A DNA stretch of 64,000 nucleotides from Cloacibacterium normanense (lineage in GTDB: Bacteria > Bacteroidota > Bacteroidia > Flavobacteriales > Weeksellaceae): contig NZ_CP034157.1 of the NCBI RefSeq assembly GCF_003860565.1, positions 2,604,001-2,668,000 on the forward strand, read 5' to 3'. The notes under the pieces are model-generated. The model saw only the letters and a list, made by a program, of their open reading frames with translations. It was not told where the DNA came from and searched no databases. The position numbers and the translations under genes were made by a program. Shown here piece by piece: positions 1 to 64,000 of the stretch (position 1 is the first letter of the stretch; each line of letters opens with the position of its first letter).

Positions 1-1729
1 CAGTTGTGAGAGGAATTGTTTCGTCTAACATGGTAGTGACCACATCTACAAAAGGAACTTGTGCCACAATTCCGTTGAAAATTTCAGGTTCATAATTCAT
101 AACCGCTCCCATTAATAGTCCACCAGCTGAACCGCCCATCGCATATAGATGTTTCGGAGAAGTGTAATTTTCAGAAATGAGGAATTTTGCTGCGTCAATA
201 AAATCGAAGAACGTGTTTTTCTTTTTCAGCATTTTACCATTATCATACCATTCTCTTCCTAAATATTCGCCACCACGAACGTGCGCTATCGCATAAATGA
301 AGCCTCGGTCTAAAATTGATAATCTTACATTAGAAAAACTGGCGTCAATCGTGTGTCCGTAACTTCCGTAACCGTATAATAAAAGAGGGGTTTCGGCAGA
401 TTTTGGAGTGTCTTTATGATAGACTAAAGAAATTGGGATTTTCACTTTTCCGTCTCTGGAATTTGCCCAAATTCTCTCCGAAATATAATTTTTAGCATCA
501 AAAGTTCCGCCCAAAACTTCCTGTTGTTTCAAAAGTTTGGTTTCGCCCGTTTTCATATTATATTCGTAGGTAGAACTTGGCGTGGTAAGCGAAGTGTAAC
601 CATAACGCAAAACTTCTGTATCAAAATCTAAATTCAGACCTACATAAGCGGTGTAAGTTGGCTCATCAAAAGGCAAATAATGAGATTTCCCTGTAGAATT
701 GTCTATAATTTTCAGTTGAAGTAAACCTTCAGTTCTTTCTTCAATCACGAAATAATCTTTGAAAATTTCAAAACCTTCCAGTAAAGTTTCTTTTTTATGC
801 GGAATTACCTCTTTCCAATGTTCTTTAGAAGGTTGATCTACCGAAGTTTTCATGATTTTGAAATTGGTAGCATCGCCTTCATTGGTGATGATGTAAAAAT
901 CATTTTGATAATGTTCTACTGCATATTCTAAATCGTCTTCACGTTTTTGGATGACTTGCCATTCTGCAAAAACATTATTTGACGGAATAAACCAATGTTC
1001 ATCTGAAATGGTAGAAGAACTTGCAATGAAAATATATTCCAAAGACTTTGATTTATAAACGCTTACGTCAAAAGTTTCATCTTCTTCGTGGAAAACGAGA
1101 ACGTCTTCTTCCTGAGAAGTACCAATTTTATGTCTGTAAATCTGGAAAGCTCGCAAAGTTTCATCTTTTCTGATGTAGAAGAAATGTTCATTATCTGCTG
1201 CCCAAACTGTTTTACCAGTGGTGTTTTCAATTTTATCGGTAAGAAATTCTCCCGTTTCTAGATTTTTGAGCAAAATGGTATAGATTCTTCTTCCTATAAT
1301 GTCTTCTGAAAATGCAGCCAACTGATTATTCACCGAAACAGAGAAACTTCCTACATCGTAAAAATCTTTACCAGCAGCCATTTCGTTTACATCTAGCATG
1401 AGTTCTGCTTCGTTTTCCAAGCTTTTAAAATGTCTATAGAACAGTGGATACTCTTTTCCTTTCTGAAATTTTACCACATACCAATATTCATTGAAAAAAT
1501 AAGGTAAACTCTCGTCATCTTCTTTGTAACGAGCTTTCATTTCTTGGAAAAGCTGTTCTTGCAATTCTTCGGTGTCTTTCATCACGAAGTCGCAATAAGC
1601 GTTTTCTTCTTCTAAATACTGTAAAACTTCGGGATTTTCTCTTTCATTGAGCCAGAAAAACGGGTCGTTTCTTTGGTGACCGTGAATTTCTAGTGATTTA
1701 TCTATTTTTTTTGCTTTGGGAGCGTTCAT
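1..1729 (-). CDS. ptrB: Oligopeptidase B (prolyl oligopeptidase family S9A), C-terminus missing
   Basis: Serine peptidase that cleaves short peptides after basic residues. I translated the reverse strand from the ATG at 1729: it starts MNAPKAKKIDKSLEIHGH, shows the S9A propeller N-terminus (HGHQRNDPFFWLNE) and runs open to the window edge for 576 codons. The hydrolase domain begins near residue 460 (YGYGSYG, then HVRGGEYLGREWY) and the nucleophile elbow GGSAGG is near residue 534. The Asp and His of the triad lie beyond the edge. No signal peptide, so probably cytoplasmic. A TAnnTTTG box about 60 nt upstream suggests a monocistronic unit. Family assignment is firm; oligopeptidase B rather than prolyl oligopeptidase rests on the overall pattern. 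Confidence 0.9.
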   Translation of the reverse strand, partial: MNAPKAKKIDKSLEIHGHQRNDPFFWLNERENPEVLQYLEEENAYCDFVMKDTEELQEQLFQEMKARYKEDDESLPYFFNEYWYVVKFQKGKEYPLFYRHFKSLENEAELMLDVNEMAAGKDFYDVGSFSVSVNNQLAAFSEDIIGRRIYTILLKNLETGEFLTDKIENTTGKTVWAADNEHFFYIRKDETLRAFQIYRHKIGTSQEEDVLVFHEEDETFDVSVYKSKSLEYIFIASSSTISDEHWFIPSNNVFAEWQVIQKREDDLEYAVEHYQNDFYIITNEGDATNFKIMKTSVDQPSKEHWKEVIPHKKETLLEGFEIFKDYFVIEERTEGLLQLKIIDNSTGKSHYLPFDEPTYTAYVGLNLDFDTEVLRYGYTSLTTPSSTYEYNMKTGETKLLKQQEVLGGTFDAKNYISERIWANSRDGKVKIPISLVYHKDTPKSAETPLLLYGYGSYGHTIDASFSNVRLSILDRGFIYAIAHVRGGEYLGREWYDNGKMLKKKNTFFDFIDAAKFLISENYTSPKHLYAMGGSAGGLLMGAVMNYEPEIFNGIVAQVPFVDVVTTMLDETIPLTT

Positions 1730-1790
1730 CGTTAAGTTCAATTTGAGTGGAGCAATAAGTAATTTTATTTCTCTAAATTTTAAATTTTTG

Positions 1791-1798
1791 CAAATATA
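1791..1798 (-). promoter_or_regulatory. TAnnTTTG -7 box for oligopeptidase B
   Basis: Reads TATATTTG on the minus strand, about 61 nt before the ATG at 1729; matches the Bacteroidota -7 consensus. Confidence 0.6.
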
Positions 1799-1816
1799 GG
1801 TTTTCTAAAAAAGAAA

Positions 1817-1845
1817 AAAATCACCAAAAATATTTTGATGATTTT
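1817..1845 (-). terminator. Hairpin terminator after hemD
   Basis: A 13-bp stem with one mismatch (1817-1829 with 1833-1845, 3-nt loop) lies just past the hemD stop and is followed on the minus strand by a T-rich run. Confidence 0.65.
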
Positions 1846-1868
1846 GATAATATCTATAATGTAGAATT

Positions 1869-2612
1869 TTATTTGTTATTGGCTCTGATGTATTTTTCTA
1901 TAGCCATCGTCATAGAAGGGGTTTCTTTAGTAGGAGCCATAACATCTATTTTTAAACCAGCTTCTTCTGCTGCGTTTTGTGTAGTGCTCCCGAAAACTGC
2001 AATTTTTCTATCTCCTTGTTCAAAATTTGGGAAATTATGGAAAAGAGATTTGATTCCTTGGTGTGAGAAAAACACAAGCATGTCATATTCTTCAATTTTC
2101 ACATCAGATAAATCACTTGCTACAGTTCTGTACATCACTGCTTTTGTCCAGTCAATTCCTGATTGGTCTAAGATTTTAGTTGTTTCTTCTGTCACTACAT
2201 CAGAACATGGAAGAAGGTATTTCTCGTCATGGTGTTTTTTGAAAAGTGGCAATAAATCTGCCATAGATTTTTCACCAAAAGAAATTTTTCTTTTTCTGTA
2301 AATAATGTGTTTCTGAAGATAATTCGCAATAGCTTCTGATTGGCAAATGTATCTCATATTATCAGGAACAGAGAAGCGCATTTCTTCTGCTAATCTGAAA
2401 TAGTGATCTATTGCATTTTTACTAGTAAAAATAACACCTGTATAGTGAGAAAGATCAATTTTTTGAGTTCTTAATTCCTTAGCATCTACACCTTCAACAT
2501 GGATGAAAGGTCTGAAATCAATTTTAATTTTTTCACTTTTAGCCATCTCTAAATATGGTGAAGAATCACCTTGTGGAGCAGGCTGAGAAACCAAAATAGA
2601 TTTTATTTTCAT
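1869..2612 (-). CDS. hemD: Uroporphyrinogen-III synthase
   Basis: Closes and isomerises hydroxymethylbilane to uroporphyrinogen III in haem synthesis; cytoplasmic. The 247-aa protein has the usual family length and layout of two alternating alpha/beta lobes, with the conserved stretch VIFTSKNAIDHYF near residues 60-72 and VFFSHQGIKSL near 180-190. HemD is poorly conserved, and the call rests on this pattern and on its setting: the flavobacterial DUF4271 gene lies 21 nt upstream on the same strand, a common pair in this group. The start is the ATG at 2612. No other haem gene is in the window. Confidence 0.85.
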   Translation of the reverse strand: MKIKSILVSQPAPQGDSSPYLEMAKSEKIKIDFRPFIHVEGVDAKELRTQKIDLSHYTGVIFTSKNAIDHYFRLAEEMRFSVPDNMRYICQSEAIANYLQKHIIYRKRKISFGEKSMADLLPLFKKHHDEKYLLPCSDVVTEETTKILDQSGIDWTKAVMYRTVASDLSDVKIEEYDMLVFFSHQGIKSLFHNFPNFEQGDRKIAVFGSTTQNAAEEAGLKIDVMAPTKETPSMTMAIEKYIRANNK

Positions 2613-2633
2613 TCTTTAACTTAATAAAACGAT

Positions 2634-3278
2634 TTATAAAAACCAAAATTTCCAAAGGACCAATATTGGTAGAATTTGGAGAGTGCAAATATACAAAAAT
2701 TTATAATACCATTGTCTAGGCAAAATTTGCTGAGGATGAAACAGATAGATTAATATTTTGATGGTAAATGCTATGAAAATCAAGCTACTGTAGTAAACAA
2801 AGGCATTAGGAGTTTTGAAATGTAGGTAATAATGGAGGAAACTTATGACCAAAATCACCAAAGAATACACCATAAAATATTTCTGCGCTACAAAAGAATA
2901 TCTGCCGAATCGTTCTAATTGATTAATGCTTCCGTAGAATAAATAGACGAAAATATTTTTAATAAGGTGAAACAGAAGCATTGAAACGAGAACAAAACCA
3001 AATTTGTTAAAAGTAATGCCTGCTACAACTAAATTTTGGGTAATAAATTTTGGAACAATCGGAATGAATTGCGAAAATAACACCGAAAAACTTACCGAAA
3101 AAAGAATAGTAGTGAAAACCCAACTTAAAGTGTTATTGTTTGATTCTTCATAAGGTTGTAAAATAAATTCTATCAAGGTTACATCTCTGTGCAGGGTTTT
3201 AAATATGATAATATAAGACAGAATAATGCCTATAATACAGTAAATAACCCAGTCATGATGTTCTACAACTCTTATCAA
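2634..3278 (-). CDS. DUF4271 membrane protein
   Basis: A 214-aa integral membrane protein with about six to seven hydrophobic segments (first around residues 10-28, last at the C-terminus) and no soluble domain. It resembles the DUF4271 family, found next to hemD in flavobacteria; its function is not known. No ATG is available near the N-terminus: the most upstream usable start is TTG at 3278, 16 nt after a TAnnTTTG box (3295-3302), and it keeps the first membrane helix whole. Probably co-transcribed with hemD 21 nt downstream. Confidence 0.75.
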   Translation of the reverse strand: MIRVVEHHDWVIYCIIGIILSYIIIFKTLHRDVTLIEFILQPYEESNNNTLSWVFTTILFSVSFSVLFSQFIPIVPKFITQNLVVAGITFNKFGFVLVSMLLFHLIKNIFVYLFYGSINQLERFGRYSFVAQKYFMVYSLVILVISFLHYYLHFKTPNAFVYYSSLIFIAFTIKILIYLFHPQQILPRQWYYKFLYICTLQILPILVLWKFWFL

Positions 3279-3294
3279 TTTATTAGATTTTTTG

Positions 3295-3302
3295 CAAAAG
3301 TA
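3295..3302 (-). promoter_or_regulatory. TAnnTTTG box for the DUF4271-hemD operon
   Basis: TACTTTTG on the minus strand, 16 nt upstream of the TTG start at 3278. Confidence 0.55.
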
Positions 3303-3368
3303 AGAATTTTAAAGAATACATTTTGATATAAGGCTATATTAAATAATTATTTAAAACCTTAAAAACAT

Positions 3369-3376
3369 TATCTTTG
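3369..3376 (+). promoter_or_regulatory. TAnnTTTG box for the GT2/DUF4296/tgt run
   Basis: TATCTTTG ends 15 nt before the ATG at 3392. It overlaps an upstream in-frame TTG (3374), which therefore cannot be the start. Confidence 0.65.
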
Positions 3377-3391
3377 CATTTTCTTATCTCT

Positions 3392-4108
3392 ATGAAAAAA
3401 TTAGTCATTATCCCAACCTACAACGAAAAAGAAAATATAGAAAACATTATTAAAGCGGTTTTTGCTTTAGAACAAGATTTTCATGTTTTGATTGTAGATG
3501 ATTCATCACCAGATGGAACCGCAGAAATCGTAAAAAAAATGCAGCATGAATTTCCGCATTTGCTACATCTTACCATAAGAAAAGTAAAAGACGGATTAGG
3601 CAAAGCTTATATTCATGGTTTTAAATGGGCACTAGAAAAAGGTTATGACTACATCTTCGAGATGGATGCAGATTTTTCGCACAATCCTAATGATTTGCCA
3701 AAATTATTTGATGCCGCACAAAAAGGCGATATGAGCATCGGTTCTAGATATTGCAAAGGCGTAAACGTGGTAAACTGGCCTATGTCTAGAGTTTTACTAT
3801 CTTATTTCGCTTCTAAATATGTGAGATTCGTTTTAGGAATTCCTATTTTTGATACCACTGCTGGTTTTGTATGTTTTTCAAGAAAAGTTTTAGAAAATAT
3901 CGGTCTAGACCAAGTGAAAATGACAGGGTATGGTTTCCAAGTAGAGATGAAATACAGAGCCTACAGAAAAGGTTTTAAAATAAACGAAGTTCCTATTATT
4001 TTCACAGATAGAACAGAAGGAGAAAGTAAAATGAGTGGCGGAATTATAAAAGAAGCCATTTTTGGAGTAATTAATTTGAAATTAAAATCTATCTTCGGTA
4101 AAATATGA
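3392..4108 (+). CDS. Polyprenol monophosphomannose synthase-like glycosyltransferase (GT2)
   Basis: Transfers a sugar, typically mannose from GDP-mannose, to a polyprenyl phosphate at the inner face of the cytoplasmic membrane. The 238-aa protein has the GT-A fold of DPM1-type enzymes: nucleotide-binding start MKKLVIIPTYNEKENIENII, VDDSSPDGT near residues 36-44, the metal-binding EMDADFSHNP near 88-97, and FTDRTEGESKM near the C-terminus. It has no C-terminal membrane helices, which matches soluble DPM1-like enzymes. I use the ATG at 3392 because the -7 box overlaps the upstream TTG. The stop overlaps the next gene by 4 nt, suggesting coupled translation. Confidence 0.88.
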   Translation: MKKLVIIPTYNEKENIENIIKAVFALEQDFHVLIVDDSSPDGTAEIVKKMQHEFPHLLHLTIRKVKDGLGKAYIHGFKWALEKGYDYIFEMDADFSHNPNDLPKLFDAAQKGDMSIGSRYCKGVNVVNWPMSRVLLSYFASKYVRFVLGIPIFDTTAGFVCFSRKVLENIGLDQVKMTGYGFQVEMKYRAYRKGFKINEVPIIFTDRTEGESKMSGGIIKEAIFGVINLKLKSIFGKI

Positions 4109-4476
4109 GAAGACTCCTCGTTTTTTTTATACTATTTTCACTTTTTTCCTGCGAAAAAATTGTTGATAAGCCCAAAAATCTTATCGAAAAACATGAAATG
4201 GCAGAAATAATAGCAGATTTTGCTATTTATGACCAAACGTATACGGTAAAACCAGATGCTAATATGGAATTGGTAAGCAGATTTGTTTTGAAAAAACATA
4301 AAATAGATGCTAAAACTTACCGAGATAGCTATAAATATTATATTTCTAATCCAGAAGAAATGGATGACATCTTTGCCGAAGCGAAAGAAATTATCTTAGA
4401 CAAAGACCCAAAATTAGAAGATTACATAGAAAAAAAGAGAAAGGAGAATCCTAATCTCCCAGAATTTTTAAGATAA
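4105..4476 (+). CDS. DUF4296 lipoprotein
   Basis: A 123-aa lipoprotein: a short hydrophobic N-terminus ends in the lipobox LFSC (Cys16), followed by a charged, mostly helical domain. The pattern EMAEIIADFAIYDQ followed by a helix and a YYISNPEEM segment is typical of DUF4296, a flavobacterial family of unknown function. Its ATG overlaps the stop of the mannosyltransferase by 4 nt and tgt starts 26 nt downstream, so it is probably the middle gene of an operon. Confidence 0.8.
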   Translation: MRRLLVFFILFSLFSCEKIVDKPKNLIEKHEMAEIIADFAIYDQTYTVKPDANMELVSRFVLKKHKIDAKTYRDSYKYYISNPEEMDDIFAEAKEIILDKDPKLEDYIEKKRKENPNLPEFLR

Positions 4477-4502
4477 AGTACCAAACTTACTTTTATACAA
4501 TA

Positions 4503-5636
4503 ATGCAGAAATTTTTTGAAGTTGAAAAAAACACTTCCGGTAAAGCAAGAGCCGGAAAAATAACTACAGACCACGGCGAAATTCTTACTCCTATTTTTAT
4601 GCCAGTAGGAACCGTAGCTTCTGTAAAAACAGTTCATCAGCATGAACTAAGAGAAGACATAAAAGCACAAATTATACTTGGGAATACCTATCATTTATAT
4701 TTAAGACCAGGCATGGAAATCATGCAAGAAGCAGGTGGTTTGCATCAATTCATGAATTGGGAAAAACCCATTCTTACAGATTCTGGTGGTTATCAGGTTT
4801 TTTCACTTTCTTCGAGCAGAAAAATGACAGAGGAAGGCGTGAAATTCAAGTCGCACATTGATGGAAGTTATCATTTCATCTCTCCAGAAAAATCTATGGA
4901 AATTCAGCGTCAAATTGGAGCAGATATTTTCATGGCTTTTGATGAATGTACGCCTTATCCTTGCGAACACAATCAAGCAAAACTTTCAATGGAACTTACG
5001 CATCGTTGGTTAAAAAGATGTATTGATTGGACCAATGAAAATCAAGAAATTTACGGTCATAAACAGCACCTTTTCCCAATTGTTCAAGGTTCTACGTATT
5101 CTGATTTGAGAAAAATTTCAGCAGAAGTAATTTCTGAAGCTGGAGCAGACGGTAATGCGATTGGTGGACTTTCGGTTGGTGAACCAGAAGAGGAAATGTA
5201 CAGAATTACAGATGAAGTAACCGATATTTTGCCAAAAGATAAGCCAAGATATTTAATGGGAGTAGGTACACCTTGGAACATCATCGAAAGCATTGGTCTG
5301 GGAATTGATATGATGGATTGTGTAATGCCTACTAGAAATGCCAGAAACGCAATGCTTTTCACTTGGCAAGGCGTAATGAACATGAAAAATAAAAAATGGG
5401 AAAAAGATTTTTCTCCATTAGATGAATTTGGGACGAGTTATGTAGATAGAGATTACAGCAAAGCTTATGTTCGTCACTTATTTGTAGCCAAAGAATATCT
5501 AGCCAAACAAATTGCTTCTATTCATAATCTAGCATTTTATTTAGATTTGGTAAAAGTTGCTAGAGAACACATCATTGCAGGAGATTTCTACGAGTGGAAA
5601 GAACAAATTATTCCACAGTTGAAGCAAAGACTATAA
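4503..5636 (+). CDS. tgt: Queuine tRNA-ribosyltransferase
   Basis: Exchanges guanine-34 for a queuosine precursor in GU(N) tRNAs. The 377-aa length and motifs fit: LTDSGGYQVFSL with the general base at Asp93, the substrate loop GGLSVGEP, and the nucleophile in MDCVMPTRNARN (Asp272). The usual zinc site (CxCxxC plus His) is changed: the three Cys positions align with Gly310, Ser312 and Asp315, while the final His (about 341, in IHNLAFY) is kept. Similar sequences are, as I recall, usual for Bacteroidota Tgt, so this is lineage-specific rather than a defect. It is followed 70 nt later by an LptF/G permease. Confidence 0.95.
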   Translation: MQKFFEVEKNTSGKARAGKITTDHGEILTPIFMPVGTVASVKTVHQHELREDIKAQIILGNTYHLYLRPGMEIMQEAGGLHQFMNWEKPILTDSGGYQVFSLSSSRKMTEEGVKFKSHIDGSYHFISPEKSMEIQRQIGADIFMAFDECTPYPCEHNQAKLSMELTHRWLKRCIDWTNENQEIYGHKQHLFPIVQGSTYSDLRKISAEVISEAGADGNAIGGLSVGEPEEEMYRITDEVTDILPKDKPRYLMGVGTPWNIIESIGLGIDMMDCVMPTRNARNAMLFTWQGVMNMKNKKWEKDFSPLDEFGTSYVDRDYSKAYVRHLFVAKEYLAKQIASIHNLAFYLDLVKVAREHIIAGDFYEWKEQIIPQLKQRL

Positions 5637-5706
5637 AATATAATTAACTTTCAAGTGTTTTTAAAAACGATTTAGCATTTTTGCAAATCATCGATTTTAC
5701 AGATTA

Positions 5707-6804
5707 ATGAAAATTTTAGATAGATATATCCTTAAAAAATACTTAGGAACTCTTGCTTTCATGCTGGTGTTGCTTTCCGTGATCATTGTGGTGATAGATG
5801 TACAAGCAAAATCTCCCAGAATTGAAAGTAATGGTTTTACAGTAGGCTATTTTTTGATAAATTTCTACCCATTTTTGATGGTGTATTATCTGATTACATT
5901 CTTTTCTATTTTGGTTTTCATTTCGGTAATTTATTTTACTTCTAGAATTGCAAATAATACAGAAATTGTAGCCTACATCAGTAGTGGAGCGAGTTTTCAT
6001 CGTTTTGCGAAACCATATCTTATTGCTGCGCTTATTATTGCCACGGCAATTCTTGCAGTGAACCATTTTATTTTGCCTTGGTCTAATATCAAGAAAAATA
6101 AATTAGAAATCTACACCATGAACACCACAAACCGTGAAAAATTTACGGCAAATGCACAGATTTCTACTCAATTAAATCCTCAGGAATATATTTTTATCAA
6201 TAGTTATAACCGCCAAATGAACAGAGGTTCAGGTTACCTGTATCAGAAATTTGATAAAAACAAAAAACTGCTTTATCAAATCAATGCTATGGAAATTTAT
6301 TGGGACGAGAAAAAGAAAAATTTCGTTATCAGTAATTATTTAGAAAAAAGAATTGATAAAAATGACCACGAAATCTTGACAAATGGTGATACTAAAACGC
6401 AAGATTTCAAGCATTCACCAGAAGAATTGTTCCCAAATGAATTATTGGGTCAAAATAAAACCACTCCAGATTTAATTAATTTCATCGAAAGAGAGAAGGA
6501 AAAAGGAAATAGTAATATCAATGCTTATCTCAATGAACTACATCAGCGAACTGCGATGCCAGTTTCTATCATTATTCTTACCTTTTTAGCGCTTTCCCTT
6601 TCATCACAGAAAAAAAGAGGAGGTTTGGGAATGAATTTAGCCATCGGAATTTCATTGGCATTCGTTTTTGTATTCTCATTTGAAGTGCTCAAAATTGTAG
6701 CATCTGGTAATAATTCTATTCCGCCACTTTTGGCGATGTGGTTGCCGAATATTGTTTTCGGAGCATTGGCATTTTACCTCTACATGAAGAGAGCGAATCA
6801 ATAG
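5707..6804 (+). CDS. LptF/LptG family permease (YjgP/YjgQ)
   Basis: Half of the membrane part of the Lpt exporter, which pulls lipopolysaccharide from the inner membrane with LptB. The 365-aa protein shows the family architecture: two N-terminal helices, a third near residue 100, a periplasmic beta-jellyroll domain (about 130-265, with the MEIYWDEKKKNFVISNY strands), and three C-terminal helices. The MPVSIIILTFLALSLSS segment after the periplasmic domain is typical. F and G cannot be told apart reliably here. It follows tgt, a usual flavobacterial order, and overlaps the convergent birA gene by 7 nt. Confidence 0.88.
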   Translation: MKILDRYILKKYLGTLAFMLVLLSVIIVVIDVQAKSPRIESNGFTVGYFLINFYPFLMVYYLITFFSILVFISVIYFTSRIANNTEIVAYISSGASFHRFAKPYLIAALIIATAILAVNHFILPWSNIKKNKLEIYTMNTTNREKFTANAQISTQLNPQEYIFINSYNRQMNRGSGYLYQKFDKNKKLLYQINAMEIYWDEKKKNFVISNYLEKRIDKNDHEILTNGDTKTQDFKHSPEELFPNELLGQNKTTPDLINFIEREKEKGNSNINAYLNELHQRTAMPVSIIILTFLALSLSSQKKRGGLGMNLAIGISLAFVFVFSFEVLKIVASGNNSIPPLLAMWLPNIVFGALAFYLYMKRANQ

Positions 6805-7508
6805 AGCAATTCTATTTCTTTGTGGAAGAATTTTTGTAAACCTTCATTTTCTAGGTCAATCCAAATATAACCATTTTCGTCTACGTTTTGAATTATGCCA
6901 TTTTGTCGTATCTCGTTTTTTTCAAAAACAGAAACTTCATTTTTGCGATAAAGATGCAGATGATAAAGTTCTAAAACATCATTGGGAATTTCTTTTTGAA
7001 CTAAATATTCAAATAAATATTGATGAAGGCTTTCTGCAAAGGCTTTCAGCTCAAAAGACAGTCCGGTTTGGCTTAGAACAGAACCTGCTTTTGGCAGATT
7101 TTTAAAATTTTCTTGAAGAATATTAATGCCAATTCCTACCACGAAATAATTTTTATTCTTCTCGAAAAGCATTCCGCAGATTTTTTTGTTTTTGAGAATC
7201 AAATCATTAGGCCATTTGATTTTCACCTCGGTTTTTGTCAAATTGGCAATAAAATCTCTCACCAGAATTGCGGTATAGAAATTGAAGCAAGTATCAGAAA
7301 TATTTATGTTTTTGGTTTTTAGAGCAAATGAATAGGCGAGGTTTTCTTCGGGTAAGTTTTCCCAAGAATTTCCGTACTGTCCTCTTCCTTTGGTTTGATT
7401 AAAGGTATAAACCGCTAAAAAATCTTCAGAAAGATAATGCTGATTGAGAAAATCTATAAGCTCATCTTGCGTAGAAGCACAATTATTGAAGTAAATTAGA
7501 CTGTTCAT
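6798..7508 (-). CDS. birA: Biotin--[acetyl-CoA-carboxylase] ligase
   Basis: Activates biotin with ATP and attaches it to the carrier lysine of acetyl-CoA carboxylase and similar proteins. The 236-aa protein carries the biotin/adenylate loop as GRGQYGNSW (near residues 41-49) and the catalytic KWPNDL (near 99-104), then IGIGIN. The N-terminal winged helix of the bifunctional E. coli BirA is absent, so this is a ligase without repressor function. Convergent with the LptF/G gene (7-nt overlap) and divergent from rsfS. Confidence 0.92.
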   Translation of the reverse strand: MNSLIYFNNCASTQDELIDFLNQHYLSEDFLAVYTFNQTKGRGQYGNSWENLPEENLAYSFALKTKNINISDTCFNFYTAILVRDFIANLTKTEVKIKWPNDLILKNKKICGMLFEKNKNYFVVGIGINILQENFKNLPKAGSVLSQTGLSFELKAFAESLHQYLFEYLVQKEIPNDVLELYHLHLYRKNEVSVFEKNEIRQNGIIQNVDENGYIWIDLENEGLQKFFHKEIELLY

Positions 7509-7558
7509 TTAACAAAACTTTAAGTAACCTTAATCACCAAAAACTGAATAAAAAACAA

Positions 7559-7566
7559 TAAATTTG
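7559..7566 (+). promoter_or_regulatory. TAnnTTTG box for rsfS
   Basis: TAAATTTG ends 21 nt before the ATG at 7588. A second match at 7579-7586 is only 1 nt from the ATG and is less likely to be used. Confidence 0.5.
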
Positions 7567-7587
7567 CAATTAAACATATATTTTTGA

Positions 7588-7950
7588 ATGAGTAAAAATA
7601 CAGAAAAAGAAGCATTAATCGCTAAAATTGTTGATGCAATACAAGACACAAAAGGTGAAGACATTAAAATACTAGACCTTACTAAAATAGAAAATTCTGT
7701 GGCAGATTATTTCGTGATTTGTAGTGGTAATTCTAATACGCAAGTATCTTCTATCGCAGGAAATGTAGAAAAAAAAGTACGTAACGAGCTCCAAGACAGA
7801 CCTTGGCATGTAGAAGGAAGCGAAAACGCAATGTGGGTTTTAGTTGATTATATTTCAGTTGTCGTTCACGTTTTCCAAAAACATATCAGAGAATATTACG
7901 ATATAGAAGAACTTTGGGGAGATGCCAAAGTAATCACCGTAGAAAATTAA
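7588..7950 (+). CDS. rsfS: Ribosome silencing factor RsfS
   Basis: Binds ribosomal protein L14 and blocks joining of the subunits when nutrients are short. The 120-aa protein fits the RsfS/Iojap family (DUF143): VADYFVICSGNSNTQVSSIAG near residues 37-57, the conserved WHVEGSENAMWVLVDY near 71-86, and a C-terminal VVHVFQKHIREYYDIEELWGDA. It leads the rsfS-ftsH-LUD-cdsA-psd run found in many flavobacteria. A hairpin lies between it and ftsH. Confidence 0.95.
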   Translation: MSKNTEKEALIAKIVDAIQDTKGEDIKILDLTKIENSVADYFVICSGNSNTQVSSIAGNVEKKVRNELQDRPWHVEGSENAMWVLVDYISVVVHVFQKHIREYYDIEELWGDAKVITVEN

Positions 7951-7968
7951 TATTAACCTAAAAATAAT

Positions 7969-8005
7969 ATCCTGATGAAGTTCTTTGAATTTCTATCAGG
8001 ATTTT
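7969..8005 (+). terminator. Hairpin between rsfS and ftsH (attenuator or terminator)
   Basis: ATCCTGAT (7969-7976) pairs with ATCAGGAT (7995-8002), followed by a short T run, 12 nt before the ftsH ATG. It could stop rsfS transcripts or tune read-through into ftsH. It also covers the in-frame TTG at 7985, arguing against that start. Confidence 0.5.
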
Positions 8006-8017
8006 AATGATTATAAG

Positions 8018-9997
8018 ATGAAAGAAAAAAGTAGTTTCAACTGGTTTTATCTGGTGGTTTTCGCAGTATTAGCCATCACCATTTATCCGTTGCTCAATCT
8101 TGATCCGCCTCAGTCTATCAATGAGAACGGGTTTTTCGCTTTGTTGAAAGAAAACAAAGTAGAAAAAGTAGTGGTATATACAGATACACCAAGAGCAGAT
8201 GTGTTTCTTACCAAGGAAGCAAGAGCTGCAATGGTGAAAAATGCTAAAAAAGACACTCAGAATCTTTTGCCAGCAATGCAAGAGCAAAAGCCAGATTTTG
8301 ATTTCAATTACGGAAATTTACAATACTTCCAAGAAAAATTTGACAATTTGAAAAAAGAAAATCCTCAAGTTAAAACGCAATATGATTTTAAAACTGCAGG
8401 TTCTCCTTTTCAAGATATTTTAATCCAAGCTTTAATTTGGTTTGGAATTATGGCCGTTATTTATTACTTCCTTTTCAGAAAAATGGGAAGTGGAGGCGGA
8501 CCTGGTGGACAAATTTTCAGCATTGGTAAATCGAGAGCTAAACTTTTTGACGAAAATGAAAAAGTTCAAGTTACGTTTAAAGATGTGGCAGGTCTAGAAG
8601 GTGCCAAAGAAGAAGTACAAGAAGTAGTAGATTTCTTGAAAAATTCAGAAAAATACACAAAATTAGGAGGTAAAATCCCGAAAGGTGTTCTTTTGGTTGG
8701 TCCTCCAGGAACAGGTAAAACTTTATTGGCAAAAGCTGTAGCTGGTGAAGCAAAAGTTCCTTTCTTCTCGCTTTCTGGTTCAGATTTCGTAGAAATGTTT
8801 GTAGGAGTTGGTGCTTCTAGAGTAAGAGATTTGTTTGCTCAAGCTAAAGCAAAATCTCCAGCCATTATTTTCATTGACGAGATTGATGCGATTGGTAGAG
8901 CTAGAGGAAGAGGCGGATTACAAGGTGGAAACGACGAGAGAGAAAACACGCTAAACCAATTGCTTACAGAAATGGACGGTTTCGGAACAGATACCAACGT
9001 TATTGTAATGGCGGCAACCAACAGAGCTGATATTCTAGATAAAGCATTGATGAGAGCAGGACGTTTCGACCGTTCTATCTATGTAGATTTACCAGAAATG
9101 CACGAAAGAAGAGAGATTTTTGATGTGCATTTGGCTAAAATTAAATTAGCTCCAGATATTGATAGAGATTTCTTGGCAAAACAAACTCCAGGATTTTCGG
9201 GTGCAGATATTGCGAATGTTTGTAACGAAGCAGCGCTTATTGCCGCAAGAAACAATCATGAATTTGTTACAAAGCAAGATTTCTTAGATGCTGTAGACAG
9301 AATTATCGGTGGTTTAGAAAAGAAAAATAAAGCGATTAAGCCTTCAGAAAAGAAAAGAGTGGCTTTCCACGAAGCAGGACACGCTACAATTTCTTGGTTG
9401 GTAGAACATGCAGCGCCTTTATTAAAAGTAACAATAGTTCCAAGAGGAAGAAGTTTAGGTGCGGCTTGGTATTTACCAGAAGAACGTTCATTAACTACTA
9501 CAGAACAAATGCTAGACGAAATGTGTGCTACTTTAGGTGGTAGAGCAGCAGAACAAGTAGCTTTTGGAAATATTTCTACAGGTGCGCTTTCGGATTTAGA
9601 AAGAGTAACGAAACAGGCTCAAGCAATGGTAACAATTTATGGTTTGAGCGAAAACATCGGTAATATTTCTTACTATGACAGTTCTGGTCAATCAGAATAC
9701 AGTTTTGGCAAGCCTTATTCAGAAGAAACGGCTAAGAAAATAGATGTGGAGATTAAAGATATCATCGAAAATCAGTACAAGAGAGCGGTAACTATTCTTC
9801 ATGAGAATAGAGATAAGTTAGATGCTCTTGCTCAAAAGCTTTTAGAAAAAGAAGTCATCTTCAGAGAAGACTTAGAAGAGATTTTTGGTAAAAGAGCTTG
9901 GGATCCTGAATTAACAGAGCGTCCAGTTACTGAAGCGGTAGTAGAAAATACTCAAGAAAACACTTCTAGTGAAGAGCCGCAAGAGTCTCAAAATTAA
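8018..9997 (+). CDS. ftsH: ATP-dependent zinc metalloprotease FtsH
   Basis: Membrane-anchored AAA+ protease that extracts and degrades membrane and short-lived soluble proteins. From the ATG at 8018 ([14 protein letters not shown]) it is 659 aa: membrane helix near residues 7-28, a periplasmic region, a second helix near 135-155, then the AAA module with Walker A GPPGTGKT (228-235), [11 protein letters not shown], the arginine-finger region MRAGRFDR, and the zinc site HEAGH (451-455). The C-terminus is a short acidic, Ser/Thr/Glu-rich tail. A more upstream TTG (7985) lies inside a hairpin and adds no family-like sequence. A strong terminator follows. Confidence 0.97.
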
Positions 9998-10019
9998 GAA
10001 TTTAAATTCATTAATATAG

Positions 10020-10052
10020 AAGTTCCTAATATTTTCATTAGGAACTTTTTTA
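10020..10052 (+). terminator. Terminator after ftsH
   Basis: AGTTCCTAAT (10021-10030) pairs with ATTAGGAACT (10037-10046) over a 6-nt loop and is followed by a T run. Confidence 0.85.
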
Positions 10053-10092
10053 TTTATACCTTTGATATATAGCTAGTTTCTAAATTATTTTA

Positions 10093-10100
10093 TATTTTTG
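10093..10100 (+). promoter_or_regulatory. TAnnTTTG box for LUD-cdsA-psd
   Basis: TATTTTTG lies just after the ftsH terminator and 30 nt before the TTG start at 10131. It overlaps an in-frame TTG (10098) that would otherwise give a longer protein. Confidence 0.55.
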
Positions 10101-10130
10101 TTGTTGGCTAAGTTTAAAATCCGAAGAAAA

Positions 10131-10712
10131 TTGAGTTTATTTAAGAAAATTGTAAGTAAAATTCTTAATCAAGACGAGCAGCAAGATGATCCCAATGTTA
10201 CAAAATTGGCAGATCAACTAAGAAATGCTGATCTTGATTATAAATTTGCGCAATTATTTACGGCTTCAGGTGGTTTTTTTAACTATTGTGGAGACGAAGC
10301 AGAAGCATTACAAGTTCTTAATCAGATTGTTAAAATTGAGGGAATTAAGAATGTTTTTTGTTGTGATGATGACTTGCAGAACTTTTTAAACGTTACCAAA
10401 ACTAGTTTCACCAAAAATCTAGATATTAATAATGATGCCGCTTTTATTACCTGCGAATTTTTAATCGCTTATGACGGAAGAGTTATGCTTTCTTACAATA
10501 ATATTTTGCATTATCATTCTTCTAGATTGCCTGGTAAAATCATCATTATGGCAACCGTTTCACAAATTGTAAGAGACTTAAATGAAGCCATGATGAAAAT
10601 TAAGAGAAGAGGGAATGTAAGAAATCTTACTTCCATCAGTGGAAGCCAATCTAAGTTAGATGCTCCTACTCAAGACCAAACTAAACTTTTCTTAATTCTA
10701 CTCGAAGACTAA
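10131..10712 (+). CDS. LUD-domain protein (LutC/YkgG-like)
   Basis: A 193-aa protein of the LUD fold seen in LutC/YkgG, whose relatives work in lactate oxidation. The lut partners are absent here; the gene instead sits between ftsH and cdsA, a conserved flavobacterial position, so its job is unknown. Features: N-terminal basic helix SLFKKIVSKIL, FFNYCGDEAEAL near residues 50-61, CEFLIAYDGRVML near 118-130, and the C-terminal pattern IVRDLNEAMMKIK. The start is inferred as TTG 10131, preceded by a purine-rich GAAGAAAA, because the promoter overlaps the earlier TTG. No signal peptide. Confidence 0.75.
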   Translation: MSLFKKIVSKILNQDEQQDDPNVTKLADQLRNADLDYKFAQLFTASGGFFNYCGDEAEALQVLNQIVKIEGIKNVFCCDDDLQNFLNVTKTSFTKNLDINNDAAFITCEFLIAYDGRVMLSYNNILHYHSSRLPGKIIIMATVSQIVRDLNEAMMKIKRRGNVRNLTSISGSQSKLDAPTQDQTKLFLILLED

Positions 10713-10738
10713 TTCTTTCTATTTTTAAATTTCACAAA

Positions 10739-11611
10739 TTGGATAAAAATCTCATTCAGCGAGTTGGCTCTGGTCTCATCTACGGATTACTTACTTTTCT
10801 GTGCACTACAGAATACGGAGCAATACTCATCAATAAAATTTCGCCAGATTTAGTAAAACCTCATCAGCTTTTTTATGGATTAATCACATTTTTCTTAGTT
10901 GTAGGAGCTTATGAAGGCGTGAGAATTATGAAATTCCAAGGAAACTTATATCAATGGTTGGTTTTGCCTTTAGTTGCATTGGTTTATTATAAATTTACAA
11001 CTAGATTTTTTGGTTTTGGATTTTATTACACCTTTGATTTATCCGAAATTTTAGCGCTTTCATTAATCCTAATTGCTGCAATTACCTTATTTAAATTTCC
11101 TCAAGAATTATATCAAGACGAAGGAAAGCTCATTTTCATCGTTATTTATACGGTTTTACCATTTGGTTTTGCGTTAGGTTTGCCAAAATATTTCTTAAAT
11201 GATAATGCTTTCACTTGGGAAGTTTTTCTTCTTTTTGTTTTGATATGGAGCAGTGATTCATTTGCTTATTTTACCGGAAGAATGTTCGGTAAACATAAAA
11301 TGGCACCGAAAATTTCACCCAAAAAAACTTGGGAAGGCTTTGCAGGAGGCGTTTTCTTTACCCTAATTTTAGGATATTTCATCGAGCAAAAATTCCCAGA
11401 TTTACGTGGAAATTGGATTGTAGTAGGATTATTGGTCTCTATTTTTGCTCCACTTGGTGATTTGGTAGAAAGCCAACTGAAAAGAACATTTGGCGTAAAA
11501 GACAGCGGAAACATCATTCCAGGACATGGTGGCGTGCTTGATAGATTAGACAGTTTTATAATCGCAGCGCCTGTTGTATATTTGTACTTTATTCTAGAAA
11601 ACATATTCTAA
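10739..11611 (+). CDS. cdsA: Phosphatidate cytidylyltransferase
   Basis: Makes CDP-diacylglycerol from phosphatidic acid and CTP at the inner membrane, feeding phospholipid synthesis. The 290-aa protein has about eight membrane helices and the C-terminal CDP-alcohol signature: SPKKTWEGFAGG near residues 194-205, then APLGDLVESQLKR and GHGGVLDRLDS near 262-272. The start is a TTG at 10739 (MDKNLIQRVGSG); no ATG is available before the first helix. It lies 26 nt after the LUD gene and 25 nt before psd, consistent with one operon. Confidence 0.95.
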   Translation: MDKNLIQRVGSGLIYGLLTFLCTTEYGAILINKISPDLVKPHQLFYGLITFFLVVGAYEGVRIMKFQGNLYQWLVLPLVALVYYKFTTRFFGFGFYYTFDLSEILALSLILIAAITLFKFPQELYQDEGKLIFIVIYTVLPFGFALGLPKYFLNDNAFTWEVFLLFVLIWSSDSFAYFTGRMFGKHKMAPKISPKKTWEGFAGGVFFTLILGYFIEQKFPDLRGNWIVVGLLVSIFAPLGDLVESQLKRTFGVKDSGNIIPGHGGVLDRLDSFIIAAPVVYLYFILENIF

Positions 11612-11636
11612 AAACATAACTTATTAACTCATAAAA

Positions 11637-12290
11637 ATGAAACTACATAAAGAAAGTAAAGGAACCATTTTAGTTGCTACCATTGCAGTAGCTGTATTAG
11701 GTTTTTTAGCAGTATATTTTCTAGAAATTTGGTCATTAATTATCATTATCCCGTTATTAATTTTATATGGATTGGTTTTTTGGTTCTTCAGAGTTCCCAA
11801 TAGAGATATTGTAGACCATAAAGAAAACGTAATTGCACCAGTAGACGGAAAAGTGGTGATGATAAAAGAAGTTTTCGAAGATGAGTTTTTAAAGGAAAAA
11901 GCCATTCAGGTTTCTATTTTTATGTCTCCGCTGAATGTTCATATTTGTAGATATCCAGTTTCTGGGAAAGTAATTTATAAAAAATATCACCCAGGAAAAT
12001 ATCTAGTAGCTTGGCACGAAAAATCTTCTACCGAAAATGAGAGAACTACTGTTGCCGTAGAAAGTTTAACCAATCATAAAGTTGTTTTTCGTCAGATTGC
12101 TGGTTATGTAGCACGTAGAATTGTTTTCTATTGCAATGAAGGTGATACTTCTAAGGCTGGTCACGAATTTGGATTCATTAAATTCGGTTCTAGAATGGAT
12201 GTTTTCTTACCGTTAGACACAGAAATTACTTGTAAAATTGGTGATAAAACCAAAGGCGGAATAGATGTGATTGCGAAGATGAAAGAGTAA
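11637..12290 (+). CDS. psd: Phosphatidylserine decarboxylase proenzyme
   Basis: Converts phosphatidylserine to phosphatidylethanolamine using a pyruvoyl group formed by self-cleavage. The 217-aa length is that of the short class. Two membrane helices (about residues 10-50) precede APVDGKVV and SIFMSPLNVHICRYP; the self-cleavage site is the Gly184-Ser185 pair in KFGSRMDVFLP. The gene follows cdsA directly, so two phospholipid steps are adjacent; phosphatidylserine synthase is not in the window. Confidence 0.95.
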   Translation: MKLHKESKGTILVATIAVAVLGFLAVYFLEIWSLIIIIPLLILYGLVFWFFRVPNRDIVDHKENVIAPVDGKVVMIKEVFEDEFLKEKAIQVSIFMSPLNVHICRYPVSGKVIYKKYHPGKYLVAWHEKSSTENERTTVAVESLTNHKVVFRQIAGYVARRIVFYCNEGDTSKAGHEFGFIKFGSRMDVFLPLDTEITCKIGDKTKGGIDVIAKMKE

Positions 12291-12291
12291 A

Positions 12292-12460
12292 TTTCACACA
12301 AAAAGCACCAAGTTTTGAAACGCAAAGCATGCCAATATTTATTAAAATAAAAAAGGTAAAGATTCTAAAATCTTTACCTTTTTTCATATTGAATATCAGA
12401 ATTTTTTAAAAAAAAACTTTGCGCTCTTTGCGAAATTCTTTGCGCCTTTGCGTGGCAAAA
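12292..12460. repeat. Degenerate interspersed repeat with four TTTGCG motifs
   Basis: The gap between convergent psd and the ABC exporter holds CTTTGCG repeated four times (about 12417-12456) and, on the other side of the terminator, an inverted partial match with CGCAAAG (about 12320-12327). Arrays of this kind occur between genes in many flavobacteria; function unknown. Confidence 0.45.
12351..12384. terminator. Bidirectional terminator between psd and the ABC exporter
   Basis: AAGGTAAAGATT (12353-12364) pairs with AATCTTTACCTT (12369-12380) over a 4-nt loop, with A and T runs outside, so it can serve both convergent genes. Confidence 0.85.
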
Positions 12461-12463
12461 ATC

Positions 12464-14296
12464 CTACCCAAAATTCTGTAATTCTACTAACTTTTTATAA
12501 ACGTTATTATTGGTAATCAATTCGTCATGAGTGCCTTGTTCTACGATGTTTCCGCGTTCCATTACTACGATGTGATCTGCTTTTTGAATCGTCGAGAGTC
12601 TATGTGCAATCACTATAGAAGTTCGGTTTTCCATCATGTGATCTAGCGCGTCTTGAACCAAACGTTCAGATTCTGTATCGAGTGCAGAAGTAGCCTCATC
12701 TAGAATCATAATTGGCGGATTTTTAAGCACCGCTCTTGCAATAGAAATCCTTTGTTTTTGTCCACCAGAAAGCTTGTTCCCGTCATCGCCAATATTGGTT
12801 TGGTATTTTTCTGGTAAGTTTTCTATGAATTGATGAGCATTGGCAATTTTTGCAGCTTGAATCACTTCTTCTTCCGATGCTTCAGTTTTTCCCATCCAAA
12901 TGTTGTTGTAAACACTGTCATTAAACAATACCGATTCCTGAGTAACCATTCCCAGAAGTTTACGGTATTCGGTTAAATTTAAGTCCTTAATATTGATGCC
13001 GTCAATTAAAATTTCACCATCTGTTACATCATAAAATCTAGCTAAAAGATTCGCAATCGTGGTTTTTCCGCTTCCTGATTGTCCTACCAAAGCCACTGTT
13101 TTTCCTCTCGGAATAGTCAAATTGAAATTTTTAAGAATTTGATTGTCTTTGTCGTAATAGAAAGAAATATTTTTGAATTCAATTTGATGATTGAGGTTTT
13201 TGATAGAAATAGGATGGGTAATTTCTTCTACCTTTAAGTCGTAATCTAAAACTTCCAGAACTCTTTGCACTGCAGGAATTCCACCTTGCATATTAGAAAT
13301 AGCAGCAGATAATCTTTTGGCAGGTTCTAGAATTTGAAAAAAGATAGCGATGAATCCTATGAAAGTTACCGCATCCATGGTTTGTTTTTCTAAAATTTGG
13401 ATTCCTGCAAACCAAGTGATTAACAAAATGGTTACCGAACCTAGAAATTCTGAACTTGGAGACGCCAATTCTCTTCTTCGGCTCATGGCAATCGCATGAT
13501 TTTTCCAGTTTTGTGTGGTTTTTTCAAAACGAGCGTTTAGAATGATATCAGCGTTGAAAATTTTAATGATTTTTGATGATTTCAAGGTTTCATCTACGAT
13601 AGAAAAAAGATTTCCGAGTTCTTCTTGTGCTTTTTTAGACTTTCTTTTCAGGCTTTTTCCTACCCAAGAAATGATTCCGCCCATTACTGGGAAAACCAAT
13701 AGAGAGAACAAGGTTAGGCTTGGCGAAAGCGCAAATAGCGTGATAAGTGAAGCTGTAATCATAAAAGGCGCATTGATTACGTCTACCAAACTTCCCATAA
13801 TAGAATTTTCTATACTCCCGATGTCGTTTGAAATTCTACTCATCATGTCACCTTTTCTCTGTTCTGTGAAGAAAGAAACCGGTAATTTTAGAAATTTTTG
13901 ATAGACTTTGCTTCTTAAATCTTTGGTAATGCCTACTCTGTAGTTCACCAGCATGAATGAACCAAAATATCTAGAAATATTTCTAAACAAGAATGAAGTT
14001 GCGGTGATAATACATAGCGCTGCCAAAACTTTTATGGCGCCATATTCTGTGATGCTTTCTTGGATGTTGTAAAAAGCAGAAGTTTTGATGTAAGAAAAAT
14101 ATTCTGAAAACTTTCCGCTGTAAACAGGCTTGGTGATTTTTTCTTGGTCTACATTGAAAATCATTTGTAGCACAGGAAGCATGACCAAAACGGAAAAAAT
14201 CTGAAAAACGGAATATAAAAGATTGAAAAATATACTTAGATAAAGATATTTCTGATGAGGTTTTGCAAAAGCAAGTATTCTTTTTAGTGGACTCAT
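12464..14296 (-). CDS. MsbA-like ABC exporter (fused permease and ATPase)
   Basis: A 610-aa half-transporter that works as a homodimer. The N-terminal ~330 residues form six membrane helices of the type I exporter fold (with the intracellular TEQRKGDMMSRISNDI coupling region); the ATPase follows with Walker A GQSGSGKTT, Q-loop TQESVLFND, signature LSGGQKQR, Walker B IMILDEATSALD and H-loop IAHRLST. Flavobacteria use such a protein as MsbA to flip lipid A, but other substrates are possible. It has its own promoter (14316-14323). Confidence 0.9.
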   Translation of the reverse strand: MSPLKRILAFAKPHQKYLYLSIFFNLLYSVFQIFSVLVMLPVLQMIFNVDQEKITKPVYSGKFSEYFSYIKTSAFYNIQESITEYGAIKVLAALCIITATSFLFRNISRYFGSFMLVNYRVGITKDLRSKVYQKFLKLPVSFFTEQRKGDMMSRISNDIGSIENSIMGSLVDVINAPFMITASLITLFALSPSLTLFSLLVFPVMGGIISWVGKSLKRKSKKAQEELGNLFSIVDETLKSSKIIKIFNADIILNARFEKTTQNWKNHAIAMSRRRELASPSSEFLGSVTILLITWFAGIQILEKQTMDAVTFIGFIAIFFQILEPAKRLSAAISNMQGGIPAVQRVLEVLDYDLKVEEITHPISIKNLNHQIEFKNISFYYDKDNQILKNFNLTIPRGKTVALVGQSGSGKTTIANLLARFYDVTDGEILIDGINIKDLNLTEYRKLLGMVTQESVLFNDSVYNNIWMGKTEASEEEVIQAAKIANAHQFIENLPEKYQTNIGDDGNKLSGGQKQRISIARAVLKNPPIMILDEATSALDTESERLVQDALDHMMENRTSIVIAHRLSTIQKADHIVVMERGNIVEQGTHDELITNNNVYKKLVELQNFG

Positions 14297-14315
14297 TTAT
14301 ATTTAAAATAAAGTG

Positions 14316-14323
14316 CAAAATTA
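14316..14323 (-). promoter_or_regulatory. TAnnTTTG box for the ABC exporter
   Basis: TAATTTTG on the minus strand, 19 nt upstream of the ATG at 14296. Confidence 0.5.
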
Positions 14324-14377
14324 CACTTTTTTAATTTGAAAATTTGAAAATGAAAGAATTTGAGGTCTGAAATAAAA

Positions 14378-14403
14378 AAACAGCTTCGTTTCCGAAACTG
14401 TTT
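14378..14403 (-). terminator. Terminator after the DUF4293 gene
   Basis: An interrupted 10-bp stem (14378-14388 with 14393-14403) followed by a T run on the minus strand. Confidence 0.7.
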
Positions 14404-14430
14404 TCACTCAAAATAAATCGTTGGTAAGAT

Positions 14431-14820
14431 TTATCGAATTCTGTCTACAGATTTTACGAGTTTCTCATCTTTCTTGATATTGATGTTTGCCATAAACAAA
14501 CCAAACAAAGAAATCAGAGGGAATGCTAACTCAATACCTTTCTCAGGAAAATCTATTCCTCCAGATAAATTTAGTAGCCAATATATCAATAAACCAGTCA
14601 ACAAAGCGTTTATGAAAATGTTGATATTATTCAACAGAATCTGTCTCATTCTCTTTTTGTAACTGAAAATAGATAGTAAAGCCAATAAAAATGATACTAA
14701 ACTTAGGGTAGCAATAACATAAACACTGCCAAAAAGCGCTACATCTAACCCTGTAAAATGCAGTGCAACTTGCGCCAATACTACAATTAGTAAAAATATA
14801 GTTTGAATTCTCTGTATCAT
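14431..14820 (-). CDS. DUF4293 membrane protein
   Basis: A 129-aa protein with four hydrophobic segments (about residues 5-25, 30-50, 65-85 and 95-112) and a charged C-terminal tail. The start MIQRIQTIFLL is the DUF4293 pattern; the family has no known function and usually sits divergently beside rho in flavobacteria, as here. The ATG at 14820 is chosen over an upstream in-frame start at 14877 because a TAnnTTTG box (14828-14835) lies between them. Confidence 0.8.
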   Translation of the reverse strand: MIQRIQTIFLLIVVLAQVALHFTGLDVALFGSVYVIATLSLVSFLLALLSIFSYKKRMRQILLNNINIFINALLTGLLIYWLLNLSGGIDFPEKGIELAFPLISLFGLFMANINIKKDEKLVKSVDRIR

Positions 14821-14827
14821 TTCAGTG

Positions 14828-14835
14828 CAAAAATA
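14828..14835 (-). promoter_or_regulatory. TAnnTTTG box for DUF4293
   Basis: TATTTTTG on the minus strand, 7 nt upstream of the ATG at 14820; it lies inside the longer possible reading frame and so decides the start. Confidence 0.55.
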
Positions 14836-14965
14836 ATTTATTTTTTTGTATTTGTCAAAAAAAGTGTAGATTTGCAAGTAACAAGTTCAGCAAAAAAGAA
14901 GAATCGCCTGATTCAACTTTCTTACTTACAATTACTTATATTATTACAACTTTTTCACATATTTT

Positions 14966-16768
14966 ATGTTTAACATTGAAACGTTAAGGTCTAAGTCCTT
15001 ATCGGAACTGACCAAAATCTCAAAAGATTTAGGCGTTAAAATTCCTAGAAATAGTACTGAAGAAACCATCGTCTTTGCTATTTTAGATTTCCAGGCTTCT
15101 AATCCGAAAGTAACAAAGGAATATTTTAACGCTACCGAAAATACTATGGAAGAAAAACAAGAATCTCCAAAACCTAAAGCGAAAGCTCCTGCAAAAAAGA
15201 AAGTAGCGACTAAACCCGTAGAAAAACCTGCAGAACTCTTCGAAGAAACTACTCCTGAAGCGAAACCTGAAGAAGTAACAGAACCGAAAGTAGAAGCAGC
15301 AGAAAAACCTGCGGAAGCAAATACTTCTTCTAAAAAGCAAAGAAAAAGAATTGCTCCTAAAACAGAAGAAAAAGCTACAGAGCCAGAAGTTGCTGCAGAA
15401 ACTACAGAAACTGCAGTAGTCGCAAAAACCGAAGATACGGAGCCAGAAATTCCACAGGCTGCTTCTCATCAAAATCAGCAGAAGCAACAGAATCAGCAAA
15501 AGCAAAAACAGCACCAACAGAATCAGCAAAATCAACAAAAAAATAAAAACCGTAATCAAAACGGCAATGGTGCTCAAAATAACCAAAATCAAAATCAATC
15601 TCACGGAAACCAAGAAAACACCGAAGAAAATCCACCTAAAAAAGATTTTAACTTTGACAATATCGTTACAGTAGAAGGTGTTTTAGAAATTTTACCAGAC
15701 AACTACGGTTTCCTTCGTTCAGCAGATTTTTCTTACATTTCTTCACCAGATGATGTATTTGTTTCTACTCAACAAATCAGAAATTACGGACTAAAAACGG
15801 GTGATTCAGTAAAAGGAATTGTAAGATTGCCTAAAGAAGGCGAAAAATATTTTTCTCTACAGAGAGCTTTAGAAGTAAATGGTAGAGATTTAGACTTTAT
15901 AAAAGACAGAGTAGCGTTTGAATATTTAACGCCGCTTTTCCCGCAAGAAAAATTTAATTTAGCGGGTAAAAATGCTACGATTTCTACTAGAATTGTAGAC
16001 CTTTTTGCTCCGATTGGTAAAGGACAACGTGCCATGATTGTTGCCCAACCAAAAACGGGTAAAACCATGCTATTGAAAGAAATTGCGAATTCTATTTCGG
16101 CGAACCATCCAGAAGCGTACATGATGATTCTTTTGATTGACGAAAGGCCAGAAGAAGTTACAGATATGGAGCGCAGTGTAAATGCAGAAGTAATAGCTTC
16201 TACATTTGATGAATCTGCAGAAAAACACGTGAAAGTAGCGAATTTGGTTTTGGCAAAAGCCCAAAGAATGGTAGAATGTGGTCATGATGTAGTGATTTTA
16301 TTAGATTCTATCACCAGATTGGCAAGAGCTTACAACACCGTAACACCAGCTTCAGGGAAAGTGCTTTCTGGTGGTGTAGATGCGAATGCTATGCACAAAC
16401 CAAAGAGATTTTTCGGGGCTGCTAGAAAAATTGAAAACGGTGGTTCATTAACCATTATTGCGACTGCACTTATTGATACAGGTTCTAAAATGGACGAAGT
16501 AATTTTCGAAGAATTTAAAGGAACGGGGAACATGGAGCTTCAGTTGGATAGAAAAATTTCTAACAAGCGTATTTTCCCAGCAGTAGATTTAGTGGCTTCT
16601 TCTACCAGAAGAGACGACTTGTTGCATGATGATGTTACGCAACAAAGAATGTGGATTCTTAGAAAATATTTAGCAGATATGAATCCTCTAGAAGCAATGG
16701 AATTTGTACAAAAACAAATGCAAACCACTAAAAATAATGAAGAGTTCTTAATGTCCATGAATAGATAA
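14966..16768 (+). CDS. rho: Transcription termination factor Rho with long disordered N-terminal insertion
   Basis: Hexameric RNA-dependent helicase that ends transcription. At 600 aa it is about 180 aa longer than E. coli Rho. Order: N-terminal Rho domain (1-45, [18 protein letters not shown]), a Lys/Glu/Pro/Ala-rich arm (about 55-165), a Gln/Asn-rich tract (about 167-216), the RNA-binding cold-shock-like domain (about 225-300, with DNYGFLRS), then the ATPase with Walker A AQPKTGKT (near 357-364), Walker [17 protein letters not shown] and the Q/R loops. The arm is low-complexity and probably disordered. A strong terminator follows. Confidence 0.97.
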
Positions 16769-16800
16769 AAGACTTTCAATATAAAATTTAGATAAAAAGT

Positions 16801-16832
16801 AAGAACACGCAAAATGCGTGTTCTTTTTTTGT
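16801..16832 (+). terminator. Terminator after rho
   Basis: AAGAACACGCA (16801-16811) pairs with TGCGTGTTCTT (16815-16825) over a 3-nt loop, followed by a T run. Confidence 0.92.
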
Positions 16833-16914
16833 GAGAAAGGTAATATTTGGTTTCATCTATATTAAGTATAAAATTTTTAAAAAAAAATATAAATGAAAGT
16901 ATGATGAGAATTTT

Positions 16915-16922
16915 TATCTTTG
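16915..16922 (+). promoter_or_regulatory. TAnnTTTG box for superoxide dismutase
   Basis: TATCTTTG, 24 nt upstream of the ATG at 16947. Confidence 0.65.
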
Positions 16923-16946
16923 AACAAATTTAAAAACATAAACATT

Positions 16947-17546
16947 ATGTCATTCGAATTACCAAAATTAAATTACGCTTATGATGCTCTTGAACCAGTA
17001 ATTGATGCAAGAACTATGGAAATTCACCATACAAAACATCATCAAGCTTATGTAGATAACCTAAACAATGCTATAAAAGGTACAGAGCACGAAGGAAAAA
17101 CAATAGAAGAAATTTGTAAAACAGCTTCTGATGTTCCTGCTATTAGAAATAATGGTGGTGGTCATTTTAATCACACGCTTTTCTGGGAAATTCTTACACC
17201 AGGAGGAAGCAAAGAGCCTGTAGGAAATGTAAAAGCTGCAATTGAAGCTTACGGTGGTTTTGAAAAATTCAAAGAAGATTTTTCTACGGCTGCTAAAACG
17301 AGATTCGGTTCTGGTTGGGCTTGGTTATGTAAAAAAGAAGATGGTAGCTTAGAAGTTTGTTCTTCGGCTAATCAAGATAATACTTTAATGCCAGGAGTGG
17401 GTTGCGGAAATCCTGCAATTCTAGGTTTAGACGTTTGGGAACATGCTTATTACTTGCATTACCAAAACAGAAGACCAGATTATGTTTCAGCATTTTTTGA
17501 AGTAATCAATTGGGATAAAGTAGAAGAAAATTATAATAAATTATAA
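16947..17546 (+). CDS. sodA: Superoxide dismutase (Mn-type or cambialistic Fe/Mn)
   Basis: Dismutates superoxide to oxygen and peroxide. The 199-aa protein has metal ligands in [13 protein letters not shown] (first His), NHTLFW (second His) and [11 protein letters not shown] (Asp and His). The metal-tuning residues are of the Mn type: a Gly in NNGGGHFNH and a Gln in [10 protein letters not shown], rather than the Fe-type AQ pair. Sequence alone cannot exclude cambialistic use. The ATG at 16947 ([12 protein letters not shown]) fits the family N-terminus and lies 24 nt after a -7 box; the frame is open further upstream but across the promoter. No signal peptide. Confidence 0.95.
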
Positions 17547-17564
17547 TCACTTTTAATTTCAATA

Positions 17565-17597
17565 AAAAAGGTTCAGAGTAATTCTGAACCTTTTTTT
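17565..17597. terminator. Bidirectional terminator between sodA and the DUF6146 gene
   Basis: A 13-bp perfect stem (17565-17577 with 17583-17595), A-run before and T-run after. Confidence 0.9.
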
Positions 17598-17616
17598 GTT
17601 TTCTACATTTTAGAAA

Positions 17617-18036
17617 TTATCTTACTTCTGTCATGCTTAAACCTTGTAGTTTTAAACCGTATTTCCATTGTACATAAGCGAAAACCTGATACAGTTTATA
17701 CTCGAATTTTAAGCCGTATTTTTCATTTGGGTCATAGTCAATAGAAGATTCTATGATGTTTCTGTATCTTCCAGAGTAGTAATAACTGTTCCATTCGTTT
17801 ACGAGAAAAGTATTTCTAGATTTCAAATATTCTTCGGAATAAAAGCTCATTGGTTTTGCAATGGCGTTCAAGAAATAATCATATTGAGTATCGATTACGT
17901 CTAAATCCCATTCTCCATCATCATTTTTCTCTGGCTTCATTGAGGTTTGATTATTGGCGTCTTTTGCAATATTTTGTGGGCTACTACAACTGATAATTAA
18001 AAATATTGTAGCAATAATTAGCAATAATTTTTTCAT
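17617..18036 (-). CDS. DUF6146-like lipoprotein
   Basis: A 139-aa secreted lipoprotein: signal peptide MKKLLLIIATIFLIISC with the lipobox Cys at 17, an Asn/Lys-rich linker, then a compact domain with LDVIDTQYDYFLNAIAKPMSFYSEEYLKSRN and WNSYYYSGRYRNIIESSIDYDPNEKYGLKF. That pattern resembles DUF6146 of flavobacteria, which has no known function. It stands alone between sodA and a secreted nuclease gene on the same strand; 94 nt with a terminator separate it from the nuclease. Confidence 0.65.
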   Translation of the reverse strand: MKKLLLIIATIFLIISCSSPQNIAKDANNQTSMKPEKNDDGEWDLDVIDTQYDYFLNAIAKPMSFYSEEYLKSRNTFLVNEWNSYYYSGRYRNIIESSIDYDPNEKYGLKFEYKLYQVFAYVQWKYGLKLQGLSMTEVR

Positions 18037-18083
18037 GATGAGGTGGTTTTATTTTAAAGTAAAGTTAATCATAAAAAACAAAA

Positions 18084-18108
18084 ACCGCTCCAAAAGAATT
18101 GAAGCGGT
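18084..18108 (-). terminator. Terminator after the secreted endonuclease
   Basis: ACCGCT (18084-18089) pairs with AGCGGT (18103-18108), with inner pairs, and is followed on the minus strand by a T-rich run. Confidence 0.75.
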
Positions 18109-18130
18109 CTAATTTTTATTTATTTACAAC

Positions 18131-19336
18131 TTATTGAGCTGGTGTAAATTCTTTTTGTAAAACTACTAAAGAAGGGAAGTGGTCACTGTAACCTCCTGTA
18201 AAAGTATCTCCAGCCCAAGAACGGAAAGGATAACCTTTGTATTGTCCATTTGGTGTGATGAGGTAAGAAGGAGCGAATACTTCAGCTTTGTAAACGCTGT
18301 AATTTTTTTGAAGTGTATCAGATAAAGCGTTTTTAGATACGATAATTTGGTCAAATAAGTTCGGAGCGTCTCTGTAACCTAATGATGCTACACCGCTTTT
18401 GAACATTTTATACATTAAATTATAGTAAGGTCTTTCTTCTGATAATTCTTTTTTATCACCTACAGCTCCTAAATGTTTTGTTAAACTTACATTTACCGGG
18501 TCGTCATTAAAGTCGCCCATTGCAAAAAGAAGTCTATCTGGTTCTTCGGCTCTAATTTTATCCATTTCTGCTTTTAAAACTGCGGCAGCAGCATTTCTTC
18601 TTGGTGCAGATGCAGCTTCGCCACCACTTCTACTTGGCCAGTGGTTCATGAAAACCGCTATTTTCTCTCCGTCTAATAAACCTTTTACTACCAGAACATC
18701 TCTGGTGTAACTTCTTCTGCCTTCGTCATTATAATTTACCACTTCTTTTTTGTAAGAATCTGTTACAGTAAATCTTTTCTTTTGGTAAATTACAGCTACA
18801 TCTATTCCTCTTGCGTCATAAGAATTGTAATGTACAATTCCCCATTCTACTTTATTAAGCGCAGGTTGTTTAATTAAGTCCTGAACAACTTGTCTGTTTT
18901 CTACTTCTATTAAACCTACAATTGCGGGTAAAGTTTTGGTGTATTGATATCCTAGCTCAGATATTACTTTTGCTTCGTTGGTAAGTTTAGTTTGGTAAAC
19001 TTTAGAATTATAGTTTTTAGCACTTTTTGGAGTAAAATCATCTGCTAAGTTTTGGTATCTGATTACTTTTTTTCCAATAAGTAATTCGTCGCTCCATTGA
19101 CCTTTATATTCTTCTGTTACAGGTAAAAATTTAAGAGAATCAATAGGTACGCTTCTATGGAAATTTGGGTGATTGATAGGTAAGGTTCCATCAATGTAAT
19201 CAGCAGATGGGATGGTATCCCAAAGGTTTTCTACATTTAGGAAAGCAATAGTAGCTCTTTTAACCTGAACTTGTGGTTTTTGAGCAAATCCTATAAAGAA
19301 AATCGCTATTGCAATAAGGCTAAAATATTTTCTCAT
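18131..19336 (-). CDS. Secreted endonuclease/exonuclease/phosphatase (EEP) family protein
   Basis: A 401-aa exported hydrolase of the DNase I-like fold, acting on phosphodiester or phosphoester bonds. Signal peptide at 1-18 (ends GFAQ). Catalytic landmarks: FLNVENLWD near 33-41, VGLIEVENR near 140-148 (metal Glu), RSYTRDVL, MNHWPSRSGG (catalytic His), MGDFNDDP near 270-277 (Asp, Asn), and SDHFP near 388 (the terminal Asp-His pair). All active-site elements are present. No C-terminal secretion domain of the type IX system, so probably periplasmic. It is divergent from a TonB receptor-lipoprotein pair, which suggests joint use in nucleic acid or organophosphate scavenging; that is inference. 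Confidence 0.88.
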   Translation of the reverse strand: MRKYFSLIAIAIFFIGFAQKPQVQVKRATIAFLNVENLWDTIPSADYIDGTLPINHPNFHRSVPIDSLKFLPVTEEYKGQWSDELLIGKKVIRYQNLADDFTPKSAKNYNSKVYQTKLTNEAKVISELGYQYTKTLPAIVGLIEVENRQVVQDLIKQPALNKVEWGIVHYNSYDARGIDVAVIYQKKRFTVTDSYKKEVVNYNDEGRRSYTRDVLVVKGLLDGEKIAVFMNHWPSRSGGEAASAPRRNAAAAVLKAEMDKIRAEEPDRLLFAMGDFNDDPVNVSLTKHLGAVGDKKELSEERPYYNLMYKMFKSGVASLGYRDAPNLFDQIIVSKNALSDTLQKNYSVYKAEVFAPSYLITPNGQYKGYPFRSWAGDTFTGGYSDHFPSLVVLQKEFTPAQ

Positions 19337-19360
19337 TTTATAAAATTAAAAAGTGGGTTA

Positions 19361-19368
19361 CAAATTTA
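19361..19368 (-). promoter_or_regulatory. TAnnTTTG box for the secreted endonuclease
   Basis: TAAATTTG on the minus strand, 24 nt upstream of the ATG at 19336; the same sequence occurs on the other strand for the divergent TonB receptor. Confidence 0.55.
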
Positions 19369-19531
19369 AATCATTTAGTTCGAATAACGCATATAATTAT
19401 TTGCAAATATATATCCAAAAAAATGCCAGATTAGCATGATATTAAACATTATTAAAAAAAATATGACAATTATTAGGTTTAATTTTTGTGAAAAAAAGAT
19501 TAAAAAAAGTTAAAGTAAAGGAAATTTCACA

Positions 19532-19539
19532 TAAATTTG
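19532..19539 (+). promoter_or_regulatory. TAnnTTTG box for the TonB receptor-DUF5689 pair
   Basis: TAAATTTG about 49 nt upstream of the ATG at 19589, with a purine-rich AAAGAAGGAAAA ribosome-binding stretch between. The 252-bp divergent gap holds nothing else that I recognise. Confidence 0.6.
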
Positions 19540-19588
19540 TAGGTTCAATAGTTCACTATTGTAAAGAAGGAAAAAAATAAAATAAGTT

Positions 19589-22426
19589 ATGATTAAGAAA
19601 TTATCAATTATCTCAATATTTGGGATACTTTCTTTCTCAGCACTACAAGCGCAAACTACAGTTTATGCCTATCTAAAAGATGCACAAGGCAAACCAGTAG
19701 AAAATGCTGAAGTTGATTTGAGAGATTCAGACAATGATGTTACGGCTGATAAAATTGGCTATTTCCAATTTGTGGATATGAAACCGGGACATTATTCCAT
19801 TACAATTTCGAAGCCTGGCTTTGAACACAAAATTATTGAATTTGATGTTAATGCAAATGAGAAGAAAAAAGATTTAGGTTCTATTTCTCTTGCTCCTTCG
19901 CTTGATATGGCAGATTTAGGAGTTATCACGATTGATGATTCTGACACTCAAGATTCAGACAATGGCAGTACTCAACCTACAGTAGGTTTATTAAGCTCTG
20001 GTAGAGATGCTTTTGCTAATGTAGCGGCATTTGAACTAGGAGCATATTGGTTTAGACCAAGAGGTGTAGATAATCGTTTTGAAGATATTTTATTCAACGG
20101 TGTTTCTATGTCTAAAAATGATGACGGTAGAGTAGATTTCAGTAACTGGGGAGGTCTTAATGACGTAACCAGATATCCATTAGAAAATGTAGAAAATCTT
20201 ACTCCTTCAGAATTCACTTTTGGTAACTTAGGTGGTGTAACATATTACAATACTAGAGCTTCTTCTTATAGAAAAGGAACTTCTTTAGCTTATTCATTAA
20301 CTAACAGAAGCTATTTCCACAGAGCAATGGCTACTTATAACAGTGGACTTAACAAAAAAGGATGGGCTTACTCTATTTCTGCAAGTAGAAGATGGGCAGA
20401 AGAAGGGGTGATAGAAGGTACTTATCAAGATGCTTATGCATATTTCTTATCTGTAGAAAAAAGATTAGGAGAAAGACATGCTCTTAACTTTACAGCATTT
20501 GGTTCACCAACTTACAGAGGTTCAAACAGTCCAAATACACAAGAAGTATATGATTTAGCGGGTAAAAACTACAACTCTTATTGGGGATGGCAAGATGGTG
20601 AGAAAAGAAATTCTAGAATTAGAAAAGTTTTCGAACCAGTATTTCAAATGGCTCATTATTGGAAAATAGGTAAATCATCTAATTTAAATTCTACTTTCTC
20701 TTACCAACAAGGTGAAGATGCTAGAAGTAGATTAGACTGGTTCCATGGAGCAGATCCTAACCCAACTTATTATAGAAAATTACCAAGCTACATTTTCGCA
20801 CCAACTACTTATGATGATAGTGACGGTGGCTATAATATTACTGCTGCAGAATTTAATGCTTATTTACCACTTTACGCTAGAGGAATCTACGATTGGAGAC
20901 AAAATAAAGCTGGTCAACAAATCGATTGGGCTTCTCTTTACAATGCTAACTTAAACAATCTTGAAAAAGGAGCTGTTTATACAATGGTAGAAGATGTAAA
21001 TAGAGATAAAACCATCAACTTTGTTTCTCACTTTGATACCAGATTAAAAGACAACTGGAAATTAAATGTAAACTTTAACTATCAAAATCTAAAATCTGAT
21101 AACTTTAGAAGAATTAAAGATTTATTAGGTGCTGCTTATGCAAATAATTTAGATGCGTTCGGTGGCGATAAACCATTTAACGTAGACGGAATGAGCACTA
21201 GAGTTTACAAAGGTGATAGAACACAATATTCTTATATCCTAAATAGAGATGCAGCTGCATTAAATATTTCTACTGAGTTAGATTTAAAAAGATGGAACTT
21301 CGTATTATCTGGTTTCTCTTCTTATTCAGAATCATTCAGAGATGGTCATTACAGAAACCACTTCTATTTAAATAATTCTAAAGGGAAAAGTGATGTATAC
21401 AATTCTCTAGACTATGGTGCAAAAGGTAAACTTACTTATAAGATTAATGGTAGAAATTTCTTAGTGGCAAACGGAGCTTATTTTACATTAGCACCAACAT
21501 TGAACGAGATTTTCATTAATCCAAGAGTAAATGATTTTGTAACTCCAAACTTGCAAAACCAAGAAATTGCTTCTTCTGATTTCAGTTATATTACAAGAGG
21601 TCAAGTTCTTAAATTAAGATTAACTGGTTACTATACCTCAATCAAAAACTCTACAGAAATTTCTAGATATTTTGCAGAAGGTATTCAGTTAGGTACAGAT
21701 GCAACTGCACAAGATGCTTTCGTGGCAGAAATTTTATCAGGAATTGATAAAAAATACATGGGAGCAGAATTTGCTGCTGATGTAAAAATTACCCCTACTT
21801 TAACTTCAGTTTTAGTAGTAAGCTATGGTGATTATACTATTAGCAATAATCCTACAGCTTATGTTTCTATTGATTCAGATTTATATCCTAATGGTTATGA
21901 CGAAATCGGAACTGCAAAACTTAAAGGTTATAAAGTTGCAGGAACTCCACAAAAAGCAGCTTCATTAAGCTTCAGATATAACTCAACTAAATATTGGTGG
22001 TTTGGTATGTCTGCAAACTATTTAATGGATCAATATTTAGATTTCTCTGCATTAAATAGAACTCCAAACTTCTACACAGATCCAACTACTGGTGATAATT
22101 ATATTCACCCAGTTACAGGACAAGTAGTAACTCAGAGTGATGTAGATGCATTAAACAAACAAAAGAAATTTGATGACCAATTCATGCTTAATGCAAATAT
22201 TGGTAAGTCATTCTTATTTGGTAAATATAGAGTAGGAGCTAGTTTAAGCGTAAACAATATCCTAAATAATAGAGATTATGTAACAGGTGGTTTTGAACAA
22301 GGTAGAAAATCTAACTTCACAGAATCATATGTAGATAATGTAATTTCGCCAGTTTCATTATTTGGTCCGAAATTATGGTATGACAGAGGAACTACTTTCT
22401 TTGCTAATGTTTATTTAAGATTTTAA
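19589..22426 (+). CDS. TonB-dependent receptor with N-terminal carboxypeptidase-like domain
   Basis: Outer-membrane gated transporter, 945 aa. Signal peptide at 1-21 (ends LQAQ); a carboxypeptidase regulatory-like beta sandwich at about 22-110 (KDAQGKPVENAEVDLRD ... GYFQFVDMKPGHYSI); a plug domain from about 125 with RGVDNRFEDILFNGVSM; then a large beta-barrel ending in FFANVYLRF with a terminal aromatic, as expected for outer-membrane insertion. It is followed 18 nt later by a DUF5689 surface lipoprotein, which may act as its partner. The substrate is not shown by the sequence; the divergent nuclease hints at nucleotides or phosphate. Confidence 0.93.
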   Translation: MIKKLSIISIFGILSFSALQAQTTVYAYLKDAQGKPVENAEVDLRDSDNDVTADKIGYFQFVDMKPGHYSITISKPGFEHKIIEFDVNANEKKKDLGSISLAPSLDMADLGVITIDDSDTQDSDNGSTQPTVGLLSSGRDAFANVAAFELGAYWFRPRGVDNRFEDILFNGVSMSKNDDGRVDFSNWGGLNDVTRYPLENVENLTPSEFTFGNLGGVTYYNTRASSYRKGTSLAYSLTNRSYFHRAMATYNSGLNKKGWAYSISASRRWAEEGVIEGTYQDAYAYFLSVEKRLGERHALNFTAFGSPTYRGSNSPNTQEVYDLAGKNYNSYWGWQDGEKRNSRIRKVFEPVFQMAHYWKIGKSSNLNSTFSYQQGEDARSRLDWFHGADPNPTYYRKLPSYIFAPTTYDDSDGGYNITAAEFNAYLPLYARGIYDWRQNKAGQQIDWASLYNANLNNLEKGAVYTMVEDVNRDKTINFVSHFDTRLKDNWKLNVNFNYQNLKSDNFRRIKDLLGAAYANNLDAFGGDKPFNVDGMSTRVYKGDRTQYSYILNRDAAALNISTELDLKRWNFVLSGFSSYSESFRDGHYRNHFYLNNSKGKSDVYNSLDYGAKGKLTYKINGRNFLVANGAYFTLAPTLNEIFINPRVNDFVTPNLQNQEIASSDFSYITRGQVLKLRLTGYYTSIKNSTEISRYFAEGIQLGTDATAQDAFVAEILSGIDKKYMGAEFAADVKITPTLTSVLVVSYGDYTISNNPTAYVSIDSDLYPNGYDEIGTAKLKGYKVAGTPQKAASLSFRYNSTKYWWFGMSANYLMDQYLDFSALNRTPNFYTDPTTGDNYIHPVTGQVVTQSDVDALNKQKKFDDQFMLNANIGKSFLFGKYRVGASLSVNNILNNRDYVTGGFEQGRKSNFTESYVDNVISPVSLFGPKLWYDRGTTFFANVYLRF

Positions 22427-22444
22427 TTTTATTAATATTAAAAC

Positions 22445-24523
22445 ATGAAAAAATATTTTTCAATTATAAGAATTTTCATTTTGTCACTTACGGTTTTTTT
22501 AACTAGTTGTGTACAAGATGATGTTTATTCGACACCAGATTTACAAGGAAAGTGTCAAGATTTAACGCCTACTAAAACGATTGCTGAGGTAAAAGCAGCT
22601 TTTGCTTTAGCATCAACAAATAATGTTACCATTACAGAAGATATCATTATAGAAGGATATGTTTCTTCTTCTGATGAATCTGGAAACGTTTATAAAACGA
22701 TTTATTTACAAGATGCTCCAGAAAATCCTACTCAAGGTTTAGTAGTAAGTGTAGATGCTGTAAGTACTTATACTTCTTACCCACAAGGTTCCAAAGTATA
22801 CATCAAACTAAAAGGTTTAGCTTTTGGTAAATATGGTAATGTTTTACAAGTGGGTTATATGAATGTGGACCCAGTAACCAATAAGGGTACTTTTGGTAGA
22901 ATTCCAGAAAAATTAGTAGGGAATCACTTAGTGAGATCTTGCGCTCCAAAAGTGAAAATAGTACCTAAAGTAATAACTTTAGCAAGTTTAACGAATGCTT
23001 CTACTGTTGATCCTCTAATTGGTGCTTTAGTACAAATAAATAATGCAGAATTTCCAATCAATTTACTTTGTAACATTTATGCGCCAAATGGAACTACCGT
23101 AAATAGACAAATTGTAGACCCGACAATGACTACTCCAATAAATTCTAGAGTAGTAAGAAACAGTGGTTATGCATCTTTTGCGGCAGATCAATTGCCTTCA
23201 GGAAACGGTACTTTTATTGGTATTTTAAGTAAATTTAATTCTGATTATCAATTTTTTATTAATAGAGTTTCAGATCTTAACATGAAAGGGGCAAGATTAG
23301 ATGGCTCTACACCTTCTTGTTCTTATAATACTGAAGGAAAAAAATTAATTTCTGTTTCAGAGTTAAAATTATTATATACTTCTGGTAATTATACTCAAGT
23401 TACCGATAATGTATACCTAAAAGCCCAAGTAACTGCAAATGATAAAACTGGTAACTTATTTAAATACATTTATGTAGAAGACAAGACAGGTGGTATTAGA
23501 GTAAACATAGATATGACTTCTCTTTATGCTGACCCTAGATTTTTTGTAGGTAAACATTTATTAATAAACCTTAAGAATCTTTATGTAGGACCAGTTAATG
23601 GCGAAGTACAATTAGGGGAGTTATTTACAAATTCTAGTAATCAGACTTTAGTTGGTAGGGTTGCGCCTAGTAATGTATATAAATATTTCTTCCCAACTAC
23701 AGACTTCACAGAAGTGGTAGCGACAGAAAAAACCATTACAAATCTTACTGATGGTGACGTAGGAAGATGGATTAAAATTAAAGACCTTCAATTCATTAAT
23801 GATGATTTAGGAGAATCTTATGCTGGTGCTTCTAATACTTCTAGAACTTTAGAAGATTGTTCAGGAGCTAAAATTTCTCTTACAACAAGTAGCTTTGCAA
23901 ATTTTGCAAGCAGACAAATTGATAGCGGAAAAGGAGACCTTTATGGTGTATTAACCAAATATAATGGCAAGTACGAAGTTTGGATTACCAATCCACTTGG
24001 AGCAGACTTTGATGGAAATAGATGTGATGGCTCTCCAGCACCAGTATTTGAAAGCATTTTTAATGAAGATTTCTCTGGAGCATTAACCAATAACTGGACG
24101 GCTGTAAGCGTTCTTGGAACTGCTGTTTGGAATATCCAACAGTTTGGTAATCCAAAACCATGTGTTGTAATGAGCGGAAACGGTAATGAAGACTGGTTGA
24201 TTTCTAAACCTATTACACTTGCAGGATATAAAAATTACTACTTAAGTTTTGAAACTGATGGTAGAGCAAGCGTTCCTTCAAATCCGTTAGAAGTTTATGT
24301 AACAGATAACTATACAGGAAACTATGCTACTACGACTTGGACTAAACTTAACCCAATTTTAGACTCAGATTTAAGTAAGTTTGCACCATTTGTAAGTTCA
24401 GGTAAATTAGATATTTCTAATTTTGCAGGTAAAAATGTGGTAGTTGCATTTAAATATACTTCTACGGCTACAGCTTCTGCAACTTGGGAGCTTGATAATG
24501 TAAAAGTAAGAGGTAGAAAATAA
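22445..24523 (+). CDS. DUF5689 / choice-of-anchor J lipoprotein
   Basis: A 692-aa lipoprotein (lipobox LTSC, Cys near 22), likely on the cell surface. Two related OB-fold-like DUF5689 modules can be seen: about 40-290 (ITEDIIIEGYVSSSDESGNVYKT, then a QINNAEF segment) and about 300-535 (VYLKAQVTANDKTGNLFKY, then KIKDLQF). A C-terminal jelly-roll of choice-of-anchor J type follows at about 540-692 (FNEDFSGALTNNW ... WELDNVKV). The OB-like modules could bind nucleic acids or sugars; this is inference. It overlaps in function with the TonB receptor just upstream, and a terminator follows. Confidence 0.85.
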   Translation: MKKYFSIIRIFILSLTVFLTSCVQDDVYSTPDLQGKCQDLTPTKTIAEVKAAFALASTNNVTITEDIIIEGYVSSSDESGNVYKTIYLQDAPENPTQGLVVSVDAVSTYTSYPQGSKVYIKLKGLAFGKYGNVLQVGYMNVDPVTNKGTFGRIPEKLVGNHLVRSCAPKVKIVPKVITLASLTNASTVDPLIGALVQINNAEFPINLLCNIYAPNGTTVNRQIVDPTMTTPINSRVVRNSGYASFAADQLPSGNGTFIGILSKFNSDYQFFINRVSDLNMKGARLDGSTPSCSYNTEGKKLISVSELKLLYTSGNYTQVTDNVYLKAQVTANDKTGNLFKYIYVEDKTGGIRVNIDMTSLYADPRFFVGKHLLINLKNLYVGPVNGEVQLGELFTNSSNQTLVGRVAPSNVYKYFFPTTDFTEVVATEKTITNLTDGDVGRWIKIKDLQFINDDLGESYAGASNTSRTLEDCSGAKISLTTSSFANFASRQIDSGKGDLYGVLTKYNGKYEVWITNPLGADFDGNRCDGSPAPVFESIFNEDFSGALTNNWTAVSVLGTAVWNIQQFGNPKPCVVMSGNGNEDWLISKPITLAGYKNYYLSFETDGRASVPSNPLEVYVTDNYTGNYATTTWTKLNPILDSDLSKFAPFVSSGKLDISNFAGKNVVVAFKYTSTATASATWELDNVKVRGRK

Positions 24524-24547
24524 ATCTAACTTCGCATATATATTCAT

Positions 24548-24577
24548 AAAACAGCTTCAGAAATGAAGCTGTTTTTT
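24548..24577 (+). terminator. Terminator after the DUF5689 gene
   Basis: AAAACAGCTTCA (24548-24559) pairs with TGAAGCTGTTTT (24564-24575) over a GAAA loop, followed by a T run. Confidence 0.92.
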
Positions 24578-24710
24578 TGGTAAATATTGATGATGAAATC
24601 TCAAATAATTTGTTCTATTCTGTGAAAAAGAAAGGTGTTTTTAGCCTAAAGATTTTGCTCCAAAAGCACAATAACTACATAAAGAATATATCGTACAATT
24701 ATAGTCGTAA

Positions 24711-24738
24711 AAAAAGCCTTACAAAATCTGTAAGGCTT
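24711..24738 (-). terminator. Terminator after the DUF6702-like gene
   Basis: AAGCCTTACA (24714-24723) pairs with TGTAAGGCTT (24729-24738), and the minus strand continues into a T run. Between this and the previous terminator (24578-24710) I see no gene I can support. Confidence 0.85.
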
Positions 24739-24761
24739 ACTCTTATCTTTAAAAATTGTTG

Positions 24762-25232
24762 TTAGAAAGAAACTTCGTTTACTTCTTTACCTCGCATAAA
24801 GGTCATGTTTTTTTGTGAACCTTTATAAGCAATATTTACCAAGTTGAGTTGTTTAGGATAAGCTTCTAATAAAAGATTATTTTTAATTTTTAAGCTAGAA
24901 ATATCAGAAACGCCATTCGCTTCGAAATATACCCAAACACTTTCTCCATTTACTTGACTTCCTGTAAACGTAAGCGCTTTGTTTTGACCGTTTACATACA
25001 CATCAAAATGGTCATTTACATATCTTTTCACTTCCGCTTCAAAAGCAGTAGTATTAGGATTAATTTTTAAAACTTCTGCAATGTGTCCAGAGTTTAATTT
25101 TGTAGTGAATTTTAGCGTTTTACTGCCTTCTACATAATCTACCTTGGTCATAGAAGAATAAAAATCTGAGAGTGTAAAACTCATCAGCATTGTGATTAAA
25201 CCTATTGCAATTATTCCTATAAATTTTTTCAT
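24762..25232 (-). CDS. DUF6702-like exported protein
   Basis: A 156-aa protein with a signal peptide (MKKFIGIIAIGLITMLMSFTLS) and a small beta-rich domain: KVDYVEGSKTLKFTTKLNSGHIAEVLK, then VKRYVNDHFDVYVNGQNKALTF and VWVYFEANG. This order resembles DUF6702, exported flavobacterial proteins often found with metalloproteases; function unknown. The ATG at 25232 is preferred over an upstream in-frame start (25277), because it places a normal signal peptide at the N-terminus. It is a single gene bounded by a terminator. Confidence 0.65.
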   Translation of the reverse strand: MKKFIGIIAIGLITMLMSFTLSDFYSSMTKVDYVEGSKTLKFTTKLNSGHIAEVLKINPNTTAFEAEVKRYVNDHFDVYVNGQNKALTFTGSQVNGESVWVYFEANGVSDISSLKIKNNLLLEAYPKQLNLVNIAYKGSQKNMTFMRGKEVNEVSF

Positions 25233-25312
25233 TTTTTTCTTATTTAATACTTTTTTCAAAGTTTGTATATTTTTCAAATGTATATAAAAAATGTCAAATC
25301 TTATGCCAAATT

Positions 25313-26032
25313 CTAGAAATTTACACTTACAGAGTATTTATCGTAGAAAGCTTTAATGTGAGCCACGGCTTCATCTGCTGTATCTACCACTCGGAAAAGA
25401 CTTAAATCTTCTTCTTTAATCAAATGATTTTTCAGCAAAGTTCCGGTAAACCAATCCAGAAGTCCGCTCCAAAATTCTGTTCCCACCAAAACAATTGGGA
25501 ATCTACCGATTTTATGCGTCTGAATTAATGTTAATGCTTCCGAAAGTTCATCCAGTGTTCCGAAACCTCCAGGTAAAACGATGAAGCCTTGAGAATACTT
25601 CACAAACATCACTTTTCTTACGAAAAAGTAATCAAAATTAATCGAGTAAGGTTTATCTATAAAAGGATTAAAATTTTGTTCAAATGGTAATTCTATGTTT
25701 AATCCAATGGATTTTCCGTTGCCTTCTCTCGCTCCTTTGTTCCCTGCTTCCATAATTCCAGGACCACCTCCAGTAATGACTCCGAAGCCAATTTCTGTAA
25801 TTTTTCTGGCAATGTCTACCGCCATTTGATAATAAGGGTCTTCTGGTTTTAGCCTTGCAGAACCGAAAATAGAAACACAAGGTCCTATTTTGGCTAATTT
25901 TTCGTAGCCATCTACAAATTCAGACATCACTTTGAAAACCATCCAAGAATCTTTGGTTACGGTTTCGTCCCAAGTTTTTTGTCTTAAACTTTCTTGTAAT
26001 CTTTTATCTTCTGATGCGTTATCGTCTAGCAT
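25313..26032 (-). CDS. LOG family protein (TIGR00730; nucleoside-monophosphate phosphoribohydrolase-like)
   Basis: Cytoplasmic Rossmann-fold enzyme; characterised relatives release free bases from nucleoside 5'-monophosphates. The 239-aa protein has SIFGSAR near 54-60, GGGPGIMEAGNKGARE near 88-103 and the catalytic PGGFGTLDELSEALT near 153-167. An N-terminal extension of about 45 residues precedes the core, as in the longer LOG subgroup. Its 5' leader contains a copy of the TTAAG repeat (26058-26163). Substrate in this organism is unknown. Confidence 0.88.
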   Translation of the reverse strand: MLDDNASEDKRLQESLRQKTWDETVTKDSWMVFKVMSEFVDGYEKLAKIGPCVSIFGSARLKPEDPYYQMAVDIARKITEIGFGVITGGGPGIMEAGNKGAREGNGKSIGLNIELPFEQNFNPFIDKPYSINFDYFFVRKVMFVKYSQGFIVLPGGFGTLDELSEALTLIQTHKIGRFPIVLVGTEFWSGLLDWFTGTLLKNHLIKEEDLSLFRVVDTADEAVAHIKAFYDKYSVSVNF

Positions 26033-26057
26033 TTTTTTAAAAATTTAGTTTTATTTT

Positions 26058-26163
26058 ACCATTAAGTTCTTATTAAGGAATTAAGAAAATTAAGTTGAGA
26101 GAGAAAATCCCCTTAATGCACTTATTTCTTAATGATTTTCAAAAATTTTGAAAACTTAATGGT
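26058..26163. repeat. TTAAG/CTTAA inverted-arm repeat, copy R1
   Basis: Starts ACCATTAAG (26058) and ends CTTAATGGT (26163), so the ends are inverted. TTAAG occurs four times in the left arm and CTTAA four times in the right arm in slightly varied form, and the right arm contains the palindrome TTTTCAAAAATTTTGAAAA. The 106-bp copy is diverged from the three copies at 27.3-28.3 kb. It lies between the nucleotidyltransferase stop and the LOG start. Confidence 0.75.
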
Positions 26164-26167
26164 TCAT

Positions 26168-26887
26168 TTATTTAAAGTATTTTTCCGCTTCTATCACAGA
26201 TTCTGGTCTTCCTACATCTATTAATTTGGCTTCGTGCTGAAATCCTAAGATGTTATTTTCAAACATTAAATCCAAATATTCTTCCATGATAGAAAATTTT
26301 CCTCTTCTTTTTATTTTGTCAAAGATAGAAGAATTAATACAATGTATTCCACTGAAAGCCAATTCTTTAAAAGCATTATTCGATTCTGCCATTTTGGTTT
26401 CCCCAGAATTTTTGTTCATCCAACCTTTTAAAACCATTTCCGAGTTAAAGAAAAGTTTTCGGGAAGAATTTCTGTCCGAAACTGCCAAAGTAGCTAATGG
26501 AAGATGTGTTTCATGAAATTTTACCAATTCATGAATGTTCAAATTGGTAAGAATATCAGCATTCATGATGAGAAAGTTCTCTTCGTTTTCCAGATATTTT
26601 TGAGCAAAAAGCAAGCCACCTCCAGTTTCTAGAAGTTCATGTTTTTCATCAGAAATATCAATTTTAGCTCCAAAATGATTCTTTTTCTCTAAAAATTCTA
26701 CAATTTGTTCCCCGAAATGATGCACATTAATCACAAACTCTGTAACTCCAAAACTTTGCAGATATTTTATATTTCTTTCCAGCAACGGAACATCATTTAC
26801 CAAAGCCAAAGCTTTAGGATGGCTATCTGTAAAAGGTTTTAACCGAGTTCCTTTTCCTGCTGCGAAAATGAGCGCTTTCTTAATCAT
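26168..26887 (-). CDS. Sugar-1-phosphate nucleotidyltransferase (MurU/HddC-like)
   Basis: Makes an NDP-sugar from NTP and a sugar 1-phosphate. The 239-aa protein has the signature GKGTRLKPFTDSHPKAL (11-27), VINVHHFGEQIVEFL near 53-67, and MNADILTNLNIHEL (metal Asp, near 108-121). It lacks a C-terminal hexapeptide domain and so has the short MurU-like form. Upstream on the same strand are a RapZ C-terminal-like gene and an AmgK-like kinase; AmgK and MurU together convert free MurNAc to UDP-MurNAc in known bacteria. The sugar here is inferred from that context, not shown. Confidence 0.82.
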   Translation of the reverse strand: MIKKALIFAAGKGTRLKPFTDSHPKALALVNDVPLLERNIKYLQSFGVTEFVINVHHFGEQIVEFLEKKNHFGAKIDISDEKHELLETGGGLLFAQKYLENEENFLIMNADILTNLNIHELVKFHETHLPLATLAVSDRNSSRKLFFNSEMVLKGWMNKNSGETKMAESNNAFKELAFSGIHCINSSIFDKIKRRGKFSIMEEYLDLMFENNILGFQHEAKLIDVGRPESVIEAEKYFK

Positions 26888-26917
26888 ATAGAATGAAAAT
26901 TGCAGATTTTACAATTG

Positions 26918-27328
26918 TTAATTAAGTTGAGGTTGTTCGTTATGCGTTACCGAAACATTTACCAATTCTGGATATTTTTCCTGCAAAAATTCTCCGAGTT
27001 TTATGGCGCAATACACACTTCTGTGTTGACCACCAGTACAACCAAAAGCTATTTGCAAATGGTCAAAACCACGAGCGATATAATCATTGATGGTAATGCT
27101 TACTAAGTTTTTGATGAGGTCTATAAATTGAGGCATTTCAGTTTTGGTTTCTAGAAATTCTTGAACGCCTTTATCGTTACCAGTTTGAGGTTTGTATTCT
27201 TCTATTCTTCCCGGATTGAGAATTCCTCTGCAATCGAATACAAAACCGCCGCCATTTCCGCTGTTGTCTACTGGTATTCCACCTTTTTTATAAGAAAAAC
27301 TGTAAATGTCTATGTTTAGTTTATTCAT
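26918..27328 (-). CDS. Free-standing RapZ C-terminal domain protein
   Basis: A 136-aa protein that matches only the C-terminal domain of RapZ, the E. coli adaptor that binds the GlmZ/GlmY RNAs and senses glucosamine-6-phosphate. Visible: SFSYKKGGIP (11-20), FVFDCRGILNPGR, and IAFGCTGGQHRSVYCA (near 93-108). The N-terminal P-loop ATPase is absent and the start is intact, so this is a domain-only protein rather than a truncation. It lies 30 nt upstream of the nucleotidyltransferase. The ATG at 27328 fits the family N-terminus. Its own first codons recur as vestiges in the repeat array just upstream. Confidence 0.85.
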   Translation of the reverse strand: MNKLNIDIYSFSYKKGGIPVDNSGNGGGFVFDCRGILNPGRIEEYKPQTGNDKGVQEFLETKTEMPQFIDLIKNLVSITINDYIARGFDHLQIAFGCTGGQHRSVYCAIKLGEFLQEKYPELVNVSVTHNEQPQLN

Positions 27329-27356
27329 TTTTTTAAAATTAAGATTTTTATTTTTT

Positions 27357-27499
27357 ACCATTAAGTATTTATTAAGGTATTAAGAAAATTAAGTTTTTTT
27401 GATAAATCAAAAAATATTTTTAAGTAATTGCAACTCCATTATTTTCACTTAATGTTCTTAATTTCTTAATTAATTTTGAAATTTCAAAATCTTAATGGT
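27357..27499. repeat. TTAAG/CTTAA inverted-arm repeat, copy R2 (empty)
   Basis: A 143-bp unit from ACCATTAAG to CTTAATGGT. The left arm has four TTAAG, the right arm four CTTAA, and the right arm contains the perfect palindrome TTTTGAAATTTCAAAA. The centre holds the short palindrome TTTTTGATAAATCAAAAA. It forms the first half of a 203-bp tandem unit (27357-27559) and abuts the rapZ leader. Confidence 0.9.
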
Positions 27500-27533
27500 T
27501 AATTCGTTTAGTTTCTATTTTAAGCTTATGCAT
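27492..27533 (-). pseudogene. Vestige of the rapZ start, copy 1
   Basis: A 13-codon frame reading MHKLKIETKRINH then stop, preceded by a leader very like that of the real gene (which starts MNKLNIDIYSF at 27328). It is best read as a duplicated 5' end of the RapZ-domain gene that has drifted. Too short to claim as a product. Confidence 0.5.
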
Positions 27534-27559
27534 TTTTAAAAAATAAGATTTTATTTTTA

Positions 27560-27702
27560 ACCATTAAGTATTTATTAAGGTTTTAAGAAAATTAAGTTTT
27601 TTTGATAAATCAAAAAATATTTTTAAGTAATTGCAACTCCATTATTTTCACTTAATGTTCTTAATTTCTTAATTAATTTTGAAATTTCAAAATCTTAATG
27701 GT
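27560..27702. repeat. TTAAG/CTTAA inverted-arm repeat, copy R3 (empty)
   Basis: A 143-bp unit almost identical to R2, starting exactly 203 bp after it; same arms, same internal palindromes. Confidence 0.9.
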
Positions 27703-27736
27703 TAATTCGTTTAGTTTCTATTTTAAGCTTATGCAT
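27695..27736 (-). pseudogene. Vestige of the rapZ start, copy 2
   Basis: Identical 13-codon frame to the copy at 27492-27533, 203 bp away, part of the second tandem unit. Confidence 0.5.
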
Positions 27737-27762
27737 TTTTAAAAAATAAGATTTTATTTTTA

Positions 27763-28288
27763 ACCATTAAGGTATTAAGATAATTAAGTTTTTTTGATAA
27801 ATCAAAAATCAATCAGGAAGCATGTTAAAATATTCATTAACAAAAGGCTTCATGGATTTTGTGATGTTTTTGGAGAAAAAATTTATTAATAATCCTTGTG
27901 GTTTTTTTAGAACTTTCATGTATGTTAGGAGTTGAGCTTCATGAATTGGTAATATTTCTTCAATTGCTTTTAATTCAACAACAATGGTGTCATTTACCAA
28001 CAAATCAACAACTAATTTAGTTTCCATAATTTTATTATCATAAATAATAGGAACAGTTAACTGTTGTTTCACGTCATAGCCATTTTTTTCTAACTCATAT
28101 TTTAAACAATCCTCATATATACTTTCTAATAAACCAGCGCCAAGTTCTTTATGAACTTTTATGGCAAGTCCTATTATTTCATATGATAATTGAGTTACTT
28201 TCTTTTTTGTCATTTTTAAAAACTTTAGTTTTTAAACTTAATATTCTTAATCTCTTAATTAATTTTGAAATTTCAAAATCTTAACGGT
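27763..28288. repeat. TTAAG/CTTAA repeat copy R4, split by a GxxExxY gene
   Basis: The left half (27763-27808) matches R2/R3 through TTTTTTTGATAAATCAAAA, then sequence changes at the GxxExxY stop codon. The right half resumes at 28237 (CTTAATATTC) and ends at 28288 (CTTAACGGT), again with the palindrome TTTTGAAATTTCAAAA. In R2/R3 the same place holds about 40 bp of non-coding sequence. The stop codon of the kinase gene upstream (28281-28283) lies inside the right end. Confidence 0.85.
27809..28213 (-). CDS. GxxExxY protein (PD-(D/E)XK-like, TIGR04256/PF13366)
   Basis: A 134-aa protein with the defining motif GAGLLESIYEDCLKYEL (near 25-41), then VKQQLTVPIIYDN, a VVDLLVNDTIVVELKAIEEI stretch (near 69-88) holding the Asp and the ELK of a PD-(D/E)XK nuclease-like core, and HEAQLLTYMK. 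The family is common in several copies per genome in Bacteroidota; its function is unknown. It sits precisely between two halves of a TTAAG repeat. No TAnnTTTG box lies directly upstream; a small hairpin (AAAAACT/AGTTTTT) is in its leader. It separates the AmgK-like kinase from the rest of its operon. Confidence 0.9.
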   Translation of the reverse strand: MTKKKVTQLSYEIIGLAIKVHKELGAGLLESIYEDCLKYELEKNGYDVKQQLTVPIIYDNKIMETKLVVDLLVNDTIVVELKAIEEILPIHEAQLLTYMKVLKKPQGLLINFFSKNITKSMKPFVNEYFNMLPD

Positions 28289-29306
28289 TTAGATCAATTA
28301 ATTTTTGAATTTTATTTTTAGTTTCTGTTGTGTTCAATTGTAGAATTAAGTTTTTTAGCTCTGGATATTCATTCATTTCGAGTTCCGTTTTGGTAAATTC
28401 TACTAAATTCTGAATTCCCTGTTCTAAACTTGTGATAAAATGCGGTTTTCTCTGAATAATTCCTCTAAAACCATACGCTCCTAAAACCTGAATGAAACGA
28501 ATCATTTTACAATATTTCAAAGATTTTTCTAATTCATTTCTTTGTTCTAAAGGATGAGAAGAGAAGTAATATTCCAGCATTTCATTTTTGAAATTTTCAG
28601 AAAAATTGGCTTTAGCTTGGAAGAGAAAAGAAACCACATCATAAAGAGCAGGTCCTTCCATTGCCGCTTGATAATCGATGAAAAAAACTTCATCTTGATC
28701 ATTTACCAAAATATTTCTTGCCTGAAAATCTCTTATCATCAAGGATTTTGGAGCTAGATTTTCTATTTTTTGTACAATTTTTTTGAACTCTTTCAGTAAA
28801 GTAGATTTATGATAAGGCAACTCTAAAATGTCTATCAAATAATTTTTGAAGTAGTATAAATCATGTGTAATTGGCAGTTCGTCATACTTTTCGTACTCGA
28901 AAGTTTTAGAAAAATCTATTTTGTTTTGGGTCTTTTCTTGAAGTTCAAATAAATGTTTTAATGTTTGTTTGACCAAAGATTTTACTCTTTCAGATTCACC
29001 TTCTAGAGCGATGATTTCAGAAAGTGTTTTTTCACCCAAAAATTCCTGAATATAAAGTTTTCTTTCTTCGTTGATTTTAAAAATCTGAGGCGTGTTCAAC
29101 TTTAAATCTGAAAAAACCTGTGTGAAATAGAAAAACGCTTCGTTTTCTAGAAGATTTTCGTTGTAAGTAATCACGTAAGTTTCATTCGAGGATTTTCCAA
29201 TGAAATTCATTCGCGCAGAACCACTTTGAGGCAATGCCAAAAATTCGGTTGCCTTTTCGCCTAAAAACTCTTCGAAAAAAAGTTGAGCTATTTCTTGATT
29301 TTTCAT
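28281..29306 (-). CDS. APH-type sugar kinase (AmgK-like)
   Basis: A 341-aa aminoglycoside-phosphotransferase-fold kinase. The catalytic loop reads MIRDFQARNILV (near 200-211, Asp base and Asn) and the metal site FFIDYQAAMEGP (near 219-230), the DYQ form found in AmgK, which phosphorylates MurNAc/GlcNAc at C1. With the RapZ-domain and MurU-like genes downstream on the same strand this suggests an anomeric amino-sugar kinase; resistance to aminoglycosides is unlikely. The ATG at 29306 is chosen over TTG 29312. A -7 box is 7 nt upstream. The repeat array and GxxExxY gene now separate it from its likely operon partners. Confidence 0.8.
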   Translation of the reverse strand: MKNQEIAQLFFEEFLGEKATEFLALPQSGSARMNFIGKSSNETYVITYNENLLENEAFFYFTQVFSDLKLNTPQIFKINEERKLYIQEFLGEKTLSEIIALEGESERVKSLVKQTLKHLFELQEKTQNKIDFSKTFEYEKYDELPITHDLYYFKNYLIDILELPYHKSTLLKEFKKIVQKIENLAPKSLMIRDFQARNILVNDQDEVFFIDYQAAMEGPALYDVVSFLFQAKANFSENFKNEMLEYYFSSHPLEQRNELEKSLKYCKMIRFIQVLGAYGFRGIIQRKPHFITSLEQGIQNLVEFTKTELEMNEYPELKNLILQLNTTETKNKIQKLIDLNR

Positions 29307-29313
29307 TACCAAG

Positions 29314-29321
29314 CAAATATA
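29314..29321 (-). promoter_or_regulatory. TAnnTTTG box for the AmgK-like kinase
   Basis: TATATTTG on the minus strand, 7 nt before the ATG at 29306; back-to-back with the XrtF promoter. Confidence 0.6.
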
Positions 29322-29346
29322 ATAATTTGAAAAGGGATTTTTTGTG

Positions 29347-29354
29347 TATTTTTG
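29347..29354 (+). promoter_or_regulatory. TAnnTTTG box for xrtF
   Basis: TATTTTTG, 7 nt before the ATG at 29362; it overlaps the longer open frame and so decides the start. Confidence 0.6.
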
Positions 29355-29361
29355 TTATAAT

Positions 29362-29889
29362 ATGAAAGATTTCAAAGAAATATTGTGGGTTTTGCTTAGA
29401 TTTTTGGGGATTTGGCTATTGCTATTTCTTTTGTATCAATGGTATTTGAACCAATTTTCTGGAAATATTGATGGCTTTACCAAAATTATTTCTGACCAAA
29501 GTGCCTTCTTGCTCAATTTTACAGGTTATGAAACCGTTACTAAAGATTTTCCAAGTCATGAAACTGTTCAGTTTTATATCAATGGAAAAGTGGCGACCAG
29601 AATGGTAGAAGGTTGTAATGCGGTTTCGGTGATGATCATGTTCTTGGCGTTTGTTTTTGCTTTTTATAAAGGCGCAAAAACGTTTTATTTCGCTTTTGCA
29701 GGAATTGTTTTGCTCTATATTTTAAATCTGTTTAGAATTTATGTACTGAATATGATTGTGGTAGATTTTCCTGCTTTAACTAAACCTGCGCACGATTATT
29801 TTTTTCCTGCAATTATTTATGGTGGAGTAGTGGTTCTGTGGTTAATTTGGATTAATAAATTTGTCATTACCCATGAGAAAAATTCTTAA
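29362..29889 (+). CDS. xrtF: Exosortase family protein XrtF
   Basis: Membrane transpeptidase-like enzyme of the exosortase/archaeosortase group, which processes proteins with a C-terminal sorting signal. The 175-aa protein has about five membrane helices and the full triad: Cys in MVEGCNAVSVM (near 85-95), Arg in LNLFRIYVL (near 125-133) and His in PAHDYFFPA (near 144-152). XrtF is a flavobacterial subtype paired with a small membrane partner, as here. No cognate substrate is visible in the window. Confidence 0.9.
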   Translation: MKDFKEILWVLLRFLGIWLLLFLLYQWYLNQFSGNIDGFTKIISDQSAFLLNFTGYETVTKDFPSHETVQFYINGKVATRMVEGCNAVSVMIMFLAFVFAFYKGAKTFYFAFAGIVLLYILNLFRIYVLNMIVVDFPALTKPAHDYFFPAIIYGGVVVLWLIWINKFVITHEKNS

Positions 29890-30307
29890 TTGGCTGTTTG
29901 TATTCGTAGGGATTTTAGGATTAATTTCTGTGCGTTTTGTAGAAGATAAAATTTTCTACGACCCATTTTTAGCTTTTTTCAAAGGAGATTATAAAGTAGC
30001 AACAATTCCAGATTTTGATTCGGTGAAATTAATTATAAGTCATTTGTTAAGATTTTTGTTGAATTTATTTTTCTCGGCAGTTGTAGTTCATTTTATGTTT
30101 TTAAATAAAAAATGGACTTTGCAAGCTGTTGCTTTAATTACGATAGCGTTTTTATTTTTCTTCCCGATTTATCTTTGGTGCCTTTATTCAAAAATGGAAG
30201 TAGGTTATCTTTTTACCTTTTCAGTGAGGAGATTCGTTATTCAGCCGATTATTTTACTGTTGATTATTCCTATTTTTTATTACAGAAAAAAACTTGAAAA
30301 AAATTAA
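29873..30307 (+). CDS. Exosortase F system-associated membrane protein
   Basis: A 144-aa protein with four predicted membrane helices (about 5-20, 55-75, 82-102 and 118-138). Its place directly after xrtF (17-nt overlap) and the start pattern RKILNWLFVFVGILGLISVRFVED fit the small protein recorded next to XrtF in flavobacteria. Function unknown; presumably it forms a complex with XrtF. The ATG at 29873 is preferred over TTG 29861. Its stop overlaps the convergent CDF gene by 4 nt. Confidence 0.82.
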   Translation: MRKILNWLFVFVGILGLISVRFVEDKIFYDPFLAFFKGDYKVATIPDFDSVKLIISHLLRFLLNLFFSAVVVHFMFLNKKWTLQAVALITIAFLFFFPIYLWCLYSKMEVGYLFTFSVRRFVIQPIILLLIIPIFYYRKKLEKN

Positions 30308-31311
30308 GGATTGTTTTCTAGACAATGTTTCGAAACTTGAGAAACACTTTCTGGAGTCCATTCTATTTTCTTTTTAAAAGCATGAATTCTGTGCGCGCAT
30401 TCTAGTTGACAAATTTCGCAAGAATGCGGTTTGCAATCATCCATGTGAAAGTTAAACTCTACGTGTCTTTCGGTTTCTGATGCTAAAGTTTTGATGATGT
30501 TTTCCATTTCTTGGTGAGATTCTCTAAGTGTATCATACCATGGTAGCGTAATGTGAGCGTCGATATGTAAACCACTTCCGTATTGTTGGATTTTCATGTT
30601 ATGAATGTCAATCCATTCTTTTTTTCGGTTTTTGGCGAGAACTTCTACTACAGCTTTCAATAAATCTGGGTCAGCTTCGTCCATAATTCCACTGAGTGAT
30701 TTTCTTACAATTTTGTAACCTACAATGATGATGTAAGAACCGAAAACCAAAGCTACGGCTGCATCTATCCAATAAATTTTAGTAAAATACACTAGAACTA
30801 AACTGATGACTACGCCCAAAGTTGTCCAAGTGTCTGATTGAAGATGTTTTCCTGAAGAAATAAGAACCACAGAATTTTCTCTTTCTCCTTTTTTGATAGA
30901 AAAATATCCCATCAAATAATTGATAATGGCAGTTGCTAAAACAATAAGAATTCCATAATCTAATTTTTTCAAAGTATTGCCGTGAAGCAAACTGTCTACC
31001 GCTTCTACAATAATCATAATCCCTGCAAAAATAATCAGCGAACCTTCTACTCCAGAAGTTACAAACTCTACTTTTCCGTGACCATAAGGATGGTTTTCGT
31101 CTTTAGGTTGAGCCGCCAAATACAAGGAATATAATCCCATGAAAGCCGAAATAATATTCACAATACTTTCCATAGCATCTGAAAAAACAGCATCAGAATT
31201 GGTGAGATGCCATGCAATCAGTTTTCCGATGAATAAAATGACACCTACTATGGCTACATTTCTCTGGAAAGTAAATTTTTGTTTGTTTTTATTGATGGTA
31301 GCGACTTCCAT
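30304..31311 (-). CDS. Cation diffusion facilitator transporter (metal/H+ antiporter)
   Basis: Exports divalent metal ions such as zinc. The 335-aa protein has the CDF layout: six helices, with the metal site in TM2 SDAVFSDAMESIVNI (near 34-48) and TM5 (about 155-175, DAAVALVFGSY), the histidine-containing HPYGHGKVEF loop near 76, and a cytoplasmic dimerisation domain. Unusually, the C-terminus carries a Cys/His cluster, CKPHSCEICQLECAHRIH, near 295-312 that could bind an additional metal. Substrate metal not decidable from sequence. Confidence 0.92.
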   Translation of the reverse strand: MEVATINKNKQKFTFQRNVAIVGVILFIGKLIAWHLTNSDAVFSDAMESIVNIISAFMGLYSLYLAAQPKDENHPYGHGKVEFVTSGVEGSLIIFAGIMIIVEAVDSLLHGNTLKKLDYGILIVLATAIINYLMGYFSIKKGERENSVVLISSGKHLQSDTWTTLGVVISLVLVYFTKIYWIDAAVALVFGSYIIIVGYKIVRKSLSGIMDEADPDLLKAVVEVLAKNRKKEWIDIHNMKIQQYGSGLHIDAHITLPWYDTLRESHQEMENIIKTLASETERHVEFNFHMDDCKPHSCEICQLECAHRIHAFKKKIEWTPESVSQVSKHCLENNP

Positions 31312-31340
31312 GTATTTAATTTTAAAAGTTTGAAGGTTCT

Positions 31341-31372
31341 AACAAAAAATCCCGCTTTTTGCGGGATGTTTT
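31341..31372 (-). terminator. Terminator after asd
   Basis: ATCCCGC (31349-31355) pairs with GCGGGAT (31361-31367), followed by a T run on the minus strand. Confidence 0.9.
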
Positions 31373-32379
31373 TATACTAATTGTTTTGCAATGAGATATT
31401 CTGCGATTTGTACCGCGTTCGTTGCGGCGCCTTTTCTCAGATTGTCTGCTACAATCCAGCAGTTCAATGTATTGGGTTGAGAAAGGTCTCTTCTGATTCT
31501 TCCTACGAAAACTTCGTCTTTTCCTTCAGAGTAGAAGCACATAGGATAAACTTTATTTTCTACATCATCCTGAAGAACAATTCCTGGAGTATTGGCTAGA
31601 ATATTTTTAACTTCTTCTAAGTCAAAATCGTTTTCGAATTCTATATTTACGCTTTCTGAGTGACCACCTTGTACAGGAATTCTCACCGCAGTTGCTGTAA
31701 TTTTAATAGAATCATCTCCCATGATTTTTTTAGGTTCTTTGATGAGTTTAAGCTCTTCTTTAGTGTAATCATCTGCATCAAAAACGTCACACTGTGGTAA
31801 AGCATTTTTGAAAATTTGGTAAGGATAAACAGCGTTTACTTCTACTGAACCAGGATTTACAGCATTTGCAATTTCTGCATTCAATTGGTCTACAGCAGCT
31901 TTTCCTGTTCCTGAAACTGATTGGTAAGTAGAAACAATTACTCTTTTTACTTTGTATTTTAAATGAAGAGGATTAAGAACCATCACCATTTGAATGGTAG
32001 AGCAATTAGGGTTTGCGATGATTTTATCTTCTTTGGTTAAAACGTGAGCGTTAATTTCTGGAACCACTAATTTTTTGGTAGGGTCCATTCTCCAAGCCGA
32101 AGAGTTGTCTATCACAGTGCAACCTACTTCTGCAAATTTAGGAGCGTATTCTAGTGAAGTAGAACCTCCTGCGGAGAAAATAGCAATTTCAGGTTTCATA
32201 GAAATCGCAGTTTGCATAGAAACGATGTCATACTGTTTACTCTTGAAAGTGATTTTCTTTCCTACAGATTTTTCTGATGCTACAGGAATTAATTCTGTAA
32301 TAGGAAGATTTCTTTCTTCCAAAACTTTCAACATAACTTGGCCTACCATTCCGGTTGCGCCTACTACTGCGATTTTCAT
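31372..32379 (-). CDS. asd: Aspartate-semialdehyde dehydrogenase
   Basis: Reduces beta-aspartyl phosphate to aspartate semialdehyde with NADPH, the branch point to lysine/diaminopimelate, threonine and methionine. The 335-aa length and motifs fit: GATGMVGQVMLKVLEER (8-24), the nucleophile in NPNCSTIQMV (Cys near 130), VSGTGKAAVDQL, and the catalytic His in PVQGGHSESV (near 240). The start is the ATG at 32379. It has a long leader of about 125 nt, flanked by an inverted repeat. Confidence 0.96.
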   Translation of the reverse strand: MKIAVVGATGMVGQVMLKVLEERNLPITELIPVASEKSVGKKITFKSKQYDIVSMQTAISMKPEIAIFSAGGSTSLEYAPKFAEVGCTVIDNSSAWRMDPTKKLVVPEINAHVLTKEDKIIANPNCSTIQMVMVLNPLHLKYKVKRVIVSTYQSVSGTGKAAVDQLNAEIANAVNPGSVEVNAVYPYQIFKNALPQCDVFDADDYTKEELKLIKEPKKIMGDDSIKITATAVRIPVQGGHSESVNIEFENDFDLEEVKNILANTPGIVLQDDVENKVYPMCFYSEGKDEVFVGRIRRDLSQPNTLNCWIVADNLRKGAATNAVQIAEYLIAKQLV

Positions 32380-32411
32380 AATTGAAATTGTTTTAAATTT
32401 TTTAAAAAGTT

Positions 32412-32567
32412 AAAGGTGTAAAATATTGCTTAAATCTAATATTTAATAAAATTCGTTATAAATAATCCTTTTGAAAATTGTTTAATGGAAAATTTATCTA
32501 AATTTTTTACAAAGATAGTAAAAATTATCTTTTGCGATAAAATGATTTAAATCAATTTTACACCTTT
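32412..32567. repeat. MITE-like element with 24-bp terminal inverted repeats around the asd promoter
   Basis: The left arm (32412-32436, starting AAAGGTGTAAAAT) and the right arm (32544-32567, ending ATTTTACACCTTT) are inverted copies with one small indel and one mismatch. The 156-bp interval contains the asd -7 box. No coding frame inside; no clear target duplication. Confidence 0.6.
32510..32517 (-). promoter_or_regulatory. TAnnTTTG box for asd
   Basis: TATCTTTG on the minus strand, about 130 nt upstream of the asd ATG. Confidence 0.5.
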
Positions 32568-32573
32568 CCTTTT

Positions 32574-33011
32574 TTATACTCCGAAAACTTTAGCCCAAGG
32601 GAAAGCGTAGCCAAATAATAGCAATGCCAGAACTCCCATGAAAACTACTTTTAGTGCTAAGGTTTCGTTCTTTTTTAAATATTTGTTGATAATGGTCAAT
32701 AAAATAGCTGCCACGAGCATAGAAAAAGGATGCTCTACGAAAGTTACTCTATTGTACGAATTGCTCATTAATGTTCCTTTTTCTAATGCTGCTTTTAGTC
32801 CTGGAGAAAAAACAAGCATTGCAATCCCGATTAAAAATTGTAGGTGAAACAAAATCATGGTAAAAAGGGTAGATTTTTTTAATAGCTTGCTGATTTTACC
32901 AGAATAACCAAACATAGCCAACAATAATGCTACGATGAAAACTAATGCTGCTACTAAAATTAAATAACCGAAACCTTTGTGAGCTTCTCTAATAATGTTA
33001 AATGTATCCAT
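32574..33011 (-). CDS. Four-helix membrane protein, function unknown
   Basis: A 145-aa integral membrane protein with four hydrophobic segments (about 15-35, 46-68, 92-110 and 121-138). Histidines lie at or near the membrane boundary in REAHKGFGYL, ILFHLQFLIG and VEHPFSML, a pattern loosely like small haem-binding cytochrome b-type proteins, but I cannot confirm haem. It has its own -7 box (33027-33034) 15 nt upstream of the ATG and is followed by the inverted-repeat element at asd. Confidence 0.75.
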   Translation of the reverse strand: MDTFNIIREAHKGFGYLILVAALVFIVALLLAMFGYSGKISKLLKKSTLFTMILFHLQFLIGIAMLVFSPGLKAALEKGTLMSNSYNRVTFVEHPFSMLVAAILLTIINKYLKKNETLALKVVFMGVLALLLFGYAFPWAKVFGV

Positions 33012-33026
33012 ATTTTTTATTTGTTA

Positions 33027-33034
33027 CAAATATA
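33027..33034 (-). promoter_or_regulatory. TAnnTTTG box for the four-helix membrane protein
   Basis: TATATTTG on the minus strand; it lies just beyond the terminator of the TonB receptor. Confidence 0.5.
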
Positions 33035-33037
33035 AAA

Positions 33038-33062
33038 AATCCCGGCAAATATAGCCGGGATT
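33038..33062 (-). terminator. Terminator after the TonB receptor
   Basis: AATCCCGGC (33038-33046) pairs with GCCGGGATT (33054-33062); T run on the minus strand. Confidence 0.9.
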
Positions 33063-33089
33063 CGTGATTTATAAAATCTAAAATTGTTT

Positions 33090-35708
33090 TTAGAAGTTGA
33101 ATGAGAATGTTGCAGCCCAAGTTCTACCAAATCCAAAGAAAACTTGGTTTTGTTGAGAAACACCGTTCCATTCTCCTGCTTGTACATAGCTTGTGTAAGA
33201 AGGAGCAGAAGAACCATAAGCTGCGTAATCAGCTGCAGAAAGGTTGCTCTGGTAGTTAGTGTTAGATTCTGCAATGTAAACTTTATCAAAAACGTTATAA
33301 ACGTTTGCTCTTAGAGTAAAGTATTGCTTAGCATTAAGGTTTACCTTGTAAGATGCACCTAAATCAAAAAGTCCAAAACTAGGAAGTTTAAGAGCACCTA
33401 AGTTTCCAGCAGCTTGACTTTGGAAGTTGATAGGGTTTACGTTAGCGTATAGATTGTTAACATATCTGTATGTTCCATCTAATTTGAAGTTTTTAGCTGG
33501 TTCAAGAACGAAACCTGCAGCATAAGTATTCTGAGCAGATCCTCCTACTTTTACTTTGTCTAAGTAAAGTGTGGTTCCAGCAAAGCTAGTTCCAGCGATT
33601 TCTTCGTTTGTTTCAGTGAAGTAAGTACCAGTTGCATTTCCTTCATAATACCAATCTCCTACAGAAACCATACCTGTGAAAGATAAATATTGGTTTACTT
33701 TTACGCTACCATCTACTTCTACACCTCTGTGAATTTCAGTAATTCCAGCAATGTTAGCATATGCGTTAGTAAATGTTACTCCTGGGTTGTTTGGATCTGG
33801 AATATTTAAATTACCTCTTCTTAAGAATCTATCTTTCCAAGAAGTTCTATAAACGTTCACGTTAAGGTTTACAGCAGATGAACGGAAACCGTATCCTAAT
33901 TCAGCACCAAAAATCTTTTCATTGGTAAGATTTGGGTTTAAGAAGTTTTTATTGTTAGGATAAACAGCGTTTAAGAAAGGTTGCTTAGAATAGTAACCGA
34001 TGTTTCCAAAAACGTTATGGTGATCATTAATATTATAGTTGATTCCCCCTTTAATATTGTAACCAACTAAATTTTTGAAACCAGTTTTAGTATTAAGTGC
34101 TGGGTTTTTAGAAGTAGGTTGGTTAGTTGGAGATGCTAATGTTCCGTTTAATAAAGAAACACCATCTACGATAAAGTGGTCAATTCTTTGGAAACCTTGG
34201 TTAGAAACTGCACCTTGTACAAATGCTGATAAATTATCATTAGAATATTCTAACTGACCGAAACCACCATACCAAAGTACTTCTCCATCATTCCAGTAAG
34301 AAATCATATCTGCTTCTGGATCAATTTTTCCTCCAAAAGGATTCCAAGTAGGAGTAGCATCATGAGAATTTACGATAATTCTTTGACCAGTTGGGTTACT
34401 TGTAGAAATAGCATTTTTGTTAGTAGTATCTCTGAAGCCAGTAGCTCCTAAGAAATCACTTACTACTTGGTAGTGGTAACCATAGTAATATCTACCATCA
34501 ATACCTGCGGTAAGTTTTAAGTTGTCATTAATTTTTTGGTTAAAACTAGAAATGATACCAAACCAGTTGTGAGAGTTGATAGAAGCTCTTCTTACTAACA
34601 CACCAGCTGTAGGTGTAGAAGCTGCATTTGCTGCATAAATTGCGTCAAAGTTAGCCGTTCCATCAGGAAGTCTCCAAGCTGCGTTTGAGAAGTTTTTACC
34701 TCCCACTGAACCAGTGTCTCCAGTACCACCACCTCTACCAAAAGAAGCGTATACTACTGTATTAAGTTTAGAAGCAGAAGAAATGTTCCAGTCCCAGTTT
34801 AAAGACATTACTGGTTTGTGGTAGTAGTTTCTTCTCATAGAGTATTCCTCTCCATTTAGAAGTCCCCAATCTGCGTTATATTTTCTGTTTGGATCACCAC
34901 CATTTACACCACCATATTTAATATAGTTAGCGATAGTAATGAAAGATGATCTTTGGTTGTGCCATTGTGGAGCACCAGTAATGGTAAATTGGAAATCATG
35001 TTTACCGTTTTGGTAACCTAATGCCCAATAATAATTATATCCTTCGAATTCTGTACCATTAGCATACATGTTACCAGCAGTTCTACTTAAAAGGAAAGAA
35101 GTAGACCATCCTGTAGACATTTTACCGCTATTGTAAGCAAATAGAGTTTTTAAGTAATCGTCATTAGCAACACCTATAGAAACAATTCCTCCTTGTTTTT
35201 TGTCAGCAGCTCTAGTTACTACGTTAATAGTACCACCTACAGAAGCAATAGCTAATTTAGATGAACCTAGACCTCTCTGTACTTGCATAGCAGAAGTTAC
35301 ATCTGATAGACCAGCCCAGTTTGACCAATATACAGCTCCGTTTTCCATATCGTTTACAGGAACCCCATTGATCATTACCGCTACGTTTTCTTGAGCAAAA
35401 CCTCTAATGTTAATTTTAGAGTCTCCAAAACCTCCACCAGATTTAGTTGCATACACAGAAGGAGTAGTGTTTAGGACTTCTGGGAATTCTTGGTTACCCA
35501 ATTTTTCTACAATTTGTGCTTCTTTAATAGTAGAAACAGCAACTGGAGTTTTTCTGTCCTTAGCGATATCTGCCACCCCAGTAAGAACTACTTGTTCTAT
35601 GTCTTTTGAGTTGATAGAATCTTTAGTTTTTTGCGCAAATGCTACACTAGCAGCACTTAATACAATAACCACAGAAAGTCTTGACTTTCCTAAATAGTTG
35701 ATTTTCAT
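33090..35708 (-). CDS. TonB-dependent receptor, short N-terminus
   Basis: An 872-aa outer-membrane transporter. Signal peptide at 1-25 (ends AFAQ), then a TonB-box-like segment, a plug domain from about 38 (IEQVVLTGVADIAKDRKTPVAV, KINIRGFAQENVAVMINGVPVNDMENGAVYWSNW), and a beta-barrel ending in TFSFNF. Unlike the receptor at 19.6 kb it has no carboxypeptidase-like domain. It stands alone between nadC and a terminator, with no lipoprotein partner. The conserved plug makes it likely to take up a small, widely used compound such as an iron complex; this is inference only. Confidence 0.92.
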   Translation of the reverse strand: MKINYLGKSRLSVVIVLSAASVAFAQKTKDSINSKDIEQVVLTGVADIAKDRKTPVAVSTIKEAQIVEKLGNQEFPEVLNTTPSVYATKSGGGFGDSKINIRGFAQENVAVMINGVPVNDMENGAVYWSNWAGLSDVTSAMQVQRGLGSSKLAIASVGGTINVVTRAADKKQGGIVSIGVANDDYLKTLFAYNSGKMSTGWSTSFLLSRTAGNMYANGTEFEGYNYYWALGYQNGKHDFQFTITGAPQWHNQRSSFITIANYIKYGGVNGGDPNRKYNADWGLLNGEEYSMRRNYYHKPVMSLNWDWNISSASKLNTVVYASFGRGGGTGDTGSVGGKNFSNAAWRLPDGTANFDAIYAANAASTPTAGVLVRRASINSHNWFGIISSFNQKINDNLKLTAGIDGRYYYGYHYQVVSDFLGATGFRDTTNKNAISTSNPTGQRIIVNSHDATPTWNPFGGKIDPEADMISYWNDGEVLWYGGFGQLEYSNDNLSAFVQGAVSNQGFQRIDHFIVDGVSLLNGTLASPTNQPTSKNPALNTKTGFKNLVGYNIKGGINYNINDHHNVFGNIGYYSKQPFLNAVYPNNKNFLNPNLTNEKIFGAELGYGFRSSAVNLNVNVYRTSWKDRFLRRGNLNIPDPNNPGVTFTNAYANIAGITEIHRGVEVDGSVKVNQYLSFTGMVSVGDWYYEGNATGTYFTETNEEIAGTSFAGTTLYLDKVKVGGSAQNTYAAGFVLEPAKNFKLDGTYRYVNNLYANVNPINFQSQAAGNLGALKLPSFGLFDLGASYKVNLNAKQYFTLRANVYNVFDKVYIAESNTNYQSNLSAADYAAYGSSAPSYTSYVQAGEWNGVSQQNQVFFGFGRTWAATFSFNF

Positions 35709-35857
35709 AAAGTTATATTATTTCAAACATTGTTTTATCGCTATGCAAAATACATTTTTTTTTTTTAACTAAAATTAACATAGTGTTAAAATTTTATGAA
35801 ATCCATAATTTTTTATCCACAATGAAACTTTTGATTTTCAATTTGATACAAAAAAAC

Positions 35858-35870
35858 ACGCTATTAGCGT
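35858..35870 (-). terminator. Possible weak terminator after nadC
   Basis: A short palindrome ACGCTATTAGCGT with A and T runs on the sides. The stem is short. Confidence 0.45.
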
Positions 35871-35883
35871 ATTTTTATTATTT

Positions 35884-36756
35884 TTAATTTTTTATGGCTT
35901 TTAAACTTAAATCTATATTTTCTGCGGAATGGGTAAGTGCTCCTGCAGAAATATAAGTGACACCTGTTCTTGCGATTTCGTTTAGTTGGTCTCTTGAAAT
36001 TCCTCCTGAAGCTTCGGTCTCACACTTTCCTGCAATTATTTTTACCGCTTCTGTCATGGTTTTTACATCCATATTATCTAGCATAATTCTATCAATTCCT
36101 TTTCCTGCAAGTTTTGCAGCTTCTTCTACTTCGGCTAGATTTCTGGTTTCTACTTCTACCTTTAGTTTTAATTTATTTTTTTTGAGGTAGTCTTGCGTCA
36201 TTTTCACTGCATTGGTAATGCTTCCGTTGTAATCTATGTGATTGTCTTTTAGCATAATCATATCATACAATCCGTATCTGTGATTGGTTCCGCCGCCAAT
36301 TGCTACCGCCCATTTTTCACAAATTCTGAAATTTGGAGTAGTTTTTCTCGTGTCAAGCAATTTGGTTTTGGTTCCTAAAAGTCTAGAGTCCCATTCATGA
36401 GTTAAAGTAGCAATTCCGCTCATTCTTTGCATGCAATTTAGCACTAATCTTTCTGTAGAAAGGATAGAACGCGCACTTCCTGTAACGATGAAAGCAATGT
36501 CGCCAACTTTTGCGTTTTCTCCATCTTTAATAAAAACCTCTACTTTTAAATCTTTGTCAAAAGTTTTAAAAATAATTTCTGCTAATTCTACACCAGCCAA
36601 AATACAGTCTTCTTTTACCAAAAGTTTAGCACTTTGTACCAATTCTTTAGGAATGGTAGAAAGGGTAGAGTGGTCACCGCTTTGAATATCTTCTTCTAAA
36701 GCAGATTTTATAAATTGTTTTAAGGCTTTATCGGTTACGTAATGTGGACGTTTCAT
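35884..36756 (-). CDS. nadC: Nicotinate-nucleotide pyrophosphorylase (carboxylating)
   Basis: Makes nicotinate mononucleotide from quinolinate and PRPP, with loss of CO2, in de novo NAD synthesis. The 290-aa protein has NCMQRMSGIATLTHEW (near 105-120), LLDTRKTTPNFR (near 133-144), the GGGTNHRYGLYDMIMLKDNH block (near 153-172) and a final ASGGI. The ATG at 36756 (MKRPHYVTD) is chosen over a TTG at 36771. It follows nadB by 36 nt on the same strand, forming a nadB-nadC unit; nadA is not in the window. Confidence 0.96.
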   Translation of the reverse strand: MKRPHYVTDKALKQFIKSALEEDIQSGDHSTLSTIPKELVQSAKLLVKEDCILAGVELAEIIFKTFDKDLKVEVFIKDGENAKVGDIAFIVTGSARSILSTERLVLNCMQRMSGIATLTHEWDSRLLGTKTKLLDTRKTTPNFRICEKWAVAIGGGTNHRYGLYDMIMLKDNHIDYNGSITNAVKMTQDYLKKNKLKLKVEVETRNLAEVEEAAKLAGKGIDRIMLDNMDVKTMTEAVKIIAGKCETEASGGISRDQLNEIARTGVTYISAGALTHSAENIDLSLKAIKN

Positions 36757-36792
36757 AGATGTAAATTTCAAGTTTTTATCTGTGATGAATCA

Positions 36793-38367
36793 TTAAGCAA
36801 AATCTTTATTGTAAAAAGCACCTTTGTTTTCTTTCATCGCCAAAGAATGCTTAATAATAAGGTAAGAAACATTCACCAGATTTCTTAATTCTGATAATTC
36901 TGGCGAAATTACTGAATAATTATACAATTCTGTAACCGCTTCGTAGATTTCTCTTTGTTTTTTTTGAGCAAGTTGCAATCTCTCGTTGCTTCTTACGATA
37001 CTTACCAAATCGCTCATCATTTCTTGAAGTTGTTTTCTAAGATAAGTGATGAGTACTTTTTCTTCCATTACTTTCATGCCTTCTTCATTCCATTCTGGTA
37101 CATTTTCTAGGTCGAAGTAATTAAATTCATCTTTGTGAAGCAATTCTATAGATTTCATCGCAGCATTATGACCATAAACCAAACCTTCCAAAAGTGAATT
37201 AGAAGCGAGACGATTTGCGCCGTGCAATCCAGAATTGGTGCATTCTCCCACTGCAAATAGATTTTTGATAGAAGATTGTCCGTCTTTATCTACCACGATT
37301 CCGCCCATTAAATAATGACTAGCGGGAACCACAGGAATCAGTTGTTTAAATGGATCAATTCCTTCATCCATGCATTTTTGATAAATATTAGGAAAATGTT
37401 CTATAAATTTTTCTTTATCCATTTCTCTACAATCAAGGCCTACATATTCATCACCAGAAATTTTCATTTCGTTGTCAATGGCTCTTGCGACAATATCTCG
37501 CGAAGCTAATTCTTCTCGCTCATCATATTTATGCATGAATTTTTCACCATTTTTGGTTCTGAGTTTTGCGCCGTCACCGCGTACTGCTTCCGAAATTAGG
37601 AAGAGCATTCCGTCTCGTTTAGAATACATTGCAGTAGGATGAAACTGAATGTATTGCATGTTAGAAACTTTGCCGCGAGCTCTGTGTACAAAAGCAATTC
37701 CGTCTCCTGTGGCAATTTTTGGATTTGTGGTGTTTTTATAAACGTGACCAGCTCCTCCAGTTGCTACCATGGTTACTTTTGCGGTAATTTTTTTTATTTT
37801 TTTATTTTTTTGGTCTAGAACATAAGCTCCATAACAAGAAATATTTTCTAAATCAAAGTTTTTATTGGGAATGTGGTGTTGAGTGATTAAATCAATAACG
37901 TAATGATAATCAAGAATTTCTATATTCGGAGATTTGTTGCAATATTCTAAAAGTGCCCGTTCTATTTCGGCACCTGTAATATCTTTATGGTGAACAATTC
38001 TAAATTCGGTGTGACCACCTTCTCTTCCGAGTTTAAACTCGCCATCTTCTTTTTTGTCAAAATTTACGCCCCATTCTACAATCTCACGGAAACGGTCTGG
38101 TCCTTCTTTGATAACCATTTCTACCACTTCTCTATTGTTTTCGTAATCTCCAGCACGCATGGTATCGTCTATATGTTTCTGGAAATTATCTGTGTCTAAA
38201 TCCATCACCACAGCCAATCCACCTTGTGCATATTTGGTGTTGGTTTCGTCTTCTTCCGCTTTGGTGACGATGGTGATTTTAGCATCTGGTAATTTTTCAG
38301 AAATTTTAATGGCGTAAGAAAGTCCCGAAATTCCTGAGCCGATTACCAATACATCTGTTTTTATCAT
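36793..38367 (-). CDS. nadB: L-aspartate oxidase
   Basis: FAD enzyme that oxidises aspartate to iminoaspartate, the first step of de novo NAD synthesis. The 524-aa protein starts with the dinucleotide motif VIGSGISGLSYAIKI (7-21), then TKYAQGGLAVV near 44-54, the EGGHTEFRIVHHKD active-site stretch near 115-128, HYLMGGIVVD near 352-361 and GLHGANRLASNSLLEGLVYG near 378-397. nadC follows 36 nt downstream, so both act in one operon with a -7 box at 38414-38421. Confidence 0.96.
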   Translation of the reverse strand: MIKTDVLVIGSGISGLSYAIKISEKLPDAKITIVTKAEEDETNTKYAQGGLAVVMDLDTDNFQKHIDDTMRAGDYENNREVVEMVIKEGPDRFREIVEWGVNFDKKEDGEFKLGREGGHTEFRIVHHKDITGAEIERALLEYCNKSPNIEILDYHYVIDLITQHHIPNKNFDLENISCYGAYVLDQKNKKIKKITAKVTMVATGGAGHVYKNTTNPKIATGDGIAFVHRARGKVSNMQYIQFHPTAMYSKRDGMLFLISEAVRGDGAKLRTKNGEKFMHKYDEREELASRDIVARAIDNEMKISGDEYVGLDCREMDKEKFIEHFPNIYQKCMDEGIDPFKQLIPVVPASHYLMGGIVVDKDGQSSIKNLFAVGECTNSGLHGANRLASNSLLEGLVYGHNAAMKSIELLHKDEFNYFDLENVPEWNEEGMKVMEEKVLITYLRKQLQEMMSDLVSIVRSNERLQLAQKKQREIYEAVTELYNYSVISPELSELRNLVNVSYLIIKHSLAMKENKGAFYNKDFA

Positions 38368-38413
38368 TTTAAAAATTGAGATTTGAAATTAGAAAGTCTG
38401 TAAAACTATATTT

Positions 38414-38421
38414 CAAATGTA
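38414..38421 (-). promoter_or_regulatory. TAnnTTTG box for nadB-nadC
   Basis: TACATTTG on the minus strand, 46 nt before the nadB ATG. Confidence 0.5.
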
Positions 38422-38483
38422 AGGATTTTGAAAAGAATAGGCGGAGTTCTGCTAAAGAAATTGACTATAATCTTTATTCAGAT

Positions 38484-38960
38484 TTAGAACAATCCGCCCT
38501 CTTTTTGATTTTCAAAAAAAGCATCTATTTTTAAATTCGATGATTGAGAAGCTTTTACAGCGAGTTGGTCGCAGATTTCATTTTCAGGATGACCAGCATG
38601 ACCTTTTATCCAATGAAATTCTATTGTATGTTTTCTGAAAAGTGGAACAAATCTTTGCCACAAATCTGGGTTTTTCACATTTTTAAACCCTTTTTTTATC
38701 CATCCGAAAATCCAATTTTGGTTGATGGCATCAGCTACATATTTAGAATCGGTGAAAACATGAACGTTTTCCTCGGGATTTTTTAACTTTTCAAGTGCTT
38801 CAATCACCGCGAGAAGTTCCATTCTATTATTGGTGGTCAAACGGAAACCTTCGGAAAAAGTTTTTTGATATTTTTTTTCAGGAACACGCATGAGAATTCC
38901 ATAGCCACCCTTTCCAGGATTGCCACTACAAGCGCCGTCTGTGTAAATTTCGATTTTCAT
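38484..38960 (-). CDS. rnhA: Ribonuclease HI
   Basis: Cuts the RNA strand of RNA-DNA hybrids. The 158-aa protein has the acidic catalytic set: Asp in IYTDGACSGNPGKGGYG (4-20), Glu in NNRMELLAVIEAL (near 43-55), Asp in VFTDSKYVADAI (near 68-79), and the last Asp in GHAGHPENEICDQLA (near 119-133). The basic-handle region WIFGWIKKGFKNVKNPDLW is of the E. coli type. It is 87 nt downstream of dnaB; its promoter lies in the loop of an inverted repeat. Confidence 0.95.
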   Translation of the reverse strand: MKIEIYTDGACSGNPGKGGYGILMRVPEKKYQKTFSEGFRLTTNNRMELLAVIEALEKLKNPEENVHVFTDSKYVADAINQNWIFGWIKKGFKNVKNPDLWQRFVPLFRKHTIEFHWIKGHAGHPENEICDQLAVKASQSSNLKIDAFFENQKEGGLF

Positions 38961-38963
38961 GTA

Positions 38964-39045
38964 AGTAAATTCGTGAAACGGAAAATTCGTAAAATCGTGA
39001 GCAAAAATATACTTTTACAATTTTACGAATCTTCGATTTTACATT
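38964..39045. repeat. Imperfect inverted repeat around the rnhA promoter
   Basis: Left arm (about 38965-38999, with ATTCGTAAAATCGT) and right arm (about 39013-39043, with TTTTACGAATCTTCGATTTT) are imperfect inverted copies; the loop holds the -7 box at 39002-39009. Confidence 0.5.
39002..39009 (-). promoter_or_regulatory. TAnnTTTG box for rnhA
   Basis: TATTTTTG on the minus strand, 41 nt before the ATG at 38960. Confidence 0.45.
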
Positions 39046-39047
39046 TT

Positions 39048-40613
39048 TTAGAACGGCATTTCAGCATCATCGTCGTCATAATTCATGGCAGAACCAGAAA
39101 TATTTCCGTTATCTGGTAAGCCAAATGCTGCACCTGGATCTATGGAAACTCGCAATTTATCAAAACCATTTGGTTCATCTTGTTGCGCAAAACCAGAAGA
39201 ATGATAGCTTCCGAAAACGTCTAAATCTGAGAATTTGGCTAAACTTCCGTGGAAACTTAATCTTACATCTGCAATAGAACCGTTTCTGTGCTTAGCAATG
39301 ATAAGTTCTGCTTGGTTTGCAGAAGGTGTTTCGTCTTCCCAAGTGTCAATTTTATAATATTCTGGTCTGTAGATGAAAGAAACGATATCTGCATCTTGCT
39401 CAATTGCTCCAGATTCTCTCAAATCCGAAAGTTGAGGTCTCTTATTTGGACGGGTTTCTACGGTTCTGGATAACTGAGAAAGTGCAATAACAGGAACGTT
39501 TAATTCTTTTGCAATCGCCTTTAATGAACGAGAAATGGTTGCAATTTCTTGCTCTCTGTTTCCGCCGCCTTTTCCTCCAGAATTTGCGGTCATCAACTGT
39601 AAATAATCCACCATGATGATTCTTACGCCATGTTGCATTACCAATCTTCTGCATTTTGCACGGAAATCAAATACTGAAAGTGCAGGTGTTTCGTCTATAT
39701 AAAGCGGTGCGTTTTCAAGAGCGGCAACGTTTGAGAATAGTCTTTGCCATTCTTCTTCAGACATTTGTCCTTTTCTCAATTTTTCAGAAGAAATTCCTGT
39801 TTCTGAGGCAATCATCCTTGTGATAAGCTGTACAGATGCCATCTCCAGAGAGAATAGCGCCATCGGAATATTGTGTTCTACCGTGATGTTTCTCGCCATA
39901 GAAAGTAGAAATGCGGTTTTTCCCATTGCAGGACGTGCCGCGATGATGATTAAGTCAGAACTTTGCCATCCTCCTGTTTCTTTGTCTACATCTCTAAATC
40001 CTGATGGAATACCAGACAGTCCTTCTTTGTCTTTTAAAGACTTAATTTTATCAATCGCTTCTTTTACCAAAGAATTTGCGGTGTCAAAACCTTTTTTGAT
40101 GGTTCCATTGGTAATTTCGAAAAAAGATTGTTCGGCTTTATCTAGCAATTCAAAAACGTCTGTAGATTCTTTGTAAGAACTGTCAATTACATTCGCAGAA
40201 ACATTAATCAAACTTCTGAGAATGAATTTTTCTAGAATTACACGAACGTGATATTCTATGTGAGCGCTCGAAGAAACGCCCATGGTAAGGTCAATAATGT
40301 AATGGTCACCTCCAGCAAAACCTAGTTTTTCTTCTTTTTTGAGCTCTTGGATTACGGTCATTAAGTCTACAGGCTCGTTTTTTTCGTACAATTTTAAGAT
40401 TGCAGAAAAAATAACTTGATGTCTCGGGTCGTAAAAAACCTCGGGAGTTAATAAATCTATAGAATAATCTAATCCTTTTTTGTCAATCAAAAAAGTTCCA
40501 ATAACCAATTTCTCGAATTCAACTGCATTAGGCGGCATTTTGCCTGCTGAAATAGAAAGTTCCTTCGCGAAATTACCATGTGTTAAACTTGATAATGTTT
40601 CCTTCTGTGCCAT
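39048..40613 (-). CDS. dnaB: Replicative DNA helicase
   Basis: Hexameric 5'-3' helicase of the replication fork. The 521-aa protein has the N-terminal helical domain (about 20-125: PPNAVEFEKLVIGTFLIDKKGLD, then VFYDPRHQVIFSAI), a linker, and the RecA-like domain with Walker A ARPAMGKTAF (near 228-237), the ASETGISSEKLRKG motif, Walker B IIMVDYLQLM (near 332-341) and LSQLSRTVETRPNKRP. An acidic tail ends in DDDDAEMPF. No intein. The -7 box lies 4 nt before the ATG. Confidence 0.97.
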   Translation of the reverse strand: MAQKETLSSLTHGNFAKELSISAGKMPPNAVEFEKLVIGTFLIDKKGLDYSIDLLTPEVFYDPRHQVIFSAILKLYEKNEPVDLMTVIQELKKEEKLGFAGGDHYIIDLTMGVSSSAHIEYHVRVILEKFILRSLINVSANVIDSSYKESTDVFELLDKAEQSFFEITNGTIKKGFDTANSLVKEAIDKIKSLKDKEGLSGIPSGFRDVDKETGGWQSSDLIIIAARPAMGKTAFLLSMARNITVEHNIPMALFSLEMASVQLITRMIASETGISSEKLRKGQMSEEEWQRLFSNVAALENAPLYIDETPALSVFDFRAKCRRLVMQHGVRIIMVDYLQLMTANSGGKGGGNREQEIATISRSLKAIAKELNVPVIALSQLSRTVETRPNKRPQLSDLRESGAIEQDADIVSFIYRPEYYKIDTWEDETPSANQAELIIAKHRNGSIADVRLSFHGSLAKFSDLDVFGSYHSSGFAQQDEPNGFDKLRVSIDPGAAFGLPDNGNISGSAMNYDDDDAEMPF

Positions 40614-40617
40614 TGCA

Positions 40618-40625
40618 CAAAGATA
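40618..40625 (-). promoter_or_regulatory. TAnnTTTG box 4 nt before the dnaB ATG
   Basis: TATCTTTG on the minus strand, then TGCA, then the ATG at 40613. The spacing predicts a start of transcription at or within a few bases of the ATG. Confidence 0.55.
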
Positions 40626-40777
40626 GAATTTTTAAAATTTTTTTGAGGTTAAATCTGCTTTTTGCGGATAATAATCTGCAAATGCTTTGTTAATGGAAGA
40701 TGAGACGAAATTCCGAATGTTGATAAGTTTTTGACTTATTGATATTTAAACTTTTTTGAAAATAATGCTAGGCTTTT

Positions 40778-42013
40778 TTAATATTCCATTTTTCTCAATT
40801 TTGGAACGAATTTCCCTACAAAAAGTGCAATAAGAACGGTCATGGTTCCTCCAAAAACGACTGACCTTACCACACCTAAAAGTTTCGCAGCAACACCGCT
40901 TTCAAATTGTCCCATTTCATTGCTCGACATAATGAAGATAGAATTTGCACTCATCACCCTTCCTCGGATATGATCTGGAGTTTTCAACTGTACGATGGTT
41001 CCTCTAATCACGACTGAAATTCCGTCAAAAATTCCGCTCAACATAAGGAATAAGAAAGACAACCAGTAGAGTTTTGACAAGCCGAAACCAATGATGCATA
41101 AACCAAATCCAGCTACTACACCGATTAAAATTTTGCCCTGATTTTTTCTTAATGGAATGAAAGAAAGCGTTACAATAATCATCATCGAGCCAATATCTGA
41201 TGCAGCGTTGAGAAGTCCGAAACCATCAGCTCCTACTTTTAAAATATCACTTGCGAAAACAGGAATCATGGCAACTGCACCGCCAAAAAGTACGGCAAAC
41301 ATATCTAAACACAATGCTCCTAGAATTTCTTTCGTTCTATAAATGTAAGTGATTCCTTCTTTCATAGAAGCCCAAACTTGCAACTCATTTTTATGATATT
41401 CTGACTGTTGTTTTTTGATTTGAAAGAAAAATAAGGATGCCAATAAAATTAAAAATAAAATAACGACAAGAGTCCATTTTATAGTAATTAAAGCGATAAG
41501 AAATCCTCCAATTGCGTGTCCTGAAACAGATGCAGTAAGAAATGTAGCTTGGTTTAACGTAATAGCGTTAGCTAATTTTTCTTGTCCCACAATTTTGGGA
41601 ATCATTACTGGAACAATCGGGCCGATGAAAGCTCTACAAATTCCTGTAAGAAATATAATTCCGTAGATGTAATAAGTGATTTCGTGACCTGTAAAATGAA
41701 GATTAGATGAGTAAAATGCAGGAATTAATAACAACGCAATCAGCACAAAATATCCCGAAGTGCACAAGAGAAGCATTCTTTTTTTCTCGTTCATGTCGAT
41801 AACATGACCAGCGTACAAAGCTGTAGAAACCGCAGGAATAACTTCCGAAAGCCCTATCAAACCTATAGAAAATGGATCTTTGGTGAGCTGATAAACCCAC
41901 CATCCTAATAACGTGGCGAGCATTCTAAACGCTAGAATTAGAAAAAATCTTCCAGTAAGTAAGTTTCGGAACTCTTTATTTTTTAGAGTTTTAATGGGCT
42001 CAAGAGAAATCAT
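40778..42013 (-). CDS. MFS transporter (EntS-like exporter)
   Basis: A 411-aa protein with twelve predicted membrane helices and the overall pattern of the enterobactin exporter-like MFS_3 group: FRNLLTGRFFLILAFRMLATLLGWWVYQLT at the start gives the first two segments, then GLSEVIPAVSTALYAGHVIDMNEKKRML with the loop 2-3 motif, and TPDHIRGRVMSAN near 345-357. No siderophore synthesis gene is nearby, so the substrate is unknown. A -7 box lies 4 nt before the ATG at 42013; the divergent SMR gene uses a nearby box. Confidence 0.85.
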   Translation of the reverse strand: MISLEPIKTLKNKEFRNLLTGRFFLILAFRMLATLLGWWVYQLTKDPFSIGLIGLSEVIPAVSTALYAGHVIDMNEKKRMLLLCTSGYFVLIALLLIPAFYSSNLHFTGHEITYYIYGIIFLTGICRAFIGPIVPVMIPKIVGQEKLANAITLNQATFLTASVSGHAIGGFLIALITIKWTLVVILFLILLASLFFFQIKKQQSEYHKNELQVWASMKEGITYIYRTKEILGALCLDMFAVLFGGAVAMIPVFASDILKVGADGFGLLNAASDIGSMMIIVTLSFIPLRKNQGKILIGVVAGFGLCIIGFGLSKLYWLSFLFLMLSGIFDGISVVIRGTIVQLKTPDHIRGRVMSANSIFIMSSNEMGQFESGVAAKLLGVVRSVVFGGTMTVLIALFVGKFVPKLRKMEY

Positions 42014-42017
42014 TGAG

Positions 42018-42025
42018 CAAATATA
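42018..42025 (-). promoter_or_regulatory. TAnnTTTG box 4 nt before the MFS ATG
   Basis: TATATTTG, then CTCA, then the ATG at 42013, on the minus strand. Confidence 0.55.
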
Positions 42026-42060
42026 AAAGAAATAGAAATATTTTTTTAATAGTTAAAGTC

Positions 42061-42068
42061 TATATTTG
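42061..42068 (+). promoter_or_regulatory. TAnnTTTG box 4 nt before the SMR ATG
   Basis: TATATTTG, then TGCT, then the ATG at 42073. It lies within the longer open frame from 42013 and so decides the start. Confidence 0.55.
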
Positions 42069-42072
42069 TGCT

Positions 42073-42408
42073 ATGAATTGGTTAATACTCATCATCGCAG
42101 GATTATTCGAAACGGCATTTGCGTTTTGTTTAGGAAAAGCACAAGAAACTACAGGTAAAGAAAACCTTTATTGGTGGTCTGGTTTTGCAGTTTGCCTTTT
42201 TTTTTCTATGTTTCTCATGTACAAAGCTATTGCTGGCGAAAACGGTTTGCCAATTGGTACAGCTTATGCAGTTTGGACAGGAATTGGAGCGGTAGGAAGC
42301 GTTTTGATGGGAATCTTTTTCTTTAACGAGCCAGCCACTTTTTGGCGCATCTTTTTCGTGTCAACTTTAATTATTTCAATTGTAGGACTGAAGTTTGTAA
42401 GTGAGTAA
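42073..42408 (+). CDS. Small multidrug resistance transporter (SugE/Gdx-like)
   Basis: A 111-aa protein with four membrane helices that works as a dual-topology dimer. The conserved Glu of the transport site is in IAGLFETAFAF (Glu13), and GLPIGTAYAVWTGIGAVGSVL is the typical helix-3 region. Gdx/SugE relatives export guanidinium; others export quaternary amines. The ATG at 42073 is used because the promoter box overlaps the upstream frame. Its stop abuts the convergent toxin gene with no gap. Confidence 0.9.
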   Translation: MNWLILIIAGLFETAFAFCLGKAQETTGKENLYWWSGFAVCLFFSMFLMYKAIAGENGLPIGTAYAVWTGIGAVGSVLMGIFFFNEPATFWRIFFVSTLIISIVGLKFVSE

Positions 42409-42708
42409 TTAGATTTTTCTTTTCTTAGGATTTTGTCTATTAGAAAAGAAAGATAAAATTTCTACAGTATTGTTTATTTCTCGGTAATAGATTGAATTGT
42501 ATTTAAGCAAGATTGCTTTTTGAATTCCTTTTTTGTCAGAAATGGGAAATATTTTAGGATTGACAGAAATTAGCTCTAAAGTTTCTTCTAATTTTATTAA
42601 AAGTTTTGAAATTTCTTTATCAGAAAATTCTGTTTGTAAATATTGAATGGTTTTTTCTAATTCAGAGGCTGCATGTTCTGTCCAAAAAATTTTATAACCA
42701 CTTTTCAT
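42409..42708 (-). CDS. RelE/ParE family toxin
   Basis: A 99-aa protein of the RelE/ParE fold: IFWTEHAASELEKTIQYLQTEF (near 7-28, an N-terminal helix pair), ISVNPKIFPISDKKGIQKAIL, and YNSIYYREINNTVEILSFFSNRQNPKK at the C-terminus. The C-terminal end pattern (FSNRQNPKK) is typical of the ParE-like toxins of Bacteroidota. It overlaps its antitoxin gene by 17 nt. ParE types hit gyrase and RelE types cut mRNA; I cannot decide between them. Confidence 0.85.
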   Translation of the reverse strand: MKSGYKIFWTEHAASELEKTIQYLQTEFSDKEISKLLIKLEETLELISVNPKIFPISDKKGIQKAILLKYNSIYYREINNTVEILSFFSNRQNPKKRKI

Positions 42709-42931
42709 ATTTTTTTCTTATTTCAGAATGTGGTTTTAGCTTTCCAGAATTGGCATCTTCTAATCCTTTTTCAATAGATTCTTTTTCTTCATCAGAAGTT
42801 TCGTCCCACCAATCTTTACTTTCTTTATTTTTGAGTTCTAGAATTTTATCAATCATAGAAACATCGTTCAATGAAGTTAACCATTGAATAAGTGCCAATT
42901 TTTTGCTTTCTATGTTAAAATCTAAATTCAT
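42692..42931 (-). CDS. Antitoxin of the RelE/ParE pair
   Basis: A 79-aa acidic, helical protein directly upstream of and overlapping the toxin gene. Visible: LIQWLTSLNDVSMIDKILELKN (an N-terminal helical segment), SDEEKESIEKGLEDANSGKLKPHSEIRKKYEKWL at the C-terminus, a pattern common in antitoxins paired with Bacteroidota RelE/ParE toxins. The ATG at 42931 is chosen over a GTG at 42937. The DNA-binding fold is not obvious to me. Confidence 0.8.
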   Translation of the reverse strand: MNLDFNIESKKLALIQWLTSLNDVSMIDKILELKNKESKDWWDETSDEEKESIEKGLEDANSGKLKPHSEIRKKYEKWL

Positions 42932-42977
42932 TTCCACAAAATATTAATCAAAGATAAAAAATTATTTCATCAAAAAT

Positions 42978-44480
42978 CTAGATTTTAAAAATCTTTAAAA
43001 AATCGCCAATTTTTCTATCATTTGCCAAACGTGGAATTTTGTTTTGTCCGCCCAGTTTTCCTTCAGATTTTGCGTATTCTTGGAAAGCGTTTTTCTGCAA
43101 TTTGGTGATTTTTAAAACTTGCAAAATATTTCCAGAAATCAAATCATCATAATACGTGTTTCTTTTGCGCATTTCTGCATCAAGGTTTTGACGGAAATCT
43201 TCTAAATTTTCTGGCTCTTTTTCAAATTCTATAAACCATTCGTGATAAGGTAATTCTCCATTTTCGGGATTTACCTGTGGCGCTAGATGAAACTCCGTAA
43301 TTTGTGCTGGGAATTTCTCCACTGTTGCTTTCATTGCTTCTTCCACTTCAAAAGCAATCACGTGTTCACCAAAAGCTGAGGTGAAATGTTTGGTTCTTCC
43401 AGAAACTAAAATTCTGTGCGGATTTTTTGAGATAAATCTTACTACATCACCAATAGAATAAGCCCAAAGTCCAGAATTTGTTGTCAAAATCAACGCATAA
43501 TCTTTATTGAGTTCCACATCTTTCAAAGTCAATCTTGGAGCGTCTGGTTTACCATACAACTCTAGCGGAATAAATTCATAGAAAATTCCGTGATTCGATT
43601 GTAGTAAAAGTCCTTCTTTTTCATAATCATCTTGAAAAGCAAAAAAGCCTTCACTTGCAGGAAACGTTTGAATAATATCTACTTTTCCTCCCAATAATTC
43701 TTCCATTTTTTCACGGTAAGGTTCGTAGTTTACACCGCCTGTTACAATGAGTTGAAGATTCGGAAAAAGTTGTTTTATTTTCTTGCCATTTCTTTCGATG
43801 AGCTTTTCAAAATACATAATTAACCAAGGCGGAATTCCCGAAATCAGCGTCATGTTCTCCTTTTCGGTTTCTTCTACAATTTTATCTACTTTGGTTTCCC
43901 AATCTTCTATGCAATTGGTTTCGTAGCTCGGCAATCTGTTTTTTTGCAAATATTTTGGGATATGATGCGCTACAATTCCTGAAAGTCTGCCTGTTTTTAT
44001 ATCGTTAATATCTTCCAATTCTGGTGAACCTTGCAAGAAAATCATTTTTCCGTTTACAAAATCAGCATTATTTTTTTGCGCAATATAATGGAAAAGTGCA
44101 GATTGTGCTGCTTTTACCTGATAGTCCATTCCTTCTTTGGTCAAAGGAATATATTTCGTTCCAGAAGTGGTTCCAGAAGTTTTTGCGAAATATTCTGGTT
44201 TTTCTGGCCAAAGAATATTTTTGTCGCCATGTTTTACTTTTTCTACAAAAGGTTTTAGGTCTTCGTAGTCAGAGATTTTCACATTTTTTTGAAAATCTTC
44301 TACCGATTTAATTTTCGAAAAGTTATGCTGAAGTCCAAAAAGTGTTTTTTCGGATTTTTTGACCAAATCTATTAACAATTTTTCCTGAAGAACTTCGGCG
44401 TTATTTTTGAAGTCTTCTGTTTTAGCAACATGGTTTTTCGCCCAAATTTTGGCGATGCTTTTCTTTAAGAAATTTATCAT
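42978..44480 (-). CDS. GH3-family acyl-acid-amido synthetase-like enzyme
   Basis: A 500-aa protein of the GH3 branch of the acyl-adenylate-forming superfamily, whose plant members conjugate amino acids to hormones; the bacterial substrate is unknown. Landmarks: FAKTSGTTSGTKYIPLT near 103-119 (P-loop-like ATP motif), LIVTGGVNYEPYREKM near 245-260, FPASEGFFAFQ near 276-286 and YSIGDVVRFISKNPHRILVSGR near 342-363 (adenylate-binding Asp). Common as a single gene in flavobacteria. A -7 box lies 4 nt before the ATG. Confidence 0.9.
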   Translation of the reverse strand: MINFLKKSIAKIWAKNHVAKTEDFKNNAEVLQEKLLIDLVKKSEKTLFGLQHNFSKIKSVEDFQKNVKISDYEDLKPFVEKVKHGDKNILWPEKPEYFAKTSGTTSGTKYIPLTKEGMDYQVKAAQSALFHYIAQKNNADFVNGKMIFLQGSPELEDINDIKTGRLSGIVAHHIPKYLQKNRLPSYETNCIEDWETKVDKIVEETEKENMTLISGIPPWLIMYFEKLIERNGKKIKQLFPNLQLIVTGGVNYEPYREKMEELLGGKVDIIQTFPASEGFFAFQDDYEKEGLLLQSNHGIFYEFIPLELYGKPDAPRLTLKDVELNKDYALILTTNSGLWAYSIGDVVRFISKNPHRILVSGRTKHFTSAFGEHVIAFEVEEAMKATVEKFPAQITEFHLAPQVNPENGELPYHEWFIEFEKEPENLEDFRQNLDAEMRKRNTYYDDLISGNILQVLKITKLQKNAFQEYAKSEGKLGGQNKIPRLANDRKIGDFLKIFKI

Positions 44481-44484
44481 TTGC

Positions 44485-44492
44485 CAAAGTTA
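44485..44492 (-). promoter_or_regulatory. TAnnTTTG box 4 nt before the GH3 ATG
   Basis: TAACTTTG, then GCAA, then the ATG at 44480, on the minus strand. Confidence 0.55.
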
Positions 44493-44512
44493 AAAATAAG
44501 TTTTGAAAAAAC

Positions 44513-44520
44513 TATCTTTG
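44513..44520 (+). promoter_or_regulatory. TAnnTTTG box for mfd
   Basis: TATCTTTG, about 96 nt upstream of the mfd ATG; back-to-back with the GH3 promoter. Confidence 0.55.
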
Positions 44521-44530
44521 CACCGTCAAA

Positions 44531-44554
44531 CGATTTCGGAGCAACCCGAAATCG
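44531..44554 (+). repeat. Hairpin in the mfd leader
   Basis: CGATTTCGG (44531-44539) pairs with CCGAAATCG (44546-44554). It is not followed by a clear T run, so it may be a structured leader or a small interspersed palindrome. Confidence 0.5.
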
Positions 44555-44616
44555 CTTTTGTCGTTTTATCAATTTTTGAAAAACGATGAAAAAAATTACA
44601 ATTTTACGATATTACA

Positions 44617-47600
44617 ATGCTAAAAAATATTAGTCAAACGCTTATTCCTGAGTTTTTAAGAAAGAATTTTGGAAAAGAAATTTTTGAAAATTTAGACCAA
44701 AACCAACATATTTCTGTGAAAGGTTTTGCAGGTTCTGTTCCGTCTATTTTGGTGGCAGAATTATTTCTTACACAGAAGAAAGATGTTCTTTTTATCATTG
44801 ACGATAAAGAATCTTCTAATTATATCACTTCGGAATTAGAGGAAATGATAGGCGAAGAAAACGTTTTGTATTTTCCTGAAACGCATTTAGAACCTTATCA
44901 AGTTGAGAAAACTCAAAATGCAAACATCGTTTTACGAACCGAAGTTCTCAATCGTTTGAATTTTGATAAAAAGAAAAAAATTATCGTTGCCACCGCTTCT
45001 TCGCTTTCAGAAAAAGTGTTGAAAAAGGAAGATTTCAAAGCGATTTCTCACACGATAAAAGTTGGCGACCAACTGGATTTTGATTTTACTGAAGAATTAT
45101 TGAATCAGTTCAATTTTAATTATACCGATTTCGTTTCTGAACCTGGAGAATTTTCTGTGAGAGGCGGAATTGTTGACGTTTTTTCTTTCGCTTACGAAAA
45201 ACCTTTCAGAATTACTTTTTTCGGAAATGAAGTAGAAAGTATTAAGGAATTTGACATCGAAACTCAACTTTCCACAGGAAAAGTCAATGACTTTGAATTG
45301 GTTTCTAATATGAATTTTGCGGTTTCAGGAAGCAAGGTTTCTCTATTGGATTTATTGCCAAAAGATAGTTTCATTGTGACTAAAAATGCTTATCTCACCG
45401 TAAAAAAACTCAAAGATTTCTACGAAAAAGCAGAACAAAAATTTGAAACGTTAAGCAAAGAAATCAAGCATCAAAAACCAGAAATTCTTTTCGTTTCTGA
45501 TGAAGTTTTCCTGCAAAATTTAGAAAAATTCAAAAGTATAGATTTTTCATCTGTCATTCTGAATGAAGCAAAGCGAAATGAAGAACCTCTTAAAAATAAA
45601 ATAGATTCTTCGGCTTCACTTCGTTCCGCTCAGAATGACAAAATTAAAACGATAAATCTCAATCAAACCGCACAACCAACCTTCCACAAAAACTTTGAGC
45701 TTCTCGCCGAAGATTTAAAAGAAAAAAAAGAAGAAGGTTATGAAACTTGGATTTCTTTTTCGGGAGAAAAACAAAAGGAAAGATTAGAGAGTATTTTTGA
45801 GGAGCTGAATCACGATTTACCGTTTAAATCTTTCAAATCTGAGCTTCATGAAGGCTTTGTAGATTACGAACTAAAAGTTTCGGTATATACAGATCATCAG
45901 ATTTTTGATCGTTACCAAAGATATAAAGCCAAAAATTCTTTTGCCAAATCTGAGCAATTAACGCTAAAAGATTTAATGTCTCTAAAAGTGGGCGATTACA
46001 TTACGCATATTGACCACGGAATTGGAAAATTCATGGGATTGGTGAAAGTTACCAATGATGGAAAAACACAAGAATGTTTCAAATTGACGTATAAAAACAA
46101 CGATTTACTCTACGTTTCTATTCATTCGCTTCATAAAATTTCAAAATATAACGGTCCAGATGGAAGAGAAATTGTTCTGAATAAATTGGGTTCTCCAACT
46201 TGGAAAACTTTAAAGCAAAAAACCAAAGCAAAAGTTAAACAAATTGCATTTGACCTCATCAAATTATATGCTCAGAGAAAAACGGCAAAAGGTTTTTCGT
46301 TTTCGCCGGATTCTTATTTGCAGAATGAATTAGAGGCGAGTTTCATTTACGAAGATACTCCAGATCAGGAAAAAGCAACGCAAGATGTGAAAAATGATAT
46401 GGAAAATGATGGTGTAATGGACCGCTTAATCTGTGGAGATGTAGGTTTCGGAAAAACAGAAGTGGCAATTCGTGCGGCTTTCAAAGCGGCAACCGATGGA
46501 AAACAAGTCGCGGTTTTAGTTCCTACCACGATTTTGGCATTTCAACATTACCGAAGTTTCAAAGAAAGATTGAAAGATTTTCCTGTCAGTATTTCCTATT
46601 TGAACCGTTTCCGTTCTGCTAAACAAAAAAATGAAACCAAAGAAGGACTCAAAAATGGTAAAATTGATATTGTTATCGGAACGCATCAATTGGTAGGAAA
46701 AGATATAGAATTCAAAGATTTAGGTCTTTTAATTATTGACGAAGAACATAAATTCGGCGTAAATGTAAAAGATAAACTCAAAACGTTAAAAGCAAATATT
46801 GACACTTTGACTTTAACCGCAACGCCAATTCCGAGAACGCTTCAGTTTTCTTTGATGGCAGCAAGAGATTTATCGGTCATTAAAACGCCACCGCCAAATC
46901 GTCAACCAGTTGATACACAAATTATTGGATTTAATGAAGAAATTCTTAGAGATGCGATTTCTTACGAAATTCAAAGAGACGGACAGGTTTATTTCATTAA
47001 TAATAGAATTGAAAATCTGAAAGATATTGCAGGATTAATTCAGCGTTTGGTTCCAGATGCGAGAGTCATTACAGGTCACGGACAAATGGACGGAAAAGAA
47101 TTGGAGGCCAGAATTCTGGATTTTATGGAAGGGAAATATGATGTTTTGGTTTCCACCACGATTGTAGAATCTGGAGTAGACGTTCCGAATGCGAACACGA
47201 TTTTCATTAATGATGCGCAGAAATTCGGGATGGCAGATTTGCACCAAATGCGAGGTAGAGTTGGGCGAAGCAACCGAAAAGCGTTTTGTTATCTGATTAC
47301 GCCACCGTTTGATATGATGACTTCGGATGCCAGAAAACGTTTGGAAGCGATAGAGCAGTTTTCGGATTTGGGAAGCGGTTTCCAGATTGCGATGAAAGAT
47401 TTAGAAATCAGAGGAGCTGGAGATTTACTGGGAGCAGAACAGAGTGGTTTTATCAATGAAATGGGCTTTGAAACCTATCAAAAATTGATGCAAGAAGCTT
47501 TGGAAGAATTACAAAATGAAGACGATTTCCAAGATTTATTTGAGAATGAAGAAGACCGCAAAAAATTATTCAAATCTCAGAAAGAAGTCAACATTGATAC

Positions 47601-48042
47601 AGATTTTGAGTTGATGTTGCCAGATTCTTACGTGAATTCTACGGAAGAAAGACTGTCTTTATATCAAAAATTGGCAGAAATCCTTACTAAAGAAGAATTG
47701 CAAAAATTTGAAAATGAATTGGTTGATAGATTCGGGAATTTACCGAAAGAAGCCATCAATTTACTGAAATCTGTAGAACTGAAATGGCTCGCAGCGGAAA
47801 TAGGTTTTGATAAAATCGTGATGAAAAACGGAATCTTTCTAGGCTATTTCCCAGATAATCCTCAAGATAAATTTTACCAAAGCGAAAAATTCAGAAATAT
47901 TATCGCTTATCTTTCTCAAAATCCACAAGAAGCTCAACTTAAGGAAAAATCTGGCAAAGAAGGCAATCAACTCATGATGAGAAAAGATGGTGTGAAAAAT
48001 GTAGATGAGGTAAATGTTCTATTGACCAAAATTTTAAGTTAG
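44617..48042 (+). CDS. mfd: Transcription-repair coupling factor
   Basis: DNA translocase that removes stalled RNA polymerase and recruits UvrA. The 1141-aa protein has the family order: UvrB-like region (about 1-310), CarD-like RNA-polymerase interaction domain (about 458-545, KVGDYITHIDHGIGKFMGL), helicase with Walker A GDVGFGKT (607-614), DEEH box (708-711), TATPIPRTLQFSL and GRVGRSNRKAFCY, and a C-terminal TRCF domain. Residues about 312-342 are an in-frame insertion of an interspersed palindromic element (45552-45640) that falls in the linker between the UvrB-like region and the RNA-polymerase domain. Confidence 0.97.
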   Translation: MLKNISQTLIPEFLRKNFGKEIFENLDQNQHISVKGFAGSVPSILVAELFLTQKKDVLFIIDDKESSNYITSELEEMIGEENVLYFPETHLEPYQVEKTQNANIVLRTEVLNRLNFDKKKKIIVATASSLSEKVLKKEDFKAISHTIKVGDQLDFDFTEELLNQFNFNYTDFVSEPGEFSVRGGIVDVFSFAYEKPFRITFFGNEVESIKEFDIETQLSTGKVNDFELVSNMNFAVSGSKVSLLDLLPKDSFIVTKNAYLTVKKLKDFYEKAEQKFETLSKEIKHQKPEILFVSDEVFLQNLEKFKSIDFSSVILNEAKRNEEPLKNKIDSSASLRSAQNDKIKTINLNQTAQPTFHKNFELLAEDLKEKKEEGYETWISFSGEKQKERLESIFEELNHDLPFKSFKSELHEGFVDYELKVSVYTDHQIFDRYQRYKAKNSFAKSEQLTLKDLMSLKVGDYITHIDHGIGKFMGLVKVTNDGKTQECFKLTYKNNDLLYVSIHSLHKISKYNGPDGREIVLNKLGSPTWKTLKQKTKAKVKQIAFDLIKLYAQRKTAKGFSFSPDSYLQNELEASFIYEDTPDQEKATQDVKNDMENDGVMDRLICGDVGFGKTEVAIRAAFKAATDGKQVAVLVPTTILAFQHYRSFKERLKDFPVSISYLNRFRSAKQKNETKEGLKNGKIDIVIGTHQLVGKDIEFKDLGLLIIDEEHKFGVNVKDKLKTLKANIDTLTLTATPIPRTLQFSLMAARDLSVIKTPPPNRQPVDTQIIGFNEEILRDAISYEIQRDGQVYFINNRIENLKDIAGLIQRLVPDARVITGHGQMDGKELEARILDFMEGKYDVLVSTTIVESGVDVPNANTIFINDAQKFGMADLHQMRGRVGRSNRKAFCYLITPPFDMMTSDARKRLEAIEQFSDLGSGFQIAMKDLEIRGAGDLLGAEQSGFINEMGFETYQKLMQEALEELQNEDDFQDLFENEEDRKKLFKSQKEVNIDTDFELMLPDSYVNSTEERLSLYQKLAEILTKEELQKFENELVDRFGNLPKEAINLLKSVELKWLAAEIGFDKIVMKNGIFLGYFPDNPQDKFYQSEKFRNIIAYLSQNPQEAQLKEKSGKEGNQLMMRKDGVKNVDEVNVLLTKILS
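45552..45640. repeat. Palindromic interspersed element inserted in frame in mfd
   Basis: TGTCATTCTGA (45552-45562) is inverted at TCAGAATGACA (45630-45640). The arms continue as imperfect inverted copies of about 38 bp (AATGAAGCAAAGCG on the left, its counterpart with CGCTCAG on the right). The DNA resembles a well-known flavobacterial intergenic repeat. Translated, it reads SSVILNEAKRNEE at the left and SSASLRSAQNDK at the right. Confidence 0.85.
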
Positions 48043-48049
48043 AAAATTG

Positions 48050-48057
48050 TACTTTTG
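48050..48057 (+). promoter_or_regulatory. TAnnTTTG box for the lipoprotein at 48.1 kb
   Basis: TACTTTTG, 15 nt upstream of the ATG at 48073. Confidence 0.5.
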
Positions 48058-48072
48058 TAAAAAATAAAAATC

Positions 48073-48960
48073 ATGAAAATCAAACATTTTTGGCTGGCCT
48101 TAGTTTCTTTATTTATTATTTCTTGTGCGCCAGAAACATCTTCTTTCTTAGGTTTAGATTCTACAGGTGGCGGTAACGGAAATGGAGGTGGAACAGGAAG
48201 TGGTGGCGGAACAGGAACTACCGGAACTAAAGTTTTGGCAAAAATCAATACCTTTGATGATAATGGCGATCCTTTTTCTTTCAGTTTTACTTACGCCAAT
48301 AAAGCAATTTCTAAAATCACTACTTCTGATAATTCTTATACTTCTATCATTTCTTACAATAATGGTAAAATTTCTAAAGTGGTAAGTGTTTTGGTAGATG
48401 CAGAAACCTCTGAAGATGTTACCATTACCTCTATTGTGAGTTATAACGCAACAGGAAATATTGCTAAAGTAGAAGCTACAGAAGTAACCAAATTAAGCGG
48501 AACTCTTATTAACACTACCCAAAAAGTGAGCACTTATGTCTATAATGCTGCAAACCAGGTTGCTAAAGTTACTCAAGAATATTCTATGGCAGGAATTTCT
48601 ACCCAAACTGGAATTTTTGAATATACTTACTCAGGGAAAAATCTTACTAAAATGGTGTTTACAACTAAGCTGAGTTTAGGTCAAATTCCAGATGTAATTG
48701 TTACGACCAATTTTTCGGGATATGATAATAAGATTTCGCCAACTTCTACCTTAGGAAATAATTATAACGAGTTTTCTATGTCAGAAAAAGGATTAGGCGT
48801 TTACGGAATGTCTAATAATTTTACCAAAGTAGAGATGACAGAATCTATGATGGGAACCACAACTACAGAAACGGTTTCTTACACTTATGACTCACAAAAT
48901 TATGCTACTTCTATGACGGTTTCAGGTGAGAAAAGTACTTTTGAGTATATGAGTTTATAA
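48073..48960 (+). CDS. Lipoprotein with Gly-rich linker and YD-like beta repeats
   Basis: A 295-aa exported lipoprotein (lipobox IISC, Cys18). The Cys is followed by a Gly/Thr/Ser-rich linker (about 33-55), then by repeating units of the form YxYxxxNxxxKv: YVYNAANQVAKVT, YTYSGKNLTKMVF, YTYDSQNYATSM. These resemble YD/RHS-type beta repeats. I do not know its function; its position suggests surface display. A terminator follows. Confidence 0.75.
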   Translation: MKIKHFWLALVSLFIISCAPETSSFLGLDSTGGGNGNGGGTGSGGGTGTTGTKVLAKINTFDDNGDPFSFSFTYANKAISKITTSDNSYTSIISYNNGKISKVVSVLVDAETSEDVTITSIVSYNATGNIAKVEATEVTKLSGTLINTTQKVSTYVYNAANQVAKVTQEYSMAGISTQTGIFEYTYSGKNLTKMVFTTKLSLGQIPDVIVTTNFSGYDNKISPTSTLGNNYNEFSMSEKGLGVYGMSNNFTKVEMTESMMGTTTTETVSYTYDSQNYATSMTVSGEKSTFEYMSL

Positions 48961-48982
48961 AATTTATAAAAACAAAATTTCA

Positions 48983-49012
48983 TCTCAATCTTCTACAAAG
49001 GTTGGGATTTTT
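48983..49012 (+). terminator. Terminator after the lipoprotein gene
   Basis: TCTCAATC (48983-48990) pairs with GGTTGGGA (49000-49007), two G-U pairs, followed by a T run. Confidence 0.65.
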
Positions 49013-49026
49013 TATTTTCAAAAAAT

Positions 49027-49034
49027 TATCTTTG
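49027..49034 (+). promoter_or_regulatory. TAnnTTTG box for pth
   Basis: TATCTTTG, 18 nt before the ATG at 49053. Confidence 0.6.
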
Positions 49035-49052
49035 CAAAATCAATAAATATTC

Positions 49053-49616
49053 ATGAAATACTTAATCGTAGGTTTAGGAAACAAAGGTGAAGAATACGCA
49101 GAAACGCGTCATAATATTGGTTTTAAAGTAGCCGAAAAAATTGCACAAACTTTAGAAGCTCCGTTTAAATCAGCTAATTTTGGTTGGATTTCTGAAGGAA
49201 AATACAAAGGCAGAAAAGTTTTTGTTCTTAAACCAGATACCTACATGAATCTTTCTGGGAATGCCGTTCGTTTTTGGATGCAGAAAGAAAATATTCCGTT
49301 AGAAAATGTTTTGGTGGTTACGGATGATTTGGCACTTCCTTTCGGAACTTTAAGATTAAGAAAAAAAGGTTCTGATGCTGGTCATAATGGTTTAAAAAAT
49401 ATTCAGGAAGTTTTACAAACACAAAATTACGCAAGATTGCGTTTCGGGATTTCTGCAGATTTTTCCGAAGGAAAACAAGTAGATTATGTTCTCGGGAAAT
49501 GGAATGAAGAAGAACTCAAAACTTTGCAAGACAGAATAGATATTTTCGCAAAAGCGTGTTTATCATTCGTTTTTGCAGGAGTTAATAATACGATGAATAC
49601 TTTTAATGGGAAATAG
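49053..49616 (+). CDS. pth: Peptidyl-tRNA hydrolase
   Basis: Frees tRNA from peptidyl-tRNA that has dropped off ribosomes. The 187-aa protein has the conserved [17 protein letters not shown] (near 8-24, catalytic His20), [11 protein letters not shown] near 65-75, [30 protein letters not shown] near 86-115, with the catalytic Asp, and LRFGISADF. All catalytic residues are present. Confidence 0.97.
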
Positions 49617-49622
49617 TTGACA

Positions 49623-49665
49623 GTTGTTGGTTGTCAGTTGATAGAAAATGCCGACAACCAACAAC
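49623..49665. repeat. GTTGTTGGTTGTC inverted repeat
   Basis: GTTGTTGGTTGTC (49623-49635) is inverted at GACAACCAACAAC (49653-49665). It lies between the converging pth and acetyltransferase genes. A second partial copy continues to 49680. No clear T run, so I class it as an interspersed repeat. Confidence 0.7.
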
Positions 49666-49667
49666 CA

Positions 49668-50801
49668 TCAACCAACAACCAAATTCTTCCTAAAAATACA
49701 ATACTCTTTATATAGGTTAAAACCTTCCAATTTCTCAATTTCGCCACGCATTTTGGTGTTGTCTTTCATAATTAAATGAGAATCCACCGTTTTGAATCCT
49801 AATTTCAATGCAGAACCGAAAAGCATGGTTGCCAAAACCGCATCCAGACCTTTGTTTTGATAATTGGGATGAATCGCGCCCAACAAAAGTTGAAGCCTTT
49901 TTGAAGTCTTCATTGCCCATAAAATTCTCGCCCAACCAAAAGGTAAAATTCTACCACGTGAATTTTTTATCGCTTCGCTTAAATCTGCCATTGCAATGAT
50001 GAAAGCGAGCAATTCGCCGTTTTCATCGGTAATCATTTTGATGAGTTTTGGATTAAGAAGTGGCAAAAAACGTTCGGCAAATTCCGTCATTTCGTCTTCG
50101 GTAAGTTTTGTGAAGCCGTAAATTTCGGTGTAGGTTTTGTTGATGAGGTCAAAAACAGGTTTTACATAAGGTTTCACCGCTTTTGTCGAGGTAAATTCTA
50201 CCGTTTTTATCTTTAAATTTTTAGAAACTCTTTCGTTGAAATTTTTATATCTGTTCAGAATTTGTGCAGTAATCGGAACGTCATATTGCACCAAATCTAC
50301 AAAATTTTCGTAATGATTTTCCTTGATGAAATCTACCATAAAAGGAAAACTGTGATTGGTGACGAGCATTGCTTTTTCTTCGAAACCTTTGGTAAGAAAA
50401 CCTTGAGGTTCTTTGTCTGAAAATGCCATCGGTCCGATGATTTCTGTGCAGTTTTTAGATTTTGCCCAAGTTTCCACCGCAGAAATTAAAGCATTGAAAA
50501 CTTCCTTATTTTCAAAGCATTCAAAAAAGGAAAATCTAGCGTCATTTTTTCCATGAAATTTATTGTAATCGGTAGGAATTACGCCCATAATTCTGCCAAC
50601 AGCTTTTCCGTTTTCGTGTGCAAGGAAAAGAACTGCTTCATTATGTTTAAAGAGTGAATTTTTGTCTTTGTCAAAGAATTTTTCATCATCCATATACAAC
50701 GGATGAAGCCAATTTTTATGGTTTTTATGAATTTTTTCGGAAAGATAAATAAACGTTTTTAAGTCTTCTCTGGTCTTAACTTCTTTAATTGAAACGGACA
50801 T
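49668..50801 (-). CDS. Large GNAT-like acyltransferase
   Basis: A 377-aa protein related to GNAT acetyltransferases: VFLAHENGKAVGRIMGVI near 55-75 (an N-terminal acceptor-like segment), AFIIAMADLSEA near 265-276, and a C-terminal GAIHPNYQNKGLDAVLATML near 318-337, which resembles the acetyl-CoA-binding pattern. The substrate is unknown. It overlaps the PAP2 gene upstream by 17 nt, indicating co-transcription. Confidence 0.7.
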   Translation of the reverse strand: MSVSIKEVKTREDLKTFIYLSEKIHKNHKNWLHPLYMDDEKFFDKDKNSLFKHNEAVLFLAHENGKAVGRIMGVIPTDYNKFHGKNDARFSFFECFENKEVFNALISAVETWAKSKNCTEIIGPMAFSDKEPQGFLTKGFEEKAMLVTNHSFPFMVDFIKENHYENFVDLVQYDVPITAQILNRYKNFNERVSKNLKIKTVEFTSTKAVKPYVKPVFDLINKTYTEIYGFTKLTEDEMTEFAERFLPLLNPKLIKMITDENGELLAFIIAMADLSEAIKNSRGRILPFGWARILWAMKTSKRLQLLLGAIHPNYQNKGLDAVLATMLFGSALKLGFKTVDSHLIMKDNTKMRGEIEKLEGFNLYKEYCIFRKNLVVG

Positions 50802-51654
50802 CCAATTTATGGTTTAAAAATTTGTAAAACTTAAAGGTAAGAAAAAATACAATCGGCGCAGAAATAAATCCCGCAACTACATCTACAAAATAATGCGCCT
50901 TAATGTAAACCGTAGAAAACATCAATAGAACAACAAACGGAATGAAATATTTTACTGATTTTCTAAAATTTTGATACAACCAAAAAATAACAATCCAAGA
51001 AATTCCTACGTGTGAACTTGGGAAAGCAGCGGTGGGAACTTCGCCATTTTTTTGAATGAGTTTGACCATATTTCCGAAAATTCCTTTGGCTTCAATCGTG
51101 TTTTCTGGAAACGGAAAATAAAACTGAGGACCTTCTGCTGGAATCAATATAAAAGTGAAATAATACAGTAAAAATGAAGCGATTAAAATGAAACTAAATT
51201 CTTCTATTTTCTGTGGAATTTTGAGATAAATAATCAAAAAAGTAGCCAATGGTAATAGGTAATATGAAAAATATCCGAAGTAAAATAGTTCGCTGAAATA
51301 CAATGAATTAAAGTGTTTTGAAAATTCGATGGAAGGCTGAAAACCGAATATTTTTTGGTCTAAATGAGATAGAAAACCATCAATTTTTGGGAAAATTAAA
51401 GTATTTAAAATCGCAGTTTCTTTGTATAGAAAAGTCATCAAAGCGTAAATCGTAATTCCTTCGACTAAGTAAAAAATCTTGGAAGAAATTTTATTTTTCA
51501 AAAAAAGAAATGCTAAAAAAATAATTAAAAATAAAAGTCGGACTCCAAAAAAATTGAGGTCTAGAAAAAGGCTTGGTTGTGTAAAAAGTACTACTAATTC
51601 TATTCCGCAGAAATAGAAAAGAATGGGCAACCAAATTATAGATATGTTTTTCAA
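50785..51654 (-). CDS. PAP2 superfamily phosphatase (Aur1/inositolphosphotransferase-like)
   Basis: An integral membrane protein, 289 aa, of the PAP2 superfamily. The phosphatase motifs FPSSHVGISW (near 208-217) and HYFVDVVAGF (near 251-260) supply the catalytic His residues and Asp; the amino-terminal motif 1 is weaker (EGPQFYFPFPE near 172). The layout is like the PAP2_3/Aur1 subgroup, which includes sphingolipid head-group enzymes, but no sphingolipid gene is nearby. The start is TTG at 51654, downstream of a -7 box (51672-51679). Confidence 0.8.
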   Translation of the reverse strand: MKNISIIWLPILFYFCGIELVVLFTQPSLFLDLNFFGVRLLFLIIFLAFLFLKNKISSKIFYLVEGITIYALMTFLYKETAILNTLIFPKIDGFLSHLDQKIFGFQPSIEFSKHFNSLYFSELFYFGYFSYYLLPLATFLIIYLKIPQKIEEFSFILIASFLLYYFTFILIPAEGPQFYFPFPENTIEAKGIFGNMVKLIQKNGEVPTAAFPSSHVGISWIVIFWLYQNFRKSVKYFIPFVVLLMFSTVYIKAHYFVDVVAGFISAPIVFFLTFKFYKFLNHKLDVRFN

Positions 51655-51671
51655 GAGGGTGAAAATTTCAT

Positions 51672-51679
51672 CAAAAGTA
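51672..51679 (-). promoter_or_regulatory. TAnnTTTG box for the PAP2-GNAT pair
   Basis: TACTTTTG on the minus strand, 17 nt before the TTG at 51654. Confidence 0.5.
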
Positions 51680-51680
51680 C

Positions 51681-51705
51681 AAAAAAAGCCCCTAATTAAG
51701 GGGCT
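51681..51705 (-). terminator. Terminator after the carbonic anhydrase at 51.8 kb
   Basis: AGCCCCT (51687-51693) pairs with AGGGGCT (51699-51705), 5-nt loop, T run on the minus strand. Confidence 0.9.
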
Positions 51706-51781
51706 ATAGCGAGAAAGTGTTAATTAAAAATCAAAGTTATATGAAGAAATTCTCGCTTGTGTTATATGTTAGTCGCAAAAA

Positions 51782-52417
51782 CTAGAGCCATGTTACAACT
51801 CCAGTTTCCACATCGTAATTTGCACCTACAATTTTTATCTTTCCTTCTTTCTCTAAATTTCTTAAAGTAGAACTTTGGTGACGAATATCTTCGATGGTTT
51901 TTTTGATATTACAAAGCGTTAATCTATCTAATAAATCATCATTTTTAGAAGAACGTTCTTCTCCTTCTTTGATGATTTCGTGGATGCAAGGCTCGAAATG
52001 ATAGATAAGGTGATTAAGATTGTCCATCCCGAGTCCTTCAATTTGAGGAGCATCTAGTCCACCTTTTAGAGCGCCACATTTGGTATGTCCTAAAACCACC
52101 ACCAATTTAGAACCTGCTACATTACAAGCAAATTCCATAGAGCCTAAAATATCTTGATTGGCAAAATTTCCTGCAATTCTGATGCTGAAAATATCACCCA
52201 AACCTTGGTCGAAAATAAGTTCTGCAGAAGTTCTACTGTCAATACAACTGAGTACCGTAGCAAAAGGCCATTGTCCTTCTCTGGTATCGTTTACTTGCTC
52301 AAGAAGGTTTCTGTTTACTTTAAGATTGTTTACAAATCTTTGGTTTCCTTCTTGTAAAAAAAGAAGTGCTTTTTCTGGGGTAATCGTAGATTGAGTTTCT
52401 GAAGTATGTGCTTTCAT
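51782..52417 (-). CDS. Beta-class carbonic anhydrase
   Basis: Interconverts CO2 and bicarbonate. The 211-aa protein has zinc ligands in VLSCIDSRTSAE (Cys, Asp near 58-68) and in VLGHTKCGALKG (His, Cys). The C-terminus GANYDVETGVVTW is normal for the family. It is downstream of the SulP transporter but separated by 97 nt containing a strong hairpin. It is one of two carbonic anhydrases in this unit and is only distantly like the other. Confidence 0.93.
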   Translation of the reverse strand: MKAHTSETQSTITPEKALLFLQEGNQRFVNNLKVNRNLLEQVNDTREGQWPFATVLSCIDSRTSAELIFDQGLGDIFSIRIAGNFANQDILGSMEFACNVAGSKLVVVLGHTKCGALKGGLDAPQIEGLGMDNLNHLIYHFEPCIHEIIKEGEERSSKNDDLLDRLTLCNIKKTIEDIRHQSSTLRNLEKEGKIKIVGANYDVETGVVTWL

Positions 52418-52439
52418 AATTTTTTCTTTTAATTTTTTT

Positions 52440-52478
52440 AAAAACCTTTTCGGAACGCTGAAGTTGGTTCCGAAAAGG
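52440..52478 (-). terminator. Hairpin between sulP and carbonic anhydrase
   Basis: CCTTTTCGGAA (52445-52455) pairs with TTCCGAAAAGG (52468-52478); on the minus strand it is followed by TTTTT. It probably reduces or ends transcription from sulP into the downstream anhydrase. Confidence 0.75.
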
Positions 52479-52514
52479 AAACAATGTTAATTTAATAGGT
52501 ATGAAGTTATGATT

Positions 52515-54104
52515 TTAAATTACTCTTCTGTGTGAGATGGTAATGTGTGAATGTTGGTCGTTTTCATATTCTTTGTAAGAAGTTTTGAAACCTTCTAAAA
52601 CCACTTCTATATCTTCTTCTCTAGCTCTTACATTGGCAAAATCCGATATTAAATCGATGATGTCATCCGATACATAAGAAGTTTTCTTAGCATTAATTAT
52701 CACTTTAGAGTTGGGTTTAATATTTTTAAGCGTTTTTTTGATGGCTGCTTTATTTAAGAATGAAACTTCTTCTGCCAAATCTATGGTGATTTCATCAGCG
52801 CTTTCTAGATCTTCTCTGCTCAAATAATAAGCACGTTTCATGTTTCCGAGCAACAAGAACAGAATACTGATGGCTAAACCAATTCCTACTCCTTTTAATA
52901 AATCTAATGCCACCACTGCAATAATAGTAGCGATGAAAGGAATAAATTGATATTTTCCTTTGCTCCAGAAATGGCTAAGTTTTGCAGGACTTGCTAATTT
53001 ATAACCTACCATTAATAAAACTGCTGCTAAAGTCGCCAAAGGAATTTTGTTCAATAAGAATGGAATAGATAAAACAGATACTAACAATAAAATACCATGA
53101 ACAATAGCCGAAATTTTACTTGTTGCACCAGCATTAGCATTTGCAGAAGTTCTTACTACCACCGAAGTCATAGGTAAACCTCCAATAAAAGAAGAAACTA
53201 AGTTGCCAATACCTTGTGCTTTCAACTCTAAGTTAGTATCTGTTATTCTTTTGTGTACGTCCATTCTATCTGCAGCTTCTATACATAATAATGTTTCTAT
53301 GGAAGCTACTACTGCGATAGTTGCACCAATAATCCAAACTTGCGGATTAAGAAATCCTGAGAAATCTGGAAAGGTAATTAAGTTTTTAAAATCTTCTACC
53401 GATTGAGGAACCGGAAGTGTTACCAAATGTTCACTAGAAATTTCTAGAGAGCTTCCTCTGAAAACTTCATTGAATAAAATCCCAACAATTACCGCTACTA
53501 AGGCTCCTGGTAAAAGTTTAATTTTTTTGAGGAAATTCACTTTTTCCCATGTAATAAGAATAGCCAATGAAATAATCGTTACCAAAACGGCTCCTGGTGT
53601 GATGGCATTTGCTAATCCTGATAAATATTCAGATAAATTAAAACCATCAAAAATCTGAAGGTTTCCTTCAAAATCTTTGTCGTAACCTATTGCGTGAGGA
53701 ATTTGTTTTAAAATAATAATGACTCCAATTCCGGCTAACATTCCTTCGATAACGTTATTGGGGAAATAGTTAGAAATACTTCCTGCTCTTAGAAAACCAA
53801 GTGCCAATTGTATAAAACCTGCAATTAAACCTGCAGTTAAAAATAATTCGAAACTTCCTAAATCGGTTATGGCTCCTAAAACGATGGCTGCTAAACCTGC
53901 AGCTGGTCCAGAAACGGAAATGGGAGAGTTGCTGATGAATCCTATCACGATTCCGCCTACAATTCCTGCTAAAATTCCAGAAAGTGGTGGTGCACCAGAT
54001 GCTAATGCAATACCTAAACAGAGTGGTAATGCTACGAGAAATACTACAATTCCCGAAGGAATATTTTCTTTTATTCCGCCGAATAAAGTGTTTGTTTTTT
54101 TCAT
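52515..54104 (-). CDS. SulP family inorganic anion transporter
   Basis: A 529-aa membrane protein with 10-14 helices and a C-terminal STAS domain (about 435-525). The signature of the family is visible: GIKENIPSGIVVFLVALPLCLGIALASGAPPLSG near 10-43 and ISVSGPAAGLAAIV near 60-73. Homologues carry sulfate or bicarbonate; placement between two carbonic anhydrase genes favours bicarbonate. No sulfate-assimilation gene is in the window. Confidence 0.92.
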   Translation of the reverse strand: MKKTNTLFGGIKENIPSGIVVFLVALPLCLGIALASGAPPLSGILAGIVGGIVIGFISNSPISVSGPAAGLAAIVLGAITDLGSFELFLTAGLIAGFIQLALGFLRAGSISNYFPNNVIEGMLAGIGVIIILKQIPHAIGYDKDFEGNLQIFDGFNLSEYLSGLANAITPGAVLVTIISLAILITWEKVNFLKKIKLLPGALVAVIVGILFNEVFRGSSLEISSEHLVTLPVPQSVEDFKNLITFPDFSGFLNPQVWIIGATIAVVASIETLLCIEAADRMDVHKRITDTNLELKAQGIGNLVSSFIGGLPMTSVVVRTSANANAGATSKISAIVHGILLLVSVLSIPFLLNKIPLATLAAVLLMVGYKLASPAKLSHFWSKGKYQFIPFIATIIAVVALDLLKGVGIGLAISILFLLLGNMKRAYYLSREDLESADEITIDLAEEVSFLNKAAIKKTLKNIKPNSKVIINAKKTSYVSDDIIDLISDFANVRAREEDIEVVLEGFKTSYKEYENDQHSHITISHRRVI

Positions 54105-54250
54105 TGTATGAATATCGATATGAGTTTACAATCAATTACTTAGAGATGAGTAATCAATTCTAATGTTTGAAAATTTAATTTGTTAAAAAGCGTCAAGGAA
54201 CAGCCCATTTTTTTGAAAAAAGGCATAATTTTCCTATGAAATTTTAGAAA

Positions 54251-54544
54251 TTAAACTTCTGGTGGCGGAGAAAATATCGATTTGAAAGGACTTAGATGAA
54301 TAGAATCGTCCTTAAGGATGTATTTACTGATTTTTTTATCAGAAAAGAAAACGCCAATGAAATCTTTAGAATTATAAGGTTTTGGCGGAAACTTTTCATT
54401 GTAATTGGCGAGATTATTTTTAACCTCTTCTTCTGAAATATTATTATTGAGCGTAGGAATTTCCCAATCAAAAATCACAGCGATACTTGGTAAAGCTGTA
54501 AAATTGATGAAAACTGCCAGAACAAAAATGCTCAAATACTTCAT
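54251..54544 (-). CDS. Small exported protein, function unknown
   Basis: A 97-aa protein with an apparent N-terminal signal peptide (MKYLSIFVLAVFINFTALPSIAV) and a soluble tail containing NYNEKFPPKPYNSKDFIGVFF and ending PFKSIFSPPPEV. I do not recognise the family. It lies 13 nt after the carbonic anhydrase at 54.6 kb and before sulP on the same strand, so it probably belongs to this operon and may be secreted or anchored. Confidence 0.65.
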   Translation of the reverse strand: MKYLSIFVLAVFINFTALPSIAVIFDWEIPTLNNNISEEEVKNNLANYNEKFPPKPYNSKDFIGVFFSDKKISKYILKDDSIHLSPFKSIFSPPPEV

Positions 54545-54557
54545 ATCGTAAACTTTC

Positions 54558-55235
54558 TTAGAAGTTTTTATTATTTTTTCTGCTCATCACCCAATCAGAA
54601 TTGGTTAGGTCATAAACTTTTTGAATATTTTTCAATATTTCTTCGAAATCTATATTTAAGTCAATTAATTTCCCTGTTTTTAGGTCGAAAACCCAACCGT
54701 GAACTATAGGATATTGGTCTAAAATATATCTTTCTTGTACGCAAGCCATTTTAATAACGTTGATGCATTGCTCTTGAACATTGAGTTCAATCAATCTATC
54801 ATAGCGTAATTGCTCGTCTTTTATCGCGTCTAATTCTTCTTGGTGCAATCTGTAAACATCTCTGATGGTTCTTAGCCAAGGATTCATTAATCCAAAATCT
54901 TGAGGCGTCATCGCTGCTTTTACACCACCGCAACCATAATGGCCACACACAATAATGTGTTTTACCTTTAAATGTTGTACTGCATATTGAATGACAGCGG
55001 TAGAACTCATGTCTAAGGTATTCACTAAATTGGCAATATTTCTATGCACGAAAACTTCGCCGGGTTTCATGCCCATTAATTCTTCTGCGGTTGCACGACT
55101 GTCGCTGCAACCTATGTAAAGATATTCTGGACTTTGACCTTCTGCTAATTTTTTAAAAAAATCAGCATCTTGACCTAGTTTTTCTTCAATCCACTTTCTA
55201 TTATTTTCGAAAATAGTTTCGTAGCTTTTACCCAT
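54558..55235 (-). CDS. can: Beta-class carbonic anhydrase (second)
   Basis: A 225-aa enzyme with zinc ligands in YIGCSDSRATAEELMG (Cys, Asp near 37-52) and IIVCGHYGCGGVKA (His, Cys near 93-106). The HRNIANLV stretch is close to the typical Can pattern. It is the first gene of a unit with the small exported protein and sulP downstream. Promoter box at 55249-55256. Confidence 0.94.
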   Translation of the reverse strand: MGKSYETIFENNRKWIEEKLGQDADFFKKLAEGQSPEYLYIGCSDSRATAEELMGMKPGEVFVHRNIANLVNTLDMSSTAVIQYAVQHLKVKHIIVCGHYGCGGVKAAMTPQDFGLMNPWLRTIRDVYRLHQEELDAIKDEQLRYDRLIELNVQEQCINVIKMACVQERYILDQYPIVHGWVFDLKTGKLIDLNIDFEEILKNIQKVYDLTNSDWVMSRKNNKNF

Positions 55236-55248
55236 AATTTTTCAGTTA

Positions 55249-55256
55249 CAAATGTA
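55249..55256 (-). promoter_or_regulatory. TAnnTTTG box for the carbonic anhydrase-sulP unit
   Basis: TACATTTG on the minus strand, 13 nt before the ATG at 55235. Confidence 0.55.
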
Positions 55257-55361
55257 GAATAAAAAATTTTTAAATACATCTAAATTCTGATAGATAGCGT
55301 CAATTTTTATTCCAAAATAAGGATTTTAAGACTTTTTAACAGTCTAGTTTGTGGTGCAAAT

Positions 55362-55916
55362 TTATACTTTATGATTGATATAATCTTCAGTAGCATTAAG
55401 TTTTGATATAATTTGAGCAGGATTTCCTACTACTACAGAATTGTCGGGAACATCTGTGTTGAGATAAACATTTGGAGCGATTAAGACATTATTCCCCACT
55501 TTTACTTTGCCCACGATGACAGCATTTGTGCCAATCCAGACCTCGTTTCCAATTTCTGGAACGCCTTCATGTTTCCCTCGGTTCGCTTGTGCAATGGTTA
55601 CTCCATGCATAATATTACAGTTTTTGCCAATTTTTACTTTTGGATTAATCACCACCGTTCCCCAATGTCCTAGATAAAAACCTTCGCCAATTTGTGTTTC
55701 TGGATAAATTTGAAAACCATATTTAATCTGATGATGGCGCAAAACGAATCTCCAAAAAATTCCCAAAACCGATTTCTTGGAATGTTGTTGGCATTTTCTC
55801 AAAAGATAAACGTAATGCAAATTAGGATTGATGCATTTTGCCCAAATTTCAGTTGTAGAAAGCCATTTTCCGCTTTCTCTGTAAAAATCTTTTTGGATGA
55901 TTGTTTTCTCTGACAT
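55362..55916 (-). CDS. Serine acetyltransferase-like hexapeptide acyltransferase
   Basis: A 184-aa left-handed beta-helix acyltransferase. Hexapeptide repeats run from about 85 to 165 (IGEGFYLGHWGTVVINPKVKIGKNCNIMHGVTI). The HWGTVVI and HGVTIAQ segments match the serine O-acetyltransferase subgroup, but the N-terminal domain is short. At the end of a glycosyltransferase cluster it more likely acetylates a sugar or is a colanic-acid type enzyme. A -7 box is 4 nt before the ATG. Confidence 0.8.
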   Translation of the reverse strand: MSEKTIIQKDFYRESGKWLSTTEIWAKCINPNLHYVYLLRKCQQHSKKSVLGIFWRFVLRHHQIKYGFQIYPETQIGEGFYLGHWGTVVINPKVKIGKNCNIMHGVTIAQANRGKHEGVPEIGNEVWIGTNAVIVGKVKVGNNVLIAPNVYLNTDVPDNSVVVGNPAQIISKLNATEDYINHKV

Positions 55917-55920
55917 ACGG

Positions 55921-55928
55921 CAAATGTA
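55921..55928 (-). promoter_or_regulatory. TAnnTTTG box 4 nt before the acyltransferase ATG
   Basis: TACATTTG, then CCGT, then the ATG at 55916, on the minus strand. It suggests the gene can be expressed apart from the upstream glycosyltransferases. Confidence 0.5.
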
Positions 55929-55936
55929 TAAAAACT

Positions 55937-56000
55937 CTCGCTGATTAAGCAGATTTTGCTGATTAAAAAATATCTGCTTAATCAGCGCAATCTGCGAGAT
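55937..56000. repeat. Inverted repeat with GCTGATTAAGCAGAT arms
   Basis: CGCTGATTAAGCAGAT on the left is inverted as ATCTGCTTAATCAGCG on the right, spanning the gap between two genes of the polysaccharide operon. CGCAATCTGCGAG extends the right side. Similar motifs are common between flavobacterial genes. Confidence 0.7.
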
Positions 56001-56003
56001 TTA

Positions 56004-57152
56004 TTATTCGTCAATAATTTCCATAATTTTATTCACGGAATTTTCTAGGTTGAACGGCATTTTATAGTCTTTCAGATTTTCTTGATATTGAGAAAAACTT
56101 TCAGGATTGGAAAGTGCTTTTTTCATGCCTTTGTAAATTCCTTGTTCAGAATTTTCTACAATTAAACCGAGTTTTCCGTTTTCTAACATTTCTTGAACTC
56201 CTGAAACATCAGTGGCAATGATGTTTTTCTTCAAAGTGATGGCTTCAAATAAAACGGTAGGGAAACCTTCGTATCTTGAACTCAAAATGTAAAAATCTGC
56301 TGCTTTAACATAAGGGAAAGGATTTTCTGTAAAACCAAGCATTTCGGCAGTTTTACCTAAACCGAGTTCTGTTTTTAAATTTTTAATATTTTCAAAATCA
56401 TAGCCATCTCCGATGATTTTAATTTGATGTTGATAACCTTCGTCTAACAATTTTTTGTGAACTTTTAGCAATCTGTCGAATCCTTTTTGCGGAAAAACAG
56501 TTCCCACCGAAACAAAGGTTGGTTGATGATTTGTCATGCTGAGCGGAGTCGAAGCATCTGACTTATTCAAAATCTCTTCTGTGTTCAAAGGATTATAAAT
56601 CCTCACAATTTTATATTTTTCGACTTCGTTTTGGGCTAAATTTTCAAAATCTTTTTGGATGTGTTCAGAAATAACCATGATTTTATCAAAACCAAAAAAC
56701 TTGCGAATTTCTTGGTCGGTATAGTTGTGAAATTCAGTTTTTCTTAAGTCATTGTGAATCCAAACGATTTTTTTAGAAGATTTGATTGGTGAGTTCAGAA
56801 TGTCATCTCTCATTCCGTGAATGGCAGCAAATTCTACATCATATTTCTTATTTTTCAGAATCGTAGAGTAGAGAATTTTCGGAAATGTTTTCAATAAATT
56901 TTGATACAAAACACGATAAGCTTTCTTCGGAATATCTTGAATTCTGTTGGTGGTAATCATTCCACCTTTGTTCAAGTAAAGTACATTAATCCAATCAGGA
57001 ACTTCTGCAAGATATTTTCCAGAGTATAAATTCAGCAATAAATCTATTTCGTATTTGTCTTTTGGAAGATTTTTAAGAAAAGTCACCAGAACTTTTTCTG
57101 CGCCACCATGACGCAGAGAACCAATTCTGATGAGGATTTTTTTCTTTTCCAA
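56004..57152 (-). CDS. Glycosyltransferase family 4
   Basis: A 382-aa GT-B glycosyltransferase: MEKKKILIRIGSLRHGGAEKVLVTFL at the N-terminus, donor-site region ILSSRYEGFPTVLFEAITLKKNIIATDVSGVQEM near 300-334 with the conserved Glu pair (E-x7-E). Residues about 198-207 are encoded by an in-frame 30-bp palindromic repeat (56533-56562). It belongs to an operon of overlapping or adjoining glycosyltransferase genes; the sugar is unknown. Confidence 0.88.
   Translation of the reverse strand: MEKKKILIRIGSLRHGGAEKVLVTFLKNLPKDKYEIDLLLNLYSGKYLAEVPDWINVLYLNKGGMITTNRIQDIPKKAYRVLYQNLLKTFPKILYSTILKNKKYDVEFAAIHGMRDDILNSPIKSSKKIVWIHNDLRKTEFHNYTDQEIRKFFGFDKIMVISEHIQKDFENLAQNEVEKYKIVRIYNPLNTEEILNKSDASTPLSMTNHQPTFVSVGTVFPQKGFDRLLKVHKKLLDEGYQHQIKIIGDGYDFENIKNLKTELGLGKTAEMLGFTENPFPYVKAADFYILSSRYEGFPTVLFEAITLKKNIIATDVSGVQEMLENGKLGLIVENSEQGIYKGMKKALSNPESFSQYQENLKDYKMPFNLENSVNKIMEIIDE
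56533..56562. repeat. Palindromic interspersed repeat inserted in frame in the GT4 gene
   Basis: GTCATGCTGAGCGGAGTCGA continues to AGCATCTGAC; its ends are imperfect inverted copies. This is the flavobacterial intergenic repeat type, here read in frame as DASTPLSMT on the minus strand. Confidence 0.75.
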
Positions 57153-57153
57153 A

Positions 57154-58068
57154 TTATTTTAATTTTTGATAAATTATTGAAAAAGGGAGTGTTATAATTC
57201 CTAAAAATTTTATCCAAGGATTTTTAATTTTTGTAAATATAGAAGAAATTTTTCTTCCACTTTTTAAAGCATAGGTTTGGTAACCAATTAAGTTTCTAAG
57301 CAATGCTTTGGGATAAAAAAACAATTGATTTCCGTATGAATTGAGAAATGAAAGATGACCTTCTGTCAATCCAAAAAGATTTTTTCCGCTCCATCTTGTA
57401 TTGGAAACAGAAGCTTCATCGTCATCATCTTTTAGGTAAAATCGCACTATTTTATTCACAAATCTGGTCTTAATTCCTCTAGCATCATAATCATTGAAAA
57501 TCACACTTTGCGGAATATAACCTTTGCCTTCGTATTGACTAAAATCTTTGCCGGAAATTTCTCTTTGATAGGTTTTGGTAATAAAAATCCCAAATTTATC
57601 TCCTCTAACTTTGTATTTGTAGCGCATCTCGAAAATGCTTCCATCAAAACCATTATTTGGATATTTATCACCAACAATTTTGCCGTTTTCATCAGCAGAA
57701 AGTCCCATCACAGAAATATAATCGTCTTGATTTTCTATTTTTTCAACTTCTGAAATTAAATTTTCTAAAGCGTCTTCTGGATATGCATCATCAGAATCTA
57801 CCACCATAAAATAAGGTGTTTTCACCATTTTTACGCCTTCCAAAACCGTTAAAAATTTATGGCGGTTTTTATCTTTTTTATAAATAATTTCAAAAAAAGG
57901 ATTCAGCAATTGGAAATTTTCTACCACTGTGGAAGTATTATCCGTGGAACCATCATCTAAAATAATCCAAAGAAAATCTTTGAAACTCTGATGAAGAAGA
58001 GATTCAAAAACTTTCGGGAGCGTTTTTGCCCGATTGTAAGTGGGCGTGATAATGGTAATTTTTTTCAT
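57154..58068 (-). CDS. Glycosyltransferase family 2
   Basis: A 304-aa GT-A enzyme with ITIITPTYNRAKTLPKVFESLLHQS at the start, WIILDDGSTDNTS near 32-44 and the metal site MVVDSDDAYPED near 87-98. A short C-terminal hydrophobic stretch may lie at the membrane. The ATG at 58068 is preferred; the frame extends upstream only by reading through a 7-bp tandem repeat (58071-58105). It is followed 1 nt later by the GT4 gene. Confidence 0.87.
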   Translation of the reverse strand: MKKITIITPTYNRAKTLPKVFESLLHQSFKDFLWIILDDGSTDNTSTVVENFQLLNPFFEIIYKKDKNRHKFLTVLEGVKMVKTPYFMVVDSDDAYPEDALENLISEVEKIENQDDYISVMGLSADENGKIVGDKYPNNGFDGSIFEMRYKYKVRGDKFGIFITKTYQREISGKDFSQYEGKGYIPQSVIFNDYDARGIKTRFVNKIVRFYLKDDDDEASVSNTRWSGKNLFGLTEGHLSFLNSYGNQLFFYPKALLRNLIGYQTYALKSGRKISSIFTKIKNPWIKFLGIITLPFSIIYQKLK

Positions 58069-58070
58069 TG

Positions 58071-58108
<38 letters not shown>

Positions 58109-58139
58109 GTTTTACTCGAAACTCGAAACACGCATCAAT

Positions 58140-59306
58140 TTATTTTATTAATTTTTTATATTGTTGTTCAAAAACTTCGGTGACTTGTTGATAGATTTTC
58201 TTTTCATCAAATTTTTCATCAGCATTTAGAGTTCCTTCGGTGATTTTTTTGACCAATTCGGGTTCGATAAGAAACCTTTTCATGGCTTCGAAAATTTCAT
58301 TTTCATCAAAGTTAACTAAAATTCCGTCTTTTGCATCATCTATCATTTCTGGAATTCCGCCTACATTGGTAGAAATGATTGGTTTATGCAATCCCATTAC
58401 TTCGCCAATCGTTAAAGGGTAACTTTCAGATTTTGAAGGAAGTACAAAATAATCAGCCGCTTTTACATAAGGCCAAGGATTTTTTTGAGAATCTAGAAGC
58501 AGAAACGTTTTTTCTACGCCCAATTCTTTTGCTTGATTTTTCAAATTTTCCATCTCGTTTCCGCCACCAATTACAGCGATAGAATGCATCAAATTTTCGT
58601 CTAAAAGTCTTTTATGAACACGCATCAGTTCGGCATAACCTTTTCTATGATGCAATCTTCCTATGGAAATAAAAGTAGGTCTTATCTCAAAATCTGCTTG
58701 AAATTCTTCTGCTTTTTTTCTTACTTCTGGGAGTTTTATCACGTTGTAAATCACAGAACTTTTTGGGTAAGAAACACCGTATAAATCTTCTATCACTTGT
58801 CTGGTTTGCGCAGCGCCAAAAATCATCCAGTCGAATTTTTTCATCAAATTGATGCGTTTCATGACTCTGTTTTGGTCTGTGTCATAACTTACATCTGTGT
58901 GAAACCAACCGATTTTTCTAGATTTTTTGTTGGGAGAATTCAGCACCATTTCAAATTCCGCATAACCTGGCGAAACTTCTATGTCAAAATCTTCCTTTAC
59001 TTTTAAAGCATATAAAATGGAGGGGAATTTATCGAAAATTTCTAGTTTTAGTCTTCTTAATCCGAGTTGAAATTTTTGGATAAAAGGATTTTTCGACATT
59101 TGTTCACGGCCTTTTTCTACCACGATGAGTTTAATGTCTTTCGGAATTTCTGTAACCAATTCGCCTTGATACAAATTGAGCATCAATGTAAAATCAAATT
59201 TATCCTTAGGTAAATTTCTCAATAAATCAAGAACTACTCTAGGAACTCCGCCCATTTCTAATGAGCGAAGCCTAAAAAGAACTTTTATTTTTTTTTGATT
59301 CTCCAT
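58140..59306 (-). CDS. Glycosyltransferase family 4
   Basis: A 388-aa GT-B enzyme: IKVLFRLRSLEMGGVPRVVLDLLRNLP near 6-32, SIGRLHHRKGYAELMRVH near 213-230, and the donor site VLPSKSESYPLTIGEVMGLHKPIISTNVGGIPEM near 299-332 with the conserved Glu pair. Its ATG overlaps the stop of the upstream gene in a TAATG arrangement, so translation is probably coupled. Confidence 0.88.
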   Translation of the reverse strand: MENQKKIKVLFRLRSLEMGGVPRVVLDLLRNLPKDKFDFTLMLNLYQGELVTEIPKDIKLIVVEKGREQMSKNPFIQKFQLGLRRLKLEIFDKFPSILYALKVKEDFDIEVSPGYAEFEMVLNSPNKKSRKIGWFHTDVSYDTDQNRVMKRINLMKKFDWMIFGAAQTRQVIEDLYGVSYPKSSVIYNVIKLPEVRKKAEEFQADFEIRPTFISIGRLHHRKGYAELMRVHKRLLDENLMHSIAVIGGGNEMENLKNQAKELGVEKTFLLLDSQKNPWPYVKAADYFVLPSKSESYPLTIGEVMGLHKPIISTNVGGIPEMIDDAKDGILVNFDENEIFEAMKRFLIEPELVKKITEGTLNADEKFDEKKIYQQVTEVFEQQYKKLIK

Positions 59307-60325
59307 TATTCTACTTCACAGCCTAAATTTTTGTACTGATTTTTAAATTTTAGCACCCAATTTCTAAATGCTGTTTTATCTATTTTTTCGTTTAAAAATT
59401 TCTCAAAATATTCTAAAGAAAAATCTTTGGGGAAATTTTGCATTTCATCAAAACTACCATTGAGCCAAGCCTGATTAATGAGATGATTAAAGTAATTCAC
59501 ATCAAAATCATCACCGTATTTATGGTAAGAATTGGTTGCCGAGGATTGGAAAGTGGTTTTCAGTGCTTCTTTTTCTAATTTTGCAATAAAATTAGGATTG
59601 TCTTGATGTTTTCGGTAGTAATTAGAAGCATTTCTGAGTTGTTGTTTTTCGTCTACTTTTCCTTTGGCGTTTTTCCAAATGTGTAGCCAATATTCTTTTT
59701 GCCAAAATCCCATCAAAATAGAATTGAGCGCCCAATATTTTTGTTTGGTGGCATTATCTACGATTCCTAATTTGTAAAGAATGGTAAATAACTTGAATTT
59801 ATTATAAAAGAATAAATCGTTAAAAAATTCTGGAAAAAGGAGTAAGTTTTTCGGTTCCACTCGAAGAATTTCTTCTGTTATTTCTGAAATTTCTACAAAT
59901 TCATCATCCTTTTTGTTGCCTAGCCAACCTAACTTTAGCAGTGAAATTTGATTTTTTTTACAAATTTCTTGTAAATCATTCACGTTAATTTTATGAGTAA
60001 ACCAAACGTCATCTTCTATCATCATAAAGTATTCCGAAGCGTTTTTTGCAGTTCTGTACCATAAATTGGTAGGAATAGTGAAGCCGTCAATTTCTTTTCC
60101 AAATTGTAAGTTTTCTGCAATTGCTGCAACTTTATTTTGATAATTTTCAGATTTTATAATTTCTATTTTTGGGTGCTTTTCTTTGATTTTAGAAAGATAG
60201 ATTTCTGGGGTTCCATCATCAAGCACTTTTACGCAAAAATCCCCTTCTACAAAGCTTTCTATGCTTTGCAAACAGCGGTCTAAGTAAAACGGACGGTTAA
60301 AGGATTTGATGAAGATATTTACCAT
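59306..60325 (-). CDS. Glycosyltransferase family 2-like protein
   Basis: A 339-aa protein with a GT-A type start (VNIFIKSFNRPFYLDRCLQSIE), VLDDGTPEIY near 34-43 and a metal-binding MIEDDVWF near 102-109. The later part is unusually rich in Asn, Lys and Tyr and has no clear match that I recognise. It overlaps the gene upstream by 7 nt and the gene downstream by 1 nt. Sugar unknown. Confidence 0.75.
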   Translation of the reverse strand: MVNIFIKSFNRPFYLDRCLQSIESFVEGDFCVKVLDDGTPEIYLSKIKEKHPKIEIIKSENYQNKVAAIAENLQFGKEIDGFTIPTNLWYRTAKNASEYFMMIEDDVWFTHKINVNDLQEICKKNQISLLKLGWLGNKKDDEFVEISEITEEILRVEPKNLLLFPEFFNDLFFYNKFKLFTILYKLGIVDNATKQKYWALNSILMGFWQKEYWLHIWKNAKGKVDEKQQLRNASNYYRKHQDNPNFIAKLEKEALKTTFQSSATNSYHKYGDDFDVNYFNHLINQAWLNGSFDEMQNFPKDFSLEYFEKFLNEKIDKTAFRNWVLKFKNQYKNLGCEVE

Positions 60326-61287
60326 GAAAATAGTTTTTTTAAAACTCTGAAAAATGACAGTGGAACACTAGAAAACAACACGTACTTGAAAGGAATCTTT
60401 TCTTTGGGATAATATTTTTTGATTTTTCTTATGAGAAGAACTATTTTTTCTTTTTTATTGAGTTTAATGGCTGTTTCTAATGCGAAAAATAATTCCTCTA
60501 TTTTGTGTTTAAATTCGAAGTTGTTAATCTCTAATACTTCTTCATTGTTGAAGGTTTCGTATAAATCTTGTCCGTTTTCTTTTCTTAATTTATAAAAGTA
60601 AAGTGCTTTCTCTACCATTAACTTTTTTACAAAATTATCTCCTTTTCTAGAAATAGAACTTTCTAAAATTCTATAATGGAGGAGCTTTTCATTTATGTTT
60701 GCGAGTTTTTTTCCTTGGGTAATTAAATTGAGATAAAGGTCGTAATCTTCACAATAGATGAATTTTTCTCTATATTTTATGTTTTGATGATTTCTAAACA
60801 TGATGACTGGGTGAAAAAGTTGAATTTGAGAAGTTATTTTATTTACGATTTCTTCATGTTCTAGTGCACCTATTTTTTCTCCGATGATTTCATTTTTTTC
60901 GTTTATAAAATCAATCTGAGCTCCAACCATAGATATTTCAGGATTGTTTTCTAAAAAAATGACTTGTTTTTGGAATCTTTCAGGCAAAGAAATATCATCT
61001 GCATCCATTCTTGCAACGTATTTTCCTTGTGCCATATTTAAGCCTACATTTAAGTTTTTTATAAAACCTTTTGGACCTTCATTTTTCTCTTTTTGTATGA
61101 TTTTTATTCTGTTGTCTTTCTCTTTGAATTCTCTTAAAATTTCTAAGGTTTTATCAGTAGAACAGTCTTCAATAATGATAAACTCAAAATCAGTAAAAGT
61201 CTGATTTGTTATAGATTCTATGGCACTGTGTAAAAACTTTTCCGCATTGTAAACAGACATTATTACAGAAACTAGAGGAGGATTCAT
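60319..61287 (-). CDS. Glycosyltransferase family 2
   Basis: A 322-aa GT-A enzyme: PLVSVIMSVYNAEKFLHSAIESITNQTF near 4-31, FIIIEDCSTDKT, and the metal site YVARMDADDISLPERF near 89-104. It follows the hexapeptide acyltransferase by 4 nt and overlaps the next gene by 7 nt. This is the classic form of O-antigen and capsule glycosyltransferases. Confidence 0.9.
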   Translation of the reverse strand: MNPPLVSVIMSVYNAEKFLHSAIESITNQTFTDFEFIIIEDCSTDKTLEILREFKEKDNRIKIIQKEKNEGPKGFIKNLNVGLNMAQGKYVARMDADDISLPERFQKQVIFLENNPEISMVGAQIDFINEKNEIIGEKIGALEHEEIVNKITSQIQLFHPVIMFRNHQNIKYREKFIYCEDYDLYLNLITQGKKLANINEKLLHYRILESSISRKGDNFVKKLMVEKALYFYKLRKENGQDLYETFNNEEVLEINNFEFKHKIEELFFALETAIKLNKKEKIVLLIRKIKKYYPKEKIPFKYVLFSSVPLSFFRVLKKLFSW

Positions 61288-61291
61288 GGTT

Positions 61292-61846
61292 TTATAGCGG
61301 TTTTATTACCAATTCTTGTTTATTAATCACGATAGAATTAGCAGGAATATCTTTGTGGATTACACAGCCCGCTCCTAGAATTACATTGTCGCCTATTGTT
61401 ACTCCTTTTAAAATGATGCAATTAGCACCAGTCCAAACGTTATTTCCGAGTTTTACAGGAGCGGTATTAAATTCTGTTTTAGATACAGAGAAAGGTTCGG
61501 TAGTATATTGATGATTATGGTCGAAAATTTTCATTCCTTCCCCTAAAATACAATTTTCGCCAATTTCTATTTTTTCATAGCACGCAATGGTAGCTCTTGT
61601 AATATAGGTGTTTTTTCCGATGATGAACTGACCATTTTTCTTGAGGGCAATATTATTAGATTCATTGATGGTTACTCCTTCTTCTATGGTAATTTCTGCG
61701 TTTTCAGAAATGTCTATATAATTGTTAATGCCTAATTTAAAAGAAGAATTAACGCTACTTTTTTTGTTTTTAAAGAATTTTTTTCTCTGGTCTTCAGAAA
61801 TTAATTTTTTTTGGAGATTATAGAGTTTAATCAGTAAAGATTTCAT
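61292..61846 (-). CDS. Hexapeptide-repeat acyltransferase (WbbJ/maltose O-acetyltransferase type)
   Basis: A 184-aa left-handed beta-helix protein with hexapeptide repeats near 60-165 and the catalytic-type His in [36 protein letters not shown] segment ends the helix. It is the first gene of the minus-strand operon and likely acetylates a sugar of the glycan. Promoter box at 61867-61874. Confidence 0.87.
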
Positions 61847-61866
61847 TTTTCATCGGTTTTCTATTA

Positions 61867-61874
61867 CAAATTTA
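61867..61874 (-). promoter_or_regulatory. TAnnTTTG box for the minus-strand glycan operon
   Basis: TAAATTTG on the minus strand, 20 nt before the ATG at 61846. Confidence 0.55.
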
Positions 61875-61886
61875 TCAAAATAATTC

Positions 61887-61894
61887 TATTTTTG
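61887..61894 (+). promoter_or_regulatory. TAnnTTTG box for the plus-strand GT2 gene
   Basis: TATTTTTG, 34 nt before the ATG at 61929; divergent with the operon promoter. Confidence 0.5.
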
Positions 61895-61928
61895 CTTATT
61901 AACAAATGTTTTAAACTAAGTTCCATCC

Positions 61929-62927
61929 ATGAATCTTCCTTTAGTTACCATTTCTATACCCATTTATCAATGCGAAAATTATATTATTAATTGCTTGAAA
62001 TCGGTAGTGAGCCAAACGTATCAGAATTTAGAAATACTTTTGGTGGATGATTTTGGGAATGATAACAGTATGCTTTTAGTAGAAGATTTTGTTCAGAAAA
62101 ATCTTCATTTAAATTTCAAAATTTTAAAAAATAAGAAGAATTCTGGGCTTTCAGTCGTGAGAAATGTAGGAATTGATAACGCTCAAGGAAAATATATTTT
62201 CTTTCTAGATTCAGATGACGAAATTACGCCAGATTGCATCTCGAAAATGGTAGAAATTGCCGAACGTGGACAGGTAGAAATGGTTTGTGGAAATACTATT
62301 GGTTATAAAGTTTCTAATAAAATCTCTAAAGAATTATTTATAATTAAAAGTGAGAAAGACATCATCACAAATGCAGATGATGCTTTTGATTCTTTTATTA
62401 ATGGGGAATATCCTGTGAATTCATGTAACAAACTAATACGAGTAGATTTTTTAAAAAAGAACAAGTTATATTTTACAAGAGACTTGTTTGCTCAGGATTC
62501 TTTACAAAGTTTTGAAACTGCTCTTAAACTTCAAAGAATTGCTTTTCTAAAAGAGTCAACATATATTTACAACCTTCATGATGAATCTGTAATTCATAAT
62601 AGGAATAAAAGAAATTTTGACAATTGGATTACGATTATTTCAATCATTGAGAAATATTATAAATTAGAAAAAAATAAATATAGAAAGAGTAAAATTCTAA
62701 GTCATATAGTTGAATATAAGGATGCAACGCTTCTCATGAATTGGAAGGCACAGAAAAATGAGCAACTCTGGAAGTACAGTTATGATGCCTACAAAAAACT
62801 CGCTTCTCTAGCTTTTGCAGATTATTGGAGTTCTGATTTTTCTAAAGAGACTAAAAAGAAGAACTTCTTACAAAACCTTCCGACGGATATTGGTTATAAA
62901 ATTTTTAGAAAAAGATTTGGGAGCTAG
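61929..62927 (+). CDS. Glycosyltransferase family 2
   Basis: A 332-aa GT-A enzyme: LPLVTISIPIYQCENYIINCLKSVVSQTY near 3-31, LLVDDFGNDNS near 38-48, and the metal site IFFLDSDDEITPDC near 93-106. It is the only plus-strand gene in the glycan region, divergent from the main operon, and its stop overlaps the convergent small epimerase gene by 4 nt (CTAG). Confidence 0.9.
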   Translation: MNLPLVTISIPIYQCENYIINCLKSVVSQTYQNLEILLVDDFGNDNSMLLVEDFVQKNLHLNFKILKNKKNSGLSVVRNVGIDNAQGKYIFFLDSDDEITPDCISKMVEIAERGQVEMVCGNTIGYKVSNKISKELFIIKSEKDIITNADDAFDSFINGEYPVNSCNKLIRVDFLKKNKLYFTRDLFAQDSLQSFETALKLQRIAFLKESTYIYNLHDESVIHNRNKRNFDNWITIISIIEKYYKLEKNKYRKSKILSHIVEYKDATLLMNWKAQKNEQLWKYSYDAYKKLASLAFADYWSSDFSKETKKKNFLQNLPTDIGYKIFRKRFGS

Positions 62928-63601
62928 TAATATCTTTCTAAAATTCTCAGCAAATAATTTTCCTTGTTGGTCAGCTGATGTTTGATGAAATATTGCTCTA
63001 CTTCTGGAATAGAGATTTTATATGTTTGTCCGCTTTTGTGTAGTTCTGTTTTGGCATTTTTAGAGAAGAATTTTTCTAAAATTTCTAAAATTTCTGAAGT
63101 TGAAAAATTCTCCAAATAAGCTACATTAATGATTTGATTTAATCTTCCTTGGTCGATTAATTCTAACGTAATATTTTTAATGTCATCTCCGTCAATAAGG
63201 TTTCTGGTGGCCAAAGTATGTACATTGATGATTTTTTCTTCTTTCACAGAATTGACCAAATAATTCATCAAAAGATTGGGATTTCCACCTTTGCCAACTG
63301 CGTTACTCACACGGAGAATTAAATATTTATGTGCCATATCTTCTACCAATCTTTCCATTTTTAGTTTATGATTTACGTAGAGACTTCCATTTTTAGAAGA
63401 ATCATAAATACTACAAGTAGAAAAGTAAATGAAGATTTTTTTAGGATTTTCTGTGAGGTGTTTTCTAAGAAGGTTTTCTTCTCGCAGAAACGCAGATTTT
63501 TCGGTTTCTAGAGAGTTAGAAACGCCACTTGCAAAGAAAACTACATTTTCTCTGTCTTCATTTTTAAATAAATTCGCAATGAGTCCGTTTCCTACAATCA
63601 T
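62924..63601 (-). CDS. Small NAD-dependent epimerase/dehydratase-like protein (atypical SDR)
   Basis: A 225-aa protein, shorter than the usual 300-350 of extended SDRs. The N-terminal glycine-rich motif reads MIVGNGLIANLF, a reduced dinucleotide site. Also visible: FSTCSIYDS near 60-68, the catalytic YxxxK as YVNHK near 79-83, and LILRVSNAVGKGGNPNLLM near 94-112. It looks like a compact sugar-nucleotide epimerase/reductase. Its ATG overlaps the stop of the gene upstream (ATGA). Confidence 0.75.
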   Translation of the reverse strand: MIVGNGLIANLFKNEDRENVVFFASGVSNSLETEKSAFLREENLLRKHLTENPKKIFIYFSTCSIYDSSKNGSLYVNHKLKMERLVEDMAHKYLILRVSNAVGKGGNPNLLMNYLVNSVKEEKIINVHTLATRNLIDGDDIKNITLELIDQGRLNQIINVAYLENFSTSEILEILEKFFSKNAKTELHKSGQTYKISIPEVEQYFIKHQLTNKENYLLRILERYY

Positions 63602-64000
63602 TTGATTTTTAGTTTTTTAAAAATTTGATTCTTGAGATATTTCACTAAATAAGAAAGCGGGATTTGATTTAAAACTTTCTCTATTTCTATTTTCTGATGA
63701 TTGTACACTACGTTTTTTACATTGGTTTTTCCGTCTGGAATTTCAGAGAAAAGTTTCATCAAACCATACGTATTGACTAGATTTTTATAGGTGTTTTTTT
63801 CTTCGCTCCATGCTCCATGCCAAGAACCAGAAAAATGATGTGCAATATAATTCTTCGGTAAATCTAGAGAAAAGTAAGTGGAAGGAAAAAGTTTTACCCC
63901 GAATTTCAATTCCTGAAAAGCATCTTTTTCAGCATCAGCTCCATATTTTTTGACCAATAAATCAGAGAAAATATGGGTGTTCGGAATTTCTTCGAATGTA
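63598..64000 (-). CDS. GT32-like glycosyltransferase, N-terminus beyond the window
   Basis: Reading the minus strand from the right edge the frame is open with no start; 134 codons are seen, beginning TFEEIPNTHIFSD. The end is like capsular polysaccharide glycosyltransferases of the GT32/DXD type: ELKFGVKLFPSTYFSLDLPKNYIAHHFSGSWHG has the common His-x-x-x-Gly-Ser-Trp pattern. The DXD itself lies outside the window. Overlap with the small SDR suggests one operon continuing to the right. Confidence 0.75.
   Translation of the reverse strand, partial: TFEEIPNTHIFSDLLVKKYGADAEKDAFQELKFGVKLFPSTYFSLDLPKNYIAHHFSGSWHGAWSEEKNTYKNLVNTYGLMKLFSEIPDGKTNVKNVVYNHQKIEIEKVLNQIPLSYLVKYLKNQIFKKLKIK

Follow-up and report, generated by a model that had tools for sequence, protein, structure and literature searches.

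Background

In the RAYT/REP systems (REPtrons, REPINs), the gene lies between inverted copies of its repeat, the repeat co-evolves with the enzyme, and a single gene copy is accompanied by many gene-less copies, which are intergenic and also found in tandem clusters (PMC2817692, PMC3116915). A related arrangement is represented by the 23S rRNA intervening sequences, in which a small ORF encoding the S23/PF05635 four-helix-bundle protein is located inside inverted arms (PMC4990558).

The window analysed here, i.e. the whole 64,000-nt stretch of Cloacibacterium normanense DNA (contig NZ_CP034157.1, positions 2,604,001 to 2,668,000), harbours a GxxExxY gene inside a palindrome of TTAAG units, with gene-less copies of the palindrome nearby. 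The initial annotation had taken gene and repeat for one unit with a logic comparable to that of RAYT/REP pairs, and this reading is now strongly supported by the inverted flanks, the match between repeat unit and protein clade, the empty and occupied copies, the empty sites in sister species and the gene-dependent abundance of the repeats. As in the RAYT/REP systems, the GxxExxY gene has inverted copies of its repeat on either side, the repeat co-evolves with the enzyme, one coding copy is accompanied by several non-coding ones (in the TTAAG and L020 families of the window's genome, G000), and the palindromes are likewise intergenic and arranged in tandem clusters. However, RAYT is a Y1/HUH transposase (PF01797), whereas the protein encoded here is of the PD-(D/E)XK type (PF13366), and REPs are short and GTAG-tagged, whereas the repeat described here is a 100-200 bp palindrome composed of several iterated short units. 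Judged by this analogy, the GxxExxY system appears to work like a REPtron without being one.

The locus also resembles a MITE with its parent insertion sequence, since short, palindromic and non-autonomous copies accompany a single coding copy that has the same ends, but the coding copy carries no known transposase, and no target-site duplication was recognisable in comparison with the empty sites in genomes G005 and G006, where the flanks have diverged. With the 23S rRNA intervening sequences it shares the small ORF in inverted arms, and the intergenic PF05635 genes surveyed here possess iterated arms as well; the GxxExxY protein, however, is unrelated, the units are different, and the element is not located in rRNA.

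Structure of the TTAAG locus

The features of the locus are as follows (positions within the window; the two neighbouring genes are labelled from sequence reading).

26058..26163, no strand: R1, TTAAG palindrome without a gene, located at a neighbouring gene junction; fourth, diverged copy
26918..27361, minus strand: RapZ-C-like gene, bordering the array on its other side
27357..27499, no strand: R2, gene-less palindrome, ACCATTAAG...CTTAATGGT
27560..27702, no strand: R3, palindrome without a gene, located 203 bp further on than R2 and sharing 96% identity with it
27763-28288: R4 as a whole, with ends as in R2 and R3 and a complete ORF in the middle
27763..27808, no strand: R4 left arm, three TTAAG units and the conserved hairpin TTTTTTGATAAATCAAAAA adjoining the stop codon of the gene
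27809..28213, minus strand: GxxExxY gene in R4, PD-(D/E)XK family PF13366/TIGR04256, 134 aa, with intact E30-D70-E80xK82-Q94xxxY98
28237..28288, no strand: R4 right arm, CTTAA units and terminal CTTAACGGT
28281..29312, minus strand: phosphotransferase-like gene, the stop codon of which falls within the outermost TTAAG unit of R4

On direct reading, the coordinates, inverted ends and 203 bp spacing that had been given for R2-R4 were borne out. All three repeats of the initial annotation are real, but the diverged copy R1 had been omitted. Four TTAAG/CTTAA units per arm, as had been claimed, are present in R2 and R3, the innermost units of which are ∼54 bp apart, while the left arm of R4 contains three; the ends of R4 match those of R2 and R3 with the small correction that its right end reads CTTAACGGT. 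The middle of R4 is indeed occupied by a complete GxxExxY gene, the stop codon of which follows immediately after the conserved left half TTTTTTTGATAAATCAAAAA.

When folded as single-stranded DNA, R2, R3 and R1 are far more stable than their shuffles (z -5.3, -5.0 and -3.7, respectively), and the full TTAAG repeat is found in only few places in the 2.76-Mb genome G000 and in two close relatives; hence these palindromes represent more than chance occurrences.

The GxxExxY protein

GxxExxY is a widespread annotation which, to our knowledge, has no known role. The assignment of the window ORF to this family was confirmed by E-values of 4e-41 (TIGR04256) and 5e-39 (PF13366), and the ORF scores above both curated cut-offs (GxxExxY/PF13366/TIGR04256; 133.7 bits vs 22 and 140 bits vs 35). 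A Pfam scan of the protein returned PF13366 only and no PF01797, and membership in the RAYT family was rejected on this basis. The residues of the GxxExxY motif and of the PD-(D/E)XK core (G27, E30, Y33, D70, E80 and K82) are all present and 99-100% conserved among 260 proteins; the conservation of Q94 is also 99-100%, and that of Y98 is 95%. The protein is under strong purifying selection, with dN/dS values of 0.03-0.07 in diverged pairs (dS about 1).

The structure of the window protein was predicted with confidence (pLDDT 93), and it models as a Cas4/lambda-exonuclease-like, putatively nuclease-like fold. In the fold search with this model, the Cas4-type nuclease SSO0001 was the best solved match (E 6e-4), while lambda exonuclease, LHK-Exo and Hjc gave much weaker matches, and a tRNA-splicing endonuclease was found among the weak ones. 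No sequence relative of the protein was detected in the PDB. The predicted likeness to Cas4, RecB and lambda exonuclease extends to the motif order E...D...ExK...QxxxY, but the GxxExxY protein is smaller, and it has too few cysteines (one in the window protein, 2.1 on average in the 260 sequences) for the conserved four-cysteine Fe-S cluster of Cas4. No cas genes were noticed in its vicinity. Cas4 models match the window protein weakly (best E 5e-4).

The weak match to a tRNA-splicing endonuclease would suit an element acting at the RNA level, the arms being transcript hairpins involved in processing, termination or stability and the protein acting on RNA, as in the case of 23S rRNA intervening sequences. 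The position of R4 between co-oriented genes and the occurrence of PF05635 intervening-sequence proteins in iterated palindromes are in agreement with such a role. The best fold matches, however, are DNA nucleases, and the DNA palindromes vary yet keep their units in both arms, and we regard this explanation as improbable.

In three genomes of one genus, a RecQ helicase carries a GxxExxY domain fused in frame at its N-terminus (L388 1298-3949, L389 3289-5940, L390 3212-5863), and in each of them the fusion gene has a carB-like gene and a second conserved gene as its neighbours. None of 50,697 phage records contained a GxxExxY gene, no relative was found in the viral contigs searched, and the gene is rare on plasmids (8 of 72,556); the view of the gene as phage or plasmid cargo was rejected on these counts.

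Repeats flanking other GxxExxY genes

G000, which consists of one 2.76-Mb contig, encodes seven GxxExxY genes. By eye, all seven adjoin iterated short units, mostly as inverted arms on both sides, and the unit is different in each case:

Window gene: TTAAG
L020: CCGCAAAAGCGACAAAAG
L022: CACAGAG
L023: AACACATAAGTCACAT
L024: CCCACAGATTTCACAGA
L025: CGTGCAATTCGTG, on one side
L021: CCGCGAGAATCAGCG, on one side

A lack of such flanks at other GxxExxY genes of the same genome had been named as an outcome that would speak against the unit. The six other genes are indeed without TTAAG flanks, yet each adjoins an iterated repeat of its own. At L021, a 140-bp piece of the flank (1700-1840) is present in five identical copies in G000 and is probably an insertion sequence beside the GxxExxY gene.

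The broader gene sample combined genus, family and phylum surveys with a scan of one genome per species, which reached Acidobacteriota, Chloroflexota, Planctomycetota, Verrucomicrobiota, classes of Proteobacteria, Desulfobacterota, Nitrospirota and a Methanothrix MAG contig. The contig scan used a tighter alignment, the whole-family alignment being too diverse. In the flank test, 250 nt on each side were compared, and an inverted-repeat score of 15 or more was taken as strong. This threshold was reached by 51% of 258 GxxExxY genes and by none of 276 control ORFs, which were taken from these loci and from the window (Mann-Whitney p 1e-52); the outcome named as speaking against the unit did not appear. 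In a non-redundant set (<75% protein identity), the proportion was 50% of 175 genes vs 0% of shuffled flanks, and in phyla other than Bacteroidota/Ignavibacteria it rose to 76% of 34 genes, the arms of the betaproteobacterial L195 (TTCACCACAGAGACACAGAGACACAGAGA // TCTCTGTGTCTCTGTGTCTCTGTGGTGAA) being an example. A coincidental placement of one gene in one repeat was rejected by this test. In approximately one third of the GxxExxY genes, the arms are weak or undetectable by this test, whether through decay, because the arms lie beyond 250 nt, or because there are none. A null pairing the upstream and downstream flanks of different genes was dropped as too strict, since unrelated genes share units, and control ORFs and shuffles were used instead. 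A weak periodicity of the arms near 8 nt was left unused.

Relationship between repeat unit and protein clade

Between genomes, the arms become more alike as protein identity increases (Mantel rho 0.26, p 0.002), and a gene shares more arm similarity with its best protein homologue in another genome (0.235) than with the remaining GxxExxY genes there (0.099; Wilcoxon p 4e-18). Mapped onto the protein tree, the unit class shows 27 changes vs 56-65 in 200 shuffles, or 20 vs at least 38 in the Bacteroidota survey alone, the classes having been defined by hand after the data were seen; the arm-similarity test is independent of these classes. The TTAAG and CACATAA classes require one change each. 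TTAAG arms accompany ten of the ten proteins at least 65% identical to that of the window, and the next clade has CACATAG.

In G035, G041, G050 and G052, the gene downstream of the TTAAG element begins, by eye, like the RapZ-C-like gene of the window, and the element appears to occupy the same junction. The flanks of the TTAAG copies in G014, G024 and G025 differ by eye from those of the window. Since the flanking DNA outside the units has diverged among TTAAG copies, the units themselves look conserved.

Repeat abundance in genomes with and without the gene

Among 60 genomes of the family, CRCARAG pairs average 15.1 (median 7) in the 29 with a GxxExxY gene vs 1.2 (median 1) in the 31 without it (p 1e-6), and among 80 genomes of the phylum Bacteroidota the means are 27.3 vs 1.9 (p 4e-9), although genomes within one family or phylum are related and the p-values, here as in the other surveys, overstate their independence. 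PF05635 copy number does not predict CRCARAG pairs in genomes without GxxExxY (rho 0.00), so that the link between CRCARAG and GxxExxY is specific. In the case of TTAAG triples the link is weaker and moderate (p 1.6e-4 vs all other genomes, 0.01 vs genomes with another GxxExxY). The initial annotation had also held that wide occurrence of the repeat in gene-less genomes would count against the unit. Repeats are rare in such genomes, but orphan TTAAG palindromes do exist, one in G006 and at approximately three places in G003.

A rival explanation is that another enzyme moves the palindromes and that the gene merely landed in one of them. In its favour, the gene occupies a single copy of each family, and no movement was observed. 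However, the type of unit follows the protein phylogeny in different genera and phyla, the abundance of the repeats goes with the presence of the gene, and purifying selection on the protein is strong; this explanation is already disfavoured and has little probability left.

Empty and occupied copies

The L020 family comprises ∼16 empty copies in G000, with arms joined by a short loop, and in the occupied copy the ORF is situated exactly at the apex, where the empty copies have this loop. Copies of the repeats are dispersed at many unlinked gene junctions. The TTAAG array has 2 units in G001 (1 empty), 3 in G000 (2 empty) and 5 in G002 (4 empty), with one occupied unit in each genome. The empty units retain the small hairpin found after the stop codon of the gene and therefore look like internal-deletion derivatives.

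At the site of the array in G005 and G006, the RapZ-C-like and phosphotransferase-like genes are directly joined and overlap (ATGGACAATAA), with nothing between them. In the window, as read by eye, the stop codon of the phosphotransferase-like gene is supplied by the inserted palindrome (28270-28290). The R1 site is empty in G005 and G006 as well, the absence in G005 being a single clean block, and R1 is also absent from the G003 and G004 junctions, as judged by gap sizes and, for G004, by alignment. The simplest reading of this distribution is that R1 was gained in the G000-G002 lineage.

Since the gene is single-copy in each repeat family of G000, the gene-bearing unit itself does not appear to spread. 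A homing element, in which the nuclease would cut gene-less copies and copy its gene into them, could account for the predicted nuclease-like fold and for a gene inside a repeat whose other copies are empty. Nevertheless, the L020 and TTAAG families of G000 have just one occupied copy each, despite ∼16 empty L020 copies and several empty TTAAG copies, and sites without the element lack the palindrome altogether. Cognate copies thus stay unconverted beside the gene, unlike those of a homing endonuclease; homing into empty copies was rejected because so many of them persist, and it is the faintest of prospects.

Proposed role of the GxxExxY protein

In one alternative, the putative nuclease would serve maintenance without mobility, trimming or resolving the cruciforms and hairpins of the palindromes or shielding the chromosome from them, and the spread of the repeats would be due to recombination and to slippage during replication. 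The tandem arrays differ by whole units, as slippage would give, Hjc resolvase and lambda exonuclease are among the matches of the fold search, and the GxxExxY domain is fused to RecQ in one genus. On the other hand, the copies at many unlinked junctions and R1 as a separate insertion need a means of moving, and a distinct unit for each protein clade argues for sequence-specific recognition; maintenance alone seems rather unlikely, if worth keeping in mind.

The explanation that we consider probable is that R4 is the coding copy of a palindromic element, that R1-R3 are its gene-less, non-autonomous copies, and that GxxExxY is a small nuclease of the PD-(D/E)XK type, dedicated to the repeat that surrounds it. 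Within the inverted arms, the protein would recognise the iterated units, which are TTAAG here, probably in the form of a hairpin or cruciform at a replication fork. By cutting or processing this structure, it would disseminate copies between genes or maintain them there. It would thereby do for these palindromes what the RAYT transposase does for REPs. The computed basis of this proposal comprises the anatomy, the match between unit and clade, the gene-dependent abundance, the presence and absence of elements at orthologous sites, the purifying selection and the nuclease-like predicted fold.

More tentatively, and with some reservation, the PD-(D/E)XK nuclease and, separately, the four-helix-bundle protein PF05635 may be dedicated enzymes of a large unrecognised class of mobile repeats, in which each enzyme clade reads its own unit, in many phyla. 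If real, such a class would explain intergenic repeats of the CACAGAG type. Intergenic palindromes of iterated units are widespread in Bacteroidota and also occur commonly outside this phylum, and we found no enzyme assigned to them. The link between GxxExxY and the repeats gives both a testable function. The pairing would, moreover, represent a second answer, with an enzyme unrelated to RAYT, to the RAYT/REP problem of the origin and persistence of bacterial palindromic repeats, and the natural series of enzyme clades with matching repeats offers material for recognition studies. The framing of each branch of the gene family by a repeat motif of its own, in genomes rich in empty copies and in many bacterial groups, suggests a partnership, not described before, of an enzyme with the repeats that it spreads or maintains. 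In the literature searched for GxxExxY and PF13366/TIGR04256/IPR026350, no paper was found that connects the family to repeats.

Additional observations

Genes of the 23S-rRNA intervening-sequence family PF05635 (L318-L347) are also located between inverted iterated repeats, 46% of 28 having a score of at least 15, and their flanks carry other unit types, e.g. AGTAATTGGTATCTAGTAATTGG. In related species, the same gene junction was found to hold different GxxExxY elements or an unrelated ORF (L024, L043, L048, L080, L363). A gene-less tandem array of CACAGAG palindromes (G000:C1:1892941-1893519; L393; L394) consists of approximately 5 units in G000, 3 in G001 and 1 in G006.
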